From a virus, in the IMG/VR virus record IMGVR_UViG_3300025141_000087, positions 1 through 62,207 of that record: 62,207 nucleotides of DNA. One strand, 5' to 3'. Shown piece after piece: positions 1-62,207 of this stretch; the first letter of the stretch is position 1, and every line of letters begins with the position of its first letter. The notes under the pieces are model-generated. The model was not told the origin of the DNA and searched no databases. It saw only the letters and a program-made list of their open reading frames with translations. The translations under genes and the position numbers were made by a program.

Positions 1-1279
1 TATTAATATACATTGCAGCGGCGGGAATGTCAAGTTCGCCAAAGCCGGTCGCAATTCTTTGAGCACTTTTTAATATACGTCTAAATTTTGGCTCCTTAAA
101 AAATACTTGTTCTTCGTATGATCGAATACGAAAATAAACTTCTAGCCAGTAGTCCGTACCATACTTGTCATTCACAGTGTTCATCTTAATACGGGAACGG
201 GTCACAACTCTTTGAGTTATCTTATCAGTTTTCATACCGTAAGGGCATCTCTTATGGTCAGTTATTCTTACTACAGGATTTGCGGTAACAAATTCATTGT
301 AATTGTTCACCATATTTGTTTTTAACTCACTTATGTCATTAAAACAAGACTTAGTATAATAGGACTCAAAAAAATGTCTGGAAGTTTCAGGGAATGCGTA
401 GGCTTCGCCGCCGACTGAAAGTCCTTGGTTGAGAAATTTATCAACAGTCTCTTCAGTGTCAACACACCCAGGCACTACTTTGCTAAGAAGCTCTTTCCCA
501 TCAGGCCTCTGCTCCAAAGAAGCAATGTGGTGTCTAATCCAGTACGTCACTGTGCGAGGAGATGCTATGTTTGCAGTTAACCTCCATGGGGCATATTTGT
601 TCACTAGAAACCCGTTTTGTGCTGCCGTGTTAACATAGAGTGGAAAATTTGGATCCTTTACCCACAACATCCTGGCCTCGTCGCTATTATGATCGTTGGT
701 TTCGAGCTGCACAGTTAAACCACTAATCAAGGAAGTACAAAGACTGCTTTTAATAAAAAATGTTTTAGTGAGTGAGTTTGTCGCGGCGTATTCTTTAGCA
801 AATTCTAGAAATAATCTTGAATAATCGTCAAAATTTTGAACTAGTCTGGTTTTCACAGAAGTTTTAAGATAGACGTCAGAAAAAATAGAAAATATACTTT
901 GCGCATATGGTCCGTACAACGTATCCACATCAACATAGCCGCCGCTGGGCTTTTGTATGGCAATTCTTATAATTCCAGAACGTGAACTTTTTCCCAGAAC
1001 ATCTGTTCTAACAAGGGCGCCTTGCACATTTTTAAAAGCAGTTGCTACAAAATCTAGCAGAAGTATATCTCCAACTTTATTTGCAAATGCAGATGTCGGC
1101 TGTACTACTCTTAATCTTTTTGATTTAGATTCGTTACTAAGATGGATTACATTACCTTGTTGATCAATTTTGCCATATAAAACTCTGTGGTACCACATAT
1201 TCAATGGTCTTGGAGTAAGAAATGGGTATTTGTAAATTTCGTAATTTATACTATCGTCGAAAGATTTTTTTGTTGGCAT
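1..1279 (-). CDS. Large unassigned phage protein, C-terminus cut by window edge
   Basis: An open frame runs from an ATG at 1279 to the left edge with no stop, about 426 residues (start MPTKKSFDDSINYEIYKYPF). It begins only two bases after the stop of the preceding 1092-residue protein, so the two are probably co-translated. The visible part is a mixed alpha/beta soluble protein with no signal peptide or membrane segment. I recognise no domain. Lying at the end of the neck-sheath-tube-baseplate series, it is most likely another baseplate or tail-associated virion protein; this is inferred from position only. The real protein is longer than shown. Confidence 0.75.
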   Translation of the reverse strand, partial: MPTKKSFDDSINYEIYKYPFLTPRPLNMWYHRVLYGKIDQQGNVIHLSNESKSKRLRVVQPTSAFANKVGDILLLDFVATAFKNVQGALVRTDVLGKSSRSGIIRIAIQKPSGGYVDVDTLYGPYAQSIFSIFSDVYLKTSVKTRLVQNFDDYSRLFLEFAKEYAATNSLTKTFFIKSSLCTSLISGLTVQLETNDHNSDEARMLWVKDPNFPLYVNTAAQNGFLVNKYAPWRLTANIASPRTVTYWIRHHIASLEQRPDGKELLSKVVPGCVDTEETVDKFLNQGLSVGGEAYAFPETSRHFFESYYTKSCFNDISELKTNMVNNYNEFVTANPVVRITDHKRCPYGMKTDKITQRVVTRSRIKMNTVNDKYGTDYWLEVYFRIRSYEEQVFFKEPKFRRILKSAQRIATGFGELDIPAAAMYIN

Positions 1280-1281
1280 TG

Positions 1282-4200
1282 TTACTCCACCCCCTCGGCT
1301 CTTAGAAGTTCAACAATCTTGTCGCGATTTTTCTCTATATCTTTAGCCAGTTGCGGTGTCACTTTTTGCCCTTCCATTGCGTGACCAGGTGCTACAACTC
1401 CGTCGCTGAGAGACTTATTCATGTGAGCAACTTGTTTTTTGGAGTCTGCAATCATTTTCTCTTTTTTGATGGCAGCTTCGGCAGCCTCAAAAGTGATATC
1501 TTCTGGCGGGGCGGTGAAGGCATCTTTTGTGGTGTCGGGTTTCCCAACATCCCAGGCTTGCACAAGTCTGACGCCGCCGACGGTAGACGTGGGCCGGGGC
1601 CCAGTCCCCGACCATGATGCGGCGGGGGCGACGGGAGTTATTGGTTTATTACCCCTGCCAGAATTTGCAGACGGTCGAGAATGACCTCCGAAAGATTGCC
1701 ATAAACATTGCATGTTTGTCGTCCATTCCAATCTAGCGTCCAAAGCTTTGATCTCGTTTTTCGTTTTGAGAATAAAACAATATCCACCAATTCCTAGACC
1801 TATTTGTTCCTGTTTACTAAACCAAGTAAAGGGAAAAGAAATCTTTACATGTTTTCCTGGGACTAGAAGCGCATTACCATACATAGTGACATCATAATTA
1901 TATGGCTCACCAAAAACATGGTAGCTATCAATGCCCTGTTGCTCTAATTTTGCTTCAAGATAATGAGGTTGGTTAGATCTATTCATTTGAAAATTTAAAA
2001 TCGTAGAATTTTCTCGCCCAAGTTCAAGGTGGTAAACGCCACGTTTTATATCAGAGGATTTATTTTTAAACCACTTGGCAGAATTCGACGCGGCTTGTAC
2101 GAGAATAAGCTCTCCTGTTTTTGCTTTGGATGAATCGTTTTCGGCAGCTGAGTTCCCAGGATCCGCACCGGTTGAATCATCATTAGAATAATAATATGCA
2201 TTGTCGTTTGCGTGGCGGTACTTCCCGTGGAGTTTAGAAAAAACTATTTTGTTGTTTATATTTTTTATCGTTAAGTAAGATGGATAAGCGCGTACATTGA
2301 CGTTTACGTTTCCTTCGTCTTTACATCTGCCCGTTAGTGCCTCCACTATCAGTTGAGTTAATGTGTCGTTGAGAAACGAATCAAAAAAGTATTCTGTTCT
2401 CCATTGATCGATAACATTTTCGAGCCAAAACTCTTGCCAAACTTTGAGGGTAATTGGAATTTTGGCTAGACTTTCCTTTACTACTTTTCGGTTTGCGGGG
2501 TTGGTAAATTCAACCTCTCCTAACAAAAATTTTACAGTACCTTTTTTGTTGCTGGTACCCCACCAATCTAGATCCATTTCGTCTTTGTGCTCATACAACA
2601 TTTCTAAAACTATATCTAAAAGATCTCCGTAGTAGAAAAAATATATATTTCGCGTGGATAAATCAGCCGGGGTTACCATTTTGGTGTATGGAATTTCGTT
2701 GGCGGGAGAAGAATCTCCTGCTTTTCTCGCCTCTGCTGCTTTTACGTTCGCAGCTTTAACTTGAGCGTCTTTTTCCATATGAGCCTGAGATTCTTGAGCA
2801 GCTGCCTGGTTTGGCCCAGCATTCTGTACAGCTGGTGGCGCAGGACCCCGCTGTGACCCCGCGCCACCTGTAATGGCTTCGCCCTCAAGGACTGATTTTT
2901 CATCTTGTAAATCTAGAATTTTATTATTATTAGCCTCGAGTTGATTTAACTGTTCCTGTGCCGTCTCTCCTTGCGGAAGTTTCCCAAGAACTTCTATTTC
3001 TTTATCGATTTCTTTTAATCTATCTTTATTTGACTGCGCTACCGCTTTCGCTTTCCTAGTTGCAAACCATCTATGAAGTTCACTTTCAGGTAGTTGAATA
3101 AAATGTAATTTATTTTCAGCAGTTAGTCTATCTAAAATTTTACTATACATTCTAGACATCTTCTTAGCTCTATAAATTGTTTGACCAACATCGGTCCTGT
3201 TGTGATACTCCCTGTTCTGCAGGTAAGTTATAATTCTTGTGGCGCGAGCTTTTCCGGATTCAATTCCAAATTGTTCTCTGAGCACATTTTGAGTTGCTTC
3301 CAGCTCAATTGCGGACTGCGCAAGTGGGTCACCAGTCATCTGCGTCCCTCCGCCTTGTTCTGATATCTTTGTCGAAGCCTTTGGTCCCACGATGGCCTCG
3401 CCGGCGAAGTCTAACAGAGCTGAGATGCCTGGGGCGACCTCCTTCATTACCTCTCCCATGTTCTCGACCCCTCTACCATACTGAGTTGCTTTTACAGCTT
3501 CTGCTTCTGCCGATATTAAGTCGTTTATATTCCCTCCTCCTTCTGCGTATGCATTAAGTTTATCTCTTTGTTCTGGTTTTAAATCTCCGAAGGCCGCGTT
3601 TTGTGTCTTTAAGAAGTGCTTCTTCTTCTCCATTTCTCCTTTGGCTGCGCCCTTATCAGCAGGAGTAAATAATATATTAGCAGCCCTCGATCTAAAAGAT
3701 GTTTCAATAGAACCCACATAATCTATACTTAACTCAAATCCACCATCCGGAGCGTCAAAAATTGGATTAATAGAATGTTTAAGAAGATTTAAATAAAGTT
3801 GCATCCTATTGGCTTTTAAGGCTGCTCTTAAATTGCGAGCTTTTTTATTCGGATTTGAGAAACCAGCACCTCTGTAAGCTTCAACTAATCGTTTAAAAGG
3901 AGGCGGCGTATATCCAACATCAACTCTAATTCGAAAGTATTTTTCATCATGCAGGAGATGCAGCTGATCAGATGAGACTCCTTTTTTATCGGACTTTTTA
4001 ATGACGGCTCTCCTAATTAAATCTGCAAACGAATATTTATGCCCCTTCTCTGTGTACATCTTGAAGAGAGCTTTCGGAGATTCGAAATAAAGTTTCAAGT
4101 TGCAGTGAACATAGGTATCTATTTCAACTGGTCGGACACCTTCAAAATCAAAAGTGAACGAACGAAAAGCAACACCTAACTTATGAGAATCAGTAACCCC

Positions 4201-4560
4201 TAAATTTCTAAGATTATTAAATTTAAGAGGAATAACTATATCTTTATCACTTTTTGCTTTCTGGGTTCCGAGTTTTACTTTGAAAATCTTAATCCAAGGC
4301 TGAAAGTCTCCAGAAATCGACTTAGGTACGTCCTGAAAAAAATCCTGCCCTGCCTTCCCATGTCCTCGAAGGTTATTAAGTATAGCAGTTGAATCCGACG
4401 TGTTTGGATCTGTTAGAGCTAGATGCTTATACTTTTGAGGAATTTCGGTTCCTTTTTTATTTGCGTATAATTCAATCTGTTCGGCCAAATAACAAGCCTC
4501 TGCATATTCAGGTAGTTTCGACCGAGATTCATGCAGTATATGAGTATTCGATTTAGCCAT
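1282..4560 (-). CDS. Large unassigned virion-type protein (1092 aa)
   Basis: This is a soluble 1092-residue protein downstream of the gp53-like gene. Roughly residues 1-500 look globular. About residues 510-650 are charged and low-complexity with coiled-coil character, rich in Gln, Ala and Pro (for example GPAPPAVQNAGPNQAAAQ). A second globular region rich in Trp and Tyr follows, then a Gly/Pro/Ser-rich tail. The arrangement of two folded parts joined by a flexible linker suits a structural component. Its place at the end of the tail module suggests a baseplate protein or a tail-attached enzyme. I see no recognisable catalytic motif, so the function is unknown. Confidence 0.7.
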   Translation of the reverse strand: MAKSNTHILHESRSKLPEYAEACYLAEQIELYANKKGTEIPQKYKHLALTDPNTSDSTAILNNLRGHGKAGQDFFQDVPKSISGDFQPWIKIFKVKLGTQKAKSDKDIVIPLKFNNLRNLGVTDSHKLGVAFRSFTFDFEGVRPVEIDTYVHCNLKLYFESPKALFKMYTEKGHKYSFADLIRRAVIKKSDKKGVSSDQLHLLHDEKYFRIRVDVGYTPPPFKRLVEAYRGAGFSNPNKKARNLRAALKANRMQLYLNLLKHSINPIFDAPDGGFELSIDYVGSIETSFRSRAANILFTPADKGAAKGEMEKKKHFLKTQNAAFGDLKPEQRDKLNAYAEGGGNINDLISAEAEAVKATQYGRGVENMGEVMKEVAPGISALLDFAGEAIVGPKASTKISEQGGGTQMTGDPLAQSAIELEATQNVLREQFGIESGKARATRIITYLQNREYHNRTDVGQTIYRAKKMSRMYSKILDRLTAENKLHFIQLPESELHRWFATRKAKAVAQSNKDRLKEIDKEIEVLGKLPQGETAQEQLNQLEANNNKILDLQDEKSVLEGEAITGGAGSQRGPAPPAVQNAGPNQAAAQESQAHMEKDAQVKAANVKAAEARKAGDSSPANEIPYTKMVTPADLSTRNIYFFYYGDLLDIVLEMLYEHKDEMDLDWWGTSNKKGTVKFLLGEVEFTNPANRKVVKESLAKIPITLKVWQEFWLENVIDQWRTEYFFDSFLNDTLTQLIVEALTGRCKDEGNVNVNVRAYPSYLTIKNINNKIVFSKLHGKYRHANDNAYYYSNDDSTGADPGNSAAENDSSKAKTGELILVQAASNSAKWFKNKSSDIKRGVYHLELGRENSTILNFQMNRSNQPHYLEAKLEQQGIDSYHVFGEPYNYDVTMYGNALLVPGKHVKISFPFTWFSKQEQIGLGIGGYCFILKTKNEIKALDARLEWTTNMQCLWQSFGGHSRPSANSGRGNKPITPVAPAASWSGTGPRPTSTVGGVRLVQAWDVGKPDTTKDAFTAPPEDITFEAAEAAIKKEKMIADSKKQVAHMNKSLSDGVVAPGHAMEGQKVTPQLAKDIEKNRDKIVELLRAEGVE

Positions 4561-4567
4561 TTAAATT

Positions 4568-4903
4568 TTACCCAATATTAAAATAAGTTAATGCCAGTTC
4601 TAAAGGCTGGGGTATGTGAATGGTGTCTCCAAGTTTGAAGTCTGACTCCAAAGGCTTTTTATTAAACCAGGGAATAACCCACCAAACATCTACGGTGCCA
4701 TAATGTTTATCAGATAGCTTGTAAAACCTATCTCCAACTGTCCATATGTGAGAGAAAATAGTAAACTCATCCATTTCTTCAACTGTAGGATATCTAATAA
4801 TTGGTGTAGATAAATGTCTAATTCTAGGAACTTTTCTGTTAAGAAACTGCTCTCTATAAAGATTACTGTTATTCATTAATAATATTCTTGCATCATTTCT
4901 CAT
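4568..4903 (-). CDS. 53: gp53-like baseplate wedge protein with LysM-like domain
   Basis: A 111-residue protein. Its second half reads as a LysM-like module: GDRFYKLSDKHYGTVDVWW near residue 57, then a Trp-containing helix and a KLGDTIHIP strand near the C-terminus. T4 gp53, a baseplate wedge protein, is known to carry a LysM-like fold, and short LysM tail proteins are common after tape-measure genes in contractile phages. T4 gp53 is longer (about 196 residues), so this may be a minimal version. The start codon overlaps the stop of the upstream gene (ATGA at 4900-4903), which indicates translational coupling. The assignment rests on the motif and on gene order. Confidence 0.7.
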   Translation of the reverse strand: MRNDARILLMNNSNLYREQFLNRKVPRIRHLSTPIIRYPTVEEMDEFTIFSHIWTVGDRFYKLSDKHYGTVDVWWVIPWFNKKPLESDFKLGDTIHIPQPLELALTYFNIG

Positions 4904-5610
4904 TTGATAAGTTTTCCTGCAGCATTTTTATATATTTCACTTGTCTCACTATACGCGTCGCCCATTTCTCCCAGATCTGGAACTTTGTGAAGAAGGTGAC
5001 CTTCCTTATAAGGGTATCCTGGATAATTGAATTTTTTATTTATCCAGGCTGGGCTTTTTTCATTCACGGGCAAGTAGGAAAAACTCGCCTCAATATTTTT
5101 TGGCAACGCTTTTCCCTTTACCAGAAAGAACCCTTCCTCCATTACAAAACTATAATTAAAACCATCTATGTATCCTAGCATGCCACTATTAGAAGCTATA
5201 GAATAAGAATCCACACTTGATGGAGACGCATCGCGTACCCAATTAACGAGTCTCAATTTAAATATTGGGCTGCCGCCGACTTTTGGATAGAAACCTCCAC
5301 CTACACCAGCACCTCTTACTTGTTCTGGATATAGCATGTTAGACAAAAGAGAAATTTTTCCTAGATTTCTATCTGCTTCAATTATATCATAAGCTGGCAA
5401 TACCCAGGAAATGTTAATCGTCCTTATTGTGCTTTTAAGTTTTCTAACAGGTTGTTGATTCATAACAAAAAATTGTTCATCGTAGGATGTATTGAATTCT
5501 TCACTATAGTTTGTCAAAAAAGCTTTGAATGTAACATTTCTTCCACTATTAACGTGATGAATATCAAGATATAGTTTATTCGTTTCTGCAAATCCGTTTG
5601 TAATTTTCAC
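4900..5610 (-). CDS. Putative tail-tube initiator or cap protein (gp48/gp54-like position)
   Basis: A 236-residue protein with a GTG start at 5610, supported by an AGGAGG sequence seven bases upstream. It is predominantly beta, with a segment ISWVLPAYDIIEADRNL near residue 68 followed by KLRLVNWVRD near 125, and shows no membrane segment. It lies between the tape measure and gp53-like genes. In T4, gp48 and gp54, which close or initiate the tail tube at the baseplate, follow the tape measure gp29. The gene order and beta-rich character fit that role, but I see no decisive motif. Alternatives are another hub protein or an unassigned tail protein. Confidence 0.4.
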   Translation of the reverse strand: MKITNGFAETNKLYLDIHHVNSGRNVTFKAFLTNYSEEFNTSYDEQFFVMNQQPVRKLKSTIRTINISWVLPAYDIIEADRNLGKISLLSNMLYPEQVRGAGVGGGFYPKVGGSPIFKLRLVNWVRDASPSSVDSYSIASNSGMLGYIDGFNYSFVMEEGFFLVKGKALPKNIEASFSYLPVNEKSPAWINKKFNYPGYPYKEGHLLHKVPDLGEMGDAYSETSEIYKNAAGKLIK

Positions 5611-5621
5611 TTTTTAGCCTC

Positions 5622-7898
5622 CTACTTTGTTTGTCTCGCTAATCCTAGATTAAGTTTTTTACCAGTGTCATTATTAAGAGAATATATCGTTCCATTTGGG
5701 TGGTCGAAAAGAACACTCCCTAGTTCTCTTTCGTTGAGTTTTAATACTACTTGTCCCCCTCCTCCGCCTCCTCCGGTGGCGCCGGCAACTCCTGCTTCTT
5801 TTAGAGCCTCAACAATAGCAATAGTTATCGGCTTCATCAGCATGGCGATGCCGGTATAGGCGATATCGCCAAGGGCTCCGCCAGCACCGCCTCCGCCCGA
5901 GGTCGGTTCCATTTCGATCTTTGCAAGATCTTCATTGGCTTGTCGTGCCGTTGCTTCAAAAATGCTTTCAGTACCACTGTGATTTAATGGGCTCGTAGAG
6001 TCTTCGGCAGGTGAAGAATGAGCCCATTGGGATCGCACTTGTTTCAAAGCTTTCTTGTGAGCATCCGCATCTACCATGCCCATAGCATTACCAACTTTTT
6101 CGCCGGCGGCTTCGGCTTCGTTCCCCCACCATCCAAAGTATTCACCCAGCTTTTTCACGGCCCAAATTAGGCCCGTGAGGATGGTCAAGACTACGCCGAA
6201 GCCTGCGAGTTTCATAGCGAACCCAACGGCGGTTGTGCCGGCGGCGACAGTGGCGAGAGCGGTACCCATGGTCCACAACATAGGAATTATAGTAAACACA
6301 AGGGTCTTAAACACACCAAATTTAAGTCCAAGTCCACCAAGAAGCATTGTCCAAAAGAAAATCTGTTTCCCACCTTCGCTCATCCCACTAACAAACCCTG
6401 TGAATGAGCTTACAGCATCTGTCACTGATTCAATAAACGGTTTCATTTCTATGACAAGCCCCATAAAGGCAAGCCTGAGTTCCTCCGCCATCGTCATTGC
6501 TTTCTTTGTCATATCAGCTAGATTCTTTTCTTTCTTTGCTGCTATTTCTGCTTCTTTTTGTATCTTTTTATACTCCGATGCGGTGGAACCAAGAAATTTA
6601 GTCGCTTCTGCCTGATCGGTGATTCCTGCTGCAGCCATAATACTCATTCGCGCATGATGACCTAAGTTTTTAAACACTGTTCCGGACTGCTTAAGGCTGG
6701 CTCTAACTGCCTCTATCCTTTCATCCTCGGCCATCATGACCATCTGAACACTGTTCAGATATGGCCCACCTAATATACCATTTAACCTTGCAACAGAATC
6801 AGCGGAACTTTCAAATGTGTCAAACTTCTCTGCCACTCCCAACAATGTATCCATTGAGGCACCAGTAGCTCGAACTTGAGCTTGCAAGTTAACAAATATC
6901 TTTTCCATTTGTGGTCCGCGAGATGCTAGTTGTTTTGAAGCCGTAACAAATTCTGAATAGAATTGATTCAGAGGAACGTCTAATGTCTCTGCCACCTTAG
7001 CAAATTTCTTTAACTCTGCTGTGCCTTTCTTGCCTAAAACTTTAGTAAAAACGTCAAAGGCTGCAGCCGTAGTGTTTGCACTTACTCCTGCTATTTCAAG
7101 TTTTGCAACCGTATCTATTATTTCCTGTCGATAACCTCCAGTAGCATTCTTAAATTCTACCGAAGAAGCGATCAAAGCTTCAGAAGCCTTATAGGCTGCT
7201 TCCATGCCAAGCCCTTGTTGTCTTAAAGCTTCGCTAGCTTCCAGTACCGAACTTGACATTTCGTCGCTAGCTTGTGTAGATTTATGAAAACCGGCCACCA
7301 GCTGATCTTGTTGTTTGATAATGTCTTCCACCCATTCAACCGCAAAGCCCGCCATATAATCACCGAGGTTCTTCATATACTTCTCAATGATCGGGCCTTT
7401 TTTCTCTCCTTTTGCCAGCAACAACTCAAAATCTTTCTGAACCTTCTTTAATTTTGTCCCTATGTTGAAAAGTCCGCCAGACCACGTTTGAGTAAATTTC
7501 ATACCAAATCCAGTTAGTTTTGAAACTTTATTGGCCCAATTATCAAATTCGCCGGCGCCGTCCTTTAGTAAATCTATTTCTTTTTCAAGCCCTACAATGC
7601 GATCTAATCTGGCTTTAAGATCTTCTCTCTGAGCTTGTACGGCATTCAATATTGCGATTCGTTGCTCTTCGGTTTTCCCGATCAATTGAGTTCTTAAATC
7701 AATTTCCGTCTGCGATTGCTGAATCTGTTCCTCGGTAAGCTTGCCCGCTAATCTCTGGACATTGAGCTTCTTCTGCATTGTATCCAGGGCGTTGCGCATC
7801 TCGTCTTTGTTGGCTATAGTAGCTTTTGTGAGCCGCTCCATAAGCTTAACTTCTTCAAGCTGTCTTTTTAGTTTTTGTTCTCCAGTTTCTTGAGCCAC
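5622..7898 (-). CDS. Tail tape measure protein
   Basis: A 758-residue protein with a GTG start at 7898 and GGAG nine bases upstream. The first 130 residues are charged helical coiled coil (starting AQETGEQKLKRQLEEVKLM). A long helical middle section follows, then a hydrophobic block at roughly residues 515-590 with several membrane-type helices (LLGGLGLKFGVFKTLVF, LAGFGVVLTILTGLIWAV). The C-terminus is Gly-rich with runs of consecutive glycines. Coiled coil plus an internal hydrophobic stretch, in a gene after the tube and the hub chaperone, is the classic tape-measure pattern. The protein sets tail length, fills the tube lumen and may enter the host membrane during DNA delivery. T4 gp29 is shorter (about 590 residues), so a longer tail is possible. 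Confidence 0.82.
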   Translation of the reverse strand: MAQETGEQKLKRQLEEVKLMERLTKATIANKDEMRNALDTMQKKLNVQRLAGKLTEEQIQQSQTEIDLRTQLIGKTEEQRIAILNAVQAQREDLKARLDRIVGLEKEIDLLKDGAGEFDNWANKVSKLTGFGMKFTQTWSGGLFNIGTKLKKVQKDFELLLAKGEKKGPIIEKYMKNLGDYMAGFAVEWVEDIIKQQDQLVAGFHKSTQASDEMSSSVLEASEALRQQGLGMEAAYKASEALIASSVEFKNATGGYRQEIIDTVAKLEIAGVSANTTAAAFDVFTKVLGKKGTAELKKFAKVAETLDVPLNQFYSEFVTASKQLASRGPQMEKIFVNLQAQVRATGASMDTLLGVAEKFDTFESSADSVARLNGILGGPYLNSVQMVMMAEDERIEAVRASLKQSGTVFKNLGHHARMSIMAAAGITDQAEATKFLGSTASEYKKIQKEAEIAAKKEKNLADMTKKAMTMAEELRLAFMGLVIEMKPFIESVTDAVSSFTGFVSGMSEGGKQIFFWTMLLGGLGLKFGVFKTLVFTIIPMLWTMGTALATVAAGTTAVGFAMKLAGFGVVLTILTGLIWAVKKLGEYFGWWGNEAEAAGEKVGNAMGMVDADAHKKALKQVRSQWAHSSPAEDSTSPLNHSGTESIFEATARQANEDLAKIEMEPTSGGGGAGGALGDIAYTGIAMLMKPITIAIVEALKEAGVAGATGGGGGGGQVVLKLNERELGSVLFDHPNGTIYSLNNDTGKKLNLGLARQTK

Positions 7899-7910
7899 TT
7901 AAATTATCTC

Positions 7911-8237
7911 CTATTTAAATGGCCATTTTAAGCCAGATGAAACCTCAAACTTTCTTACTGCGCTATCTAAAGCGTGTTTTGAAGCAAAAGTCGATGGGTT
8001 GTTTAAACCATTTTTCATATATGTTTGCATATATTTTTTTTCTGAGCCGAGTGCGCCCATGAATGCTTCAATTTGAGAGCGTTCTCCACGAACTCTTAAA
8101 GTGTTGCCAAAAAATCCTGGTGCAAACAGCCTTTCTAAAGCATGTTTAATGAGGGCGCCATAATGTAATAATGTTCCTTCATTTAGTTGACCATTTTTTG
8201 CAGCATTTAAATCTAATATTTTATCTTGAAGATCCAT
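7911..8237 (-). CDS. Small conserved-looking tail-module protein (108 aa)
   Basis: A soluble 108-residue protein of unknown function between the frameshift ORF of the hub chaperone and the tape measure. It starts at an ATG preceded by a strong GAGGAG at a suitable distance, and a copy of the inverted TATAAATAGT motif lies 23 bases upstream of the start. The sequence is mainly helical, with a positively charged middle (RVRGERSQIEAFMGALGSEK) that could bind DNA or a partner protein. The position before the tape measure in other phages often holds tail-assembly helpers, which makes that role plausible, but no motif supports it. Confidence 0.7.
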   Translation of the reverse strand: MDLQDKILDLNAAKNGQLNEGTLLHYGALIKHALERLFAPGFFGNTLRVRGERSQIEAFMGALGSEKKYMQTYMKNGLNNPSTFASKHALDSAVRKFEVSSGLKWPFK

Positions 8238-8260
8238 TGGTGCGCTCCTCGACTAATAAT

Positions 8261-8270
8261 TATAAATAGT
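8261..8270 (-). promoter_or_regulatory. Candidate phage promoter motif ACTATTTATA
   Basis: The coding strand reads AACTATTTATAAT, 23 bases upstream of the ATG at 8237. The same core is found before six other gene starts in this window. TATAAT within it could act as a -10 element. The complement is TATAAATA, the T4 late octamer, in the opposite orientation. Confidence 0.45.
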
Positions 8271-8295
8271 TCTTTAAAACGAAATTGTGAATAAA

Positions 8296-8562
8296 TTAAC
8301 GCTTGTTAGCCTTTTCCATTTGAGTACGTTCGTTTTCAAGTTGCTTTAAAAGTCTCTTGGCAAACCAATTTCGTATTTTAACAGGCAAACTATATGCCTC
8401 GGTGAAGCTCCAGCCACCGTGATACTTCAAAAAGAAGAACATTTCATAAACCTGTCCTATGTATTTTTCACTTAGGCCAAAAAAACGCAGTTGTAAATGG
8501 GACATCGATGACTGAGGTAGCATTACACCCCGGACAAACAAAGTCGCACTCCATTTTAACAT
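8296..8562 (-). CDS. Downstream ORF of the hub chaperone, probably expressed by +1/-2 frameshift
   Basis: An open frame of 88 codons overlaps the last 95 bases of the gp26-like gene in the +1 frame. Its meaningful part is the 60 residues after the T7 run at 8479-8485 (GLSEKYIGQVYEMFFFLKYH and onward, including FTEAYSLPVKIRNWFAKRL). None of the in-frame ATGs inside the overlap has a ribosome binding site, and the residues encoded before the T7 run are just the other frame of the upstream gene. I therefore infer that this segment is a C-terminal extension of the gp26-like protein made by ribosome slippage, giving a fusion of about 342 residues. Such two-form products are the rule for tail assembly chaperones (lambda G/GT, Mu). 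A one-base error in the T run would give the same picture. Confidence 0.6.
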   Translation of the reverse strand: MLKWSATLFVRGVMLPQSSMSHLQLRFFGLSEKYIGQVYEMFFFLKYHGGWSFTEAYSLPVKIRNWFAKRLLKQLENERTQMEKANKR

Positions 8563-9325
8563 TTGGAGTTATTTCTGCGTAAACTCTTCTTAAATACCTT
8601 GAATCATATGCGAGCATATTATTTACAAAAGAACTAACAGTTTCCCTTTTCCCATCTCCGTTGACTGATATAATGAATAATTTCATTTGATCTGTCAAAA
8701 CAGATTCTGGTAAATTATGTTTCTTTTTGCTCTCGCTTGAAAGTAAGAAATTCTTTTCGTCTCTTCCTGTCAATAGTTTGACTTCAACATTCACTTCAGA
8801 ACGTGGCAGATGGATAATAAATGTATTGTTCTGTGTCTTTTCAATGTTTAAATCCTCTAACAGAGTTTTCTCAAGCTTGTTCACCTGTAAACCAGATAAA
8901 TCAACTGCGTGTGAATTTGTTTCGGAGCAAGAAGGACACGCTAATGATACCTCATATTCTTCTCCATAACCCGTGATCCTAGCAGCGACCACAAGTGCAT
9001 TTTTATCACCAACATATAAGTCATCTACTTTGATTGTCTTATCAACTATTACATTCTGTAGAAGACGATCAATAGCAACTCCTTTTTTCAAAAGAGTCTG
9101 AGAAGTTAATATATCTTCATCTTTCGCCGTCATGTAGCGAATTTCAATTGAATCCTGGTTATGTAAAGGGTGGCCTTCCGGATAGAATAGACCACCAGTT
9201 GGTAAATCAACAAATTCAGTTGGGGTCACAAAGGAAAAACCATCTGTTTTGTTTAGTTGTTCTACGGGTGCGTCTGCGTCGGGATTTGAGACCCCGAGGC
9301 GCGCTTCATTATTTCTAGCTGACAT
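8468..9325 (-). CDS. 26: gp26/gp51-type baseplate hub assembly protein, tail-chaperone role
   Basis: A 285-residue protein. The N-terminal part carries the pattern I associate with the T4 baseplate hub assembly family: TEFVDLPTGGLFYPEGHPLH near residues 36-55, then IEIRYMTAKDEDILTS and KKGVAIDRLLQNVIVD to about residue 95. Two CxxC pairs, C130/C133 (CPSC) and C264/C267 (CPGC), probably form one zinc-binding site. The ORF ends soon after FFWPK at 281-285. The gene lies between tube and tape measure, the usual slot of tail assembly chaperones. The 3' end contains a T7 slip site leading into the overlapping downstream frame. In T4 the related proteins act in hub assembly and are not in the final virion. 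Confidence 0.72.
   Translation of the reverse strand: MSARNNEARLGVSNPDADAPVEQLNKTDGFSFVTPTEFVDLPTGGLFYPEGHPLHNQDSIEIRYMTAKDEDILTSQTLLKKGVAIDRLLQNVIVDKTIKVDDLYVGDKNALVVAARITGYGEEYEVSLACPSCSETNSHAVDLSGLQVNKLEKTLLEDLNIEKTQNNTFIIHLPRSEVNVEVKLLTGRDEKNFLLSSESKKKHNLPESVLTDQMKLFIISVNGDGKRETVSSFVNNMLAYDSRYLRRVYAEITPNVKMECDFVCPGCNATSVIDVPFTTAFFWPK
8479..8485 (-). other. Candidate ribosomal frameshift site (T7 run)
   Basis: The coding strand reads GCG TTT TTT TGG, with stop TGA three codons after that TTT pair's TGG. A tRNA-Phe on the second TTT can slip +1 onto an identical TTT; the next codon is then GGC and the reading frame stays open for 60 codons. A -2 slip would give the same frame with one extra Phe. 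A -1 slip meets TAA after two codons. No pseudoknot was checked. Confidence 0.5.
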
Positions 9326-9338
9326 TTATACCTCTTTT

Positions 9339-9851
9339 TTAATGTATTGTAGCATAATCGTATTGTACTGTTATGGTAATTTCTACCATATCATCACTTG
9401 TATAATCTAAATCTCCAAACTTAATGGCTTGTATCCATGGGTTCCAGAGCTTAAAGGTTTCAATTTCCGAGTTATTAGCTCCAAGTTGTTGTATTCTTAA
9501 CTGGCCGTTCAAGGCACCAACTGAGTCTCTTTTCGACATGGTAAAAGGGGCGCCGTCTTCAGTAACTGAAGGTTCTCTGTAGCCGCCGCGAGTTAAAGTC
9601 CTGTATAATTCTTTACCCACAAAAGGATCAACCGGGTCGACTAGAGTTATATCGATAGGCTCCCATGTAACAACACCAGGATAATAGAATTTATGTCCAA
9701 AGAACATATGTTCTGCTGCGTTAACTGAAAATGCCGGCTTCCCTGCTGTCTTTATAACATAAGCAGGAATATCTGTACCACCTAAGTACAACAACCATCT
9801 ATGTTTTCTTTTTGGTTCTAAAGCACTATTTGCCCAAAATTTTTCTGCCAT
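9339..9851 (-). CDS. 19: Tail tube protein, gp19-like
   Basis: A 170-residue protein, close to T4 gp19 (163 residues). It shows the family's pattern: an N-terminal HRWLLYLGG strand, then FGHKFYYPGVVTWEPIDITLVDP near residues 50-75, and a C-terminal strand region VEITITVQYDYATIH. In T4 such subunits stack as hexameric rings to form the inner tube under the sheath. The gene directly follows the sheath gene, as in T4. It has a GGGAG ribosome binding site, and the motif ACTACTTATA lies 24 bases upstream of the start, so it may have its own transcript as well as read-through. Confidence 0.93.
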   Translation of the reverse strand: MAEKFWANSALEPKRKHRWLLYLGGTDIPAYVIKTAGKPAFSVNAAEHMFFGHKFYYPGVVTWEPIDITLVDPVDPFVGKELYRTLTRGGYREPSVTEDGAPFTMSKRDSVGALNGQLRIQQLGANNSEIETFKLWNPWIQAIKFGDLDYTSDDMVEITITVQYDYATIH

Positions 9852-9875
9852 TTTTTTATTATTCTCCCTCTATAA

Positions 9876-9885
9876 TATAAGTAGT
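9876..9885 (-). promoter_or_regulatory. Candidate phage promoter motif ACTACTTATA
   Basis: The coding strand reads TACTACTTATATTATAG, 24 bases upstream of the tail tube ATG at 9851. It is the same core as at 8261, 12958, 15697, 18682, 32058 and 45686, with C for T at one position. The spacing to the start codon is nearly identical to that at 8261, 15697 and 45686. Confidence 0.45.
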
Positions 9886-9908
9886 AAAATGTTTAAAAAA
9901 TAATTTTT

Positions 9909-12900
9909 TTAATCATCAAATGCAGCTCCAGTATCGGTAATAATGAAATCAAGAGCAATGAATTCAATAGCTCTTGCAGGCTTCAAAAACACCTTAGCAT
10001 ATAGAATATTTCTATCAACCATCTCTGGCGTTGTCGTAGACTCATCAAGTACTACTTTGAAATCTGTAAGACCAAACCCGGCTTTAATATCATTAAGGAA
10101 AGTTTCAACTTGAGAACTGAACTTATTCCAAGTTGAACGCACATTTTGCTCAAACAATGTCAATGCCGCGATTCTAGAAATTTGCTTCTTCGTGTGAATC
10201 AACAATCGACGAACATTAATTCTGTCCAAAGCTGATGGAGTGACCTGAAGCGTTTTCTGGCCAAATATTACAATTCCTTCCGCTGGGAATGAAGCAATTG
10301 GATTAACGTTTGCAGAATAAAGTCTATCTCTATCTTGAGAAGTAAGATGTTGACGAACACCTACAACATTAAGACCAGAAGCCCCCATAGTCAACCCGCC
10401 TCTTGTAAATCCAGCAGGAGCAAACCAAAGTGCTCTTTCTGCTTCACTGAAGGACATTACTCCAAGAGCAACAACAGAAGGAGGCATCCAAAGAATGGCG
10501 TTTGAGAGAGAATCTCTAACTTGTACCCATGGATAGTAAGCGCAACCATAGCTGGTGTTCAAATTTCTATTTTTCATGGTTGTTACAGCCTGATCAACGT
10601 TGCCGCGGCGAGCTGATTCAGCTGCGGTGCCTTCCGAATCGGCAACATGATCGTTTTTTATATCAATAATTGCCAGGGCATCCCCGCGATTCTCGCATGT
10701 AAGCATCAAATGTGCTGTAAGGGCAGAATCTGTAAGACCAGGCATGGTGGCCAAATTATATTCCACAGCCTCTGGGTCTTTAAGCGCGTCAATCGCACGA
10801 TGAACTGTGTAAAATGCATAATTACTGGCTTCAGTTTTGCCCTCTAATAGCGAGTTTCTGAATGGTTCTTTCTCTGTAATATCTAAACCATCAAAACCAT
10901 GAGCAAACACTGTAGTAAACCTATTGAATCGTTTAGTTTCAAGAAGGGTGCTTAAACTCCCGCTACCATCGCTGTTGGCAGTAATCGATGTTCCAGCAGT
11001 ACGACTGCCTGAAATATAATGCGCTCCGTGGCCGGTATCGCTACCACTTAAGTCTTCAAGGGTAAACACCCACGCATCTTCAGTGTATGTTGAATCCGAA
11101 TCAGGATTAAGAGCATTTGGTAGTAATCTAAGGACATCCTTAACGCTCGCATCATATTCAGTTGTACCGCTTCTGTTTGTATCAGCTCCCCAATAAGCTT
11201 GTCGCGGAGAAGACAATCCGCCTTGAATTCCATGATGTCTCAAGGAAACTTTGGGGAAGAAAATCGAACCGGTGAACCACTTACCGGAACCTGCAACGCT
11301 GTGGGATCCGGTTGGGAACAATGCCCATTTCGCAGCTTGCGAGGCCTCAAAATGCCAGTCAATCGCACCCGACATTAGAATGCCGTCACCTGCACCCTGA
11401 GCGAAAATCTTTGAGGCGTTGAAATGCGTAGTGGTGTCCATGGCTGCTTTGCGAATGTGGCCAAATGCGCCACCCGGGGTGCCCCCGGCGCCCTGCTCGG
11501 CTGACCCGCTGAAAGACTTCACGCTTTTTGGTCTTTTATGGCCAAAAACTCCAACGGGGATAAACGTTGGATCCGTTGCGCCACGATCTACATCAACATT
11601 CATGTCGACATAAACAAATTTAGACATATTGGGATAGGCGCCAAATCTTTTCCATCTTCTTTCATCGTCATCCCAAGTTCGAAATTGATTACCAATTTTT
11701 CTTGCGACATAAGTGGGGGAATTAGGGTTCAAAGTACAATTTGAAAATATTTCAACAAATTGTGGCGCGTTATCAGTGTCGTCCAACTTTCGTATAGCAA
11801 CTGTAAATGAACCATAAGGATCTTGCTTGTTTGTAGCAGGCTTAAGATCTTGAATTGAGACTTTAAGATTATTCTGGAGCCATTCTCCGCCGTCTAACCC
11901 TTTAAGTCTAAAAAGTTTTTGCATATTTTCAGGTTGATAAACGGCGTAGGCGCCCAGATCTTGTGAAATGAACCACCCGGTGCCGCCATGGGTAACTCCG
12001 TTAGAATCCACCATACCTATAAGGTTATTCCCCCATTTGTTGGCGCCGTCGTCTCTGCTATCTAACCCAAGAATGATACCCTGGCTTGTGAGACCAGAAG
12101 CAAATAATTCCTCTCTATTTTGATCGAACGTTTCGCCCAGGAAATATCCTTTTGTGCTTGTTGTAATGGTATCATTAACAAGTGTTGGGTTTGTGTTGAA
12201 AACGTTTCTAATATATCTTTCACTATTTCTATTAAAATTGAATGTAACTTTTTCTCCAACATCAGCCTGTAAAGCAGAACCGCTTCTGATAAGAGCTGTA
12301 AATTCATCGCTTCCATTTGAACCCGTGTTAATAAATATTGCCGACCCTGTGAATACAGTAGAGCCGGAATGTGGTACTGTTCCGGAAAGTTCAATACTCG
12401 TTTGATCGTTTAAATACCAAACTGCGGCCAACGAACCCGTTGAGTGACCAGAGGTGAGGCTAGTATGTGGACTTGACCACGAATCAAAAAGAAATAATCC
12501 ATAAGCACCGTTATTGGTGCCAACTGTTTTGGTCTTGGCATTTGCGCCCATGTCCCAACCGGCTTGACCGGTGGAGTTTGCCGCGGCTTTAGAATTTTGA
12601 ACACCAAGAAGCCTCACAACATTTAACGGTTGATTATTCCTCAACCAAGCTTGTGCAGCATATGCAGCATATGTAGGCGCAGTTTTGTTTCCTTCTCGCC
12701 AAACATCTCCTCCTTGGCCGCCAGGAACAGGCTCTCCAAAAATATCAACAAATTCTGAAAAAGAATCTACCTGTACTGGCCTCATCGCGGGGCCGCGTTG
12801 CAATCGCCCAATAACAACTGGACCAATATCTCCGCCAACATTTGTACGTCGTGTATTATCAATCTCATCAATAAAAACACCTGGTGAAACAAATTTAAAT

Positions 12901-12914
12901 TTCTTAGCTGTCAT
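9909..12914 (-). CDS. 18: Contractile tail sheath protein, gp18-like
   Basis: A 1001-residue protein, much larger than T4 gp18 (659). The N-terminus FVSPGVFIDEIDNT and the C-terminal domain (INVRRLLIHTKKQISRIA near residue 890, ending RAIEFIALDFIITDTG) are typical of phage sheath proteins. The core FTRGGLTMGASGLNVVG near residue 835 also fits. The extra length lies in the middle, roughly residues 100-650, rich in Ser, Gly and Thr, and probably forms surface domains. The subunits assemble as helical rings around the tube and contract during infection. The gene is followed by the tube gene as in T4, with AGAGGAG upstream of its ATG and the inverted late-like motif 44 bases upstream. Confidence 0.95.
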   Translation of the reverse strand: MTAKKFKFVSPGVFIDEIDNTRRTNVGGDIGPVVIGRLQRGPAMRPVQVDSFSEFVDIFGEPVPGGQGGDVWREGNKTAPTYAAYAAQAWLRNNQPLNVVRLLGVQNSKAAANSTGQAGWDMGANAKTKTVGTNNGAYGLFLFDSWSSPHTSLTSGHSTGSLAAVWYLNDQTSIELSGTVPHSGSTVFTGSAIFINTGSNGSDEFTALIRSGSALQADVGEKVTFNFNRNSERYIRNVFNTNPTLVNDTITTSTKGYFLGETFDQNREELFASGLTSQGIILGLDSRDDGANKWGNNLIGMVDSNGVTHGGTGWFISQDLGAYAVYQPENMQKLFRLKGLDGGEWLQNNLKVSIQDLKPATNKQDPYGSFTVAIRKLDDTDNAPQFVEIFSNCTLNPNSPTYVARKIGNQFRTWDDDERRWKRFGAYPNMSKFVYVDMNVDVDRGATDPTFIPVGVFGHKRPKSVKSFSGSAEQGAGGTPGGAFGHIRKAAMDTTTHFNASKIFAQGAGDGILMSGAIDWHFEASQAAKWALFPTGSHSVAGSGKWFTGSIFFPKVSLRHHGIQGGLSSPRQAYWGADTNRSGTTEYDASVKDVLRLLPNALNPDSDSTYTEDAWVFTLEDLSGSDTGHGAHYISGSRTAGTSITANSDGSGSLSTLLETKRFNRFTTVFAHGFDGLDITEKEPFRNSLLEGKTEASNYAFYTVHRAIDALKDPEAVEYNLATMPGLTDSALTAHLMLTCENRGDALAIIDIKNDHVADSEGTAAESARRGNVDQAVTTMKNRNLNTSYGCAYYPWVQVRDSLSNAILWMPPSVVALGVMSFSEAERALWFAPAGFTRGGLTMGASGLNVVGVRQHLTSQDRDRLYSANVNPIASFPAEGIVIFGQKTLQVTPSALDRINVRRLLIHTKKQISRIAALTLFEQNVRSTWNKFSSQVETFLNDIKAGFGLTDFKVVLDESTTTPEMVDRNILYAKVFLKPARAIEFIALDFIITDTGAAFDD

Positions 12915-12957
12915 GTTTTACGTTCTCCTCTAGGACACAATTGTAAATGAATTCTTT

Positions 12958-12967
12958 AATAAATAGT
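12958..12967 (-). promoter_or_regulatory. Candidate phage promoter motif ACTATTTATT
   Basis: The coding strand reads AAACTATTTATTAAAG in the gap between the gp15-like gene and the sheath start at 12914, 44 bases upstream of the ATG. It shares the ACTATTTAT core with the other sites. Confidence 0.4.
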
Positions 12968-12990
12968 TTGTGGAAGACTGAAAATCCATC

Positions 12991-13857
12991 TTAATCTCGA
13001 TAAAATCCCCGCTTGTCAATATGCTCTGGGATATCTCCGACAATAACACGTTCTCTCGGTGTTTTAACCTCAACTGCGTTCTCTCTTATAACTATTTTTG
13101 GTTGTTCTTGATTTTTCCCTTCACCGATAAGATACCCCAATACTTTAATCTCAACTTTAGTTTGATACATTCTTTCATCAGTCTCTAAAGAAGAGACATT
13201 ATTTTCTTGAGAAAAGTCTTGTTGTATAAAACTTTCATATCTATGGTCGTCTTTTGTTAAAAGAAAATAATTAATGCCACCAGTCTTTGTAATGAACGGA
13301 GTTATCATCTCGTTCATTTGTTGTTGGTATTCAGATCTTAGCGTAATAGCATATGTTATATCAATATACACTGGTATTGGTATTGATATTGATTGATAAA
13401 CAACCTTTTTGTTCTTTGTTGGAAAATTATTTTGCCCTCGCGATCTAAAAGAATCTGCGTTGGCAAAGTTTTTTGTTTTATCTTGATTTATCCTACGTGC
13501 AATTGTTATTGAGCCGCCTTTTTCGTCAGAAACTGGGGGAATATGCCCATAAAATATACCTTTTTTTGCCGGATCTTTAACTACTGAAGTTCTTTCGACG
13601 GTAATAACCGGCAATATAATAGAACCAGAAATACTCCTTATTTCTGATCTATTTTTTGTTTGGTGAACTCTTTCTGATGCTACCCAAATTACTTCTGTTT
13701 TTTTCCAACCTTTGTTTGTTGTAGAATATATATTTAGATTGTTATCGATATGCTCATACATTGCCGTATCAATAGTTTCTAAAGTGGATGGTGTAATTAT
13801 TCTTTCTTCAACTATGCTAGGGTCTGCAATGCCTGTATGTTTATGTCTAGTTGGCAT
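12991..13857 (-). CDS. 15: gp15-like tail completion / sheath terminator protein
   Basis: An open frame upstream allows a longer product, but I chose the ATG at 13857 (288 residues, MPTRHKHTGIADPS). It forms a TAATG overlap with the preceding stop and has GAGGGG at a proper distance. The segment ISIPIPVYIDITYAITLRSE near residues 170-190, followed by QQQMNEMITPFI, resembles T4 gp15, which caps the tail and joins it to the neck. T4 gp15 has 272 residues. The gene order gp13, gp14, gp15, sheath, tube fits; in T4 the two terminase genes lie between gp15 and the sheath gene, but here the large terminase is elsewhere. Confidence 0.65.
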   Translation of the reverse strand: MPTRHKHTGIADPSIVEERIITPSTLETIDTAMYEHIDNNLNIYSTTNKGWKKTEVIWVASERVHQTKNRSEIRSISGSIILPVITVERTSVVKDPAKKGIFYGHIPPVSDEKGGSITIARRINQDKTKNFANADSFRSRGQNNFPTKNKKVVYQSISIPIPVYIDITYAITLRSEYQQQMNEMITPFITKTGGINYFLLTKDDHRYESFIQQDFSQENNVSSLETDERMYQTKVEIKVLGYLIGEGKNQEQPKIVIRENAVEVKTPRERVIVGDIPEHIDKRGFYRD

Positions 13858-14345
13858 TAGAAAAGCCCCTCGCGAGCACGTATGCATTTAGCAGTTATTT
13901 CCATTCTATTGTTAATTTGGCCAAATAGTTGTTTTGGTTCGTTCAGGGAAACAATCTCATAATGAATCTCGCCATACAGAACAAAATCTCCCTCTCTTAC
14001 AAATAAATTTTGGTCTTCAGTTAATCTTCTCTTATGAAAATGAACGATTATCGAACTTTGTTTGTCAACACCAACATTGCTCATCCAAGCTGTTTCTAAA
14101 TTTTCCCATTCTACTAAAGCGTAAACTCTTATTGGAGGCAAAAATGTCTTCTCAATCGCTTCTCCGTATAATGAATGAAAATTGGTGTGTTCTATGCTTA
14201 TAGGATAATATAAAATTTGTTGGCCTATAACTCTTTCAACAAGCTCATCATTAACCTGCTTTACTAGATCGCGTTCCTTTTTTCCAACAAACAATGGTGG
14301 AGGAGGCTGAGTTGGTTGAGACCATTTATTTTTTTCGCTAGCCAT
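13857..14345 (-). CDS. 14: gp14-like neck protein
   Basis: A 162-residue protein, shorter than T4 gp14 (256). It has a Pro-rich N-terminus (QPTQPPPPLF) and the pattern LYGEAIEKTFLPPIRVYALV near residues 60-80, then REGDFVLYGEIHYEIVSLNE near 120. This fits neck or head-tail connector proteins of the gp14 kind, in which an opening beta strand block precedes an EGD-type turn. It is flanked by the gp13-like and gp15-like genes, which strengthens the call. The stop codon overlaps the next start (TAATG), so the two are coupled. Confidence 0.6.
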   Translation of the reverse strand: MASEKNKWSQPTQPPPPLFVGKKERDLVKQVNDELVERVIGQQILYYPISIEHTNFHSLYGEAIEKTFLPPIRVYALVEWENLETAWMSNVGVDKQSSIIVHFHKRRLTEDQNLFVREGDFVLYGEIHYEIVSLNEPKQLFGQINNRMEITAKCIRAREGLF

Positions 14346-14354
14346 TTTTTAAAT

Positions 14355-15674
14355 TTATCCTACAAATATTGTCATTGGAATTTTTTGTTGAACATTTTTA
14401 GTTGATTCAAGTATTGTAGCGTCTGTTTCTACTAGTTTGCTGTAAGTCAGTTCGTCAAGCGTAGTCTTTAGCTCCTCCCTTAACTTTTCTTGTTCGTCTT
14501 TTGCTTGAGATAGTAAGTCGCTCGCATTTAATGTTACAGATTCTCCTGGTATTGGGATGGTTTGAAACTTGCCTCTAACCTGACCTAACATTTCCTTTGT
14601 TAAAGATAAAGCAAATCTACGAATCCACTGTTTACCAATAGAATTGATACTAGAATATGGTATATTTGCAAATGGAATTGTGTTCATATTGTTAATACCA
14701 TCGGTACCCATGGTTCTATCATGATCTGCGTCATCCCATGCATCCTCATCTATTGTAAACTTAAACCATATTTTAGTTGGCCCCACTTTGGCTGAAGGTG
14801 GGAAAAGTCTAAGTTGATTATTTTTTAATTCATAGGAATAATGCGAATTTCTTGTATAAATTGCGCTTTCAAATGCTTTAGACTGAAGCTTGTTTTGCCA
14901 CACTGGAACGATTTGAAACTGAGAATCATCTGCCCATTGGCCATAAGTCTGAAGATTGCCAACTGTGTTTAGGCCTCCATAATACCCATAAAATCTCCAC
15001 ATTGCATGAGGTGTTTTATAATAAACTTGTCTAATTGTAATCTTTCTCTTGTCTGCTTTATTATAAAAAGGAAAATAATCATTATCTGAATCAACTGATG
15101 CAGAATAAATAATGGCTTGCAAATCATAATCCTGTTGACCTTGAGCAGTGCCAAATGAAGCTGAATATTCAAATTTATCCCCTCCGACTCCAATTTCGTT
15201 GCCGACACCTAGGCTAACTCGTTTTTCATATGAGAGTCTAAATCTAGAATATTTTAAAGCTGCCCCTGCTCCTGCATGTACAAACTCCCCATCTTCTACT
15301 TGTCCGTAAGACAGGCTGGAAGAAAGAGGAGAATTGTTCTTTAATTGACCTCGCCAATCGAAAGAGCCTGTTGTGTCTCCCAAAACACTTCCCAGAACAT
15401 TCTTTGTTTGATGTATGTTAACAATATAAGAATATTCTAAAACAGATTCTTCATAAGCTGCGTAAACATTTGAAGATGATAATTCAATATCTAATACATC
15501 TCCACCTAATTTTTTATAGGTATATGCGACTTGGGCTGCAGCGCCTTCTAAGAATTCAGCAGAGCCAGTGTACATGCCGAAAGGCACTACTGAAGATACA
15601 TGGCCGGCGGTCCCAGTGGCCGGAAGCCTTACTGCGCTCGTCGTACTTGATGGTGATAAAGTTGGAACTGCCAT
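14355..15674 (-). CDS. 13: gp13-like neck / head-completion protein
   Basis: A 439-residue protein; T4 gp13 has 309. The C-terminal third carries the signature-like stretch NSIGKQWIRRFALSLTKEML near residue 345, then QVRGKFQTIPIPGESVTLNA and a charged helix (KDEQEKLREELKTTLDEL). These I associate with the T4 gp13 family, which sits on the portal and connects to gp14. The N-terminal half is Ser/Gly-rich and may add an external domain. It is the first gene downstream of the capsid terminator, with AGGAG before its ATG and a copy of the ACTATTTA motif 23 bases upstream of the start, suggesting a separate neck-tail transcript. Confidence 0.72.
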   Translation of the reverse strand: MAVPTLSPSSTTSAVRLPATGTAGHVSSVVPFGMYTGSAEFLEGAAAQVAYTYKKLGGDVLDIELSSSNVYAAYEESVLEYSYIVNIHQTKNVLGSVLGDTTGSFDWRGQLKNNSPLSSSLSYGQVEDGEFVHAGAGAALKYSRFRLSYEKRVSLGVGNEIGVGGDKFEYSASFGTAQGQQDYDLQAIIYSASVDSDNDYFPFYNKADKRKITIRQVYYKTPHAMWRFYGYYGGLNTVGNLQTYGQWADDSQFQIVPVWQNKLQSKAFESAIYTRNSHYSYELKNNQLRLFPPSAKVGPTKIWFKFTIDEDAWDDADHDRTMGTDGINNMNTIPFANIPYSSINSIGKQWIRRFALSLTKEMLGQVRGKFQTIPIPGESVTLNASDLLSQAKDEQEKLREELKTTLDELTYSKLVETDATILESTKNVQQKIPMTIFVG

Positions 15675-15696
15675 TCATTGGATTCTCCTGTACACA

Positions 15697-15705
15697 CTAA
15701 ATAGT
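15697..15705 (-). promoter_or_regulatory. Candidate phage promoter motif ACTATTTAG
   Basis: The coding strand reads AAACTATTTAGTGTG, 23 bases upstream of the gp13-like start and directly after the capsid terminator. A terminator followed by this motif is what a new transcription unit would look like. Confidence 0.45.
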
Positions 15706-15745
15706 TTGACATGAAAGTAAAATCCTTGATATAGGACATTCTTAT

Positions 15746-15777
15746 ATAAAAAAGCCCCGGGCCGAAACCCGGGGCTT
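15746..15777 (-). terminator. Rho-independent terminator after the major capsid gene
   Basis: On the coding strand AAGCCCCGGG, a six-base loop TTTCGG and CCCGGGGCTT form a perfect 10-bp hairpin followed by a T-rich tail (T6 counting the last stem Ts). It starts 32 bases after the capsid stop codon. The same inverted repeat lacks a T tract on the plus strand, so it is directional. It would insulate capsid mRNA from the neck genes and may stabilise its 3' end. Confidence 0.92.
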
Positions 15778-15808
15778 AGATTAGTCTAACTTTTCGAAAA
15801 AAGCTATT

Positions 15809-17626
15809 TTAGACTAGGTCAGTCACAACAACAAGACCGTACATATCTGCACGAACCATCTTCTTGGCGTAACGCGTCATGACACCCTTGCGGGGCACGA
15901 AGTCTTCTACACCGAAGATTGTAGGAGTGACTTGAAGTGGTACATATGGAGCATACACATACCCACTTTCAAGGAATGATCCGCCCTTGCGTCCAACAAG
16001 AACAAGATTCCTAGTAAAGTAAGGATCAACGTATACGTCCCACTTCTTGCTAAGGCTACCAGTCTTGACAGTGCCAACCGTACCTCTGTCAGCATCACCT
16101 GTTACATCGGCGCGGAAGCCAGCTGTGAATTCAAGAATATTAGCAACCTCGGGACTCACTACGATAAAGTTAGCCCCACCGCGAAGCGTCTTACGATGGA
16201 TCTGAGCAGACACATCGTTAATGGTCTCGACAAGAGTCTCATACCATTCAGACACAGTACCGGTGAAATCAGGTGCTGCAGTAGCAGCGCCTACTTCTTT
16301 ACCGGTCAAGCGGGCAACAAACTTACCAGCATGGCGTGACCAATAGTACGTACCAGCAGTAGCACCCTTCACAAGATCCTCAAGAATCTCGCGATCAATT
16401 TCAAGAGCAATCTGCTCTGAAAGGATACCAGTAAGCTCAACCTCTGCATCGAGGTTGTGATACGCATTAAGGTCCTGACCGAGTTCCGGAGACCATTTGG
16501 CCTTCAGTTTCTTGGTCATCGCCGTCACAGACACGCTATCGACTTTGATATCGATCTCGGGAATGTCGGCATCAGCCTCAAGTCCCCACTGATCTTGACC
16601 AACGATAGAACCAATGGTGTTTCCAGCGGAAGCAGCAACAGTTCCCTCGAAGTTGTCAACAATCGGGAAAGAGAAGTTGTGTGTATAGCCAACTGAGCTT
16701 GACACGTTAGCGATAGAACCGGCGGAGGCCACTGGAATCGCTCCAGCTGCCTCAGTTACGGTAGAACCACTATTGGCAAAGATAATAAGCACCTTAGTCT
16801 GCTCTCCTGCTGTTTGAGTAGGATCAAGACGGGTCAAACGACGTACCATATAGCCAGATTTAGTAGCTCCAGGCTCATAATCAGAAGCACTAAGCGCAAC
16901 AAGATTGTGCTTATTGATTCTGGTGCTATTGGTAGCATCTACCAAGGACGAGAGCGGAACTGTTGCCGCTACATATGAAGAGCCAGAAAGATCTGGATCA
17001 AACTGTACCAGCTTATCAGCAAGAGCAGTATAAGTGGCACTAATGTCTTCCTGGGTGGAAGCTAGACCCGAATTTGACGTTGCCTCGCCAATTCCAGCGG
17101 TACCAGAAGCAACAACCGTCACTACTACACTAGACGCACTACCAGTTGGGGAAGAATAACCATTATTCAAGGAATAAAAGCCATCTTCAGCGTTCTCATC
17201 ATCAAGGTTCATACCCCCAGTGATTTGCTGACCAACTTTACCGCCGCCAAAAAGTGACTCGTTAGCTACGAGATCTAGACGATTTTTATTAAACTGAAAG
17301 TCTAGAAAGAAAATGAGTCCAGACGGGAGACTCATTGGCTGCACAGATACAAGATCATTAGCAATGAGCCCACCAAAAACTCGGCGGACAATCGGGAACG
17401 CGACGGCTGCAAAGCCTTCCACGTCACCACCAGCGCCCATAGTAGAAGCCTCGCGAAGAAGCTCCTTGGCCTGGTTTTCAAGAAGACGAGCCATGCCATT
17501 ACGCGTGGAGTCCTCAGTAAGACCTTCTAGAAGTCCGGTTCTTTCCCACTTCTCAAGTAGGGTAGCACCTTCTCTCTGGAGGTCTCTATTAACAATACCC
17601 TCAGTAAGGGTTTCTAAAACAGACAT
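15809..17626 (-). CDS. 23: Major capsid protein, gp23-like
   Basis: A 605-residue protein (T4 gp23: 521). The helical, charged N-terminus to about residue 60 looks like the delta domain that binds scaffold. LLREA at residues 56-60 fits the T4 prohead protease rule (L or I)-x-E and would give cleavage after E59, close to E65 in T4. After it come FAAVAFPIVRRVFGGLIAND and VQPMSLPSGLIFFLDFQF, typical of gp23. The middle contains an inserted Ser/Gly/Ala-rich region, followed by the HK97-like core and the C-terminal GKFVARLTG and FVVVSPEVANILE-type strands. The gene has a very strong AGGAGG start site, directly follows the scaffold gene, and ends at a strong terminator. Confidence 0.95.
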   Translation of the reverse strand: MSVLETLTEGIVNRDLQREGATLLEKWERTGLLEGLTEDSTRNGMARLLENQAKELLREASTMGAGGDVEGFAAVAFPIVRRVFGGLIANDLVSVQPMSLPSGLIFFLDFQFNKNRLDLVANESLFGGGKVGQQITGGMNLDDENAEDGFYSLNNGYSSPTGSASSVVVTVVASGTAGIGEATSNSGLASTQEDISATYTALADKLVQFDPDLSGSSYVAATVPLSSLVDATNSTRINKHNLVALSASDYEPGATKSGYMVRRLTRLDPTQTAGEQTKVLIIFANSGSTVTEAAGAIPVASAGSIANVSSSVGYTHNFSFPIVDNFEGTVAASAGNTIGSIVGQDQWGLEADADIPEIDIKVDSVSVTAMTKKLKAKWSPELGQDLNAYHNLDAEVELTGILSEQIALEIDREILEDLVKGATAGTYYWSRHAGKFVARLTGKEVGAATAAPDFTGTVSEWYETLVETINDVSAQIHRKTLRGGANFIVVSPEVANILEFTAGFRADVTGDADRGTVGTVKTGSLSKKWDVYVDPYFTRNLVLVGRKGGSFLESGYVYAPYVPLQVTPTIFGVEDFVPRKGVMTRYAKKMVRADMYGLVVVTDLV

Positions 17627-17651
17627 AATTTTTCCTCCTTTTAAACTGTTT

Positions 17652-18653
17652 TTAAGAGATACCAGCTAAAGTTTTCCAACGATCTTTAACTGGATCTAGT
17701 TTCTTTGTCTCACTGTTACGGCGAGGCAAAGTTGTTGAAGAGCGTTGAATTACTTCGCTTAGTGATTTTGGAGTTCGCTTGCGCGAAGCTCCCACAGCGC
17801 TTTGAAGCGTTTCATAAATAACTTTTGCTTCTTCAACCGAATCAGCCTTAGACAGAGCTTCGACAATTTTATTTCTTTGTCGCTCATTCAGGGAGGTGCC
17901 ACCCAAAACACGATTCGTGTACAAAAGCTTAGCATTTGAAAGATTTACTTCTTCAAGTTTTTCTTTCAACTGCATAAGCAAGTTCTTATATTTTTTGTTT
18001 TTCTCTAAAAGTTTGTCATTTTTTGAAGTTAAAGATTCAGCTTTTTTGAGATACTCTTTTTCTCGCGCAAGTGGAAGTGGATTTTCTTCTTCTTCCAGCT
18101 CTTCCTCTTCAGCTTCTTGCGCAAGAGCGATGTCCGCATTTTCTTTATCACGTATACTATTCGAACCACCTCCAGGAACGCCAGATGGAACTTGTTTGAT
18201 ATCAACTGTCAAGGCTTCAAGAATATCGGCTAAATCTTCTTCGCTCAACTCAATTTCTCCACCTGTTTCCTCTTCCTCCTCTTCTTCTAATTCTTCAGCC
18301 AAATCTTCTCTATCAATTAGTTCATCAGGATTCATGTCCTCGTCTTGAAGATCTTCTGCTAATTTTGTTAGATCAATGTCCACTACTTCACCAGCCGAAG
18401 GACAAGGACATAGATCAGTTCCTTCTGTGGCTGCAGATGGTACATCAGGGGTTTCTTCTTCAGATTCCTCATCTTCCATGCCTCCCATTTCTTCTTCCGC
18501 AAAAGGATCCTCCACTGGCTGTTCCAACAAAGAGCTAACAGCCTCTTTGATCTCGTGAGAATACTTCTCAACAATCGCTGATTCAGCATTTTTTAACGCT
18601 GCTTCTTTCAAAGCTTCGGCATCAATAATAGCCTGTTCTAACATTTCTGACAT
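17652..18653 (-). CDS. 22: Prohead core scaffold protein, gp22-like
   Basis: A 333-residue, very acidic, mainly helical protein with Glu-rich blocks (EEEEEETGGE, EEELEEEENPLPL) and a coiled-coil segment at about residues 195-245 (KNDKLLEKNKKYKNLLMQL). It lies immediately before the major capsid gene, the place of gp22 in T4, where the main scaffold fills the prohead and is digested by gp21. Several (L/I)-x-E sites are visible. The C-terminus, DRWKTLAGIS, is similar to the ends of two small proteins at 21490-22257. T4 gp22 is 269 residues. AGGAG precedes the ATG, and the inverted late-like motif lies 29 bases upstream. Confidence 0.85.
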   Translation of the reverse strand: MSEMLEQAIIDAEALKEAALKNAESAIVEKYSHEIKEAVSSLLEQPVEDPFAEEEMGGMEDEESEEETPDVPSAATEGTDLCPCPSAGEVVDIDLTKLAEDLQDEDMNPDELIDREDLAEELEEEEEEETGGEIELSEEDLADILEALTVDIKQVPSGVPGGGSNSIRDKENADIALAQEAEEEELEEEENPLPLAREKEYLKKAESLTSKNDKLLEKNKKYKNLLMQLKEKLEEVNLSNAKLLYTNRVLGGTSLNERQRNKIVEALSKADSVEEAKVIYETLQSAVGASRKRTPKSLSEVIQRSSTTLPRRNSETKKLDPVKDRWKTLAGIS

Positions 18654-18681
18654 TTAATTAACTCCTAGAAAAATATGCATA

Positions 18682-18691
18682 AATAAATAGT
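18682..18691 (-). promoter_or_regulatory. Candidate phage promoter motif ACTATTTATT
   Basis: The coding strand reads ATACTATTTATTTATGC, 29 bases upstream of the scaffold start at 18653. It would lead the scaffold-capsid unit, which ends at the terminator at 15746. The rest of the 119-base gap (to 18772) holds no other signal that I can see. Confidence 0.45.
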
Positions 18692-18772
18692 ATGTTTGAA
18701 CAGTAAATGACATTTTATATTTTATTCCAATTTCTTAATTCTTTCTTATATATATTCAATATGCTGAAGATT

Positions 18773-20761
18773 TTAATCCATTCCATAATATTCAATGATG
18801 ACAGTTAATGTGCCAGCGGATGAATTAGTTGTGCCGTTTCCTGTACCAGCATTACAAATGTATACATACTGATCTGAAGAGCCGTTTCTTACAGTGTCCC
18901 TGCATATCCAAACTTCTTTTGGATCATTTTTCAAATCAATATCTTCTGCGCTGGCGCTGTCTGTACTATCAGTATTTGTTACTCCGGCGCCTAGTAATTC
19001 AGTTCCGGAAGAAATAGAAGAATCCGCGTTGGTTCCAGAAGTTGCAGACATTTGAACATTTACTGCGTGTGTCGACAGATTGCTTGCAGTTTTTACCACG
19101 GCAACAACGCTTGTTATAATAGCGTTCGCTGGAATTTTAACTGCCGGTAGTTCAACAATAACTGTATTGTCGCCGCTATCAGCATATCTAATGTCCTGAT
19201 CGATAGTAATAATATGTTTACCAGAACCAATACTAAATAGACCGCCGGCAGGGGTCATAGCGATGTCGCCGTCAGGGGAAATTGTTAAGTGGCCGGCGGT
19301 TCCGCCGCTATCTTCAGTAAGTATTGTCGTTGCGCCGTTGGCTGTAGTGGCAATTGCAAAGTAGTTGTCTGTGTTGTCGGCACTCTCAATTACTAGGTCG
19401 TACGACGACGCCGCGTCGGGTGTGTTGAGTATCATGCCGATGTTTGTATCAGCGCCCGTAGCGACGGCGCTGACTCCTATGCAAAAAGACGTGCCATTGG
19501 TGTGACCGGTGGCGGTGAATCGTCCGCCCGTACAGATTCCAAACCCGGCGTCTTCGGCATAAGAAAATGTAGCAGCTGCGTTGATACCGGACAAGAAGTT
19601 AACTCCGTCTGTGGCTGTTGTGTTGTCCACCGAGCAATAGATGCCAGTAGTAAAATTGGGGCCCTCGCCCATGCCCGGATAGTTCCCGGCCGTAGATGCA
19701 CCTGTTTTATCAACATCAACATGAAGACCAATTACGTTGGCGAGGTCTGTGTCAGAATAGTTTTTATCTATACTCATGCCAGTGGTGCCGCCATCAGACT
19801 GAACATGCAAAGCAATCGCGCCTGTTGCAGAGGCATTTTCTTGTACAATTTCAACAGTGTTCCTGGTGCTAGTATTTGAAGAATCATCCTCAACGTACAA
19901 AGCATTTCCAGTTGTTAGGCCGGCAGATGTTATGCTAACCTCACCTCCGGAGGTAATTACCAATGCAGGCGCTGTGCCTAGAGTGCCGTTGCCATTTTCA
20001 ATGATAAGTTTATCACCGTCGCTGTCATCGCAGCCAATAGCCCATAAGGTGCCGCCGCCAAGTTGAAATTCAATTTTTGGATCCCCGTTGGCGGCAGTGT
20101 TGTTAATTTTGAGAGCAGTGTTGGCGCCGTCGCCCTTTAATTCAAGACCAACGTTGTGATCATGTGTCATAGTAATATCTGAGTCGGCGCCAAAATATAA
20201 TGCAGCCGCGTCGTGACCCAAGCCAACATCTCCTGAAATGCTTCCAAATGAATTGGCGCCGGCGCCCAAGGACCAATCAATAACTCCGTCATCGCTGTCG
20301 CCACGAATTTCAAAGCCAGTTGTAACAGTGCCATCGTATTCAGCAACGCTCATACGGAGCTTGCCTCTTTCTGTCCCGTTAGAAGCGTCACCAATAAAAG
20401 TAGTGATTCTAGCAAACTCTTCTTGCTCTCCAGCATCATTATCGCCATACCAACTTATTGTTCCAATATTATCATCGTCTGCGGCTGTTCCAGCTGATCT
20501 ATCTTTCTTGAGCGTCAGCCAGGCACCGTTAATATCATTGGTGGTGTTCGTTATAGTAACATTTGGCTTGTTAGCGGTGGCCGATTCGAAAGTGGGCGCC
20601 TCGCCTTTTGAAGTAATAGAACCACTAACACCTAAAGTATTACTAAAATGTGCGGCTCCTGCAACTTCAAGACCTCCTGAGCCAGAAATTACTCCAGCGG
20701 TATCGACTGGCTGATCAACTGGGCTGGAATCAAATCCTCCACCTTTTCCAAAACTAGGCAT
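18773..20761 (-). CDS. Fibre-like beta-repeat virion protein (662 aa)
   Basis: A 662-residue protein rich in Gly, Asp, Thr and Asn with low-complexity beta character. The motif LYFGADSDITMTHDHNVGLE near residue 190 recurs in the 894-residue protein at 29359, and a weaker form is in the 1091-residue protein at 32114. The C-terminal 100 residues (YVYICNAGTGNGT, then LTVIIEYYG) also resemble the end of the 894-residue protein. These features suggest a trimeric appendage such as a fibre, spike or capsid-attached adhesin with a shared terminal domain. Its placement inside the head gene cluster, next to a putative decoration protein, leaves open whether it is a head or tail fibre. Confidence 0.62.
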   Translation of the reverse strand: MPSFGKGGGFDSSPVDQPVDTAGVISGSGGLEVAGAAHFSNTLGVSGSITSKGEAPTFESATANKPNVTITNTTNDINGAWLTLKKDRSAGTAADDDNIGTISWYGDNDAGEQEEFARITTFIGDASNGTERGKLRMSVAEYDGTVTTGFEIRGDSDDGVIDWSLGAGANSFGSISGDVGLGHDAAALYFGADSDITMTHDHNVGLELKGDGANTALKINNTAANGDPKIEFQLGGGTLWAIGCDDSDGDKLIIENGNGTLGTAPALVITSGGEVSITSAGLTTGNALYVEDDSSNTSTRNTVEIVQENASATGAIALHVQSDGGTTGMSIDKNYSDTDLANVIGLHVDVDKTGASTAGNYPGMGEGPNFTTGIYCSVDNTTATDGVNFLSGINAAATFSYAEDAGFGICTGGRFTATGHTNGTSFCIGVSAVATGADTNIGMILNTPDAASSYDLVIESADNTDNYFAIATTANGATTILTEDSGGTAGHLTISPDGDIAMTPAGGLFSIGSGKHIITIDQDIRYADSGDNTVIVELPAVKIPANAIITSVVAVVKTASNLSTHAVNVQMSATSGTNADSSISSGTELLGAGVTNTDSTDSASAEDIDLKNDPKEVWICRDTVRNGSSDQYVYICNAGTGNGTTNSSAGTLTVIIEYYGMD

Positions 20762-20781
20762 ATTAGTACGTTCTCCTCAAT

Positions 20782-21243
20782 CTAAGTTGTCCCATTATCA
20801 AGATCAGTTGTAAGGCCAGATCCTGTAAGATCATACATCTCACGTCCTTCAATACCAGTTAACGCTGCAAATAATTGAAAACCAGACCCAGCATTTAATG
20901 CTGTAATATATACTTCTTTACATTTAACAGGAAAGTTCATAGACTCTTCATCGCCATCCAGCTGAATATAATGGTGCGCGCTGATCACATTTGCTGAGCC
21001 CGGGCCATGGACAAGGCCACCATTTCCAGTTGTTGCAGCGGAACTAGTAGAATTAAAATGTACTCTTATTTTTGGGGTTGCGCCTGATCCGGATGCAATA
21101 ACTGTAAAACTATTTGTCACTCTTGGAAATTCAACTTTTACTTCTTGCGCGCCGCCGATATCAGCTGACCCAGTTATCCATGGTTGGCCAGAAACCATAT
21201 AAGCAGCTGAATTTCCTAATCCTGATTTATAATTATGTGGCAT
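20782..21243 (-). CDS. Small virion protein, possible capsid decoration (153 aa)
   Basis: A 153-residue beta-rich, Gly/Ser-rich protein beginning MPHNYKSGLGNSAAYMVSGQ, a start I remember from marine T4-like phage structural proteins. The middle and end read as a compact beta-sandwich (KVEFPRVTNSFTVIASGSG, KCKEVYITALNAGSGFQLFA). It lies between the fibre-like gene and bS21 in the head cluster and has a good GTAGGAG start site. The size, fold and location suit a capsid surface or vertex protein. This is inferred: no functional motif is visible and my family recollection could not be checked by search. Confidence 0.6.
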   Translation of the reverse strand: MPHNYKSGLGNSAAYMVSGQPWITGSADIGGAQEVKVEFPRVTNSFTVIASGSGATPKIRVHFNSTSSAATTGNGGLVHGPGSANVISAHHYIQLDGDEESMNFPVKCKEVYITALNAGSGFQLFAALTGIEGREMYDLTGSGLTTDLDNGTT

Positions 21244-21271
21244 ATTTTTCTCCTACTCACAGCTCTTTTTA

Positions 21272-21484
21272 TTAATTAGTTTCTTGTTTAGCTTTCAACT
21301 TGTCTAAGACAGCTTTTCTTCTCTTTTTAAGCCTTCTCTTAACTTCAGATGGTTTTTCATAATACCTTCTTTCTCTAGCCTCTTCAATGATTGTTTCTTT
21401 CTTTACTTTCTTTGTGAATCTTTTTATTGCTCTCTCAATATTTTCGCCTTTTCGAATAACTGTCTCTACATTGATTGATTTCAT
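21272..21484 (-). CDS. rpsU: Ribosomal protein bS21 homologue
   Basis: From the ATG at 21484 the product has 70 residues, the usual bS21 length. A longer frame from 21514 exists, but the chosen ATG has AAGGA eight bases upstream and lies just past the preceding stop. The sequence follows bS21 throughout: ENIERAIKRFTKKVKKETII, then EARERRYYEKPSEVKRR and a Lys/Arg-rich helix. E. coli bS21 has the equivalent FYEKPTTERKR. In the cell bS21 sits at the mRNA exit side of the 30S subunit near the anti-Shine-Dalgarno sequence and aids initiation. Phage copies are known in pelagiphages and viral metagenomes; a role in steering host ribosomes to phage mRNA is suspected. Confidence 0.9.
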   Translation of the reverse strand: MKSINVETVIRKGENIERAIKRFTKKVKKETIIEEARERRYYEKPSEVKRRLKKRRKAVLDKLKAKQETN

Positions 21485-21489
21485 ATTTC

Positions 21490-21924
21490 TTATCCTTCTG
21501 CCAATGTTTTCCACATATTAGCATTTTTCATAAAGCCTGATATATCGACTCCAGGATCACTTGGGTCAACACCGGAGAGGGCGGACTGTGGCGAAGTTGT
21601 ATCTCCTGGAGTTCCAGCGTTTGCTATTGGGGCTGTGCCTTCAAACAAATCAACTCCGTTATAAGAGCTTTTACCAATAGCATCTAGCATCTTTTTTCTT
21701 GTTTCGTTTATCTTTTTAGATTTCTTTTGTTTTTCTTGCAGTTGCATTTTATTAATTTTATCTTCGTTATCTTGTTTTTGCTCAACAACTAATTGCTGTG
21801 TTCCTCCGAGGCCTTTTACAACTTCAGCGATGACACTAGATAAAATACCTTCCTCAAAAAGAGTTTCCTTTACGCATTCTTTAATAAGTGGTTTTAACAC
21901 TTTTTTAAGATCTGTCTTTTTCAT
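21490..21924 (-). CDS. Small candidate internal head protein with terminal motifs (144 aa)
   Basis: A 144-residue, helical, charged protein. The N-terminus LKKVLKPLIKECVKETLFEE is an amphipathic helix of the kind seen in three other small proteins here (21928, 40053, 40488) and contains sites matching the T4 prohead protease rule (IKE, LFE). The C-terminus ends MWKTLAEG, like the scaffold's RWKTLAGIS. A coiled-coil stretch and a flexible middle (APIANAGTPGDTTSPQSALS) lie between. It is placed between bS21 and another small protein, just after the protease gene. A minor prohead core or packaged internal protein is a reasonable guess; no enzymatic motif is seen. Confidence 0.65.
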   Translation of the reverse strand: MKKTDLKKVLKPLIKECVKETLFEEGILSSVIAEVVKGLGGTQQLVVEQKQDNEDKINKMQLQEKQKKSKKINETRKKMLDAIGKSSYNGVDLFEGTAPIANAGTPGDTTSPQSALSGVDPSDPGVDISGFMKNANMWKTLAEG

Positions 21925-21927
21925 TAC

Positions 21928-22257
21928 TTAACCTTTTAAAATCCCAGCCATTTTTTTCCAACGTGAGAAAGTGTCAGACTCTTGAAGTGGAAGCGCTAAT
22001 TGTTTTGGCTCCCTTGCAGGTTTAGTTGCAGGTGGCTTTTCGGACTTGCCTAATCCTTTGACACCTCCAGTTACACTTCCAAGTTTGGAAACCCAATGTT
22101 TAATTGTGTCCCACATGCCTTCAGTAACAACGCCTTCATTGAGCTGGTTTTCAAATTTTTTCAAATCATGAATCATTCTCTCTAAAAGAAGGTATGTTTC
22201 AATTTCTTCTTTAATAACCCGTTTAATTGACTTTTTTGCAACTTTGTCATTCGACAT
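21928..22257 (-). CDS. Small candidate internal head protein with terminal motifs (109 aa)
   Basis: A 109-residue basic protein lying one base after the protease gene and three before the 144-residue gene. The N-terminus has the helix KKSIKRVIKEEIETYLLLE with an IKE site, and the C-terminus is SRWKKMAGILKG, close to the scaffold's RWKTLAGIS. A Pro/Lys-rich linker (KSEKPPATKPAREPKQL) separates the parts. The shared ends with the scaffold, and the location beside the protease, suggest a core or internal protein assembled into the prohead. The function is unknown otherwise. Confidence 0.65.
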   Translation of the reverse strand: MSNDKVAKKSIKRVIKEEIETYLLLERMIHDLKKFENQLNEGVVTEGMWDTIKHWVSKLGSVTGGVKGLGKSEKPPATKPAREPKQLALPLQESDTFSRWKKMAGILKG

Positions 22258-22258
22258 T

Positions 22259-22870
22259 CTATTTGTTCCTTAATATATTATTTAATGCACGGTTTATTCG
22301 GTCTGCTTTTGTGAATATATCTTTTGTAACATTTTCATGAAGTTGTCTTGGTGTCATATAAGCACCAGTTGTTGAAGGTTCTGAAACCATATCAAAACAA
22401 ATCAGTTGAAAATCATCTTCGACCATTGTATTTCCTTCAGATTCGTGAACTGAGCCCATTCCTCTCGAAGAAATGCCAAGTTTTACTCCAGCATTTACAA
22501 GTTCTTTTAATACTTGACCAGAAGGAGTATTAAGAACTTGAATTTTCCCCATTACAGCGCCCTTGTCCCACCAAATATCAGTTACAAGGTGAGAAGCATT
22601 CTTTAAATTAATAACTGAATCATCGGGATGGTCAAGTTCGCCTAATGCTCTTCGTTCTTTTACAAGTTTTTTATAATTATTCGTTTCTCTCTCAAGAATG
22701 GGGCCGGGATAGACGCGCCCATTACCATTTCTGGTATCTGCCCTCTGCATAACACCACTAAGGAACACATGACCTTCTTTAACCATTTTCTTTTCGGCTT
22801 CAGTTAGGAAATCTTGACAAACGCCGCCTTCACAAAGTTCATAGTATTCTCTTAATAGCAATTTTGACAT
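22259..22870 (-). CDS. 21: Prohead core protease, gp21-like
   Basis: I chose the ATG at 22870 (203 residues, MSKLLLREYYELCEGGVC), which has AAAGGA eight bases upstream; an in-frame ATG at 22915 would add 15 residues. Conserved features are NGNGRVYP near residue 48, GELDHP with the likely catalytic His81, and LGISSRGMGS with the likely nucleophile Ser near 134-135, then LICFDMVSEPS. This is the T4 gp21 family of serine proteases with a herpes-protease-like fold. It digests scaffold and trims capsid subunits during prohead maturation. T4 gp21 has 212 residues. The order portal, small proteins, protease, scaffold, capsid follows T4. Confidence 0.93.
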   Translation of the reverse strand: MSKLLLREYYELCEGGVCQDFLTEAEKKMVKEGHVFLSGVMQRADTRNGNGRVYPGPILERETNNYKKLVKERRALGELDHPDDSVINLKNASHLVTDIWWDKGAVMGKIQVLNTPSGQVLKELVNAGVKLGISSRGMGSVHESEGNTMVEDDFQLICFDMVSEPSTTGAYMTPRQLHENVTKDIFTKADRINRALNNILRNK

Positions 22871-22918
22871 AGTCACGATCCTTTGCAGCACCTTCTCACT
22901 GGCTGCAGCATCCATTTA

Positions 22919-23215
22919 TTATCTGTCCAAATGTTTAAATTCATGTTTAACTCCGTTGTCTCCAAATAGTGTACATAAGATATAAGATGTTCCAGAACTC
23001 AAACATCCTAATAGAAAATAATTAACAATATTATTATCAAATATAAATAGTTCTGTATACCTGTTTATGCCTACTAAAAATACACCAACCCAGAATCCCA
23101 CACACATGGGACAATGGAAGAAATGATGTTCTGGTCTTATTTTATCGAATACTGAACCATACACCAAAATTTGCGTTAAACCGTAAGCACAAAGAATAAA
23201 ATATATTAGCCCCAT
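22919..23215 (-). CDS. Small membrane protein with CPMC motif in the head cluster
   Basis: A 98-residue hydrophobic protein with three likely membrane helices: LIYFILCAYGLTQILVYGSV at the N-terminus, MCVGFWVGVFLVGI near residues 37-50 and YFLLGCLSSGTSYILCTLF near 66-84. HCPMCVGFW resembles the Cys-rich turn of small DUF1360-type membrane proteins, whose role is not known. It begins two bases after the upstream stop, within the head-assembly operon. T4 prohead assembly starts on the inner membrane, so a membrane-anchored assembly factor is conceivable, but that is speculation. A copy of the TATAAATAGT decamer lies inside the gene at 23042-23051. Confidence 0.7.
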   Translation of the reverse strand: MGLIYFILCAYGLTQILVYGSVFDKIRPEHHFFHCPMCVGFWVGVFLVGINRYTELFIFDNNIVNYFLLGCLSSGTSYILCTLFGDNGVKHEFKHLDR

Positions 23216-23216
23216 T

Positions 23217-23765
23217 TTAATACCTGTAAAATGATGTCATACCATAAGGACCGCGAATATATCCCGGGATAAGAGATCCTTTTCTTTCTTCATGCGGGAC
23301 TTCTCCAAGTTCTGTTGAATCTTCTGAGCTTGGATCTGTCAATTGTTCTATTTCGTCCTCTTCATCATATCCATATATGGCATAAAATTCTTTTTCTTCT
23401 TTTAAGTATTCCCATATATTATACAATGCGGAGTCTATAGCGCTTATCTCTTCATTTATCGATACAGCAAGTTTAGCTTCTAACGACCCATAAATATTAC
23501 CACCTTGAATATTTGCAAGTTCTACGACACCTCTCTTTCTTAAGAAAGAAAACAATCTTTCTTGGGCTTCATATACTTGATCTGAAAAATTCTTTTTAGC
23601 CAATGCTAAAACCTTTTGAGTTGCTGGTATTATAACAATATCTATTTCTTTATGATCAAAAATCATTACGTTGCCATCAAGACTTTTTCTAGCATTTAAA
23701 CTAATAGTTTCCTGAACGGGCTCCATGTTGGCGGCCAATTTATTTATTGTAATATTAATAGCCAT
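23217..23765 (-). CDS. Unassigned head-cluster protein (182 aa)
   Basis: A soluble 182-residue protein between portal-proximal and protease-proximal genes. The first 125 residues look folded (beta start KSLDGNVMIFDHKEIDIVI, then helices), and the last 50 are acidic and Pro/Ser-rich (DEEDEIEQLTDPSSEDSTEL), ending in a Tyr-containing tail. No catalytic or binding motif is recognised. Two bases separate it from the genes on either side of its operon, so it is certainly co-transcribed with head genes. A minor head or prohead component is the likeliest reading. Confidence 0.65.
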   Translation of the reverse strand: MAINITINKLAANMEPVQETISLNARKSLDGNVMIFDHKEIDIVIIPATQKVLALAKKNFSDQVYEAQERLFSFLRKRGVVELANIQGGNIYGSLEAKLAVSINEEISAIDSALYNIWEYLKEEKEFYAIYGYDEEDEIEQLTDPSSEDSTELGEVPHEERKGSLIPGYIRGPYGMTSFYRY

Positions 23766-23767
23766 TA

Positions 23768-24589
23768 TTAACTTTTAATCTCTTTTACTAAATCTTGAAT
23801 TTTCAAAACTTTATTTATTAAAGCTTTATCAATTTTTTCTTTTTTAAAGTTTTCTAGAATACTCATAACTTCTTTTGTTTTTGTCAACATGTCTAAATCA
23901 TCTTGAACTTCTTTCATGTCCAAAGCACTTGAAATGTTTTCTTTGAGTCTGGTTATTTCTTCATTTAAATAAACTTTTAATTCTATACCATTATCTAAAA
24001 AAGAAGTGATGTATTTATTTAAAAGTGTTTTCTGTTCTTCTAGCAATTTTTCTGAATATTTGCCATTAAATCTCTTAACAAAAGACTTATAGACCAAATT
24101 ACCCATAGTTTTCATATTTGTATCTTCTTTCTTGTTTCCATAAGTTAGTCTTCCAAATATATTTTGCTCAAGCAAAATTTTCTTCTTAATTGAATTAATA
24201 TTGAAAACTTGATAAATCGTTGCTAAATCTTTATAGTTTGGTACGAAGTTTGAAAAGATTGATTTTGATACTATTTTATTAATTTTGTTAATTAATTTAG
24301 TTTGTTCAGCAAACAATCTTTTTTTATCAATGGTAGAATGCTCTTTCTTAACTTCAAAAATTAATTTTTCTGCCATGTTTGGAGACAGACCATATGTCTC
24401 ATTTAAAGTACTATAAAGTTTTAATTCACGATAAAGAAGAGTGTCTTCGTTAAAATGTTCTTTGATAACTAAGATGATCTGATCTTTGTTTTTGTCATCT
24501 TTATTAATAATCGACTTTGTTAGTTCTCTTATCAAAGATTCATAAAGAAAAGCAGTATTACGCTTCTTGTTGTGTTTTAGTTTCATCAT
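23768..24589 (-). CDS. Helical head-cluster protein overlapping portal (273 aa)
   Basis: A 273-residue, Lys-rich and almost entirely helical protein with coiled-coil tendency. It overlaps the last 32 bases of the portal gene. GGAG and AAAGG lie shortly before its two consecutive ATGs (24589 and 24586), inside the portal frame. The start KLKHNKKRNTAFLYESLIRE is distinctive but I know no function for it. A helical protein made in step with the portal could be a portal-associated core protein or assembly chaperone. The motif ACTACTTATA occurs 70 bases upstream, inside the portal gene, and may be chance. Confidence 0.65.
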   Translation of the reverse strand: MMKLKHNKKRNTAFLYESLIRELTKSIINKDDKNKDQIILVIKEHFNEDTLLYRELKLYSTLNETYGLSPNMAEKLIFEVKKEHSTIDKKRLFAEQTKLINKINKIVSKSIFSNFVPNYKDLATIYQVFNINSIKKKILLEQNIFGRLTYGNKKEDTNMKTMGNLVYKSFVKRFNGKYSEKLLEEQKTLLNKYITSFLDNGIELKVYLNEEITRLKENISSALDMKEVQDDLDMLTKTKEVMSILENFKKEKIDKALINKVLKIQDLVKEIKS

Positions 24590-26528
24590 CCTTTAACTCC
24601 AATTCTGCAATCAAATTTCGAACCTGATGGTTGACTTCAAATAGTTTCACTTCCTCATTATAAGTAGTATCTTTTTCTTCAGTTAGCCCTCTTCCCAGCG
24701 TTAATAAGTCTGAGGCCCCGGGGTATATATTTCTCTTTGTATTTTTGCCTGTTTCATAAGCAAATTGAGATCTCATGTTGCTTCTTCTAGCTGCTCTTTT
24801 TCTCCCGTCATCCGTTACGGGTTTATACCACTTTCCTTTTGATTTAGAAGTTGTAGTTTTACCATCTTTCCTTCTTTTTGCCTTATACCAATCTTCATCA
24901 CGTTTAGCCGGAGGGGTCAAAAGAGCTGTTTCGGCTTCTTCGGCCGGGGCCGCTTCTCCCCCAAGTTCTTCACCACCTAATTCCTCACCACCTAATTCCT
25001 CACCTCCGAGTTCTCCTCCAAGCTCTCCTCCAAGTTCTCCTCCAAGCTCTGCGCCGCCTAGGCCAGCTTCGTCTCCAGCAGCTTCTTCCCCGACGCCTTC
25101 GAGTGAAGCTTCAAACTTGCGATCATAAAATAGCTCTCGTTGATTCCTCTGGAACTCTTCGTCAGAAAGATTAAATACATTCTTAGCGACCCAGCGCTTG
25201 CTAAAAAATCCTTCTGTAGCAGAATTAGCTGTATCAAACTTTGTTTTCCAGTTCTCAAGCTCTTGAAGTTCAGCAATTTTAGACGGATTATTCAGACTTA
25301 ACTTGAAAGAAACCAAATCTTCATTTCTAAAACCTAAAGTAAACAAATGAACAATGCCAATTTTTTCTAACTCTGAAACGATTGACCTTTGAAGTCTTTG
25401 GATTGTCCTTGCAAAACGAATATCTTTTTGGGCAAGAGTTGTTTTGTCTTCCTCCGCTCCTTCTCCTCTGAAAAGATAAGCCTGCGGGATCTTAAGTGCT
25501 GCAAATAATTTATCTTTTAAATATTTGACATCATCAATGTCTCCGGTATAAGAGCCGCCTGCGACTGTTTCAATCTTTGTTCCCGTTTCACCTCCTCGAA
25601 CAGGGATAAAATAGTCTTCTTCTATGCTCAAAGGATTATAACGTAAATCAACACGACCAGTACTAGAATCAACAACTTGGTTACGCTTCATTTGCGTCAT
25701 GGCCTTTTGCATGAACTGTTCGACATCTTGTGCTGGAATGCTCCCAACATCAATATAAAAAGCTCTTCTTTCCGGGGCCCTAACAATTCTATATGCCATC
25801 ATAGCATCTTCCAAAAGAATTAACTGGCGCCAAATTCTTCTTGCCGGCTCCAAAACGCTTGTACCATAAGGAGCATACTTATCATTTCCAAGTACACGAA
25901 AATGAGCAACTTGCCAATTTTCTAAAGTTAATCCTGCAGAGTTCCATTGATATTGAATATAATTTGGATTCTCGGGATCTAATCCTTCTAGTCTTTCAAC
26001 TTCGGAATTGGGGATTCCAATTGCATTTCTAACTCCAAGCTCTTCATCGATATCTATATACAATATATAGTCACCGAACTTACACATTGTTCTGGCCCAG
26101 CCAAAAAGATTAAATTCAAGATTAAGAGTTTTGCGATAAAGGCTATCAAGAATATTTTTTATTTCTTCATTTGGACACCGTATTGTTAAAAGTGATTGTA
26201 GTTCGCTCGAAGTTGTCATTTCGTCAGCATACACATCCATAGCAGAAGCTATAATTGGTTCATATTCCATTTGTTCAAAATCTGCATATCTTTCAATGCG
26301 ATTTTGATTTGCCATTATGTTAGCGGTAAGATTTTCAAACGGATCATATGATGTCTTTTTGAACTGTTTGCCGGCGGCCGATTGAAATTTGTATTTATCT
26401 AAATTTCTTCTCTTGTCCTTTTTTGGGGATTCCCTACGATAATTAATAATAGGGCCTGATAACAACCTTGTTAGTCTTTTAAATAATCCTGATTCTGGAT
26501 TTCTTGGATTGTTTGTTTTTTTAGCCAT
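24558..26528 (-). CDS. 20: Portal protein, gp20-like
   Basis: A 656-residue protein (T4 gp20: 524). The core matches T4-type portals: MEYEPIIASAMDVYADEMTT near residue 85, RCPNEEIKNILDSLYRKTLN, RTMCKFGDYILYIDID, then YRIVRAPERRAFYIDVGSIP and KYLKDKLFAALKIPQAYLF with the LSLNNPS region. The dodecameric portal sits at one capsid vertex, nucleates head assembly and is the channel for DNA. The C-terminal part from about residue 490 is an unusual Gly/Glu/Leu repeat (GGELGGEL, GGEELGGEEL) followed by a basic segment (KAKRRKDGKTTTSK), accounting for the extra length. The gene is followed by the 273-residue gene with a 32-base overlap. Confidence 0.93.
   Translation of the reverse strand: MAKKTNNPRNPESGLFKRLTRLLSGPIINYRRESPKKDKRRNLDKYKFQSAAGKQFKKTSYDPFENLTANIMANQNRIERYADFEQMEYEPIIASAMDVYADEMTTSSELQSLLTIRCPNEEIKNILDSLYRKTLNLEFNLFGWARTMCKFGDYILYIDIDEELGVRNAIGIPNSEVERLEGLDPENPNYIQYQWNSAGLTLENWQVAHFRVLGNDKYAPYGTSVLEPARRIWRQLILLEDAMMAYRIVRAPERRAFYIDVGSIPAQDVEQFMQKAMTQMKRNQVVDSSTGRVDLRYNPLSIEEDYFIPVRGGETGTKIETVAGGSYTGDIDDVKYLKDKLFAALKIPQAYLFRGEGAEEDKTTLAQKDIRFARTIQRLQRSIVSELEKIGIVHLFTLGFRNEDLVSFKLSLNNPSKIAELQELENWKTKFDTANSATEGFFSKRWVAKNVFNLSDEEFQRNQRELFYDRKFEASLEGVGEEAAGDEAGLGGAELGGELGGELGGELGGEELGGEELGGEELGGEAAPAEEAETALLTPPAKRDEDWYKAKRRKDGKTTTSKSKGKWYKPVTDDGRKRAARRSNMRSQFAYETGKNTKRNIYPGASDLLTLGRGLTEEKDTTYNEEVKLFEVNHQVRNLIAELELKDDETKTQQEA
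24957..25060 (-). repeat. Short tandem repeats encoding GGEL / EELGG units in portal C-terminus
   Basis: About 100 bases made of 12- to 15-base near-identical units in frame, encoding consecutive GGEL and GGEEL units. Such runs can change copy number by slippage without breaking the frame. Confidence 0.75.
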
Positions 26529-26536
26529 ACTCTTGT

Positions 26537-28111
26537 TTATCCTTTAAGAAGCCATAAGAATTCTTTATTCTTATTTTTTTCATCTGTAGTTCTTATTGGT
26601 TTGTGTCCTTGCATTCCTGGAATAGTTGTGTTTATAACACTATCAGACTTGAACATTGCGCTTAAACATGCCTTTTGATAGTCTATTTTCTTTTGATTCT
26701 CCACAAATACAGTATCTTTAATCCAACAACCCATCGCAAAAGACATAACTAAATCATCATTTCCAGCTCTCATAGCTTGTGCCTTTCCGTTGTTCCAAAT
26801 AAAAGTCTTGAATTCATTATAAAGTCTAGACGAATACGTTATAATTAGCTTGTTCCTCACAAATTCCTCCATTTTTGCAACAATGATTGGTCTTGTTTTT
26901 AAAGAGGTGGTAAATCCTGCAACACTATTCGATCTATATTCTGCAGTTAACTGATCAACATATTCATGAGTAGATTTAATTGAGTAATAAATGTTTGGAT
27001 AATCTATATCCTTGAGTTTATCTAAGACAGCGAAACCAACTGAGTTGTTTTCAACCACCAACAAGCAAGATCCATATTCTTTTCCTGCATCAGAGAGTAT
27101 ATTTGCGAATATATCCGGAGCTACTTTTCCTTGATATTCTGCGACCACTTCAGATGTTTCTAATTTGAAAACATGAAAAACTGAATAATCCTGGCCATCG
27201 CCGCGTGCGACATCGGCTGCTAGCATATATGTGTTTTCTGGCTTGTATTCTTCCCAGATCCAAAAATTTCTATCAAAACCAGTTCTATATTTTGGCTCTT
27301 TAATATTCTGTTCAATATATTTTATGTCATCCGGGTGCAAAACAGTTTCGCCAGAAGTGTTAAAGTTGCATTCCAGCTCTTGTGCGATCTGTCTAATTGA
27401 CATATTTTTGGTTTCTTTATCGAACCAACCTTGATCTCGATCAGGGTGTTCGTCCCACATTAATTTTATTGGATGAAAATCATTTCTTCTTGCCTCGGCA
27501 TCAATATATGTTTTATAGAACCATCCTCCAACGCCATTTGGAGTGCTTAGCGAAATACAACGACCACCAGTTGAAATCGTAGGATAAAGCCCCGTCCATA
27601 ACTCTTCAAGGCCGTCGACATGGGCGGCTTCATCGATAACTAACAAAGATAGTGCTTCTGAACGGCCGGCATCCCCAGAAGTTGACGAAGCCTTGATCTG
27701 TGATCCGTTACATAATTCGAAGCTTGTTCTATTATCGACAACAACTTTAGTTATTTGCATCCAAATTGGAAGACGTTTAATAATAGATTTGACTTTTTTT
27801 ACAAGATTCCCTGCCGTGCTAAACTTTGTAGCCATGACAAGAATATTTTTGTCACGATGAAACATCATCATCCAAACAACATATGCTGCTGTAATTGTGG
27901 ATATACCAAGTTGGCGTGCTTTTAAAATAACATTAAAACGATAATCATTAAAATCATTAATAAGATCTTTCTGATAATGATATAACTTAAAAGGAATCAA
28001 CCCTTTCATTGGGTGAGAAATCTTACAATAGTTGTTTATAAAATAAACTGGATCCTTACCACTTTTAAGGACCTCTTTTGTGACTTCTTTTTTTGTTAAC
28101 TGATAAGACAT
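26537..28111 (-). CDS. 17: Terminase large subunit, gp17-like
   Basis: A 524-residue DNA-packaging motor. The ATPase part shows a Walker A variant KARQLGIST at residues 64-72, an adenine-binding region around FKLYHYQKDLI, and Walker B LLVIDEAAH at 155-163 with the catalytic Glu. The C-terminal nuclease part carries MLAADVARGDG (Asp near 299), CLLVVENNSVG (Glu near 353) and AGNDDLVMSFA (Asp near 451), the RNase H-like acidic triad of gp17. It translocates DNA through the portal and cuts the concatemer. T4 gp17 has 610 residues. It starts 10 bases after the preceding gene and is followed by the portal gene. No small terminase is obvious; the 183-residue upstream protein does not clearly match one. 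Confidence 0.95.
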   Translation of the reverse strand: MSYQLTKKEVTKEVLKSGKDPVYFINNYCKISHPMKGLIPFKLYHYQKDLINDFNDYRFNVILKARQLGISTITAAYVVWMMMFHRDKNILVMATKFSTAGNLVKKVKSIIKRLPIWMQITKVVVDNRTSFELCNGSQIKASSTSGDAGRSEALSLLVIDEAAHVDGLEELWTGLYPTISTGGRCISLSTPNGVGGWFYKTYIDAEARRNDFHPIKLMWDEHPDRDQGWFDKETKNMSIRQIAQELECNFNTSGETVLHPDDIKYIEQNIKEPKYRTGFDRNFWIWEEYKPENTYMLAADVARGDGQDYSVFHVFKLETSEVVAEYQGKVAPDIFANILSDAGKEYGSCLLVVENNSVGFAVLDKLKDIDYPNIYYSIKSTHEYVDQLTAEYRSNSVAGFTTSLKTRPIIVAKMEEFVRNKLIITYSSRLYNEFKTFIWNNGKAQAMRAGNDDLVMSFAMGCWIKDTVFVENQKKIDYQKACLSAMFKSDSVINTTIPGMQGHKPIRTTDEKNKNKEFLWLLKG

Positions 28112-28121
28112 TCATCCCTTA

Positions 28122-28673
28122 TCATTGCTCTTTTTTTCTGGTGACGTTTTTTGGCTTTGGTCCGTTGCCAAGAGAGATCCACTTTTTAACTGCGTCGTCA
28201 AGCCTGTCTTTGTCGCTTTCGGCGCATAGCGGTTCGACTCCCTTAAGCCCGCCAATTTTATAAAATTGTTTTGCCTGAACCCAAGTTCTAATGTTGCTCA
28301 TGTGTTGAACCAAAATATTTGATTCGCCTTCTTTTGTAAGAGATAAGGAGTTATTTGTTATTGATTTATACTCTTTTTGCAAATACTTTTTAATATTGTT
28401 GAGCATGGTATTAATTTCACCTTCAAATTTGTTCCTGTTGTGAACTTCTTTTAATTTGGTTTCTCCATGATATTCAATACAAAGCGAATCGCCATAATAT
28501 TTAACATTGAAGCCGTCCATAACTCTTGAATCAAGGATAGGGTTTCCTTCTTCTCTTTTAAGCCCTACTTTTCTAACCTTGCCATCATGAGAATATTCTT
28601 CAATGTGAGAACCGTCATAAGCATTTGCTGCGGCTTGCGAAATACCTTGAATTATGTCTAAAACAGTGGCCAT
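28122..28673 (-). CDS. Unassigned protein upstream of terminase (183 aa)
   Basis: A 183-residue protein starting with an amphipathic helix (MATVLDIIQGISQAAANAYD), then a beta/alpha part with VGLKREEGNPILDSRVMDGF near residue 50 and a helical section (FEGEINTMLNNIKKYLQKEY), ending in a basic tail (KPKNVTRKKEQ). I remember similar proteins from marine T4-like phages annotated only as structural. It touches the preceding gene (stop and start share base 28673) and precedes terminase by 10 bases. The position would suit a small terminase, but there is no DNA-binding motif I can identify, so I leave it unassigned. Confidence 0.65.
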   Translation of the reverse strand: MATVLDIIQGISQAAANAYDGSHIEEYSHDGKVRKVGLKREEGNPILDSRVMDGFNVKYYGDSLCIEYHGETKLKEVHNRNKFEGEINTMLNNIKKYLQKEYKSITNNSLSLTKEGESNILVQHMSNIRTWVQAKQFYKIGGLKGVEPLCAESDKDRLDDAVKKWISLGNGPKPKNVTRKKEQ

Positions 28674-29067
28674 TATTTATCTCCTATATTTGGTCTCCAG
28701 CCAGATTCCCAACGTTCTTCTCTTTCATCAACATACTGAAGAAAACATTTAAAACAACAATCATATTTATTCATGTATATGTCATCCTTAATGTTGAAAG
28801 AGTAAATATCACAAACCGGACAGGTTCTATTACTTCTCTTTGTAATTAGTTTCTTGCTAATCAAAAACCCGTCTTTTTCTATCTTTTCAGTCTTGTCTTT
28901 GCTCTTGCGTTGTTTTTTTGCAAATTCTTCAGCTTGTTCAATATATTTCTTTTCTTTTTCATCGTTCCAATTGCTTCGTGGATGACTTACTGCTTCCTTG
29001 CCATATTTTTTTTCAATGGCTTGTTCAACTTTTGCTACGTAGTTGGGATCTTTGTTTTTTTTTTCAT
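28673..29067 (-). CDS. Small zinc-ribbon protein, frame interrupted at A10 after the start
   Basis: The clear part is the C-terminal region with two Cys pairs, CPVC and CFKC, 20-odd residues apart, a small zinc-binding ribbon ending GWRPNIGDK. The frame stays open further upstream with good coding character (NKDPNYVAKVEQAIEKKYGK, then HPRSNWNDEKEKKY), giving about 131 residues if read from the ATG at 29067. That ATG, however, is one base out of frame because of an A10 run; 11 or 8 As would restore it, and so would a -1 slip. Without that, only a TTG at 28864 (63 residues) is available. Role unknown; small Zn proteins near terminase may act in packaging or transcription. Confidence 0.55.
29055..29064 (-). 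other. A10 homopolymer at gene start, slippage or sequence-error site
   Basis: The coding strand reads ATG, ten As, then CAAAGATCCC. Read straight, the frame stops after ten codons. A -1 shift on the A run, where AAAAAAC is a known highly slippery heptamer type, enters the 131-residue zinc-ribbon frame. Polymerase slippage or a miscounted homopolymer would do the same. Confidence 0.5.
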
Positions 29068-29085
29068 TATTATAACAAAGCTTTA

Positions 29086-29292
29086 TTAGCTTTTGTCTTC
29101 AGTTTCTTCAGTTTCCTGAACAGGTTCATCCTGTGAGGGGGATCTATCAGAAAATAGTTTAACCGCCTGGGAAAGAAGCGCAGCTTCTTCTAAGTTATAA
29201 GCACCTCTTTTTTGAGCTAGTTCAACACCTTGTACTAGCATACTAAGAGCTTGATTAGCAGTTTCTATTTGTTGTTCCTGTTTGTCTGTCAT
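29086..29292 (-). CDS. Small helical protein, first gene of the terminase unit (68 aa)
   Basis: A 68-residue acidic protein, helical for about 45 residues (NQALSMLVQGVELAQKRGAY, NLEEAALLSQAVKLF) with a disordered Glu/Thr-rich tail. It starts at an ATG with GGAG upstream and lies just downstream of a sigma70-like promoter at 29328-29355. No motif identifies its function. A small helical protein directly ahead of terminase genes could be a packaging cofactor, but there is no direct support. Confidence 0.65.
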   Translation of the reverse strand: MTDKQEQQIETANQALSMLVQGVELAQKRGAYNLEEAALLSQAVKLFSDRSPSQDEPVQETEETEDKS

Positions 29293-29327
29293 GTTATAAA
29301 TCTCCTATTATTACAAGCACACTCATA

Positions 29328-29355
29328 ATTATAACAAATTATGGGCGTTTGTTAA
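29328..29355 (-). promoter_or_regulatory. Sigma70-like promoter for the terminase-portal unit
   Basis: The coding strand has TTAACA (29350-29355), a 16-base spacer and a perfect TATAAT (29328-29333), preceded by TTTGT. Transcription would begin near 29321, about 29 bases before the 68-residue gene. It overlaps the end of the upstream fibre gene. Five of six and six of six consensus bases make this the best host-type promoter in the window. Confidence 0.6.
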
Positions 29356-29358
29356 GCA

Positions 29359-32043
29359 TTAAAAGCTAGCGCCATAAAGCTTGATAACAAATTTACCAGC
29401 GTTATAAGTGCCACCAGAATTTGCACCAGTGCCATTAGCAAGATATACGTAATGCGAATTCGCAGAAAGAGCAGAACAGTCTAGTCCAGCTGCGCTCGAG
29501 CGCGTCATACCTACAGTCCAAGCTGCAGTGGCGGGAATGAGTGCAACTTCAGTTGTGCCGCTGTCGTATAAAGCATCTTCTGCCAAGGAGTTAGAGCTTG
29601 TAACCAAATCAATATCAACTGCGGCATTGTCATCTGCGCTGTCGGGCACTTCAATACAAGACATTTCTGCTTTGTAAATAACACCATTGACGGCCGTGGT
29701 AATTCTTGTTAAATAAGCTGCAGCTACATCATTTTCTCCAATAACATCTTTAAGGGTGCCTGAATCAACAATGCTCCCAGCGCCAATGTCAACTAATATA
29801 GTTGTTACAATTTCGCCATTAACTCTGGCTACGTGTAAAGTTGGCGAAACAGCGTCAAAGCCGCCGCCAGTAGCAGTTGCAGTTGCTGTATTCATCTTAA
29901 TTTCAGGATAATCTGGTCCATTTTGCGTGTCTCTGCCGCCAAGAGTTAAAATAGATAGCATCGAAGGATCATTCGCAACTTGGAATGTGATTTCCCCGCA
30001 TTCATCGCCGTTCACGATATCGGTTGATTTTACTTGTATCTTTGCATAAGTATCTGAACTTCCGGCGCCATCTGCACCAGTCCAGGTAATATTGCCCAGA
30101 ACATCGTCGGCGGCGACTATGCGGTCATATGAACCGCCCCAACCGCGAGTTTTAGCAAAAGTTAAATGTGGTCCAGTTGCATCGTTTGCACCGTTGCTGA
30201 CATAAATTTCTGGCTTCTCTGTTGTTTCACCTGATGATATAACCCAGAAAGTGCTAGCTTTTGTATCGAGAACTGGAGAACTATAATCAGTGTTGTACCC
30301 CAAAGTGAAGTCTGAGTCGTTCCCGAAGATAATATTTTTTGCGTCTGCAGTTGATATATCACCAGTAAACGAGGACTTGCCATCATCATCTATTGTAAGT
30401 CTTACTGTAGGCGCGCCGGCATCATCAGCGTCTGATGTGGCAAAAACAATTTTACCGGGGGAGGAATCAGCATCTGACACGGCATCATTCGCGAATTCGA
30501 TATAAGAAGACAGGGTGGCGCCGTCGTCGTCATCGACTCCATAAGCTTCAATACGGCCTAATATTTCACCAGCAGTAGTGTGATCGCCGCCTGTAAAAGT
30601 ATTGATTGCGCCAGTACCAGCTTTTTGAAACTTGAGGACGCCGGCATGAGCTGCTGTGGCAGTAGCAGACCATGCGCTTAATTCAAGAGAAGGTTGTCCA
30701 GAGACTTTACTAATTTCAAGCGTAGAGCCCGGGGCTGGATTTCCAATACCAATACTACCATCGCTACCTTGAAGGAAAAAAGCATGTGTATTGATATTAG
30801 ACTCAACGCGAAAGTTACAGTCAATGCTCGAGTCGTTAACAGTAACTTCACAAGCTGAAGAATTTGCAACGTCTTCGCCACCAATGCTAAGAAGGTTCAT
30901 AAGCTGCGCCGCTCCGGCAGTTCCGGCAGCCATGACATGAAATTTAAGTTGACCACCTTCGTCGTTGTCGGTCACATCACTAGAAGTTGCTATTATTTGA
31001 GCAAAGACTGCTTCCGCGTTGTTGCTTTTGTCGCCGGAGAACTTAATTGTCCCGAGAATGTCATCATCGTCTTCTCCAGCGCCGTTATCTAGTATGAAGT
31101 GAAGAGTTGGCCCATGGGCCAAATCACCCACAGTTTTAAGAGTTAACACTGGTTCGGCGTGCGCGTCGGTTTCCTGAGTCAAGGTAAGGCCTGAATCATG
31201 GTCATGAGTCAAAATAATGTCGCTGTCGGCTCCAAACTTAATCGAGGCGCCATCAGTAGTAAGAGACAAATCTCCAGCGCTGGAAAGAGCCATTTTTTCT
31301 GCTGCAGTTTCTGATGCAGCTGTTTTGAAACTTAGCTTAGCGGCGTTGTTGTCGGCAGCATGTGCAGCCGTCGCGACAGCTTCAATACCAGCACATACCA
31401 AAGTTGCGTCTCCGGCGCTGTCGTCGCCACCCTTGAAATCAATTGCTCCAATAACTTCTCCGTCGAGGATCTCGTCTTCTTCGGACTTAAGAGTTAATTT
31501 AATAGGAGTGTTATCTGCTGTGGCGGTATGCGTTAAAATAAGCCCTGTGTTATGTTCATGAGTTAAAGTTATTTCCTTGCTGGCGCCAAACCAGATTTCG
31601 ACGGCATCTGCAGCGAGACCAAGATGGCCAGCACTTGTTAGTCGCATTTTTTCAGTTGCAGTCTCAGACTCTCCAGTCAAGAAGCTCAAATACGTTTCGT
31701 TGATTGTTGAAGTAAATTGCCTCTCCGCTACAGCCTCGATTCCTGCCGCCACCAGAATGGAGTCGCCTTCAGCGGATGCATCTGGCGCCTGGAAGTGTAT
31801 GGCGCCAAGCTTCTCGCCGGCAGATTGAATGGTGTCGTCGGACTGGAATGTAAGAGTGGGATATCCGGCGGTTCCGCCATGTTTTTTCAAATTTAAACCA
31901 TAGTCGTTTACGTGAACAAGTTTAATTTCTTTATCGGCACCAAACTTGATTTCAGATGAATCTGATGCGAGAGCAATGTTGTCTTCGATATTGATGTCGG
32001 TAGAGGACACGGCGCCGATATTTGTTACATAGAGTGTACTCAT
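29359..32043 (-). CDS. Fibre-like beta-repeat virion protein (894 aa)
   Basis: An 894-residue protein, rich in Ala, Gly, Asp and Thr. It has at least three copies of a motif of the type IKFGADSDIILTHDHDSGLT, near residues 32, 150 and 270, with GAI.F-type strands repeating between them. This is the pattern of trimeric beta-fibre shafts. The C-terminal domain (YVYLANGTGANSGGTYNAG, then KFVIKLYGASF) resembles the end of the 662-residue protein at 18773, so the two probably share a tip or trimerisation domain. It is likely a tail-fibre or appendage protein for host recognition. A strong AAGGAAGG precedes the ATG, and three 16-bp repeats carrying the ACTATTTA motif lie upstream. Confidence 0.68.
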   Translation of the reverse strand: MSTLYVTNIGAVSSTDINIEDNIALASDSSEIKFGADKEIKLVHVNDYGLNLKKHGGTAGYPTLTFQSDDTIQSAGEKLGAIHFQAPDASAEGDSILVAAGIEAVAERQFTSTINETYLSFLTGESETATEKMRLTSAGHLGLAADAVEIWFGASKEITLTHEHNTGLILTHTATADNTPIKLTLKSEEDEILDGEVIGAIDFKGGDDSAGDATLVCAGIEAVATAAHAADNNAAKLSFKTAASETAAEKMALSSAGDLSLTTDGASIKFGADSDIILTHDHDSGLTLTQETDAHAEPVLTLKTVGDLAHGPTLHFILDNGAGEDDDDILGTIKFSGDKSNNAEAVFAQIIATSSDVTDNDEGGQLKFHVMAAGTAGAAQLMNLLSIGGEDVANSSACEVTVNDSSIDCNFRVESNINTHAFFLQGSDGSIGIGNPAPGSTLEISKVSGQPSLELSAWSATATAAHAGVLKFQKAGTGAINTFTGGDHTTAGEILGRIEAYGVDDDDGATLSSYIEFANDAVSDADSSPGKIVFATSDADDAGAPTVRLTIDDDGKSSFTGDISTADAKNIIFGNDSDFTLGYNTDYSSPVLDTKASTFWVISSGETTEKPEIYVSNGANDATGPHLTFAKTRGWGGSYDRIVAADDVLGNITWTGADGAGSSDTYAKIQVKSTDIVNGDECGEITFQVANDPSMLSILTLGGRDTQNGPDYPEIKMNTATATATGGGFDAVSPTLHVARVNGEIVTTILVDIGAGSIVDSGTLKDVIGENDVAAAYLTRITTAVNGVIYKAEMSCIEVPDSADDNAAVDIDLVTSSNSLAEDALYDSGTTEVALIPATAAWTVGMTRSSAAGLDCSALSANSHYVYLANGTGANSGGTYNAGKFVIKLYGASF

Positions 32044-32057
32044 ATTTATCCTTCCTT

Positions 32058-32105
32058 AAATAGTATTATATATAAATAGTATTATATATAAATAGTATTA
32101 TATAT
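32058..32105 (-). repeat. Three exact 16-bp tandem repeats carrying the ACTATTTATA motif
   Basis: The plus-strand unit AAATAGTATTATATAT is repeated three times without mismatch between the fibre genes, ending 15 bases before the ATG at 32043. On the coding strand each copy contains ACTATTT followed by TATATAATA-like sequence. It is a tandem version of the element found singly before six other genes and could be a stacked promoter or a regulator-binding array. Confidence 0.75.
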
Positions 32106-32113
32106 AAGTATCT

Positions 32114-35100
32114 TCACTGCCATTTATTCTGCCCCGGCGAATAGGGGTTATAACTAAAAGCGTCTACAAAATCTATAATCTTTACATTGCAGTCATCGCT
32201 AATAGTCACCGTTTTTTCGCTTCCAACTGTAATTGGTCCAATTAAAACAGCATTGTGATTTGCTGGCAAAACCGCTGTATCTAGGGTTTGGCGATTAGCT
32301 ATAATAGATCCTGCAACCGTACTCGCCTCCAGGATCCCATTGATATCAATTGTTGTGGCAGTTAGATCGATTTCATCAGTTGCTCCAATAGAAAGCACAG
32401 TCGCGGAGGAACCATGAATAAATTGTGATGCATCGTTAAACTCAATCTTATTGGTAGAGGCCATTAATAGCGAATCAGCAGAGCCATCAATTCTAAAGAT
32501 CTCTGTTCCGCCGGTGTCTTTGACAATTAGATCATCTGTAGCTGACATATCGAACGTTGCATGCGTTGTACCGGCCTTCTTTAAGTTGACTAAATCTCCA
32601 CCAGCATCAATGTGAACATCATCACTAGCATCAAGAATAATGTCGCCGCCACCTACAGCAATTGTCATATCAGTCCCATCAGAAGAGATTTTGTCGGCCT
32701 GGCCAGTTCCATCGAATGTTAATGGAATGTTAGCAGGGATCTCAACAAATGCTGCAGCTGTCAATTTGATGTCTGCGCCAGAAGTAATGGTAAGATCCGT
32801 ATTATCACCTTCAATCTTTTCACCAGTGCCAAAAGTTATACCTACGTCGGCAGGAACGACAACATCTTCAACTGCTGTCAAATTAATGTTATTACCAGAA
32901 ATAGTGAGATCGGTTCCGTCGCCTTCAATTTTTTCACCGTCGTTGCCGAAAGTCAGACCGATATCAGCAGGAATGTTTATGTCTCCGCTAGAGCCAACAG
33001 TAATTGTCAGGTCGGTGCCGTCTGACTCAATCTTTTCGGTAGTTGCAAAAGTCAGGCCGACACCGGAAGGGATGTTAACGTCATCGACCGCCGTTAAATT
33101 AATGTTATTACCAGAAATCGTTAGATCAGTTCCATCACCTTCAATCTTCTCGCCGTCGTCTCCGAACGTGAGGCCAATATCAGCAGGAATGTTTATGTCT
33201 CCGTTCGAGCCAACAGTAATTGTCAGATCAGTACCATCCGACTCAATCTTCTCGGTAGTTGCAAAAGTCAAGCCAACACCTGAAGGAATGTTAACGTCCT
33301 CTACCGCCGTTAAATTAATGTTATTACCAGAAATCGTTAGATCAGTTCCATCACCTTCAATCTTCTCGCCGTCATTACCGAAGGTCAGACCGATATCGGC
33401 AGGAATGTTTATATCACCGCTAGCACCAACACTGATATTAATATCAGTTCCGTCAGACTCAATCTTCTCGTTTCCTGATCCATCCAGGACAAGTCCAACA
33501 TTTACTGGGATGATAACATCATTTGTGGCGGTGAGGTTTAAATGCCTGCCTGACCCAATTGTCATATCAGTACCATCAGATGAAATATGTTCGCCGCCTT
33601 GATCATAGAAATAAAGTTTTCTGTCATCTGCAATTCTTATGACTTCATTGCCATCATATTGTTTGAATACAAGATCGTCACCATCAACTTTTAACTGAAA
33701 GAAGATCTCAAAGTTGGTGGTATCCATATCAAGCGCAAGCTGGGCTACGCCACCATCCATGAATGTCACATCACCGGTCCAGGAATCGATATCAATACCA
33801 TAAAGAGCATCAAGTGTTATTTTATTGCCTGATGCTATTATAAGACCATTAGAGCCATCGCCGACAATGTGCTCGCCTGAATCTTCGCCCCACTCAAGCT
33901 TGGAGGTGGCGCTATTAATTCTAATATCTCCCCCCGCACTAAGTATCAAATCTGTTCCGGTACCCTGAATCCATTCGTCCCCATCATCCTTAAATTTTAA
34001 CTTAAGATCATCAGTAAATCGTACAACCTCAGTACCATCGTATTGCTTAATTACTAAATCTTTACCATCAACCCCCTGCTTAATGACTCCCTCTCCAGAA
34101 TTCTGATGGGAAAAATCTATTTGGCCGGCCGCACCTCCGAATTTTATTGTAACATTGTCACCATCAGCATCAAGGATGATATCGTACAAGGAGTCTAAAA
34201 TGATGTTTCCGGCCATGTCGCCTGACCCATGGGCTGTTTGTAGCGTGATGCCCTTCAATCCGTCCAATGTCAGATCCCCATTATTAGCATCGATTATGAG
34301 ATCCCCCGCAGAACATGACCATGTTGCGCTTTCTGCAGAAGTAATAGTAACTGGAGAGCCAGCAATAGTAGCCCCTTCGTCGCCGTCATGAGTAATTGTA
34401 AAATCGGCGTCGACGCCTAAAGAAATAAGAGAACTATCACTTGAAAGAGTCAGGTCATCACCAACATTGATATCGCCATCTGAACTATAAATAACTGCTT
34501 TGCTATTCACAACAGTGCCGCCGGAAACGCCATCAAGCAAATTCAGTTCTTCGGGAGTGGAAGAAACCGCTGTGGTACTAGCAGCAGCTAAGACAGGTAG
34601 ACAATATGTACCGGCATCCATGGCTGGTAAATTAATTGTTGCATCAGCTGTGGGGTCAATGATTGCCAATGTCGTCTCGTGGGCGTTGGCAGTGGCTCCT
34701 TCGAAGACAAAAGCGTTTGTCACATCAATCGTCGTTTGGTTTATAGATGTTGTAGTGCCGTTGACAGTCAAATCGCCTGTTACCGTAAGATTGTCATTAA
34801 CAGTGGTCTCAGAAGTGGTGTGGCCAATAGAGATTGGCACGTTAACCGTTGCAGTGCCAATAGTGATACCGTTAGTAGTATTTGAACAATCAATATTGAA
34901 GGTGCTGGTAGAATCTAACGAAATAATACTTCCATCAGCAACCAAATTCGCCGTAATTTCGGTGTCATTTGCGGTAGTGAATGTGCCGTCGACAACAAGA
35001 TTATCACTAATATGAACGTTTCCATCGGTAATATCCAATGCGTTTTGACCATTTGTTCCAACAATTGTTAGTTTTTCTTCAGATGCGTCCCATAAAAAAC

Positions 35101-35389
35101 TATCGCCAGATGTGGCACTATAAAAGGTGACGTCATGACCTGAACCATCGGACCCGACAACCATATTATCGTTAACAGTAAAGGTCGTACCATCATATGT
35201 AAGATTAGCCTCGCCATCGAGTTCAGTTGTGGCGTTGCCTATCGTGACTAGTCTGCTTTCTGTCTTGTTATTAAGTGCGGAGACGGGCAGGACGGCATAT
35301 CTATCTAAATAATTCTGTACGGATTTCCATAGTCTTTGTATTGACCAATTTCCAATTGTCCCTTTCGTGCCATGGCTTTTACTGGCCAT
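32114..35389 (-). CDS. Large repeat-containing fibre-like protein (1091 aa)
   Basis: A 1091-residue protein. The N-terminal 60 residues (GTIGNWSIQRLWKSVQNYLD) may be the virion-attachment part. A long Asp/Gly/Thr-rich beta region follows. At about residues 635-855 it contains a 72-residue tandem repeat, itself two half-repeats of the type EKIEGDGTDLTISGNNINLT and EKIESDGTDLTITVGSNGDI. The C-terminus is a distinct domain (ILEASTVAGSIIANRQTL, GPITVGSEKTVTISDDC, VKIIDFVDAF). The design is that of a long fibre with a repetitive shaft and a terminal knob. It begins 11 bases before the stop of the upstream 54-residue gene. The role in host recognition is inferred. Confidence 0.68.
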   Translation of the reverse strand: MASKSHGTKGTIGNWSIQRLWKSVQNYLDRYAVLPVSALNNKTESRLVTIGNATTELDGEANLTYDGTTFTVNDNMVVGSDGSGHDVTFYSATSGDSFLWDASEEKLTIVGTNGQNALDITDGNVHISDNLVVDGTFTTANDTEITANLVADGSIISLDSTSTFNIDCSNTTNGITIGTATVNVPISIGHTTSETTVNDNLTVTGDLTVNGTTTSINQTTIDVTNAFVFEGATANAHETTLAIIDPTADATINLPAMDAGTYCLPVLAAASTTAVSSTPEELNLLDGVSGGTVVNSKAVIYSSDGDINVGDDLTLSSDSSLISLGVDADFTITHDGDEGATIAGSPVTITSAESATWSCSAGDLIIDANNGDLTLDGLKGITLQTAHGSGDMAGNIILDSLYDIILDADGDNVTIKFGGAAGQIDFSHQNSGEGVIKQGVDGKDLVIKQYDGTEVVRFTDDLKLKFKDDGDEWIQGTGTDLILSAGGDIRINSATSKLEWGEDSGEHIVGDGSNGLIIASGNKITLDALYGIDIDSWTGDVTFMDGGVAQLALDMDTTNFEIFFQLKVDGDDLVFKQYDGNEVIRIADDRKLYFYDQGGEHISSDGTDMTIGSGRHLNLTATNDVIIPVNVGLVLDGSGNEKIESDGTDINISVGASGDINIPADIGLTFGNDGEKIEGDGTDLTISGNNINLTAVEDVNIPSGVGLTFATTEKIESDGTDLTITVGSNGDINIPADIGLTFGDDGEKIEGDGTDLTISGNNINLTAVDDVNIPSGVGLTFATTEKIESDGTDLTITVGSSGDINIPADIGLTFGNDGEKIEGDGTDLTISGNNINLTAVEDVVVPADVGITFGTGEKIEGDNTDLTITSGADIKLTAAAFVEIPANIPLTFDGTGQADKISSDGTDMTIAVGGGDIILDASDDVHIDAGGDLVNLKKAGTTHATFDMSATDDLIVKDTGGTEIFRIDGSADSLLMASTNKIEFNDASQFIHGSSATVLSIGATDEIDLTATTIDINGILEASTVAGSIIANRQTLDTAVLPANHNAVLIGPITVGSEKTVTISDDCNVKIIDFVDAFSYNPYSPGQNKWQ
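32830..33480 (-). repeat. 216-bp tandem repeats within the 1091-residue fibre gene
   Basis: The string AAATTAATGTTATTACCAG recurs at 32880, 33096 and 33312, an exact period of 216 bases (72 codons). Copies differ mostly at third codon positions, so the protein repeat is kept more strictly than the DNA. Two full units plus part of a third are present. Confidence 0.88.
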
Positions 35390-35543
35390 TTTCTTCTTCT
35401 CTTTTTAACTCTTCTTCCCAAAGTTTGTTAATAACTTCCCAAACATGTTCTTCACCAATTTGTTCTGTCATCTCATGAAGATTTCTCCAAGCTTCATCCA
35501 AAGTTAATTTATTTTTATTATATTCTACACATATCAAACACAT
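35379..35543 (-). CDS. Small acidic protein between lysis and fibre genes (54 aa)
   Basis: From the ATG at 35543 the product has 54 residues (MCLICVEYNKNKLTLDEAWR). The start overlaps the preceding stop as TAATG and has GGAGAGAGA upstream; a longer frame from 35630 lacks these. The protein is helical and acidic with two Cys near the N-terminus (CLIC) and a Trp-rich end (VWEVINKLWEEEL). I recall similar short CLIC-starting proteins in marine T4-like phages, of unknown role. It overlaps the fibre gene start by 11 bases. Confidence 0.65.
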   Translation of the reverse strand: MCLICVEYNKNKLTLDEAWRNLHEMTEQIGEEHVWEVINKLWEEELKREEENGQ

Positions 35544-36004
35544 TAGTCTCTCTCTCCTATTTCTACTGCTGCATAAAAAATCACAACTGATGTCACAATA
35601 CCCGCTACGACACCTCCAGCAAACCACCAATGAGAATTTTTATTTGGTCTTTCTAAAGCAAATTTTTGGAGCCTGTTAACTTCTTCATCTTTAATTTTCA
35701 ATATTGAATCATATTTTTGTTTTAAAAAATCGACTTCAACTTTTACTGTCGAAACCAAAAGATCGCACCTGATCTCTTCTTTCTGTTCTATGTGAGCAGT
35801 TCTTAACCTGCATTGTGCAGCATTATATTCTTTCTCTGCAATCGATTGCGCAACAGCAGCTGAATTAAAAAGGACTCCAGGAAAAGGAGCTATTTCACCT
35901 TGATTCATTGGTTTAATTTTTGGCGTCTCTTGAGCAAAAACCAACAACGGAAAAGTTATAAGCAAAACAGTAGCTAATATTTTATTCAACAATTTCAAAA
36001 CCAA
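35543..36004 (-). CDS. Signal-peptide / C-terminal membrane protein, spanin-like candidate
   Basis: A 153-residue protein with no ATG near its N-terminus; a TTG at 36004 or 35998 is the likely start, with AAGGAG just upstream inside the preceding gene. Residues 4-24 (LLNKILATVLLITFPLLVFA) form a signal peptide or anchor. The sequence GEIAPFPGVLFN follows, then a charged coiled coil to about residue 120, and a C-terminal membrane helix (WWFAGGVVAGIVTSVVIFYA). Both ends in the membrane with a periplasmic coiled coil is a plausible disruption-protein topology. It overlaps the 134-residue membrane gene and follows the holin-like gene, so I infer a lysis role. No lipobox is seen. Confidence 0.6.
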   Translation of the reverse strand: MVLKLLNKILATVLLITFPLLVFAQETPKIKPMNQGEIAPFPGVLFNSAAVAQSIAEKEYNAAQCRLRTAHIEQKEEIRCDLLVSTVKVEVDFLKQKYDSILKIKDEEVNRLQKFALERPNKNSHWWFAGGVVAGIVTSVVIFYAAVEIGERD

Positions 36005-36386
36005 AAGTCTCCTTAACTAAATAGGCTAACTCTTGTGGTTCGTCAGAATGTTTTTCAACAATTTCTTTAATTCTTTTCTTTTTATTTTTGTCGAGAGTCT
36101 CATTCTTCTTTTTTAACTCTGTCTCAACTTTTTCAATTGTTTCATTAAAAACTTTATTTAAGTGCTCTTTTTCTTTCTTCTCTGCTTTATGAACTTCGTT
36201 TATGACATTAATTTGTTTTTTGTAGCTATCACTTCTTATTTCTAAAACTCCAATAGCAGCAGAACCGTCTTTTTTAAAAACAATCCAAAGAACATAAGTG
36301 TATATCAAAACAACTGGAAAGTACCAATAAGTTTTTAGCCAAAGCCAGCTCTTCTTAGCAGAGAGCTTAAATGTTAGCCAGCTCAT
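35982..36386 (-). CDS. Rz/i-spanin-like membrane protein
   Basis: A 134-residue protein with one N-terminal membrane helix (YWYFPVVLIYTYVLWIVF, about residues 20-37) after a short positive stretch, then a long Lys/Glu-rich coiled coil (KKEKEHLNKVFNETIEKVET). This is the topology of inner-membrane spanins: anchor, then periplasmic coiled coil. ATGA overlap with the holin-like gene at 36383-36386 and a 23-base overlap with the next membrane gene make a tight three-gene group. Spanins finish lysis of Gram-negative hosts by fusing inner and outer membranes. The call rests on topology and context, not on sequence similarity. Confidence 0.55.
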   Translation of the reverse strand: MSWLTFKLSAKKSWLWLKTYWYFPVVLIYTYVLWIVFKKDGSAAIGVLEIRSDSYKKQINVINEVHKAEKKEKEHLNKVFNETIEKVETELKKKNETLDKNKKKRIKEIVEKHSDEPQELAYLVKETFGFEIVE

Positions 36387-36586
36387 TCTTCTTTAAATCC
36401 ATGCTTCCAAGCTGTGGCCATGTCAACCAGCGCTTGAGTACCAATATATGCCAGTGTAACAGCAACCCAATTATCACTAGAAACAGAACCATGAACAGCA
36501 AGTCCTGTTGCAGTTAACCAAGCCAAAAATTTTCGACTTATAAATCTCTCCACATGTTTGTCCGCAAAAGCTTTTAAATTAGCCAT
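36383..36586 (-). CDS. Holin-like small membrane protein
   Basis: A 67-residue protein with two hydrophobic helices, FLAWLTATGLAVHG near residues 19-32 and WVAVTLAYIGTQALVDMA near 41-58, and a positively charged N-terminus and tail (WKHGFKEE). Size, two helices and context with spanin-like genes fit a class II-type holin that would open the inner membrane at the end of infection. An AAGGAG start site precedes the ATG. No endolysin gene is next to it, which leaves some doubt; other short phage membrane proteins can look alike. Confidence 0.55.
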   Translation of the reverse strand: MANLKAFADKHVERFISRKFLAWLTATGLAVHGSVSSDNWVAVTLAYIGTQALVDMATAWKHGFKEE

Positions 36587-36622
36587 AATAATTTCTCCTT
36601 TTTAATATTATATTATCTAGTT

Positions 36623-36829
36623 TTATTTATCTAAAAACAACTCATATTCCAACAAACTTTCATCTAGTTTGTCAAGAGCATATTGTTTTTCATTATATGA
36701 AGCGAATGCATCTTTGTACGCTTCTAAGACGCGGGCTGCCTCTTCAGCAATCCTTTCTAATTTAGCATTTTTCTCCAAAATTTCTTCTAGTGACAGTTCG
36801 CTAGTGACAAGTTTTTCAGCTGTTTGCAT
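36623..36829 (-). CDS. Small helical protein after the Mre11-Rad50 gene (68 aa)
   Basis: From the ATG at 36829 the product is 68 residues (MQTAEKLVTSELSLEEILEK). A longer frame from 36889 would overlap the upstream gene and lacks a good start site, whereas AAGGAGG lies eleven bases before this ATG. The protein is acidic and helical throughout, without a recognised motif. It lies between the recombination gene and the lysis group. Function unknown. Confidence 0.6.
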   Translation of the reverse strand: MQTAEKLVTSELSLEEILEKNAKLERIAEEAARVLEAYKDAFASYNEKQYALDKLDESLLEYELFLDK

Positions 36830-36845
36830 TTTGTATGTTCCCTCC

Positions 36846-39800
36846 TTAATAATTAACATAAGCAAAGTTACCCTTCTTTTCAATCTCAATTGTCATATCT
36901 ACACAATCTTTCAATGTGTCCAAATGAGAAATGAGAAGAACAGTTTTGAAATATGATTTGACCATATCTAAGATTCTAATAAATCCTTCCATATTTTCTT
37001 CGTCTAAAGCCGTTGCTGGCTCATCTAATATAAATAGATCCGGCTTTGGCAAACTTGACACATTTAATAGTGCCAAACGAATTGCCATGGCTGCAATTGT
37101 TTTTTCTGAACCGGATCCTAATTCAATTGGTCTCGCATCAAATTTTGGATGCTTAATAAAAATCTCGAGTTTTTTGTCCTCTGCTTCAAAAAAGACCTGG
37201 AAGTCAACAATGTTGGCCAGCACTTTCGAAACTTCTGCATTAATATATGGTAATCGCTTTTTGATGATATCATAAGCAACTCCATTAGAGTGTACACATC
37301 TCATAAATAAATCATAAGCAGCATATTCTTCGCGAAGATCATGAAGCTCTTGTTTGTTGTTCTCAAGATTTGTTAACATCTGTTCAATTGAACCATGCTC
37401 TTTGGAAAGTTCAATGAGACGATTTTGGCATTCTGACAAGTTTTCTTTTTCTCTCGTTGTAGCTCTCAAAAAATTATCTTTTTCAAAATTTAATGCTTCC
37501 AGATTTTCAATTGCTAACTTGTTCTTATTATATTCTACCACTTTTTCATTTAGTTGTTCAATCTCTTTTTTAAACCCAACAATTTTTGTTTTATTTTTTT
37601 GTATCTCCAGCTCATATGAAGAGTTTTCAGAATTTAGCTGACTTTGCTTTTCAATAAGCTTGTCATATTTTTCAATGTGTTCTTCAATCTTTTCTGGATT
37701 TAGTTCTTGAATTTCAGAAGATGTTTCTGTTTCTGTATTTCTTAACTCATCAATTTCTTGTCTTACTTCATCAAGCTGTTTCAAGGCTCCGTAAGCATCT
37801 TTGATAAATTTGCAATGAGAAAATTCTTCGCCACAAGGAACTTCTTCTAAAAGTGCTGTTTTACCTTCTTTAATTTTTAGTTTGGTTTCATGCACTTTAA
37901 TATCATTACAAATTAAATTTAATTGATTTTGTTTTTCAACAACAATAGATTTGTTATTTTTAATCTCTTCAATATCAAAATCATCATCTAAAAAGCTTCC
38001 AATTTTATCTAAAGTATCATTATTGTTCTTAATGTTTCCAAAAAACTTTTTATTCCTTCCAGTCAACAAATCTTTTTCTTTTTTGTTTGTTTCTAAAGAT
38101 TTTTCTGTTTCGTCTATATCAATCATTTCAACTGGAATTATATTTATTCTTTCGTTAATATCATCGACTTGTGATTGATATGAATCAATCTTCTTTTCTA
38201 TTTCTTCGCATGTGCTCTCTTGACTTTTATTTTCATTTTCAATTGCAACAAGCTTTTCATTTACTTCTTCTATTTGTTTATCAAATTCTGTACCCTCTAG
38301 TCTTTTAAGCATTCCTCTTAAATCAGCAACATCATCTTTTGCTAATTTAAACTTGCGTTCAAACATTTCTAAATCTAGAAACTTGGCAAGAATTTCTTTT
38401 CTTCTTGTAGAGCCTTCACTAATAAACATAAGAGAGCCAAGTTGCGAAGCCATTGATGTAAAAAGAAAATCATCCAATGTCCCAAACATCTTTCTTATGC
38501 TTTTGTCAGTATCGTTTCTTGATAAACCATTCAAACTAATGTTTTCTCCAACAACTTCATCGCGCCTCGAAAAATCTATATCTGTTTTTGCTTCAACCGT
38601 TGTGCTGCCATGAAGCTTCTTTTCATATTTTTCTGTAGTTCTTTCAATTTCATAAACGTTGTGTCCAATTACAATCTCTGCCTTGCCTCTGCAATTGTCT
38701 TTTGTTTGATTAATCAGGTGAAGGTTCTTGCGATTGTTTTTGGAAGTCGAGTTGTACACAGTGTATAATAAACTATCGATAATGCTTGATTTGCCTGAAA
38801 AGTTCTTTCCAAAAATACCAACAACCCCATTTAAGTTTTCAAAATTAATTTTATTCTTTTTACCATAATTGAATAGATTGTCCCATTCAATACTTTTAAG
38901 TCTCCAATTAATATTTCTCGCCACTTCTTCATCTTCCTCAACAACAGAACTATATTTTGTATTGAGGTCCAAAACTTTTTCCATCACTTCATCGCTAGGA
39001 TCGTAGTCTTTAAGATAATCTTTTATAAGTCTTTTTTGAACTGCCATATCTCGCAAATTTTCTTGAAAGATGTTCTTAATAGAATCATCCATATCTGCTC
39101 CATCACTGGTAGCTCTGTTTAAGAAAGTCACACTTTCTGGTTTAAATTTGGCCTTTGCCACATCAACTGCTTTTTTTAATATGTCCAATGAGAGATTCTT
39201 ATTAGAAACTAAACGAAGACGAGCGCCATCTGGAACTTTTATTTTGTTGGGGATTCTTCCTTTTGGTGTAAGATTAACAGTGATAAACGGTTTTGGGTTT
39301 ATAAAAGAAACATGCTTGCAAGTAAATTTATCTTTATCTTGAACGTCCCATATCAACAAACCTTTATCATTTGTCTCTCCTTGGTTCTGTTGAATTGTAC
39401 TACCTGGATAACGAACCCTACCTTTAAGATCTAGCACCTGATTTGTTTTGTGAATGTCTCCAAGAAAAGCAAAATCAAATTTATCAAAGATTGATATATC
39501 ATGATCTCCATGTTCCATTGTCCAACCGAGATCAGTTTTAACTCCAGAGATCGATCCATGATAAAGAGCAATATTAATTTTGTTTATGTCAGTTGGTTCA
39601 ACCCACTTGTCTTCGTCAAAAATTGAAAGCACATTCAAGACAAACTTATCACCCACTAACACCTCACCAGATGCCTTTAGGAGGCACAGATTTGGGTGTT
39701 CTAGGGCCTCAACGATAGGAGTGATGGCATCTTGCCTACTCGAGTTTCGGAGGTTTCCATCGTGGTTTCCGGGGATGACATAAGTGGGTGCAATGTCCGC

Positions 39801-40001
39801 TAAATTCTTGAGAAAGTTTGAAGCCATCTCAAAATATTCAGGACTCAATTGAGTTTTTGTATGTGCGAGATCTCCACAGTGAATAATACAATCGACTTCT
39901 TCCTCTCGCAACTTGTCGTATATTTGGTCGAATATTATACGATATTCATAGTGGTATTTTAAGTTGCGGATATGCGTATCCGCAAGGTGGGCGAACTTCA
40001 T
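36846..40001 (-). CDS. 47-46: Fused Mre11-Rad50 (gp47-gp46) recombination nuclease-ATPase
   Basis: A single 1051-residue chain holding both subunits of the SbcCD/Mre11-Rad50 complex. Residues 1-230 are the Mre11-type nuclease: LADTH (D8, H10), HCGDLAH (D44), PGNHDG (79-82), YHGS (H148) and LGDIHK (D182, H184). Residues 365 to the end are Rad50-type: Walker A GKNFSGKSS at 398-406, coiled coils to about 900, ABC signature LGSGSEKT from 961, Walker B LFILDEP near 989-995. The zinc-hook position has CGEEFSHC (C723, C730), spacing CX6C instead of the usual CXXC. In T4, gp46 and gp47 are separate and process DNA ends for recombination-dependent replication and host DNA breakdown. AGGAG precedes the ATG. 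Confidence 0.93.
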   Translation of the reverse strand: MKFAHLADTHIRNLKYHYEYRIIFDQIYDKLREEEVDCIIHCGDLAHTKTQLSPEYFEMASNFLKNLADIAPTYVIPGNHDGNLRNSSRQDAITPIVEALEHPNLCLLKASGEVLVGDKFVLNVLSIFDEDKWVEPTDINKINIALYHGSISGVKTDLGWTMEHGDHDISIFDKFDFAFLGDIHKTNQVLDLKGRVRYPGSTIQQNQGETNDKGLLIWDVQDKDKFTCKHVSFINPKPFITVNLTPKGRIPNKIKVPDGARLRLVSNKNLSLDILKKAVDVAKAKFKPESVTFLNRATSDGADMDDSIKNIFQENLRDMAVQKRLIKDYLKDYDPSDEVMEKVLDLNTKYSSVVEEDEEVARNINWRLKSIEWDNLFNYGKKNKINFENLNGVVGIFGKNFSGKSSIIDSLLYTVYNSTSKNNRKNLHLINQTKDNCRGKAEIVIGHNVYEIERTTEKYEKKLHGSTTVEAKTDIDFSRRDEVVGENISLNGLSRNDTDKSIRKMFGTLDDFLFTSMASQLGSLMFISEGSTRRKEILAKFLDLEMFERKFKLAKDDVADLRGMLKRLEGTEFDKQIEEVNEKLVAIENENKSQESTCEEIEKKIDSYQSQVDDINERINIIPVEMIDIDETEKSLETNKKEKDLLTGRNKKFFGNIKNNNDTLDKIGSFLDDDFDIEEIKNNKSIVVEKQNQLNLICNDIKVHETKLKIKEGKTALLEEVPCGEEFSHCKFIKDAYGALKQLDEVRQEIDELRNTETETSSEIQELNPEKIEEHIEKYDKLIEKQSQLNSENSSYELEIQKNKTKIVGFKKEIEQLNEKVVEYNKNKLAIENLEALNFEKDNFLRATTREKENLSECQNRLIELSKEHGSIEQMLTNLENNKQELHDLREEYAAYDLFMRCVHSNGVAYDIIKKRLPYINAEVSKVLANIVDFQVFFEAEDKKLEIFIKHPKFDARPIELGSGSEKTIAAMAIRLALLNVSSLPKPDLFILDEPATALDEENMEGFIRILDMVKSYFKTVLLISHLDTLKDCVDMTIEIEKKGNFAYVNY

Positions 40002-40052
40002 CGGACTCCTATTTTGCCTCTCTTGTTACTATAACACAAAGTATTTTGCTTG

Positions 40053-40313
40053 TCAAGGATTAATATTAAGATCTTCTTCAATCTCTTGCAACAAGTTCAA
40101 AAGCGCATCAAAACTTGCTGCAGCTTCCGGCGACCACTCCTCTGTTGTGAGCGACCTTAATTGCGATAACAACTTCATTGCTTCTGTGGCTTTGTTCTCC
40201 GGAGGCATTTTGTAGCCGGGTGGCAGACGCTCTGAGGGATTAAATTCACTTTCATTAATATTTTCAAGCTCTTCTTTAATGATTTCTTTTAATCTTTCAG
40301 TCGAGATCTTCAT
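40053..40313 (-). CDS. Small protein with IIKEEL-type N-terminus (86 aa)
   Basis: From the ATG at 40313, preceded by AAGGAA, the product has 86 residues. An in-frame TTG at 40319 would add two. The N-terminus MKISTERLKEIIKEELENI is nearly the same as that of the protein at 40488 (MKLTKSQLKQIIKEELQEI), while the remainder differs: a Pro-rich stretch (RLPPGYKMPPENKA) and two helices. Shared leaders on different bodies suggest a targeting signal, perhaps to the prohead; IKE fits the T4 protease rule. Function unknown. Confidence 0.6.
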   Translation of the reverse strand: MKISTERLKEIIKEELENINESEFNPSERLPPGYKMPPENKATEAMKLLSQLRSLTTEEWSPEAAASFDALLNLLQEIEEDLNINP

Positions 40314-40491
40314 TTTCAATTTCCTTTATTTGTTGTTGAATATAAGAAGCAGCTTTAAAAAAGACACTCTTCGCCAAATTGTAATCGCCATTTGTATTTT
40401 TAAGAGTCATGTTAACAACTTCTTTTGCAAAGTGTTCTACAATAGCTCTTCTATCGCCTTCGCTTAAATTATTTGTGGTGGTTAGTTTCAA
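40297..40491 (-). CDS. Small helical protein with TTG start (64 aa)
   Basis: A 64-residue helical protein (EGDRRAIVEHFAKEVVNMTL, then SVFFKAASYIQQQIKEIENE). The only suitable start is a TTG at 40491 that overlaps the preceding TGA (TTGA), with an AGCGGTGG sequence somewhat upstream. It overlaps the next gene by 17 bases (40297-40313). The tight overlaps argue that it is real and translated by coupling. No motif is recognised. Confidence 0.5.
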   Translation of the reverse strand: MKLTTTNNLSEGDRRAIVEHFAKEVVNMTLKNTNGDYNLAKSVFFKAASYIQQQIKEIENEDLD

Positions 40492-40736
40492 TCTATTCTG
40501 CCACCGCTGCGTTCATGGGATGCCTTAAAAACAGCATCTAAGAGATCGTGGGCCGCAATATTAAATTTCTGTATAACTTCTGGACCGACTTTCAATTCGT
40601 CTGCCAACTTAATAAAAAAGTCTTGTGAAGACCTTAACATTTTTTGAGCTTGTTTTAAATCGTCAAATCGTCCTTCGGTGATTTCCTGAAGTTCTTCTTT
40701 AATAATTTGTTTAAGTTGAGACTTGGTTAGTTTCAT
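40488..40736 (-). CDS. Small protein with IIKEEL-type N-terminus (82 aa)
   Basis: An 82-residue protein starting at an ATG that overlaps the primase stop (ATGA at 40733-40736) with AGGAG seven bases upstream. The leader MKLTKSQLKQIIKEELQEI carries IKE, LQE and ITE, each matching the (L/I)-x-E prohead protease rule. The body is helical (DLKQAQKMLRSSQDFFIKLA). The leader is shared with 40053 and more loosely with 21490 and 21928. It may be an internal head protein expressed with replication genes, as some T4 internal proteins are made early; this is a hypothesis. Confidence 0.62.
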   Translation of the reverse strand: MKLTKSQLKQIIKEELQEITEGRFDDLKQAQKMLRSSQDFFIKLADELKVGPEVIQKFNIAAHDLLDAVFKASHERSGGRID

Positions 40737-41674
40737 TGCAACTCTCCTAAAGCTTCGTATAATAAGTAGTCATCAGAACCGCATAATGACGCTTCATTTT
40801 TTCGTTTCAAAAACTCATCTTTTGTCATCGACCCAATGTCGTCATAGCCGGCTGTATTTATTTTATATACTTCAATTCCATAATTCAATAAGTCTTTTAT
40901 TATCTTCTTTGATTTGTTCTCGGCATCAACATCTAAACCAATATAAATTGGTGTATCATTCTTTACGATCATCTGAAACAACTTTGAGTTCTCGCGCAAA
41001 GTAGAACCAAGAATTGGAACAGCATTTGGGCCAGCAATTATTGCATCAAAGATGCCTTCAACAATCACAAGATCTTGATCGAGGTCTAGGTAAAGTTCAT
41101 TAAATATTATATCTTTTGATACTGGAGGGTTGAGATATTTTTTCCATGCACCATTAAATGCTCTTGCAACAAAATAGTTTACATAACCTTCTTCATCAAA
41201 AGATGGAATGATAACTCTGTTATTATATTTTCCATTCATGCAACATCCAATTTTCCAACGAAGAATCTCTTTCTTTGTTATTCCTCTATTCTTCAAATAA
41301 TTTAAAGCAGGCGTCGTTACCAAAGGAAGGTTTTCATTTGCAAGAGATATAAATTCTTTTGGCAAGTCAAATCTTTGTATTTGTTCAGTTTCATCGTCTT
41401 CTGAAAATATATCATCAAATTTTGTTACATCTTCTCGACCATTTAATTTGTCCCATTGTTGAAGTGTGCGAAAATCACCATACTTTCTTACGAGACGCCG
41501 AAGAGAGCGACCATAATAATCACAAATCCAACACTTAAAAGCATCTTTCTCTAAATTAATAGAGAATTTTCGTTTATGATGTTTGCATTTTGGACAATAA
41601 AAAAGGTGTTCATCGTTTGAATGATGAAATTTTCCAAAAATACTTTTTAGGAGTTGGAGCTTCTCTCCTTCCAT
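40733..41674 (-). CDS. 61: DNA primase, T4 gp61-like
   Basis: A 313-residue primase (T4 gp61: 342). An N-terminal zinc ribbon is formed by C27, C30, C48 and C51 (FYCPKCKHHKRKF, KCWICDYYG), which in this family recognises the priming site. The Toprim catalytic part has DLVIVEGIFDAI with Glu207, then YIGLDVDAENKSKK with Asp248 and Asp250. RVIIPSFDEEG and FVARAFN between them are also typical of phage and DnaG-type primases. It makes RNA primers for lagging strands with a helicase that is not in this window. The ATG lies inside the end of the RuvC-like gene (28-base overlap). Confidence 0.92.
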   Translation of the reverse strand: MEGEKLQLLKSIFGKFHHSNDEHLFYCPKCKHHKRKFSINLEKDAFKCWICDYYGRSLRRLVRKYGDFRTLQQWDKLNGREDVTKFDDIFSEDDETEQIQRFDLPKEFISLANENLPLVTTPALNYLKNRGITKKEILRWKIGCCMNGKYNNRVIIPSFDEEGYVNYFVARAFNGAWKKYLNPPVSKDIIFNELYLDLDQDLVIVEGIFDAIIAGPNAVPILGSTLRENSKLFQMIVKNDTPIYIGLDVDAENKSKKIIKDLLNYGIEVYKINTAGYDDIGSMTKDEFLKRKNEASLCGSDDYLLYEALGELQ

Positions 41675-42186
41675 AAATTATAACCTGCTCTCGCGATAAT
41701 TAAACTGTCTGCCCGATCATAAGAACCAGGCTTGGGATTACCTTGTTTTGTATATTCTACCACAAAATTTGGTTCGTTGTCAAGAATATATTGAAGAACG
41801 ACCTGTTTTGCCTTTTCTCCACGAGGAATTTTAATACCATTTGATTTTCTAGCAGTTGATGCTCCAATGTATTCTGGTTCAATTCCTACTACATCTAAAC
41901 ATATGTAAGATACTATACCATTAAACTTCGCTAATGTCAATAAAGTTTTTGCTGAAGAAAAACCAGGTCTAAAAGCTTGCAGAGACTGTTCAACAAAAAT
42001 ATGTTCGATGCGAAATTTGATAGTTAAATCTAATAATTTGCTTTTAACAAATTCTGCTTTTGTATACGGACTTGGAAAACGGTTTTTGTTTCTCATATCC
42101 CAAGCTTCACAATATAATACTTTGCCAGTAACATCAAGAATAGTCACACCAGTTATTGATGTTGAAATGTCTAAGCCTAAGATCAC
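41647..42186 (-). CDS. ruvC: RuvC-like Holliday junction resolvase
   Basis: A 179-residue protein of the RNase H fold with a GTG start at 42186. The likely catalytic acids are Asp6 (ILGLDISTSITGV), Glu66 (HIFVEQSLQAF), Asp157 and Asp160 (SYDRADSLIIARAG). Bacterial RuvC is about 170 residues and has the same order of motifs. It would cut branched recombination intermediates, for instance to debranch DNA before packaging. T4 uses the unrelated gp49 (endonuclease VII) for that job, so this is an alternative solution. No clear ribosome binding site precedes the GTG, which hints at coupling or weak expression. Primase overlaps its 3' end. Confidence 0.88.
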   Translation of the reverse strand: MILGLDISTSITGVTILDVTGKVLYCEAWDMRNKNRFPSPYTKAEFVKSKLLDLTIKFRIEHIFVEQSLQAFRPGFSSAKTLLTLAKFNGIVSYICLDVVGIEPEYIGASTARKSNGIKIPRGEKAKQVVLQYILDNEPNFVVEYTKQGNPKPGSYDRADSLIIARAGYNLWKERSSNS

Positions 42187-42198
42187 AATTACATTATA

Positions 42199-43404
42199 TC
42201 AAAAATCTAACTTAAGCTTAAATGTAAATTCTCGATCTTCAGTTTTTTTAACTGGTGTTGCTAATTTAGCAACACCTAAAAGATTTTTATCATCGTCGTA
42301 AAGCCCAATTTGAGAAATATATGTTTGTTTCTTAAAACTAGCGCTGTGATGTGAGTGAGAACTAGTGACTATATTTTTTATTAGCATTTTATCACTCTCA
42401 AAGTAACTTGTCATACTAGCTGTAATGTCCGTAGATTCAGGTCCGGACCCAGATTTTCTATATGTTGGATTACTTGAATGATTTAAAAGGCCTTTTGGAG
42501 CATGAGCTAACATTGTTAATGTCGGAACATAATTTACCCCTTCAAATTCCATAGAATAACTGGAAGAGAACGCATCACCAGTGTCGTATGTAGGGTCATT
42601 AGCTCCGTTCGCGAAGAAATACCATGCTGGGGCCTGTGAGGCGCCGGTGGTTCCGTTGTGATATACATCTGTAAAGGCGCCTTCGTGTAAGTCCCATGAC
42701 CCAGTTAAAATAAGAAACCCTTCATTGTATAATACAACTCCAGCTACATTACCAGTAGCATGAACCGAACTGGTAACTTCGATTAATTCTCCATTTTTAC
42801 CTATATCATGCAACTCTGCCAATAAAGTTCCACTTACATAATATTTTAAACGAACAGACCCTTTTCTTATGGAAGATCCATAAAAAATAGAAGGAATACT
42901 TATTAAACTTAATCTTTGTGAATTTTTTTCACATCCTGGAACATTAGATGATGAATATGCATAATGAGGACTATTAACTGTGTAATAATCTAAAGTAATA
43001 CGAAGAGCGTCAATATAGTCTCTTGGATTAGCCAGAGCAGAATGTGAAAATGATATAGAAGCAGATAAAGGATAAGAGCCCTGTATCTCATCTCCGTATG
43101 AAAAGTCAGTATTAAAGTCGCTAGTTGCAGCTGTTCTGAACGATGTTAAACTTCCCTGTTTTGTTATAAAAGGATATATTAGCTGGTCAGATGACCTATC
43201 AACATTTAGCTCGTATAAACTAACATATCCATATGGAACGTGATTCAAAAAATCACTTGTAGCTGTGCGATTAGCGTCGGATCGCATAAATTTTGGATTG
43301 TTGTTGTAATAAACTTGGCCATCATAAATAACAAATTCATTTTTAGGATAAGTCTTTATCCTATTATGAAATACATCCGTTGGTCCAAACTTATAGTATG
43401 GCAT
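42199..43404 (-). CDS. Virion-type protein, paralogue of the next gene upstream (401 aa)
   Basis: A 401-residue, Ser/Tyr-rich beta protein. Its C-terminus (QIGLYDDDKNLLGVAKLATP, then FTFKLKLDF) matches that of the 399-residue protein at 43408 (TVGLYSADNELLAVAKLSEP, then MRVRLDY). Shared patterns in the middle are RKGSVRLKYY against KKGSFSLYMG and VVLYNEGFLILTGSWDLH against LIFYQAGIIVLSASDHF. The pair arose by duplication. Lying between large baseplate-type genes and the replication block, they are probably appendage or baseplate-periphery proteins, perhaps forming a mixed complex. No enzymatic motif is seen. Confidence 0.65.
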   Translation of the reverse strand: MPYYKFGPTDVFHNRIKTYPKNEFVIYDGQVYYNNNPKFMRSDANRTATSDFLNHVPYGYVSLYELNVDRSSDQLIYPFITKQGSLTSFRTAATSDFNTDFSYGDEIQGSYPLSASISFSHSALANPRDYIDALRITLDYYTVNSPHYAYSSSNVPGCEKNSQRLSLISIPSIFYGSSIRKGSVRLKYYVSGTLLAELHDIGKNGELIEVTSSVHATGNVAGVVLYNEGFLILTGSWDLHEGAFTDVYHNGTTGASQAPAWYFFANGANDPTYDTGDAFSSSYSMEFEGVNYVPTLTMLAHAPKGLLNHSSNPTYRKSGSGPESTDITASMTSYFESDKMLIKNIVTSSHSHHSASFKKQTYISQIGLYDDDKNLLGVAKLATPVKKTEDREFTFKLKLDF

Positions 43405-43407
43405 TTT

Positions 43408-44607
43408 TTAATAATCCAGACGCACCCTCATTGTCAGCTCTGTATCGGGCGTTTTTTTCAGAGGCTCAGAGAGCTTGGCAACTGCTAACAGTTCATTATC
43501 AGCAGAATATAGTCCAACTGTAGTAATATATGACACAGGCTGATCTAATGAAGTGTTTTTAACTTGAATTTTACTAGCGCTCAGATAAGTTGGATTTGCG
43601 CTATAATTAAACTCATTATGATTTGCTCTACAGAAATAAATTGTTGAATTTAATTCTGTTGTGTTATTAAAAGAAATACTTTGAATTCTGTTTCTTATCG
43701 CATCTGCAGAGGCTGAAATTGCGGATCCTGTCAACACTGCTCCGAAGGTAGCGATTCCGCCATTATTTGGATTGTGAGGAAGATGGACTGGATAATCTGC
43801 TCGCGAGGCTGTAACATGATTGAGAAAATGATCAGAAGCAGAAAGAACAATTATACCAGCTTGATAAAAGATGAGACCAGAAACACCAGAGCCTCCGACG
43901 CCCGGGCCTGCGATGGGGACCGCAGATAGGTCCGAAACTCCAGCAATTACAGATGCCGACAACACACCATATTCTCCAGCTGGTGAATCAGTATAATATG
44001 ATCCGGTACCCTGATCGTCGTGAATTTTGGTAATGTAGCTCCAAACCTTCGGTTCGGCGGAGTCGGGACTTGCAAGAGAACCAGTGCCCATATAAAGACT
44101 AAAGGAGCCTTTTTTAATTTCATCTTTTACTAATAAACGCGAGAAACTAATAAAATAACCTTGAAGAATTTCATCTCCACCTGGAATTTTAAACTTCTTG
44201 ATTGTTCCATCAGTGTTGTGACCCATAAGAATCTGAGCCATTTGATTGTAAATATTTAATTTATCACTATTTTGATAGTTATTAAGTCCACTTAGATCTG
44301 GTCCGCCCCAAATATGTGTTTTCCCATCATGGTGAGCAGCGCCGGTAGCGTGCCATCTAGAACTGGAATGGTATCCGCAAGTGATGTCAAAAATGTGATT
44401 CGCAGATGAACTCAGATATGGATAATCATAAACAGATTGAAACATTCCGTGAGAATAATTTTTGATATTATTTTCGCTTCCAAGTTCAATGGTGGAAGCA
44501 CCATATGTACCAGAAACAATTGTCCCTGTTATAGGAATCGCTTCATGAAGCAGCGTTCTAGTTGTTGTAACATCATTATTTGCATAAGTTTTAAATGTTG
44601 TAGCCAT
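43408..44607 (-). CDS. Virion-type protein, paralogue of the gene downstream (399 aa)
   Basis: A 399-residue beta-rich protein, Ser/Gly/Ala-rich, with an internal Gly-rich loop (IAGPGVGGSGVSGLIF). It is a tandem paralogue of the 401-residue protein that starts three bases after its stop. The C-terminal pattern GLYSADNELLAVAKLSEPLK occurs often in marine T4-like phages as I remember it, in proteins annotated as structural. The neighbourhood of large tail or baseplate proteins supports a virion role. Which structure it belongs to cannot be read from sequence. Confidence 0.65.
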   Translation of the reverse strand: MATTFKTYANNDVTTTRTLLHEAIPITGTIVSGTYGASTIELGSENNIKNYSHGMFQSVYDYPYLSSSANHIFDITCGYHSSSRWHATGAAHHDGKTHIWGGPDLSGLNNYQNSDKLNIYNQMAQILMGHNTDGTIKKFKIPGGDEILQGYFISFSRLLVKDEIKKGSFSLYMGTGSLASPDSAEPKVWSYITKIHDDQGTGSYYTDSPAGEYGVLSASVIAGVSDLSAVPIAGPGVGGSGVSGLIFYQAGIIVLSASDHFLNHVTASRADYPVHLPHNPNNGGIATFGAVLTGSAISASADAIRNRIQSISFNNTTELNSTIYFCRANHNEFNYSANPTYLSASKIQVKNTSLDQPVSYITTVGLYSADNELLAVAKLSEPLKKTPDTELTMRVRLDY

Positions 44608-44621
44608 ATTTTTTACCTTTT

Positions 44622-45665
44622 TTAATCTACTCGTTTAACAAATCTAAATGGAATATCTATTCTATACCCAGTTGTAGCGCCAGTGATTCGAATTGTTGTA
44701 TCAATATAATGTACTGTTGCGTTCCCGGCTCCGCCGTTACTAGTGGTCGGCAGCGCCCAAGAGGCATAATTAGTTGTGCCCAGTCTCTGAAATAAGAAAT
44801 TGCTTGTTTGCAACTCTGTTGAAGCAGCAATTTTAAATCTCAACGTTGTTCCTCGCGGACCTTTTAATTGGCTGTTTTCTCGGGATGTTGTAGCGAGGTC
44901 TGTCCAACTAGTAATATCTTTAACAAAGCCCGGATCCGTTCCCAACGACACAAAATAACTAGCAATATTATCGTCATCAATAAAAGAGACTGCAGCGGGA
45001 GAGCCAGTTGTGCCCGCCATTTTACCCAAGGAACCGGGCGCAACAATTGTTCCTAATCTATTATCCATCTCAATTATATATTGAGTTTCAATTAAGTCAC
45101 TCGATAATCTATGTTTTGGGTGAATTTCATCAGTGTTTAATCCTTGGTCTAAACGAACATATACTTCTTCAAACTTACCCGGCTCGAAGCCATTCATAGT
45201 GCCATCCGGATCTTTATCGACAGAATCGGGAATAAGTCCGGGGTTTGTTTGATCGGCTTGTGGGTTCAATGTTGTTCTAGATGTTCTTTCATCAACAGTA
45301 ACAACGTAGTGTGTGCCATCAGCTTTTCCAAAACTATTATTAAGGCGTCGACGCGTGTTTGATTGGTTCAAAAGAATGACCGGAAGATATAAAAGATTTG
45401 TTCTAGGGATTGAAAGTAATTTACTTTTCATCATAGATGTGTTGTTTGTAAACGCTTCTAAAACGGGAGTTTGCAAAACAGTCAAATCATAATAAGCGCT
45501 TCCGGATGCATGGTTTTTATTGTAATTATTATAATTAATCTCATCATCGCCTAAAGCAAATTTTGCAATTTTAAAAGTACCATCTCCTTTCGCAAGCCTC
45601 ATTCTACCTGTATCGGTTAATACAGCGTCTAAAATAATATCGCCGCTATTGTCAAGAAAAGCCAT
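44622..45665 (-). CDS. Virion-type protein with baseplate-like N-terminus (347 aa)
   Basis: A 347-residue protein. The N-terminus reads DIILDAVLTDTGRMRLAKGD, then IAKFALGDDEINY, a pattern echoed at the start of the 367-residue protein at 52708 (VIEIQLTQYGKHLLSLGKFK, YAFFDADVIY). Both would form a small alpha/beta domain at the N-terminus, perhaps a docking module. The remainder is beta-rich, ending RIDIPFRFVKRVD. An AAAAGGAG start site precedes the ATG and the motif ACTACTTATAAT lies 21 bases upstream, so a transcription unit may begin here. It is likely part of the tail or baseplate. Confidence 0.66.
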   Translation of the reverse strand: MAFLDNSGDIILDAVLTDTGRMRLAKGDGTFKIAKFALGDDEINYNNYNKNHASGSAYYDLTVLQTPVLEAFTNNTSMMKSKLLSIPRTNLLYLPVILLNQSNTRRRLNNSFGKADGTHYVVTVDERTSRTTLNPQADQTNPGLIPDSVDKDPDGTMNGFEPGKFEEVYVRLDQGLNTDEIHPKHRLSSDLIETQYIIEMDNRLGTIVAPGSLGKMAGTTGSPAAVSFIDDDNIASYFVSLGTDPGFVKDITSWTDLATTSRENSQLKGPRGTTLRFKIAASTELQTSNFLFQRLGTTNYASWALPTTSNGGAGNATVHYIDTTIRITGATTGYRIDIPFRFVKRVD

Positions 45666-45685
45666 AGATTTACTCCTTTTTATAT

Positions 45686-45695
45686 TATAAGTAGT
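45686..45695 (-). promoter_or_regulatory. Candidate phage promoter motif ACTACTTATA
   Basis: The coding strand reads GAACTACTTATAATATAAAAAGGAG in two overlapping parts: motif, then ribosome binding site, 21 bases upstream of the ATG at 45665. It includes a perfect TATAAT. No -35 box with normal spacing is present, which points to a phage-modified polymerase. Confidence 0.45.
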
Positions 45696-45731
45696 TCTTT
45701 TTTTATAAAAAAGTTAATTTTAAATATCTCT

Positions 45732-48716
45732 TTAAGCAACCGTAGTCCCAGAATCAGAATCCCTAATATCTTCTTTCTTTTTTACTTCTATGTTCATATG
45801 TTTGGTTTCAAAAACAACATTAACATCAATTTTTCTACCAGTCTTTTTTGAAATAAGTCTAATTTTAAAATATTTTTCTGGACCTCGATTAAAAATAGAC
45901 TCTTCAGCTAAACCAAGTTCCGGAGTAAGGTTGACGGCTGTGGTACCAACCTCACTTTCATCAAACTCTATACCTGTTTTAGTTTCATCAATAAATCTTT
46001 GTTCCGGCTGTGGAATGACTGAAATATATCTTCTCATAACTTTTGTACTTTTGGGCTTCTTTTTCTTCATTTCAAAAATATCGATTAACAAATAAACAGC
46101 GCCGCTATTATCGACTAATTCTACTTTATAAACTTCGCTAGGGTTAGAAACATGGCCATGTACATCTTTAACTCTAAAAGTATAATAATATTTTGTATTT
46201 GGGATAAGATTATCAACAAGGGAAAAAGAAGAAAAACCTTCTACACCGTGTTCTCTCATGGTGCCTTTAAAATCTTGATAACTGGCGGGCTCAATGGTGG
46301 TCCTAAACACTTGAAAAGTTTGCGGAGGATCCTCACTTTGAAATTCTATTATAGATCCTTGTGGAAGCTCTTGTGCCTCATATATCTCTTTCAAAGATTC
46401 AGCATCTCCATTTTCAGTTTCGATAATAATTGGTTCCTGCTTAACCTCTCCTGTATTGCTACTTAAATTAATTAAAACTTTATTGTTTACATTTTTATAT
46501 GGAAGAATGTTTATATTTGGCGGGATTGGGGGGCTATCCATCATTCTAGTTGCACAAGAAAAATATGGTACTTCTACCACTTTGACATTTGGCCTAGAAA
46601 TAATATCAACCTCAAAATCATAAGTTGCGGTGTCATTAGAATATTTTTTAATCACCTTTTCGAAGCGTTTCTTGATCTCCTCTTCGCCCGCCATGGCGGC
46701 GGTGGCGAGGTTCCCCATGTTCGCCAAATATTTTCGATCTATTTTATACTCATATTCTGTTCCAAAAATTACTCTCCAAGCATATATTCGATAATGATAT
46801 CTTTCACCATATCTCATTTGAGTATCAATATGTTTTAATACATCGAGCTTTCTAGTGTTTGAATAATAATAATTTTGTATTACTTCAACAGGAGTGCCGG
46901 CTGCGTTGCAACGCCATTTTGCAACTCTATATGCAATTGTTTCTGAGGGCGCGGTTTTGCCTGATAAAATTTGTCTAAAACTTCTTGTTTTATCTTTGAC
47001 TAAATTCATAAATCTAGCCTGAAAAATTGTCATGAGAAGATTTTTTAAAAATTTACTCTGTCCTCCATCGTCTTCAGACTCATGAAGCATATTATAATAT
47101 TCGGAATCAAGTTCTGCTAAAACAGTAAAATCTTCTCCAGTTTTGTTAGCAAAAATCTCGGCTCCTTTATCTGCAAACTGATCAGTCCAGTTCCAGAAGC
47201 TATCATCATAAAAGGAAAAACTACTTCTACCATCAATTACTTCTTCAAAATCTGTACTGGCTTTTTTAACCTCACGAAATCCTCGCGCTGAGCCCCAACC
47301 AGATCTTGCAGCATTTTTTTCAACTGTAAATATTTCATCGCCGGAGTCTGCAGCAACATTTGATTTAAATTTAAGTCTATTTTTCATGCCATCAGCAAAA
47401 TTTCCCTGTCCTCCTTCAATCATAGTTTTTAAAATTGCACCATCTAATTTAGCGTCTACTAATAAATCCGCTAAAGAAGTATTTGTATCAGTAGAAAATT
47501 CCAATTCAAAAAACATAGGAAACATAAAACGTTTATAATGATATTCAACCATTCTTTTATTCATTTCATAAGGAGCAAGAATGTTGGCATGTTTATTTCT
47601 CATAGTACTGAAGACCTGGCGATCAACTCCACCATAGACAGCAATTTTACTGTTATAAACTCTGGACCATTTTTCAAAATACTGCCCTTTACTTTTTTCT
47701 CCTATTTTTTCTCCCTTCTCGTTTAACGCATCTTTAAACATGTCTGGAAGCTGATTCTTCAATGTTACAAATTTATGAAATTCAGTAAATTGTTGTTTTC
47801 CTGGTATGCGATCCGGGGAGATTTCTTCCATCAAAAACACATTCATATTTGGCAACAGCACAGTGTCGTCGAGTCGCTCTCCCGGGAGCCTCCAGTCTAA
47901 ATTCTCATAATCTTTAACATAAAAATTGTAATCAGATTTGCATTTATAATAAAGAGGCTTATTCATATATGATGTTGCCTCCAGTTCTTTAAAAGAGAAT
48001 GGTTTATAATAAATTGTTGTGTAATCAATATGTCTTTTTCCAGTCGTTTTATAATAAACGTCCTTGTTGTAAACAAACTTTAATTCATTAAAATATATCC
48101 TTTTCGCGAAGGCGGCGAGCAGAGATAAATTCTCCCCTTTCAGGTGTTTATCGGCCCCGCGAGGGGTTCTGATGGTAATTTTCTCTCTTCTTTCGGGTAT
48201 GTTTCGTTCATTCCCTTTGTCCGCGGACCCTCTCTCCGCCATATACCACTTTTCAACGGACGTAACGTCTTGATGGGTTATTCTAGGATAAACAACAGTA
48301 TTGTTACTAATGCCGTTGACGTTCGCGTCCGTCTCTTGAAAAAAGTTTGGACTAAGCCCACCGTCCGAGGCGTCAATAGCCCAATAAGCGCCGATGGCTG
48401 CGCGGACTTCATCTTCAGGTTTCCAGTTAAGAAGTCTGTTTGTCCAAAAATGAGAGTAGTCGCCAGACCAGTCTTCAGTATGAGTAAGAAGTTCTTTGTT
48501 AAAGGCCTCCATTGATTTCTGTTTAACATAATAAGCTGGGCCTTTTTCTAGGCCGGCTGTAGAGCGATCACGGTAAAAACGAGGGGCGTCATCAAAAAGG
48601 TAAACCTTTCTTGGGGAAGAGAGGTTTTCTCCAGCTACTTTGTCCCCATCGTCGAAATCGCTTTCCGGAGCAGTTACAGCTTCTTGGCCACTTGTATTGT
48701 TACTTGTTGGTGCCAT
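45732..48716 (-). CDS. Large virion protein with fibronectin type III-like domain (994 aa)
   Basis: A 994-residue protein with an N-terminal disordered stretch, a large Tyr/Lys/Asp-rich region and, near residues 720-870, a segment of FN3 type: SPPIPPNINILPYKNVNNKV, then LIPNTKYYYTFRVKDVHGHV and NPSEVYKVELVD. FN3-like modules are frequent on phage virion surfaces, where they bind carbohydrate or stabilise assemblies. The C-terminus is charged and Lys-rich (KKKKPKSTKVMRRYISVIPQ). It sits between the 347- and 1319-residue proteins in the giant baseplate-type group. No enzyme motif is recognised. A TATAAT-like sequence occurs in the short upstream gap, with no clear -35. Confidence 0.66.
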   Translation of the reverse strand: MAPTSNNTSGQEAVTAPESDFDDGDKVAGENLSSPRKVYLFDDAPRFYRDRSTAGLEKGPAYYVKQKSMEAFNKELLTHTEDWSGDYSHFWTNRLLNWKPEDEVRAAIGAYWAIDASDGGLSPNFFQETDANVNGISNNTVVYPRITHQDVTSVEKWYMAERGSADKGNERNIPERREKITIRTPRGADKHLKGENLSLLAAFAKRIYFNELKFVYNKDVYYKTTGKRHIDYTTIYYKPFSFKELEATSYMNKPLYYKCKSDYNFYVKDYENLDWRLPGERLDDTVLLPNMNVFLMEEISPDRIPGKQQFTEFHKFVTLKNQLPDMFKDALNEKGEKIGEKSKGQYFEKWSRVYNSKIAVYGGVDRQVFSTMRNKHANILAPYEMNKRMVEYHYKRFMFPMFFELEFSTDTNTSLADLLVDAKLDGAILKTMIEGGQGNFADGMKNRLKFKSNVAADSGDEIFTVEKNAARSGWGSARGFREVKKASTDFEEVIDGRSSFSFYDDSFWNWTDQFADKGAEIFANKTGEDFTVLAELDSEYYNMLHESEDDGGQSKFLKNLLMTIFQARFMNLVKDKTRSFRQILSGKTAPSETIAYRVAKWRCNAAGTPVEVIQNYYYSNTRKLDVLKHIDTQMRYGERYHYRIYAWRVIFGTEYEYKIDRKYLANMGNLATAAMAGEEEIKKRFEKVIKKYSNDTATYDFEVDIISRPNVKVVEVPYFSCATRMMDSPPIPPNINILPYKNVNNKVLINLSSNTGEVKQEPIIIETENGDAESLKEIYEAQELPQGSIIEFQSEDPPQTFQVFRTTIEPASYQDFKGTMREHGVEGFSSFSLVDNLIPNTKYYYTFRVKDVHGHVSNPSEVYKVELVDNSGAVYLLIDIFEMKKKKPKSTKVMRRYISVIPQPEQRFIDETKTGIEFDESEVGTTAVNLTPELGLAEESIFNRGPEKYFKIRLISKKTGRKIDVNVVFETKHMNIEVKKKEDIRDSDSGTTVA

Positions 48717-48748
48717 TTTGTTTCTCTTTATTATAACTATTCATTTTA

Positions 48749-51700
48749 TTAATACATATCCCCTTTTGTCGGCTTTTTCTTACCAGGTTTGGTTTGTTTC
48801 TCTTTCGCCGAATCGAAAATGCCAGAAATATCAAAGCCGGTTTTCGGCGGAATGTACCCGGCGCCCATCGCGCCGCCGATTTTGGGAGTTAAAATTGGGA
48901 TAGTTGATTTCATCATTGTGTTGCTGAGACTCTTAAGTCCCGCCATTATTGGCTGGCCGAGGGTCGGTATTATTTTAGCAGAAGAAGGAAGAAACCCACC
49001 AGGCAATGTGCCTGGAGATAACCCAATTGCGGTCTCTGCGGCGGAGGTAACGGCGGCAGCAGTCGCTGCAGCGATCTGAATTTGGCCAGCAGTAGGAGCG
49101 CCCACTGCGGCAAGAACTGGCGCTGCAGCCTGAATTGCGGCCGCTGCAGCTGGAGATATCGGAGGTGGGTTCAGATTCAACGCGGCAGCAAAATTAATTT
49201 TCGGTTTCCCGGGTTTCATAAAAAAGTGTTTATTATATATTGGGAAATCAAACGCTTCAATCTCAGGTATATTTACTTGAGAATTGCTATGTCTTTTAAC
49301 TCTACAAACAAGTCTGTTATCGCGATCATCCATCTTAAAACTACCTTCGTTAGAGTTAATCCTTTCCCACTGTTCCATTCCTATTTGTTGAAATAATGGA
49401 TCACTCATTTGTGCTTCATTTTTTCCAGTGCCATCTACAATTCTGTACCCTGTTAACATCTCAACACTGCAAAGGTTCATAAAATTCAAATAAAAGAACC
49501 CCAAACTGTCACTTTTTTTATTCGGATTAAAAACTTCACGTTCTAAATCAAGTGCTAAATCATGTTCTTCTTTAGGTTTCGATTTTTGTGTGCAAACGGC
49601 AATCATTGCTTTATATTGATTTGGATAATTTGATAAATCTCCAGCAACATCTAAATCGAAAACCCTTTGGACAGGACTATCAATATTAAAATGTGCATAT
49701 GGATCAAACTTATAAGTTGGATGAGAAAAATAACTTGACAATTTAAGTAAAGCTTTATTAGGGTTTGTTAAATCATTTACATAAACTCCTTGAGGCGTAT
49801 TTTTATTTACGCCATGCCCAGCCAGAGGTGCGACTAATGGAAGAGTGCTGAGAACACTAGTAAATTTTATTATATCTGTAAAAGGTGTTGTTTCTTGACA
49901 ATAATCGGAGATTTGATCGTCTTCAACGTGAACATTAAAAGATTCCATGCTGCTGACAGTACAACTTTTACTAGCCATAAAATCAATCAGCCCGCCGCGT
50001 AGCCTCTGCATTGCATTTGCTTTTGGAACTAAATTCCTTCCTATGGAGTACGGATTCTTATCAATATTCAAGCCATTGTTGTACCTTAAAGCTTCAATCA
50101 ATATTTGATTATATCTGTGTGGTTCATAAAATTTATTAGCTTGTTTTAATGCTTCAGATAAAAGATCGTAAACTACACCTTTTCTAGTGGATATTGACAT
50201 TGGGCTAAAATAAGCAAACTTTAAAGGATCCAGCCCTAACCTTACGCCTCCTTGAAAATCTTTGTCTAAATGTAGTGTTCCGGTTTTTTTTCCAAAATAC
50301 TTTCTCATTTCAAAATTGGATCGCTCTCTAAAATCCCCAGTATTAAGTAGCATAAGTCCAAATTCATTTGTAGAAGGTTCAGAAGTGAGATAATCTACTC
50401 CAAAATATTTTGACGTATCACTATCAAAGATGTCTTCAAAATTAGAAAACTCTTTTATTACTTTAAATGTTCTCGTTGCATCGACTTTAAGACTTTGTGG
50501 CTCTGAGCCGGGCCCGGAAGGGGCATCTTTTGTAACTGGTCCACTTATAGCAGAATCTAACATTCTTTCAACATTTATAGACAAATCAGAAACTAATTTC
50601 AAAAATGATCCAATTCCTTCAGGAGACCCAACAACAGGATCAACCATTTTAGCAATCTCCCTTATGAGGTTCTGTTGTGGGTGATCCTCTGCAGGGGCCG
50701 GGCCTGCTCCTTGGTATTGTGGTTGGAAGCCTTTTGTTAATAATTGAAAAATATCAACATATTGTGTAATTATATCCGTAAGAATGTTATTTTGCCCAGA
50801 ATGTTTTTTAGCTGATTGAGCGACATTGTTCAATAAAGTATTTTCAGCTATTGATCCTTCAGAAAACAATTGAAGTATATCGTCTAAAAATTCTGGAATA
50901 AAACTTTGTGCAACAAGACTATAATTAAGTTTGTATTTTCTACGACCAGCCTGGTTGAAACCGTGGGATTTCTCAACTGTTTCTGGAGAACTAATATTCT
51001 GTGAAACTGCAACGTTATAATACTTTTCAAATGTTGTCGTTATATTAACTAATTCTTGTAGTCTTTCTTCCATAAAATTTACAGTCGGATCTTCAATCTC
51101 AATTTCAACATCATATCGATAAAAACCATTTGTAATTTCTGACATCATATGATCAACTGCTGCAAAATGTCTCATAAATGGGTAGTCTGATCTAAACTCC
51201 TGCGTCATTAAATTAACTTCTTGTACAGTTGCAGCGACTTCCTTAGAGCGATTGGTACCATATATACCTGGATCGTCACCGACTTCAACAATTCTTTTCC
51301 CAGGCTGTAGCCTGGCGCTTCGGCCTCCAAATCCAGGACCAGACGAGAGTCCAATTTCATTATCTTTTGTGTGTACAAGCATCTCCGGAGGAATATTTCG
51401 ATCAAACTCAACTGACCTTTTTGTCCCGAGCTTGTTAACGCTAGAGGCAGTTGAATCAACTCGATTGCGTAATATCTTGAACGAACGTATATAACTTTTT
51501 CGTAGTAACTGACTTATGAACGAAGGACTAGAATTTTCAAATAAAATAGGGAAAGCTGAATTTTTCTTTACCATGGTCAAATAATCTACGCTAAAGAAAA
51601 ATCTACATTTTCCTTCGCGATCTTTAGATGTAAAAAGTTCAGAAAAATATGATGGCTTTCTTGATATATCCAAATTATCATTAATTGGAAAAGTTATAAC

Positions 51701-52708
51701 ATTTTGACCAAGTTTTTTATTTTCTACTTCTCTAAAATCAAATATTTGTCTCTCAATTCTTTTTAACGTTCTAAAATCTTGTACAGTTCGGTTATATACC
51801 ATTTCAGCAGTTAATTTTGGTTGATTTTTTTTAGGATTGTGAGCCTTCCCACCCATCCATCCAATATAACCTATACCGCTTCCGGGGCCATGATAGTGTA
51901 CTGGGCCATGCCATATTTTTCCTTTTGCTATTGCGTTGCCTTCTGAAGGGGAAAATTTGATGATCTCTTCGGCGGTTGGTGTCTGACGATAGATTGTTTT
52001 TTGTGTGACTAATTTTCCACCTCTGATAATAGGCTCATCTATATGTTGACCAAGAAGAATCTCGACTTCATCATCGCCTTTAAGCCCAAAATTTTGTTTT
52101 ATTTCATCAATATCTAAATAGGGAACTACAAATAAAGACAAATGACTTGGGCTCACCTCTTTAACTGATATAGTGTGTCTAAACGGTATGTCATAAATAA
52201 TGTTTCCATTATTATCAATTGTTTTATTATAATCCTTAATGTGATCTAGTATATCTTCGTCATCAGTAAGTTTAAAAAAAGAAGTATCAGACAAAGATAT
52301 AGTTGTGCTTTTGGCACCAGGGGGTGTCTTTTGGCCTGCCACCAAATCTTTTACCCGTTCGTTACTAGCATGCATGCCGCTATAAGCTGACTCGCTTTCC
52401 ACGCTAATGATTTTTATTTTATAAAACTTCAAAAAATCTTCGTTAAAAAGAAAACTAGAAACGAGATCTCTTCCTTTTGGAACTTTCGCCTTTAAGGAAA
52501 AATCAACAAAAACATCTAAACTTTCTTCCGAAGTCCCAGATAAATTTTTTGCTTCTGCAGACCATTCGGGCTCAAGTGCAGGTTTTTGTATATGAGGGTT
52601 TTTATTAAATAGAGATTCCCACTTTTCATTGGCTACATTTAAAACAATTTTGTTTATATAAACGCCCGGTAGAGCACTTTCAAAATAACTTGATAGATTA
52701 TCAGACAT
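48749..52708 (-). CDS. Large virion protein with Ala-rich hydrophobic C-terminus (1319 aa)
   Basis: From the ATG at 52708 the product has 1319 residues; the start overlaps the preceding TGA (TGATG) with AGGAG eight bases upstream. A TTG three bases earlier is not needed. The body is a mixed alpha/beta protein with WHGPVHYHGPGSGIGYIGWM near residue 265, followed by a VQDFRTLKRIERQIFDFRE helix. The last 150 residues switch to Ala/Gly/Pro-rich hydrophobic sequence (SPAAAAAIQAAAPVLAAVGA, IQIAAATAAAVTSAAE), ending in a Lys-rich tail. The end could be a membrane-active or packing segment. A tail or baseplate role is inferred from the neighbours. Confidence 0.66.
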   Translation of the reverse strand: MSDNLSSYFESALPGVYINKIVLNVANEKWESLFNKNPHIQKPALEPEWSAEAKNLSGTSEESLDVFVDFSLKAKVPKGRDLVSSFLFNEDFLKFYKIKIISVESESAYSGMHASNERVKDLVAGQKTPPGAKSTTISLSDTSFFKLTDDEDILDHIKDYNKTIDNNGNIIYDIPFRHTISVKEVSPSHLSLFVVPYLDIDEIKQNFGLKGDDEVEILLGQHIDEPIIRGGKLVTQKTIYRQTPTAEEIIKFSPSEGNAIAKGKIWHGPVHYHGPGSGIGYIGWMGGKAHNPKKNQPKLTAEMVYNRTVQDFRTLKRIERQIFDFREVENKKLGQNVITFPINDNLDISRKPSYFSELFTSKDREGKCRFFFSVDYLTMVKKNSAFPILFENSSPSFISQLLRKSYIRSFKILRNRVDSTASSVNKLGTKRSVEFDRNIPPEMLVHTKDNEIGLSSGPGFGGRSARLQPGKRIVEVGDDPGIYGTNRSKEVAATVQEVNLMTQEFRSDYPFMRHFAAVDHMMSEITNGFYRYDVEIEIEDPTVNFMEERLQELVNITTTFEKYYNVAVSQNISSPETVEKSHGFNQAGRRKYKLNYSLVAQSFIPEFLDDILQLFSEGSIAENTLLNNVAQSAKKHSGQNNILTDIITQYVDIFQLLTKGFQPQYQGAGPAPAEDHPQQNLIREIAKMVDPVVGSPEGIGSFLKLVSDLSINVERMLDSAISGPVTKDAPSGPGSEPQSLKVDATRTFKVIKEFSNFEDIFDSDTSKYFGVDYLTSEPSTNEFGLMLLNTGDFRERSNFEMRKYFGKKTGTLHLDKDFQGGVRLGLDPLKFAYFSPMSISTRKGVVYDLLSEALKQANKFYEPHRYNQILIEALRYNNGLNIDKNPYSIGRNLVPKANAMQRLRGGLIDFMASKSCTVSSMESFNVHVEDDQISDYCQETTPFTDIIKFTSVLSTLPLVAPLAGHGVNKNTPQGVYVNDLTNPNKALLKLSSYFSHPTYKFDPYAHFNIDSPVQRVFDLDVAGDLSNYPNQYKAMIAVCTQKSKPKEEHDLALDLEREVFNPNKKSDSLGFFYLNFMNLCSVEMLTGYRIVDGTGKNEAQMSDPLFQQIGMEQWERINSNEGSFKMDDRDNRLVCRVKRHSNSQVNIPEIEAFDFPIYNKHFFMKPGKPKINFAAALNLNPPPISPAAAAAIQAAAPVLAAVGAPTAGQIQIAAATAAAVTSAAETAIGLSPGTLPGGFLPSSAKIIPTLGQPIMAGLKSLSNTMMKSTIPILTPKIGGAMGAGYIPPKTGFDISGIFDSAKEKQTKPGKKKPTKGDMY

Positions 52709-53811
52709 CAAGACGTCTCCTTCTCAAATTCTGGCGGGCATGGATCCTCTTCGGGATCAAGATCATAAATGTTAGCAAATCCAACTTCTTCTTCGAAACA
52801 ATCAAAAACACGGTCTTGATCGGAAAAAATATGCTTTCTTCTTTGTACATTAATTGAAGCACAATAAAGTTCATTATCAATCTCTTCGTCAGTTAACATT
52901 TCAAAATAGTATTCTACATGCTTTTGGCTAGGAAGACCGAGATCCGTTTCTGGATCATGGAAATATAACAATTGCAGGTCATCTCCATCGACCTTATATA
53001 CTTCAATATCAAAGTTTTCTCTTTCAAATAAAGAATTTTTTTCTTCTGCCTCAAAAAGAAGATAATGTGGCCTAACTTGAAATGTAGAATTATCTTGGTA
53101 CACAGTCGCATGATACGCATCGCCGCCGCCGGAGTCGCCGTATGGCATATCAGAAAACACACCTAAATCTAATTCGTCTTCAACATTATCTTTTACCCAA
53201 GTTCCATCATCATTGACAAAAGAAATAAAAGTTTCATATGAGCTTGTTAAAAATAATTGTGGAATTCTTGAAATACCATTTGAACCAGATAGTGTTGGCT
53301 TTGAGCCAGTTAATTCGCTATTTAAAAATTTTATAGACCACGCAGGGACATAACTAGAACCATATTCTGAAGTTCCCAAAGGATGAGACAGCACATAGTC
53401 CTTGAGAGCGGCTGGTTGAGCATACATGACTTGAAATCTCATCATATCTTCTTCAGTCAATACCGGGTTTTGGCCCACTTCTACTTCAGTATCGTCAAAT
53501 TCGGGACCCATAGTTCTGGCTTCCTGTGCCAACTTACTCTTATTTTCAAGTATATGTTTGTTAGCCTTAGTCACCTCCGTCCCGGGTCCTGGGCTGAAAA
53601 CATATTGCGTTTTTGGTCTCACCGAATTCTTAATTCTTAACTCTGAATCATTTTGAGCTTCACTTAAATCAGTATATGAGGAATCATATATAACATCGGC
53701 ATCAAAAAAAGCATATTGAGAAGGCTTAAACTTCCCCAATGATAGTAAATGTTTACCATATTGAGTAAGCTGAATTTCAATTACGTCTTCTTTTTTATTA
53801 AAAAATGTCAT
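52708..53811 (-). CDS. Virion-type protein with baseplate-like N-terminus (367 aa)
   Basis: A 367-residue acidic protein. The N-terminus MTFFNKKEDVIEIQLTQYGK, followed by SLGKFKPSQYAFFDADVIY, is of the same pattern as the 347-residue protein at 44622. Later parts include YLLFEAEEKNSLFERENFDI and an acidic C-terminal region (DLDPEEDPCPPEFEKE). It lies between the giant protein and the 1319-residue protein, and its stop overlaps the next start by one base. It is probably a structural adaptor in the baseplate or tail appendage. No enzyme motif is visible. Confidence 0.66.
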   Translation of the reverse strand: MTFFNKKEDVIEIQLTQYGKHLLSLGKFKPSQYAFFDADVIYDSSYTDLSEAQNDSELRIKNSVRPKTQYVFSPGPGTEVTKANKHILENKSKLAQEARTMGPEFDDTEVEVGQNPVLTEEDMMRFQVMYAQPAALKDYVLSHPLGTSEYGSSYVPAWSIKFLNSELTGSKPTLSGSNGISRIPQLFLTSSYETFISFVNDDGTWVKDNVEDELDLGVFSDMPYGDSGGGDAYHATVYQDNSTFQVRPHYLLFEAEEKNSLFERENFDIEVYKVDGDDLQLLYFHDPETDLGLPSQKHVEYYFEMLTDEEIDNELYCASINVQRRKHIFSDQDRVFDCFEEEVGFANIYDLDPEEDPCPPEFEKETS

Positions 53812-53866
53812 TTTGTATAAATTCCAACCTTATAATAATTACTCATATTTAATAAAATATTCTTCA

Positions 53867-56800
53867 TTAAGTTCCTGGAACCTCCGAGCCCGGTGGTGGC
53901 TTTTGTGGAGGAATCGGAGGTAGCCATGGCAAGTTCACATTGCCGGCAACATCAGATAAAGTAGCCACATCATCTCCAATGGCTCCTCGAAGCTTGTATT
54001 CAGCTTCTACTTGTACTAGTTCAACAAGAGAAAAGAAATCATAAGGCCAATTATAATTATAATCTGGCTTCTTTAATTTTTCATCTCCAAACTCAAATTT
54101 AAACCTTTTGTCGTCTTTTGTGTCCTCTGTTACATTAAAGTAACTTTGCTCTGCTTTTTTCTTAACTTTGAAAACCATCCATCTGACATCTTTTGGCATC
54201 GTATTAAGATTTAAGAAATCCCAAGAGGCTGCAAGATCTAACGTTATGCTTGCCTCATCTTTTTGCGCTTCCGTAGCAATTTTTGGCATAAGATTTTGCC
54301 AAATATCAATAAGATCTTGTTTTTTCAAACAATGATGAAACTCGAAAATAAACATGGCAAATGGATCTATGCTACGATTTTTAATAAAATTCATATGTGG
54401 CGGTAGATAATACTTGCTCATTTTATTAACCATCTCGGTTATCGCTTTACTTGGAACACTAGACCCAAAGGCAGCTGCGCGTTTTGCTAGGTCGTCGAGA
54501 TTTGTTTCGGGCGACCTTTGTAAAAGCTGGGCATAATCAATGTGTCTTCGTGTAATTGGAAAGAATGGACTTGTTCCTTCGTCATAATTTGATCTTATTG
54601 GTATAGCGACAACAGCTTCAGAGATGATTTTATTATCTGCAATTTGACCTAATTTTCTGTCCGGACCAACGAGACCAGAAGGTTCTTTAAATCCTAATAC
54701 TTGGTATAATGATCCTGTTTGTCTGTGACCTAACCTAGTTTCATCAGACGGCTGAGTTCCAATCCCGTGTAGTGCATTTTCTCCAGCGCCTCCGAGCATT
54801 GCTTTTAATATGGCTGTTGGGTGTGATTCTCTCAAGCCCATATAAATTCCTTGAGAACCGGTTGGTTCGACTCCGTAACCATACCACATTCCGCGAGTAG
54901 AATAACCGAGATTCGTATCTATATTGCCAGAGAAATTTAATATTGGTGTTTCAAATTTTGGAGAAATAACCCATGCATCCAAAGACTCATCACCTTTCGA
55001 TGCCTTCGCTTCTATCGCCTGACCAGTGATTGGATTATATGTAATCTCTGGTACAGTTGTTCTACCAAAAAGATTTATTGACGATGCAACTCTCATTTTG
55101 GATTTGAAAGCAAGACTTTCATTGCCTTGCCCTTCTTCGCCAATCTGAAATGAACCAGATCCGTAATCTTTAAGAAGGTTCCAAGATTCTCTCCAATTAG
55201 GATCATATGTTGTTTCAACCTGGGCGCCGGCTATAACTTCTTCTATTGTAAACTCAGCAAGTTCTCCATGAGAAGAATGAAGATCAACTGCTGAAAGCAA
55301 TAGTCTGTGTTTATGTGGAGAAAAAGCTAATCTCGCTACTGATTTGCCATAGAAATATGGCGGTGTATAAGGAGCAAAAGCGGGATCTTGCGTTTGTGCT
55401 GCGACGTAGACCAAACTGGTAATTGGATCAAGAGGGTAATTATGTGTTTGACAAGTTGGTCCATAATGTATTCCCCTTGCTGAACCAGATTGCATATCTT
55501 GTTTATTGAAAGCCAAATCGCCGGAGCTGCGGCCAGCTTTGAATGGGAAATCTGGCCCTTCAAACATGATCATATCTTCATATGGGTTGTGTCCGGGAGG
55601 TTTGTCAACTGCGCTGCCGCTCATGCTGTATTTTTTTCCTGACTTTCTCAATGTCACATCCATAAAATATGTTGTTCCAGATAACATCTGAAATCTTCCC
55701 GGAGTCGACGTAAAGCTTTGGAACTTGCCTTTATCCAAGAAAAATCTTGGTATTTCTCCCAAGAAATTGTGCATTGCCATTGAGTAATTTGGTGTGTAAT
55801 CTCCTGTCCAAAGCGCGTGCTTTCCTTGAGTGAGATCGGTTATCTCGCCGGCGAGCCCTGGAGGGTGTATTAATGGTATTTCCGATCCTACGCCGTGGTC
55901 TCCGGAGTGGCTGACTGGCAGATATGTATGAGGTTCTATGAGAGACTCGAATGGAAAACGAATATTATGAATTTTTTCATATTCAAGACCCTCAGTGCCG
56001 ACGTCGTCCGATCCTGTTTGGGTAAGATAACCCATGCCAGCGAAGCCGATTGCGTTTGGCAACGATCCAGTCCAATGTGGCCAATCTACAGCGATGCCTG
56101 ATTTAATTGTATTATACATAATACCAGGGGCGAACCATGGTTGCAATAACGACTGTAATTGTTCTTGTGGGTGTACTTGTGGTGTCTTTCCGGCGAATGC
56201 AATAGATGAGGTTAAATGTGGTCCATAACTTTGCGAGAACATAGAACCCAATTGCACACATCTCAATACTGGATAAAAACCATTATATGGTAAGAGTTTT
56301 TTAACTGCTTTGCACTTTAATGTAAATTCTTTTGCCCTTCCTTTAACATCTTTCTGATAGTCGTTGCCAATAAGCTCTACAAATTTCATAAAATCAGAAT
56401 GAGAATATAGTTTGTAGAATGGCAAATTTCCAGTGCTAATTGGAGTATCTGAACTTGCAGTGTGTAATGCACCGACAAGAGATAAGAATTTTTTGTTCGT
56501 GGCAGCAAAGCCATTATCAATATAATAATCCATATGATCTGAAATTTTAAATTCTGGGAGGATTGAATAACCTTGTCCCATTGTTCTTACATCTACTGCC
56601 CACTGATCATATGAATCATAAAAAGGAGACTTCCCAGACAACAGTGAAGCACTATAATGAGGTTTAAAGTGTGCCCCACTGATGCCCTGGTCCGCATCCC
56701 ATGAATCATGCTGGATGATGTGAAGATATTTAGGAGGGATGAAGGTCTCAAAATTTGCAATAGGCGTCATGGACATATATTTATTTTGGAATAAATATGT

Positions 56801-59800
56801 CTGTGAAGCGGTTGGGACGGATCGTAAGCTATAATGAACAGAATCGGTTTTTAAGGTGTTTGCAACGATAGCATTAGAAGCAGTCATAGATGCATATGGG
56901 TTTGAAAATAACTCTCCACATAGAGTGCCGGATTCAGCAGAAGCATCTAATGGCCACATACTTAAACAAGGTGGAATCATTTCTAGACCATTTTGAAAAT
57001 CATGTTCAGAGGGTCCGATTCCTTTGTTGCGGTCGATCTGGCCGTATTTAAATATATAACCTGTCGTATCGTCATTCCACATACTTTCTCTAATTGTATT
57101 ACCCATTGAATTTAAAGCAAGAGCATCTGTCCTTAATCTATGTTCAGGTCTAGTTCTCCAGAACGTTCTATAATCTCTTCGATCATAACCCTGATGAGTT
57201 AGTCCCGAAGATTCTGTGTAATGTTGTCTTCCACGAATTTTGCCTAAATAAGCATTTTCTTCTTTCGGAAAGACAATTTCTCTATAATTCAGATTAAGCA
57301 AATCAAATGATTTTTCTTGTTGAAAGACTGGATTAATTTCATTTGTTATTTCATCATATATGACTTGATCGGGATCATTGATAATTCCTAATTTTTGATC
57401 CAACTCTCCTTGACCAATTGGGAAGTAATTCATATTATTGCCAAGTGTATGTCTAAAAGTAAAGACATTATTGGCCTTTCCACCTCTTGCAAGAACTATA
57501 CGTTGTTGTTCTACGTCGTCCACAGAAATATCGAATAAAGTATGCTCGATTGGTTTATATTTGTTTGTAACAGGCGTAATAGTTTCTTTTCTTACTGGAG
57601 ACTTGGCGCCGACTTTTTTCAGCTCTTGGAGAATGTTATCTGTGTAGCCATTAGTGCCATATCGTAATTCGGTTTGTGCGTCGGCCGGCGTGAAAAGTTT
57701 CTCGAGTTTGGTGGGGCTACGCTCGGAAGCAACCGGGCCGATTGAAAAATCAAGTAAATTCTTTTTCTTATGATATCGCGCAACAGGGTGTTCGCCTGTT
57801 CTAATTTGTTTCCAAGATGGGTAATGATATGGTCCGTTGCGGTGAAGCATAAGAGCGTTGAAGGCTTCTGGGTCTCGCCTTGGATTGTGCGCAAGGCCGG
57901 CGGTGTTCGCTTCAGAAGCTCCAATCGGATCATAATTTGTGACAAAGCCTCTCCCATGAGATGTAGCGTTGTCTGTTCCATTTATATAAGTGGGTGACTC
58001 GTGGTAGGCTGTCCAACCCAAATACGCTCCATGTGGGTGCTGCAAGCTATCATTATTACCGGGGGCACCTGTATCGTTGGGCCACCCAAGAGTATTTGTG
58101 GATGATGATATTGGTTCATATATAATTGTGTTTAACCCTACGAAATCAGTCGGATGAAAGCCACCAATATCCCCTTGAATAGCCTCGGCAAAAGGAACGC
58201 CCCAAGTTCGGACGGCGCCGGCGTTGTACCACGCAACCCCAAAATCACTTGCACTAACAAATACAATATCTGTTGAAGCGTTCCAAGCGTTGTATGCATT
58301 ATGTTCTTCTGATCCGCTTCTCATATAAGCAGGCTTTTGATATCCAAGAACTGTAAAGTCAGCTTTGGGCCTAGCCGGATCGGCTGGTGTTACGCCGAGA
58401 GAAAGAGGCTCAGTCGTAACACCAGTAACGTGATGCACAGAAGCTGTAATCCAAGCATATTGCAAATCGCTTCTTGGAATAACGCGGGTGACATACCAAT
58501 TATCATAAGATGAAGCAGTTCCAGCAAACTTAGGAGCCACAATATGTCCGCTGCTACTGAAAACTATTTTTGCTCTTCGATTTCTATGCACTTTATGATA
58601 TGATGCACTTGGTTCTTTTAAAGAGCTGTCATATCCGCCGGTGCCGGCATGTCTTGTTAACAACGTTTGCAAAGGCTGCCTTACACTAAGATTTCTATTG
58701 TTTAAACTATTGTATACTGAAAATTCTTCCGCAACAATATCTAAGAAGCCTCTAGACATAACTTCTGGGCCGCCAGGAGCGGAAAACTTTTCTACAAACA
58801 CAGAAGCATGTCTTCCTCTATCTGGCAATGCAAAGTCGTATACTCCTGAAACAAGTGTTGATACAACTGATCCTGATATAGCTCCTTTTGTTTCGGCAAA
58901 ATATCTAGGATTGGTAGAGCGACCGGATGTTTGTACAACTTCATAATTTTTAGTGTAATTGCCAATAACGGTGGAGCCGGTTGTAGTATGACCAATAGTT
59001 TGCTGTATGTTTTTGATATTAACCGGTCTTTTTGCATACCCATCGCGGGCTATCCAAGATCTGGCTGCGCTCCAACCTGGAGCGTCTTGATCAGCTACAG
59101 CTTGGACTACATGATCTACTGGTACGAGCTTAAGTTCTGTTGCATATCCTATTTCGCTATAAGCTGGTAGAACCACACTCCATGCTTCTTCTCTTCTACT
59201 AGGAGATGCCGTTCCGAATGCTCCTGTTGTCGTAAAGAAAACATGTCTATGTGGCATGCCACCAACATATTTCTCTGTAAATGGCCCTTGCATAGGGGTC
59301 TCTTTGCAGGTTCCATATGCGTCAACATGAATGTTTGTCGGTCCGCCAACTCCGGAAATAGCAGTAACAGAACCTGTTGTAAACGAAGAACTAAAGAGAC
59401 TAAATGGAGCATAAATTTCTCCTTTGTTTTGCTCATCATACGGCAAATAAACATTAAATGCTTGCCTAGTTTTTTTATCAAGATCAAGAAGATCTGAGCA
59501 TGCAGGATTTACAAAATCACTTGATTTTATATGTATATAATTATCTGATCCTGGAGTTAACAAGCTTTTATAGAAATCTAATCTTTTACTGGGAGCAAAA
59601 TTAATTCCACCATGAAGTTCAACATCCACTTTAGCTGAGAATTTATAAGGTTTTGTTAATTTTCTATATACATAAGGATTGGATCGATAGGTAGGACCAG
59701 AACTTGAAACAATTGTTGTGGCAATTGTTCTAATTGATTCTTTGCTGCTGTTAAGTCCAGCGTCTGAAGTACTACCTAGGTGGGTTTGTCCATCTCTTCC

Positions 59801-62207
59801 GAGACGATCTTTCCACCAGAGACAATTGATGTTTTCGGTTGCGCTCGATGGATAGGTAATGAAGGGACTGTTTTGAACCATTCCACCGACGGCCCCGTTA
59901 GCTAATACAATGGTGCGCCCATGAGGGCCGGCCTGGTCGACCACTAAAGTTATTTTGGTATCGGAAGACCCCAGGATCGCCGTGATTCCTTTAAGTCCTG
60001 TGGTTCCTCCGGTGATTTCGCTTCCATATTTGATTGAGTCGCCATCGAATCCTGGAGCATCTGTGCCATTAATGGCTGCAATCAAATATGTGGTTGCAAC
60101 AGCGTCGTTGCCGGCGCCGGCGATTCGAATCGCGTTCGCGGGGGGGTCGCCGCCTGGAACACTATTATAAACTACGATGTGGACCTTATTACCAGAAGAT
60201 GCCCCATCGCCCCCGCCTGCAGCGTCAGATATCGTAATATAAAAGGAGTCACCATGAACAACTCCAGCCCCGGGGTATGCTGGTTGGCTCGAGCCAAGAT
60301 CCAAAACGTCAAACGCAGTAGCGTTACTGTCGGCTGCAAGGTAAAATTCTATGGGCGCATGTCCCTGTTTCCATGGATACAATAATTCGTTAATAGCAAG
60401 AATTTGCCCAGTTGGTATATCATGTTTCATTTCAAGTGTCGGGAACTTACTCCAATACTTGTTTCTCTCTAAGACATGGCTTTCAACCATATTTCTAATG
60501 GATTCGGAAGTATCAGATGAAATTGGGAAAAACTGTTCAATTATTTTATCAATTGAAGAATCTAACCATTTATAAAATTCCACATATCTGTCCAAATCAG
60601 AAACACTTTCGACCCTTTCAAAAAATAGTTGCCTTAACTTTTCCATCCTTTTGTATGATTGACGATATCTGTTAACTGGGTCTCCGATAAGAGAATTAAA
60701 ATCTTTAATTGTAGCAAACATTTTCAGCATTTCTTCTGATATTGTTTGATACATGCTTTTTTCAACAGCAATAAAATGTGTTATCGGTCTTGTTTCTCTT
60801 GTGAAGTTTATATCATCTCTATTTCTGATCTCGATCATGTCGCTGCTAGCTACTGATTCTGGCAATCTCTGTCTAGCAGATGGCAAATAATTTTTATCAA
60901 CAACTTTTGCATTACTAACAAGAAAGCCATAGCCGATGCCAGTATGTTGTGCATTCAGAATATTGCCAACAGGACCGTATCTTCCTGTAAGCGCTGTTGA
61001 TCCAGAAGAAATATCTTCTACAACAAATTCACCTCTTGCATCTGAACCAGTGACTCTGTCAAAGTCCCAATCTAGCGCCAATGTTTCGATTCTAGGAATG
61101 TAACAAAGGCTGGCAGTTGGAGCATTAAACAAATAAGCATAATCATAAGGATGAAGAACACCAGCATTACCGGCATCCAGGGCATGAACTTTAATAACTT
61201 CGTCTGGCAAATAATCGAGCCAATATCTTACAGAAGATATCTTAACGTCTGTATATTCTTCTAGTGCTCCTGTGAAATTTGTTCTCAAGGCGCCAGCATA
61301 TACTCTTTTTGGTGAACCTATCCAATGATTAACACGAGATGCGGGTACTGAATCATAAGGTATGCCTATAGATTTAGTTATATAAAACTCATTTCTTATG
61401 GCATTATTTGAAGCATTTACGCCGCAAAATTCAATAGTCCCGGAACCATGGATATAAGCATTGTTAGTGCCGCTCACCCGGGTGGCCATTGGATATGTCG
61501 ATGGTCGAACTCTAACTGCAAAATTCCATTTTTCATTTTCATAAACATCATAAAAAACAGAAGAAGTTATATTAATTGCCATTATACTAGATGTTAATTT
61601 AAAATATGCGTTTGTAGATAAAATATCGTTTGTATCTTTTACAGCGTAGACTCTTAGATCGCCGGTATCAGATACTGGCCACGACGCTTCAACTTGTGCC
61701 GATTGAGCAGAATCAGGAATTGAAACTGCGCCCTTAGTTCCAAACAAAGAAGAAGTAAGCGAAGGAGCTAATATAAATTGTCCTGGTTTTTCAACAGTTT
61801 CTCTACGAGGAAATATGATTTCAGCTTCTAGTGTTCTTGCAGAGCCGCTTAAAAATTCTTCACTCCCAGAAATGAAAGATACTGAATTGGAATTACTGCT
61901 GGCTGTTGCTTGATAAACTACAGCAGTATTATGATCCGGTTTGTGAAAATCTATAAAATTCTTTTTTTGAACTGTATAATTGTAGCTGTCTTTAAGTTCA
62001 TATGTTATATTGTTGGCATATACATTTATCTTAATTAATTCATCATCTATACCAAAACACCTAATTGCGTTTCTAAATGATTTTTCAGTACCCTTTGATT
62101 TGTATATATAAACTAAATTATTATACAAATTTTGATAAATTAAATTTTTTGTATCATAAAGATCATCTTCAAAAAGTTTTTTTTCATCTCTCGCGGAAAG
62201 TTTAGAA
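53867..62207 (-). CDS. Giant virion protein, at least 2779 residues, N-terminus outside window
   Basis: The frame is open from the right edge (SKLSARDEKKLFEDDLYDTK is in frame) to the stop at 53867. A TTG at 62128 is only an internal codon, so the real start lies beyond the window. The first visible 350 residues include RNAIRCFGIDDELIKINVYA and a LamG-like beta-sandwich look (VENEKWNFAVRVRP-type strand, IKISSVRYWLDYLPDE). A Gly/Asp-rich insert lies near residues 640-770. Long Tyr/His/Asn/Ser-rich beta stretches follow, then a helical part near 2500-2650 and a Pro-rich end (PWLPPIPPQKPPPGSEVPGT). Size and neighbours indicate a tail or baseplate appendage protein. No catalytic site is recognised. 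Confidence 0.75.
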   Translation of the reverse strand, partial: SKLSARDEKKLFEDDLYDTKNLIYQNLYNNLVYIYKSKGTEKSFRNAIRCFGIDDELIKINVYANNITYELKDSYNYTVQKKNFIDFHKPDHNTAVVYQATASSNSNSVSFISGSEEFLSGSARTLEAEIIFPRRETVEKPGQFILAPSLTSSLFGTKGAVSIPDSAQSAQVEASWPVSDTGDLRVYAVKDTNDILSTNAYFKLTSSIMAINITSSVFYDVYENEKWNFAVRVRPSTYPMATRVSGTNNAYIHGSGTIEFCGVNASNNAIRNEFYITKSIGIPYDSVPASRVNHWIGSPKRVYAGALRTNFTGALEEYTDVKISSVRYWLDYLPDEVIKVHALDAGNAGVLHPYDYAYLFNAPTASLCYIPRIETLALDWDFDRVTGSDARGEFVVEDISSGSTALTGRYGPVGNILNAQHTGIGYGFLVSNAKVVDKNYLPSARQRLPESVASSDMIEIRNRDDINFTRETRPITHFIAVEKSMYQTISEEMLKMFATIKDFNSLIGDPVNRYRQSYKRMEKLRQLFFERVESVSDLDRYVEFYKWLDSSIDKIIEQFFPISSDTSESIRNMVESHVLERNKYWSKFPTLEMKHDIPTGQILAINELLYPWKQGHAPIEFYLAADSNATAFDVLDLGSSQPAYPGAGVVHGDSFYITISDAAGGGDGASSGNKVHIVVYNSVPGGDPPANAIRIAGAGNDAVATTYLIAAINGTDAPGFDGDSIKYGSEITGGTTGLKGITAILGSSDTKITLVVDQAGPHGRTIVLANGAVGGMVQNSPFITYPSSATENINCLWWKDRLGRDGQTHLGSTSDAGLNSSKESIRTIATTIVSSSGPTYRSNPYVYRKLTKPYKFSAKVDVELHGGINFAPSKRLDFYKSLLTPGSDNYIHIKSSDFVNPACSDLLDLDKKTRQAFNVYLPYDEQNKGEIYAPFSLFSSSFTTGSVTAISGVGGPTNIHVDAYGTCKETPMQGPFTEKYVGGMPHRHVFFTTTGAFGTASPSRREEAWSVVLPAYSEIGYATELKLVPVDHVVQAVADQDAPGWSAARSWIARDGYAKRPVNIKNIQQTIGHTTTGSTVIGNYTKNYEVVQTSGRSTNPRYFAETKGAISGSVVSTLVSGVYDFALPDRGRHASVFVEKFSAPGGPEVMSRGFLDIVAEEFSVYNSLNNRNLSVRQPLQTLLTRHAGTGGYDSSLKEPSASYHKVHRNRRAKIVFSSSGHIVAPKFAGTASSYDNWYVTRVIPRSDLQYAWITASVHHVTGVTTEPLSLGVTPADPARPKADFTVLGYQKPAYMRSGSEEHNAYNAWNASTDIVFVSASDFGVAWYNAGAVRTWGVPFAEAIQGDIGGFHPTDFVGLNTIIYEPISSSTNTLGWPNDTGAPGNNDSLQHPHGAYLGWTAYHESPTYINGTDNATSHGRGFVTNYDPIGASEANTAGLAHNPRRDPEAFNALMLHRNGPYHYPSWKQIRTGEHPVARYHKKKNLLDFSIGPVASERSPTKLEKLFTPADAQTELRYGTNGYTDNILQELKKVGAKSPVRKETITPVTNKYKPIEHTLFDISVDDVEQQRIVLARGGKANNVFTFRHTLGNNMNYFPIGQGELDQKLGIINDPDQVIYDEITNEINPVFQQEKSFDLLNLNYREIVFPKEENAYLGKIRGRQHYTESSGLTHQGYDRRDYRTFWRTRPEHRLRTDALALNSMGNTIRESMWNDDTTGYIFKYGQIDRNKGIGPSEHDFQNGLEMIPPCLSMWPLDASAESGTLCGELFSNPYASMTASNAIVANTLKTDSVHYSLRSVPTASQTYLFQNKYMSMTPIANFETFIPPKYLHIIQHDSWDADQGISGAHFKPHYSASLLSGKSPFYDSYDQWAVDVRTMGQGYSILPEFKISDHMDYYIDNGFAATNKKFLSLVGALHTASSDTPISTGNLPFYKLYSHSDFMKFVELIGNDYQKDVKGRAKEFTLKCKAVKKLLPYNGFYPVLRCVQLGSMFSQSYGPHLTSSIAFAGKTPQVHPQEQLQSLLQPWFAPGIMYNTIKSGIAVDWPHWTGSLPNAIGFAGMGYLTQTGSDDVGTEGLEYEKIHNIRFPFESLIEPHTYLPVSHSGDHGVGSEIPLIHPPGLAGEITDLTQGKHALWTGDYTPNYSMAMHNFLGEIPRFFLDKGKFQSFTSTPGRFQMLSGTTYFMDVTLRKSGKKYSMSGSAVDKPPGHNPYEDMIMFEGPDFPFKAGRSSGDLAFNKQDMQSGSARGIHYGPTCQTHNYPLDPITSLVYVAAQTQDPAFAPYTPPYFYGKSVARLAFSPHKHRLLLSAVDLHSSHGELAEFTIEEVIAGAQVETTYDPNWRESWNLLKDYGSGSFQIGEEGQGNESLAFKSKMRVASSINLFGRTTVPEITYNPITGQAIEAKASKGDESLDAWVISPKFETPILNFSGNIDTNLGYSTRGMWYGYGVEPTGSQGIYMGLRESHPTAILKAMLGGAGENALHGIGTQPSDETRLGHRQTGSLYQVLGFKEPSGLVGPDRKLGQIADNKIISEAVVAIPIRSNYDEGTSPFFPITRRHIDYAQLLQRSPETNLDDLAKRAAAFGSSVPSKAITEMVNKMSKYYLPPHMNFIKNRSIDPFAMFIFEFHHCLKKQDLIDIWQNLMPKIATEAQKDEASITLDLAASWDFLNLNTMPKDVRWMVFKVKKKAEQSYFNVTEDTKDDKRFKFEFGDEKLKKPDYNYNWPYDFFSLVELVQVEAEYKLRGAIGDDVATLSDVAGNVNLPWLPPIPPQKPPPGSEVPGT

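What the first reader, a model, noticed from the sequence alone, without database searches (positions are those of the whole stretch)
8296..8562. Probable programmed +1/-2 frameshift in the T4-type hub chaperone gene
The gp26-like ORF ends FFWPK-stop, but a T7 run (GCG TTT TTT TGG) allows perfect re-pairing of tRNA-Phe in the +1 frame, where 60 further codons are open and encode a helical, basic domain. That extension has no credible start of its own. The gene sits between tube and tape measure, exactly where G/GT-type chaperones with frameshifts occur. A -1 shift terminates at once, so this would be a less common +1 or -2 event.
Basis: partly seen in the sequence, partly recalled or inferred. 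Interest (0 to 1): 0.72.

Follow-up and report, generated by a model that had tools for sequence, protein, structure and literature searches.

The report
Frameshift-made tail chaperone of marine phages
A T4-type phage gene makes a short tail-assembly helper protein and, very probably by letting the ribosome skip one base at a run of T's, a longer version with an extra domain; the scheme is known in phages, but this forward-slipping form is a little-documented variant kept by many relatives.

Summary
The gp26-type gene (window 9325-8468, minus) ends TTT TTT TGG CCT AAG TGA; skipping one base opens 60 more codons (8478-8299). Of 80 readable loci (79 related contigs and the window), 78 carry the homologous extension in +1 and 2 in -1. 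In a wider survey 361 of 370 untruncated loci carry it, 267 in +1 and 94 in -1. All 268 +1 loci counted hold UUU-pyrimidine in the admissible overlap, where tRNA-Phe can re-pair one base forward. 59 of 263 +1 loci lack any start codon for the extension. TTC TTT TGG sites (19 loci) disfavour -2 and transcriptional slippage. Best reading: short and long tail assembly chaperone (TAC-N/TAC-NC, as lambda G/GT), the long form by +1 frameshifting. T4 encodes such a pair as separate genes 26 and 51. That, and -1 sites in T4-like phages, are already in print (Vladimirov 2022, seen only through citing papers). New as far as I could check: the conserved +1 UUU-Y variant, and one nested switch to -1 with a T before the run. 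There is no protein evidence.

The parts
8468..9325 (-). TAC-N / gp26-type short tail assembly chaperone, 285 aa (0-frame product)
   Evidence: Pfam T4_baseplate PF12322 E=1.4e-14, 54.8 bits against cut-off 24.5; phrog_150 7e-17; AlphaFold2 pLDDT 87.5, the two best VIA-align chains are YqbN and the HK97 tail assembly chaperone
8479..8485 (-). T7 slippery run, codons TTT TTT T(GG); proposed P-site codon TTT 8482-8480, A-site codon TGG 8479-8477
8468..8470 (-). 0-frame stop TGA, shortly after the slip (TGG CCT AAG TGA)
8299..8478 (-). +1-frame extension (TAC-C / gp51-like helical domain), 60 codons, stop at 8298-8296
   Evidence: homologues in 361 of 370 untruncated loci; AlphaFold2 pLDDT 93.5, three helices
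8299..9325 (-). predicted frameshift product TAC-NC, 342 aa (...AFFGLSEKY...)
   Evidence: inferred; translated
9339..9851 (-). tail tube gene upstream
   Evidence: phrog_4542 1.5e-25
5622..7898 (-). probable tape measure gene downstream (758 aa)
   Evidence: size and position; no family match over a cut-off, so this label is inference

Best explanation
The gene makes two tail assembly chaperones from one start. Most ribosomes stop at 8468 and give the short form (TAC-N, gp26-like). A minority, with peptidyl-tRNA-Phe on UUU in the P site and the Trp codon UGG waiting in the A site, slip one base forward (UUU-U to UUU), read GGC next and add the 60-residue helical domain (TAC-NC, 342 aa). By analogy with lambda gpG/gpGT, many short and few long copies would coat the tape measure protein and the extra domain would recruit tube subunits. 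Shown: overlapping conserved coding, a conserved slip sequence, the lack of usable starts in many relatives, homology of the parts. Inferred: that the shift happens, its rate, and the chaperone roles.
For: Extension conserved in +1 right from the slip (GLSDEYI..VYEqFF.LKYHGGWSF.EAYNLP...R.WF) in 78 of 80 close loci and in 267 of 370 untruncated loci, a further 94 having it in -1. Differences among 2440 close, not independent pairs fall at extension codon positions 17290/10780/42898, mostly third positions. The slipping Phe codon is TTT in 222 of 222 Phe-TGG sites while the Phe/Leu codon before it varies (TTT 200, TTC 19, CTT 3); non-redundant: 116 TTT, 1 TTC, 10 CTT, against 912 TTT and 296 TTC in the bodies. 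UUU-Y in 268 of 268 +1 loci. 59 of 263 +1 loci have no ATG/GTG/TTG from the preceding +1-frame stop to codon 15; 116 of 127 non-redundant +1 loci have none around the 0-frame stop. Where the site is TTT TTT or TTT TTC, the base before it is T in 94 of 94 -1 loci and in 0 of 204 +1 loci. L013/L015 sit inside the +1 clade (L013 with L069, support 99/84), have GAT TTT TTT TGG and carry the domain in -1. UUU_Ynn is called especially prone to +1 shifting in the Atkins 2016 review (PMC5009743, passages).
Against: No peptide, reporter or ribosome-profiling data; the host is unknown. No stimulator was found: SD-like 5-mers lie within 25 nt upstream in only 27 of 127 loci, and no Rfam family reaches its cut-off nearby. 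Shared ancestry: the direction label needs only 3 changes among 118 rows of the tree, so the perfect separation by the preceding base rests on few events, and L013 and L015 are identical over 1120 bases, so they count once. The position table was made on loci chosen for TTTTGG, so its 100% at those six bases is by construction and is not used as evidence. The window itself has an in-frame ATG at 8562.
Confidence: 0.88

Rival explanations
1. The extension is a separate small gene with its own start, overlapping gp26, translated by coupling.
For: ATG 8562 exists in the window. Some relatives do this: L370 and L375 have a stop and then an own ATG, L086 has TAATG, and 56 of 73 non-redundant -1 loci have an ATG near the stop, as in annotated cyanophage gp51.
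Against: In the +1 clade 59 of 263 loci have no start at all, no position is shared, and conservation begins at the slip itself. Independent initiation does not explain why the last Phe codon before TGG is TTT in 222 of 222 sites.
Confidence: 0.05
2. A -2 ribosomal shift on the T7 run gives the same frame with one extra Phe.
For: T7 allows perfect re-pairing two bases back; the Atkins review describes a -2 case in a viral ORF1a.
Against: TTC TTT TGG (19 loci, 7 non-redundant) and TTT CTA TGG (4 loci) keep the extension in +1 but do not let Phe re-pair two bases back. TTT TTT CAC and TTT TTT CGT sites (L089, L105) do not tell the two apart.
Confidence: 0.04
3. RNA polymerase slippage on the T run makes a mixed mRNA population.
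For: T runs can slip in principle.
Against: Relatives keep the frame relation with runs of only 4 T (TTCTTTTGG) or 3 T (TTTCTTTGG, TTTCTA).
Confidence: 0.02
4. Sequencing or assembly error, or a decayed gene.
For: Single environmental contigs.
Against: The same structure in 268 loci, among them isolate genomes: Microcystis phage Mel-JY01 (TTT TTT TGG) and Flavobacterium phage immuto (TTT CTT TGG).
Confidence: 0.01

Closest known systems
Lambda gpG/gpGT and other TAC-N/TAC-NC pairs
   Same: Short and long chaperone from one gene by frameshifting near the end of the short ORF (Atkins 2016, passages).
   Different: Lambda shifts -1; here +1 on UUU-U. No sequence relation to lambda tested.
T4 gp26 and gp51 (Straboviridae)
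   Same: gp26 = short T4_baseplate protein, gp51 = the same domain plus a C-terminal piece. A short and a long TAC gene in some T4-like phages is already in print (PRFect, citing Vladimirov 2022).
   Different: In T4 two separate, divergently placed genes; in the window one gene with a proposed shift.
-1 poly-T TAC genes of T4-like phages (cyanophages, KVP40-like, RaK2/121Q-type jumbo phages)
   Same: Homologous gene and extension; run of T at the same place. PMC12846349 states that poly-T -1 signals are known in TAC-N genes of T4-like phages (passage).
   Different: U UUU UUC and -1 there; a base other than T before TTT TTT TGG, and +1, here.
UUU-Y +1 sites (influenza A UCC_UUU_CGU, Yersinia YopN-TyeA, E. 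coli argI error)
   Same: Same P-site tRNA-Phe re-pairing, UUU to UUY (passages and reference titles).
   Different: Those are in other genes; here the site is kept across a large phage group in an assembly chaperone.
DUF6760 next to gp26-like genes of contractile injection systems
   Same: Weakly similar domain; in one frame with a gp26-like protein in L119, L384, L388.
   Different: The window's match is below Pfam's cut-off (18.3 against 27 bits). That these loci are injection systems is inferred from the tube-like genes beside them.

Membership tests
T4 gp26 family (Pfam T4_baseplate PF12322) | Profile match over the curated cut-off | tested here: met
   54.8 bits against 24.5
Tail assembly chaperone pair (TAC-N/TAC-NC) | Gene between tail tube and tape measure genes | tested here: met
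   tube 9339-9851 by phrog_4542; the 758-aa ORF is called tape measure by size and position only; three relatives are annotated with tube, hub and tape measure in this order
Tail assembly chaperone pair (TAC-N/TAC-NC) | Conserved overlapping extension in another frame with a slippery site | tested here: met
Tail assembly chaperone pair (TAC-N/TAC-NC) | TAC-N fold | tested here: inconclusive
   Top two of 883 aligned chains are YqbN 3klu (Z 6.5, 90 aligned, 5.9 A) and HK97 TAC 2ob9 (Z 5.7, 83 aligned, 4.4 A), on model residues 22-122 and 24-120; Z is in the middling range, and Foldseek gives 2ob9 E 4.5. That YqbN is an XkdN-like TAC is recalled.
Tail assembly chaperone pair (TAC-N/TAC-NC) | Both forms made in infected cells, long form minor; absent from virion; bind tape measure and tube | not testable with these tools
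   needs proteomics and pull-downs
T4 gp51 C-terminal domain (TAC-C) | Homology of the extension with gp51 beyond its T4_baseplate domain | tested here: inconclusive
   Through intermediates: +1 against -1 profiles hhalign 99.2%; -1 profile against T4 gp51 E 1.8e-7 in a 10-sequence set and hhalign 96%; +1 profile against gp51 directly only 28%. T4 gp51's C-terminus was in the seed.
DUF6760 (Pfam PF20546) | Profile match over the curated cut-off | tested here: not met
   window 18.3 bits against 27; 12 of 24 extensions reach E 0.01, best 3.2e-5
UUU-Y +1 programmed frameshift site | P-site UUU followed by pyrimidine inside the frame overlap, conserved | tested here: met
   268 of 268 +1 loci, 127 of 127 non-redundant
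UUU-Y +1 programmed frameshift site | Measured shift above background | not testable with these tools
   needs a reporter

The most novel reading that the evidence does not exclude
A large lineage of T4-type phages uses a programmed +1 frameshift on UUU-Y, with no evident stimulator, to set the short:long ratio of its tape-measure chaperone. The direction of the shift is set by one base: a T before TTT TTY makes the -1 heptamer U UUU UUY, any other base leaves +1. Evolution has flipped the direction at least once inside the lineage (L013), and T4 does without the shift by carrying short and long genes, so that the gp26:gp51 ratio would control T4 hub or tail assembly.
Probability: 0.5. Interest if true: 0.68.

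Novelty: new variant of a known kind. Interest (0 to 1): 0.5.

Why it matters
The 2016 frameshifting review lists T4 as the exception to G/GT frameshifting (passage); the later published TAC work and the loci here indicate that much of the wider T4-type group uses it. A conserved +1 site in a gene family that elsewhere has -1 sites is a natural experiment on what decides the direction of slippage, testable by changing one base. In the records looked at, the extension is annotated as a separate small ORF or only in part, so the long chaperone is missed. [quoted passage not shown]

Tried and rejected
Considered and rejected: -2 shift, transcriptional slippage, independent start, sequencing error (see rivals). 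Led nowhere: PDB sequence search with the extension or gp26 profiles (best E 0.083 and 0.4); Foldseek of both models (nothing at E 0.001 or better); Rfam near the site (one match, far below its cut-off); tRNA genes in the window (none); plasmid collection with SP-15 gp26 (no match); Vibrio jumbo query in viral contigs (no relative).

DUF6760 in bacterial genomes: 2 of 5 by handle, 3 of 198, 0 of 2, 3 of 394 of the same phylum, an overlapping draw, 0 of 3, 1 of 191, 6 of 398. The hits in G001 and G005 are the +1 extensions of L108 and L109 themselves. The injection-system link stays a lead: three single-frame proteins (L119, L384, L388), one TGATG overlap (L386), one -1 overlap at TCG GGG GAA without a nearby ATG/GTG/TTG (L118); L385 was not resolved, L387 and L389 were not read, L390 was read by script without a hit.

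I first thought that the T4 gp26/gp51 reading was new; one search showed that short and long TAC genes in T4-like phages are published (Vladimirov, Gautam, Davidson 2022). That paper is not held: I saw its title in reference lists and what two papers say of it. From memory, unverified, its abstract says that frameshifting appears conserved in several T4-like groups while T4's own group uses separate genes. Whether it lists the +1 form I cannot tell. Novelty searches in the open PMC library: (listings; of the papers found I read passages only). Schwartz and Curran 1997 on UUU-pyrimidine sites is recalled; not held.

Rows dropped: L006 (cut off); 7 truncated loci; 9 untruncated loci without a hit at 1e-3 (L086, L085, L111, L088, L311, L105, L104, L092, L101; by eye six of these, all but L086, L311 and T4's L092, show the domain in +1 or -1, and L086 has it as a TAATG ORF). 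The 377 loci include the window (L081), copies (L116 of L109, L117 of L108) and two ends of one contig (L106, L107). The non-redundant set (200) was made by shared 4-mers of the short protein; the tree used 118 rows (51 window-type, random draws of 25, 10 and 15, and the remaining 17).

The odds did not need to change.

Full report
WHAT IS THERE. On the minus strand, after the sheath (12914-9909) and tube (9851-9339) genes, lies a 285-aa ORF (9325-8468) that matches T4_baseplate, the gp26 family (PF12322, 54.8 bits, cut-off 24.5). It ends GCG TTT TTT TGG CCT AAG TGA. Skipping one base gives 60 further codons, 8478-8299. The -1 frame closes after two codons. A 108-aa ORF without family match (7911-8237) and a 758-aa ORF in tape-measure position follow. 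The window is a 62-kb virus record.

CLOSE RELATIVES. Of 80 viral contigs fetched with the protein plus the window's own locus, 80 of 81 could be read past the slip (L006 is cut off). All 80 have an in-frame TTT TGG just before the stop. 78 have a closed +1 extension of 59-79 residues with one motif; 2 (L013, L015) have 9 residues in +1 and 63 in -1. The motif begins at the slip itself: in 24 aligned extensions the first two residues, G and L, are invariant.

WIDER SURVEY. With four more viral-contig scans that gave relatives (one search gave none), eleven genome-contig loci and annotated phages, 377 loci had a gp26-type ORF and 370 were untruncated. The scans return at most the best 80 loci each, so this is a sample. 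A profile of the extension found it in 361 at E<1e-3: 267 with the best hit in +1, 94 in -1, none in frame 0. The profile was seeded with seven hand-typed pieces, T4 gp51 included. At E<0.2 there are 268 and 99. +1 sites: TTT TTT TGG 200, TTT CTT TGG 34, TTC TTT TGG 19, others 15. -1 sites: 90 are NNT TTT TTC, the heptamer U UUU UUC. It occurs in S-SSM7 (where the -1 ORF is annotated gp51), KVP40-like PC-Liy1, and the jumbo phages RaK2, 121Q, PA5oct, CBB and others.

WHICH SHIFT. In all 268 +1 loci (127 of 127 non-redundant) a UUU followed by U or C lies where a +1 slip would work; elsewhere in the non-redundant genes UUU-Y is 207 of 31,769 codons and an in-frame T7 occurs 0 times. The codon after the last UUU-Y is UGG in 111 of 127, CUU in 10, others in 6. 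The Phe codon before TGG is TTT in 222 of 222 such sites, although TTC codes the same residue; the codon before that one varies (TTT 200, TTC 19, CTT 3). In the non-redundant set the codon at the slip is TTT 116, TTC 1 and CTT 10, against 912 TTT and 296 TTC in the bodies. P-site slippage of tRNA-Phe predicts this: only TTT re-pairs one base forward. (The position table shows the same but was made on loci chosen for TTTTGG, so its 100% there proves nothing.) TTC TTT TGG (7 non-redundant) and TTT CTA TGG do not allow Phe to re-pair two bases back, and these short T runs make polymerase slippage unlikely. For the TTT CTT TGG group the slip may be on UUU-C or, as in the RF2 gene (recalled), on CUU-U. 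The Atkins review calls UUU_Ynn especially prone to +1 shifting (PMC5009743, passages).

WHY NOT A SEPARATE GENE. 59 of 263 +1 loci (35 of 127 non-redundant) have no ATG, GTG or TTG between the preceding +1-frame stop and codon 15 of the extension; the commonest start position occurs in 33 of 127. Close to the 0-frame stop, 116 of 127 non-redundant +1 loci have no start, whereas 56 of 73 non-redundant -1 loci have an ATG there, most often 5 nt after the first base of the stop (44 loci). So in the -1 group a free gp51 is also possible, and L370, L375 and L086 do have the domain as an own ORF. Among 2440 close pairs, differences in the extension lie at codon positions 17290, 10780 and 42898: coding constraint in the +1 frame.

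DIRECTION SWITCH. Where the site is TTT TTT or TTT TTC, the base before it is T in 94 of 94 -1 loci and in 0 of 204 +1 loci (71 of 71 and 0 of 106 non-redundant). Fisher p-values there (4e-80; 3e-51) overstate, since a 118-row tree of the short protein needs only 3 changes of direction. L013 is the informative one: next to +1 L069 with support 99/84, it has GAT TTT TTT TGG, a full U UUU UUU heptamer, and its domain is in -1. L015 is identical to it over 1120 bases, so this is one event.

HOMOLOGY AND FOLD. T4 gp51 is a T4_baseplate protein (3.9e-52, residues 1-201 of 249) with 48 further residues; gp26 is the short paralogue (8.8e-64). The -1 extension profile hits five gp51 proteins (T4: 1.8e-7 in a set of ten), in the alignments seen at their C-termini, and none of the four gp26 proteins significantly; +1 and -1 profiles match at 99.2%; the +1 profile alone does not reach gp51 (28%). 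The extension folds as three helices (pLDDT 93.5), with no significant PDB match. The short protein (pLDDT 87.5) gives, as the best two of 883 chains, YqbN and the HK97 tail assembly chaperone (Z 6.5 and 5.7). Both Z-values are middling, but that both are chaperones of this kind is suggestive (YqbN's class is recalled). The fused protein could not be predicted.

WHAT IS KNOWN. The Atkins review (2016) says that G/GT frameshifting is widely conserved 'except T4'. PRFect (PMC10885494, passages) reports, citing Vladimirov et al. 2022, that some T4-like phages have one short and one long TAC gene. PMC12846349 (passages) says, citing the same paper, that poly-T -1 signals are known in TAC-N genes of T4-like phages. 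So the chaperone identity and the -1 form are known. I found no mention of a +1 form in T4-type TACs in the searches named under Tried and rejected, but the key paper is not held.

VERDICT. A well-supported programmed frameshift, ordinary in principle but unusual in direction: a new variant of a known kind. That the frameshifted product is made is inferred from conservation, not measured.

Noticed in passing
L013:4001-4864 and L015: T8 run (GAT TTT TTT TGG) and the extension in the -1 frame inside an otherwise +1 clade: a natural reversal of shift direction.
   Followed up: partly
L118 (reverse strand, about 740-900), L386, L119, L384, L388: Injection-system-like loci with a gp26-like protein and DUF6760: one frame in L119, L384, L388; TGATG overlap in L386; in L118 in the -1 frame at TCG GGG GAA without a nearby ATG/GTG/TTG, which may be a further frameshift.
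   Followed up: partly
L106 and L107 (contig NHDW01000006.1): The same gp26 locus lies near both ends of a 306-kb contig filed as a Methylococcaceae MAG: it may be a phage genome with repeated ends, binned wrongly.
   Followed up: no
-1 loci, mostly those (cyanophage type): An ATG 5 nt after the first base of the 0-frame stop occurs in 44 of 73 non-redundant -1 loci, so free gp51 and fused TAC-NC may both be made there.
   Followed up: partly
L085, L087, L089 (GXN1, LIS04, SP-15): +1 extension with a shared CCCGAT stretch after the Phe codons; the slip may be UUU-Y or, in L085, CCC-C.
   Followed up: partly
window 7911-8237 (-): 108-aa ORF between the chaperone and the tape-measure-like gene, without any Pfam or PHROG match at E 1.
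   Followed up: no
window 8468-9325 (-): Two CxxC pairs (CPSC, CPGC) suggest a zinc ribbon; the Microcystis and Flavobacterium phage relatives lack these cysteines.
   Followed up: no
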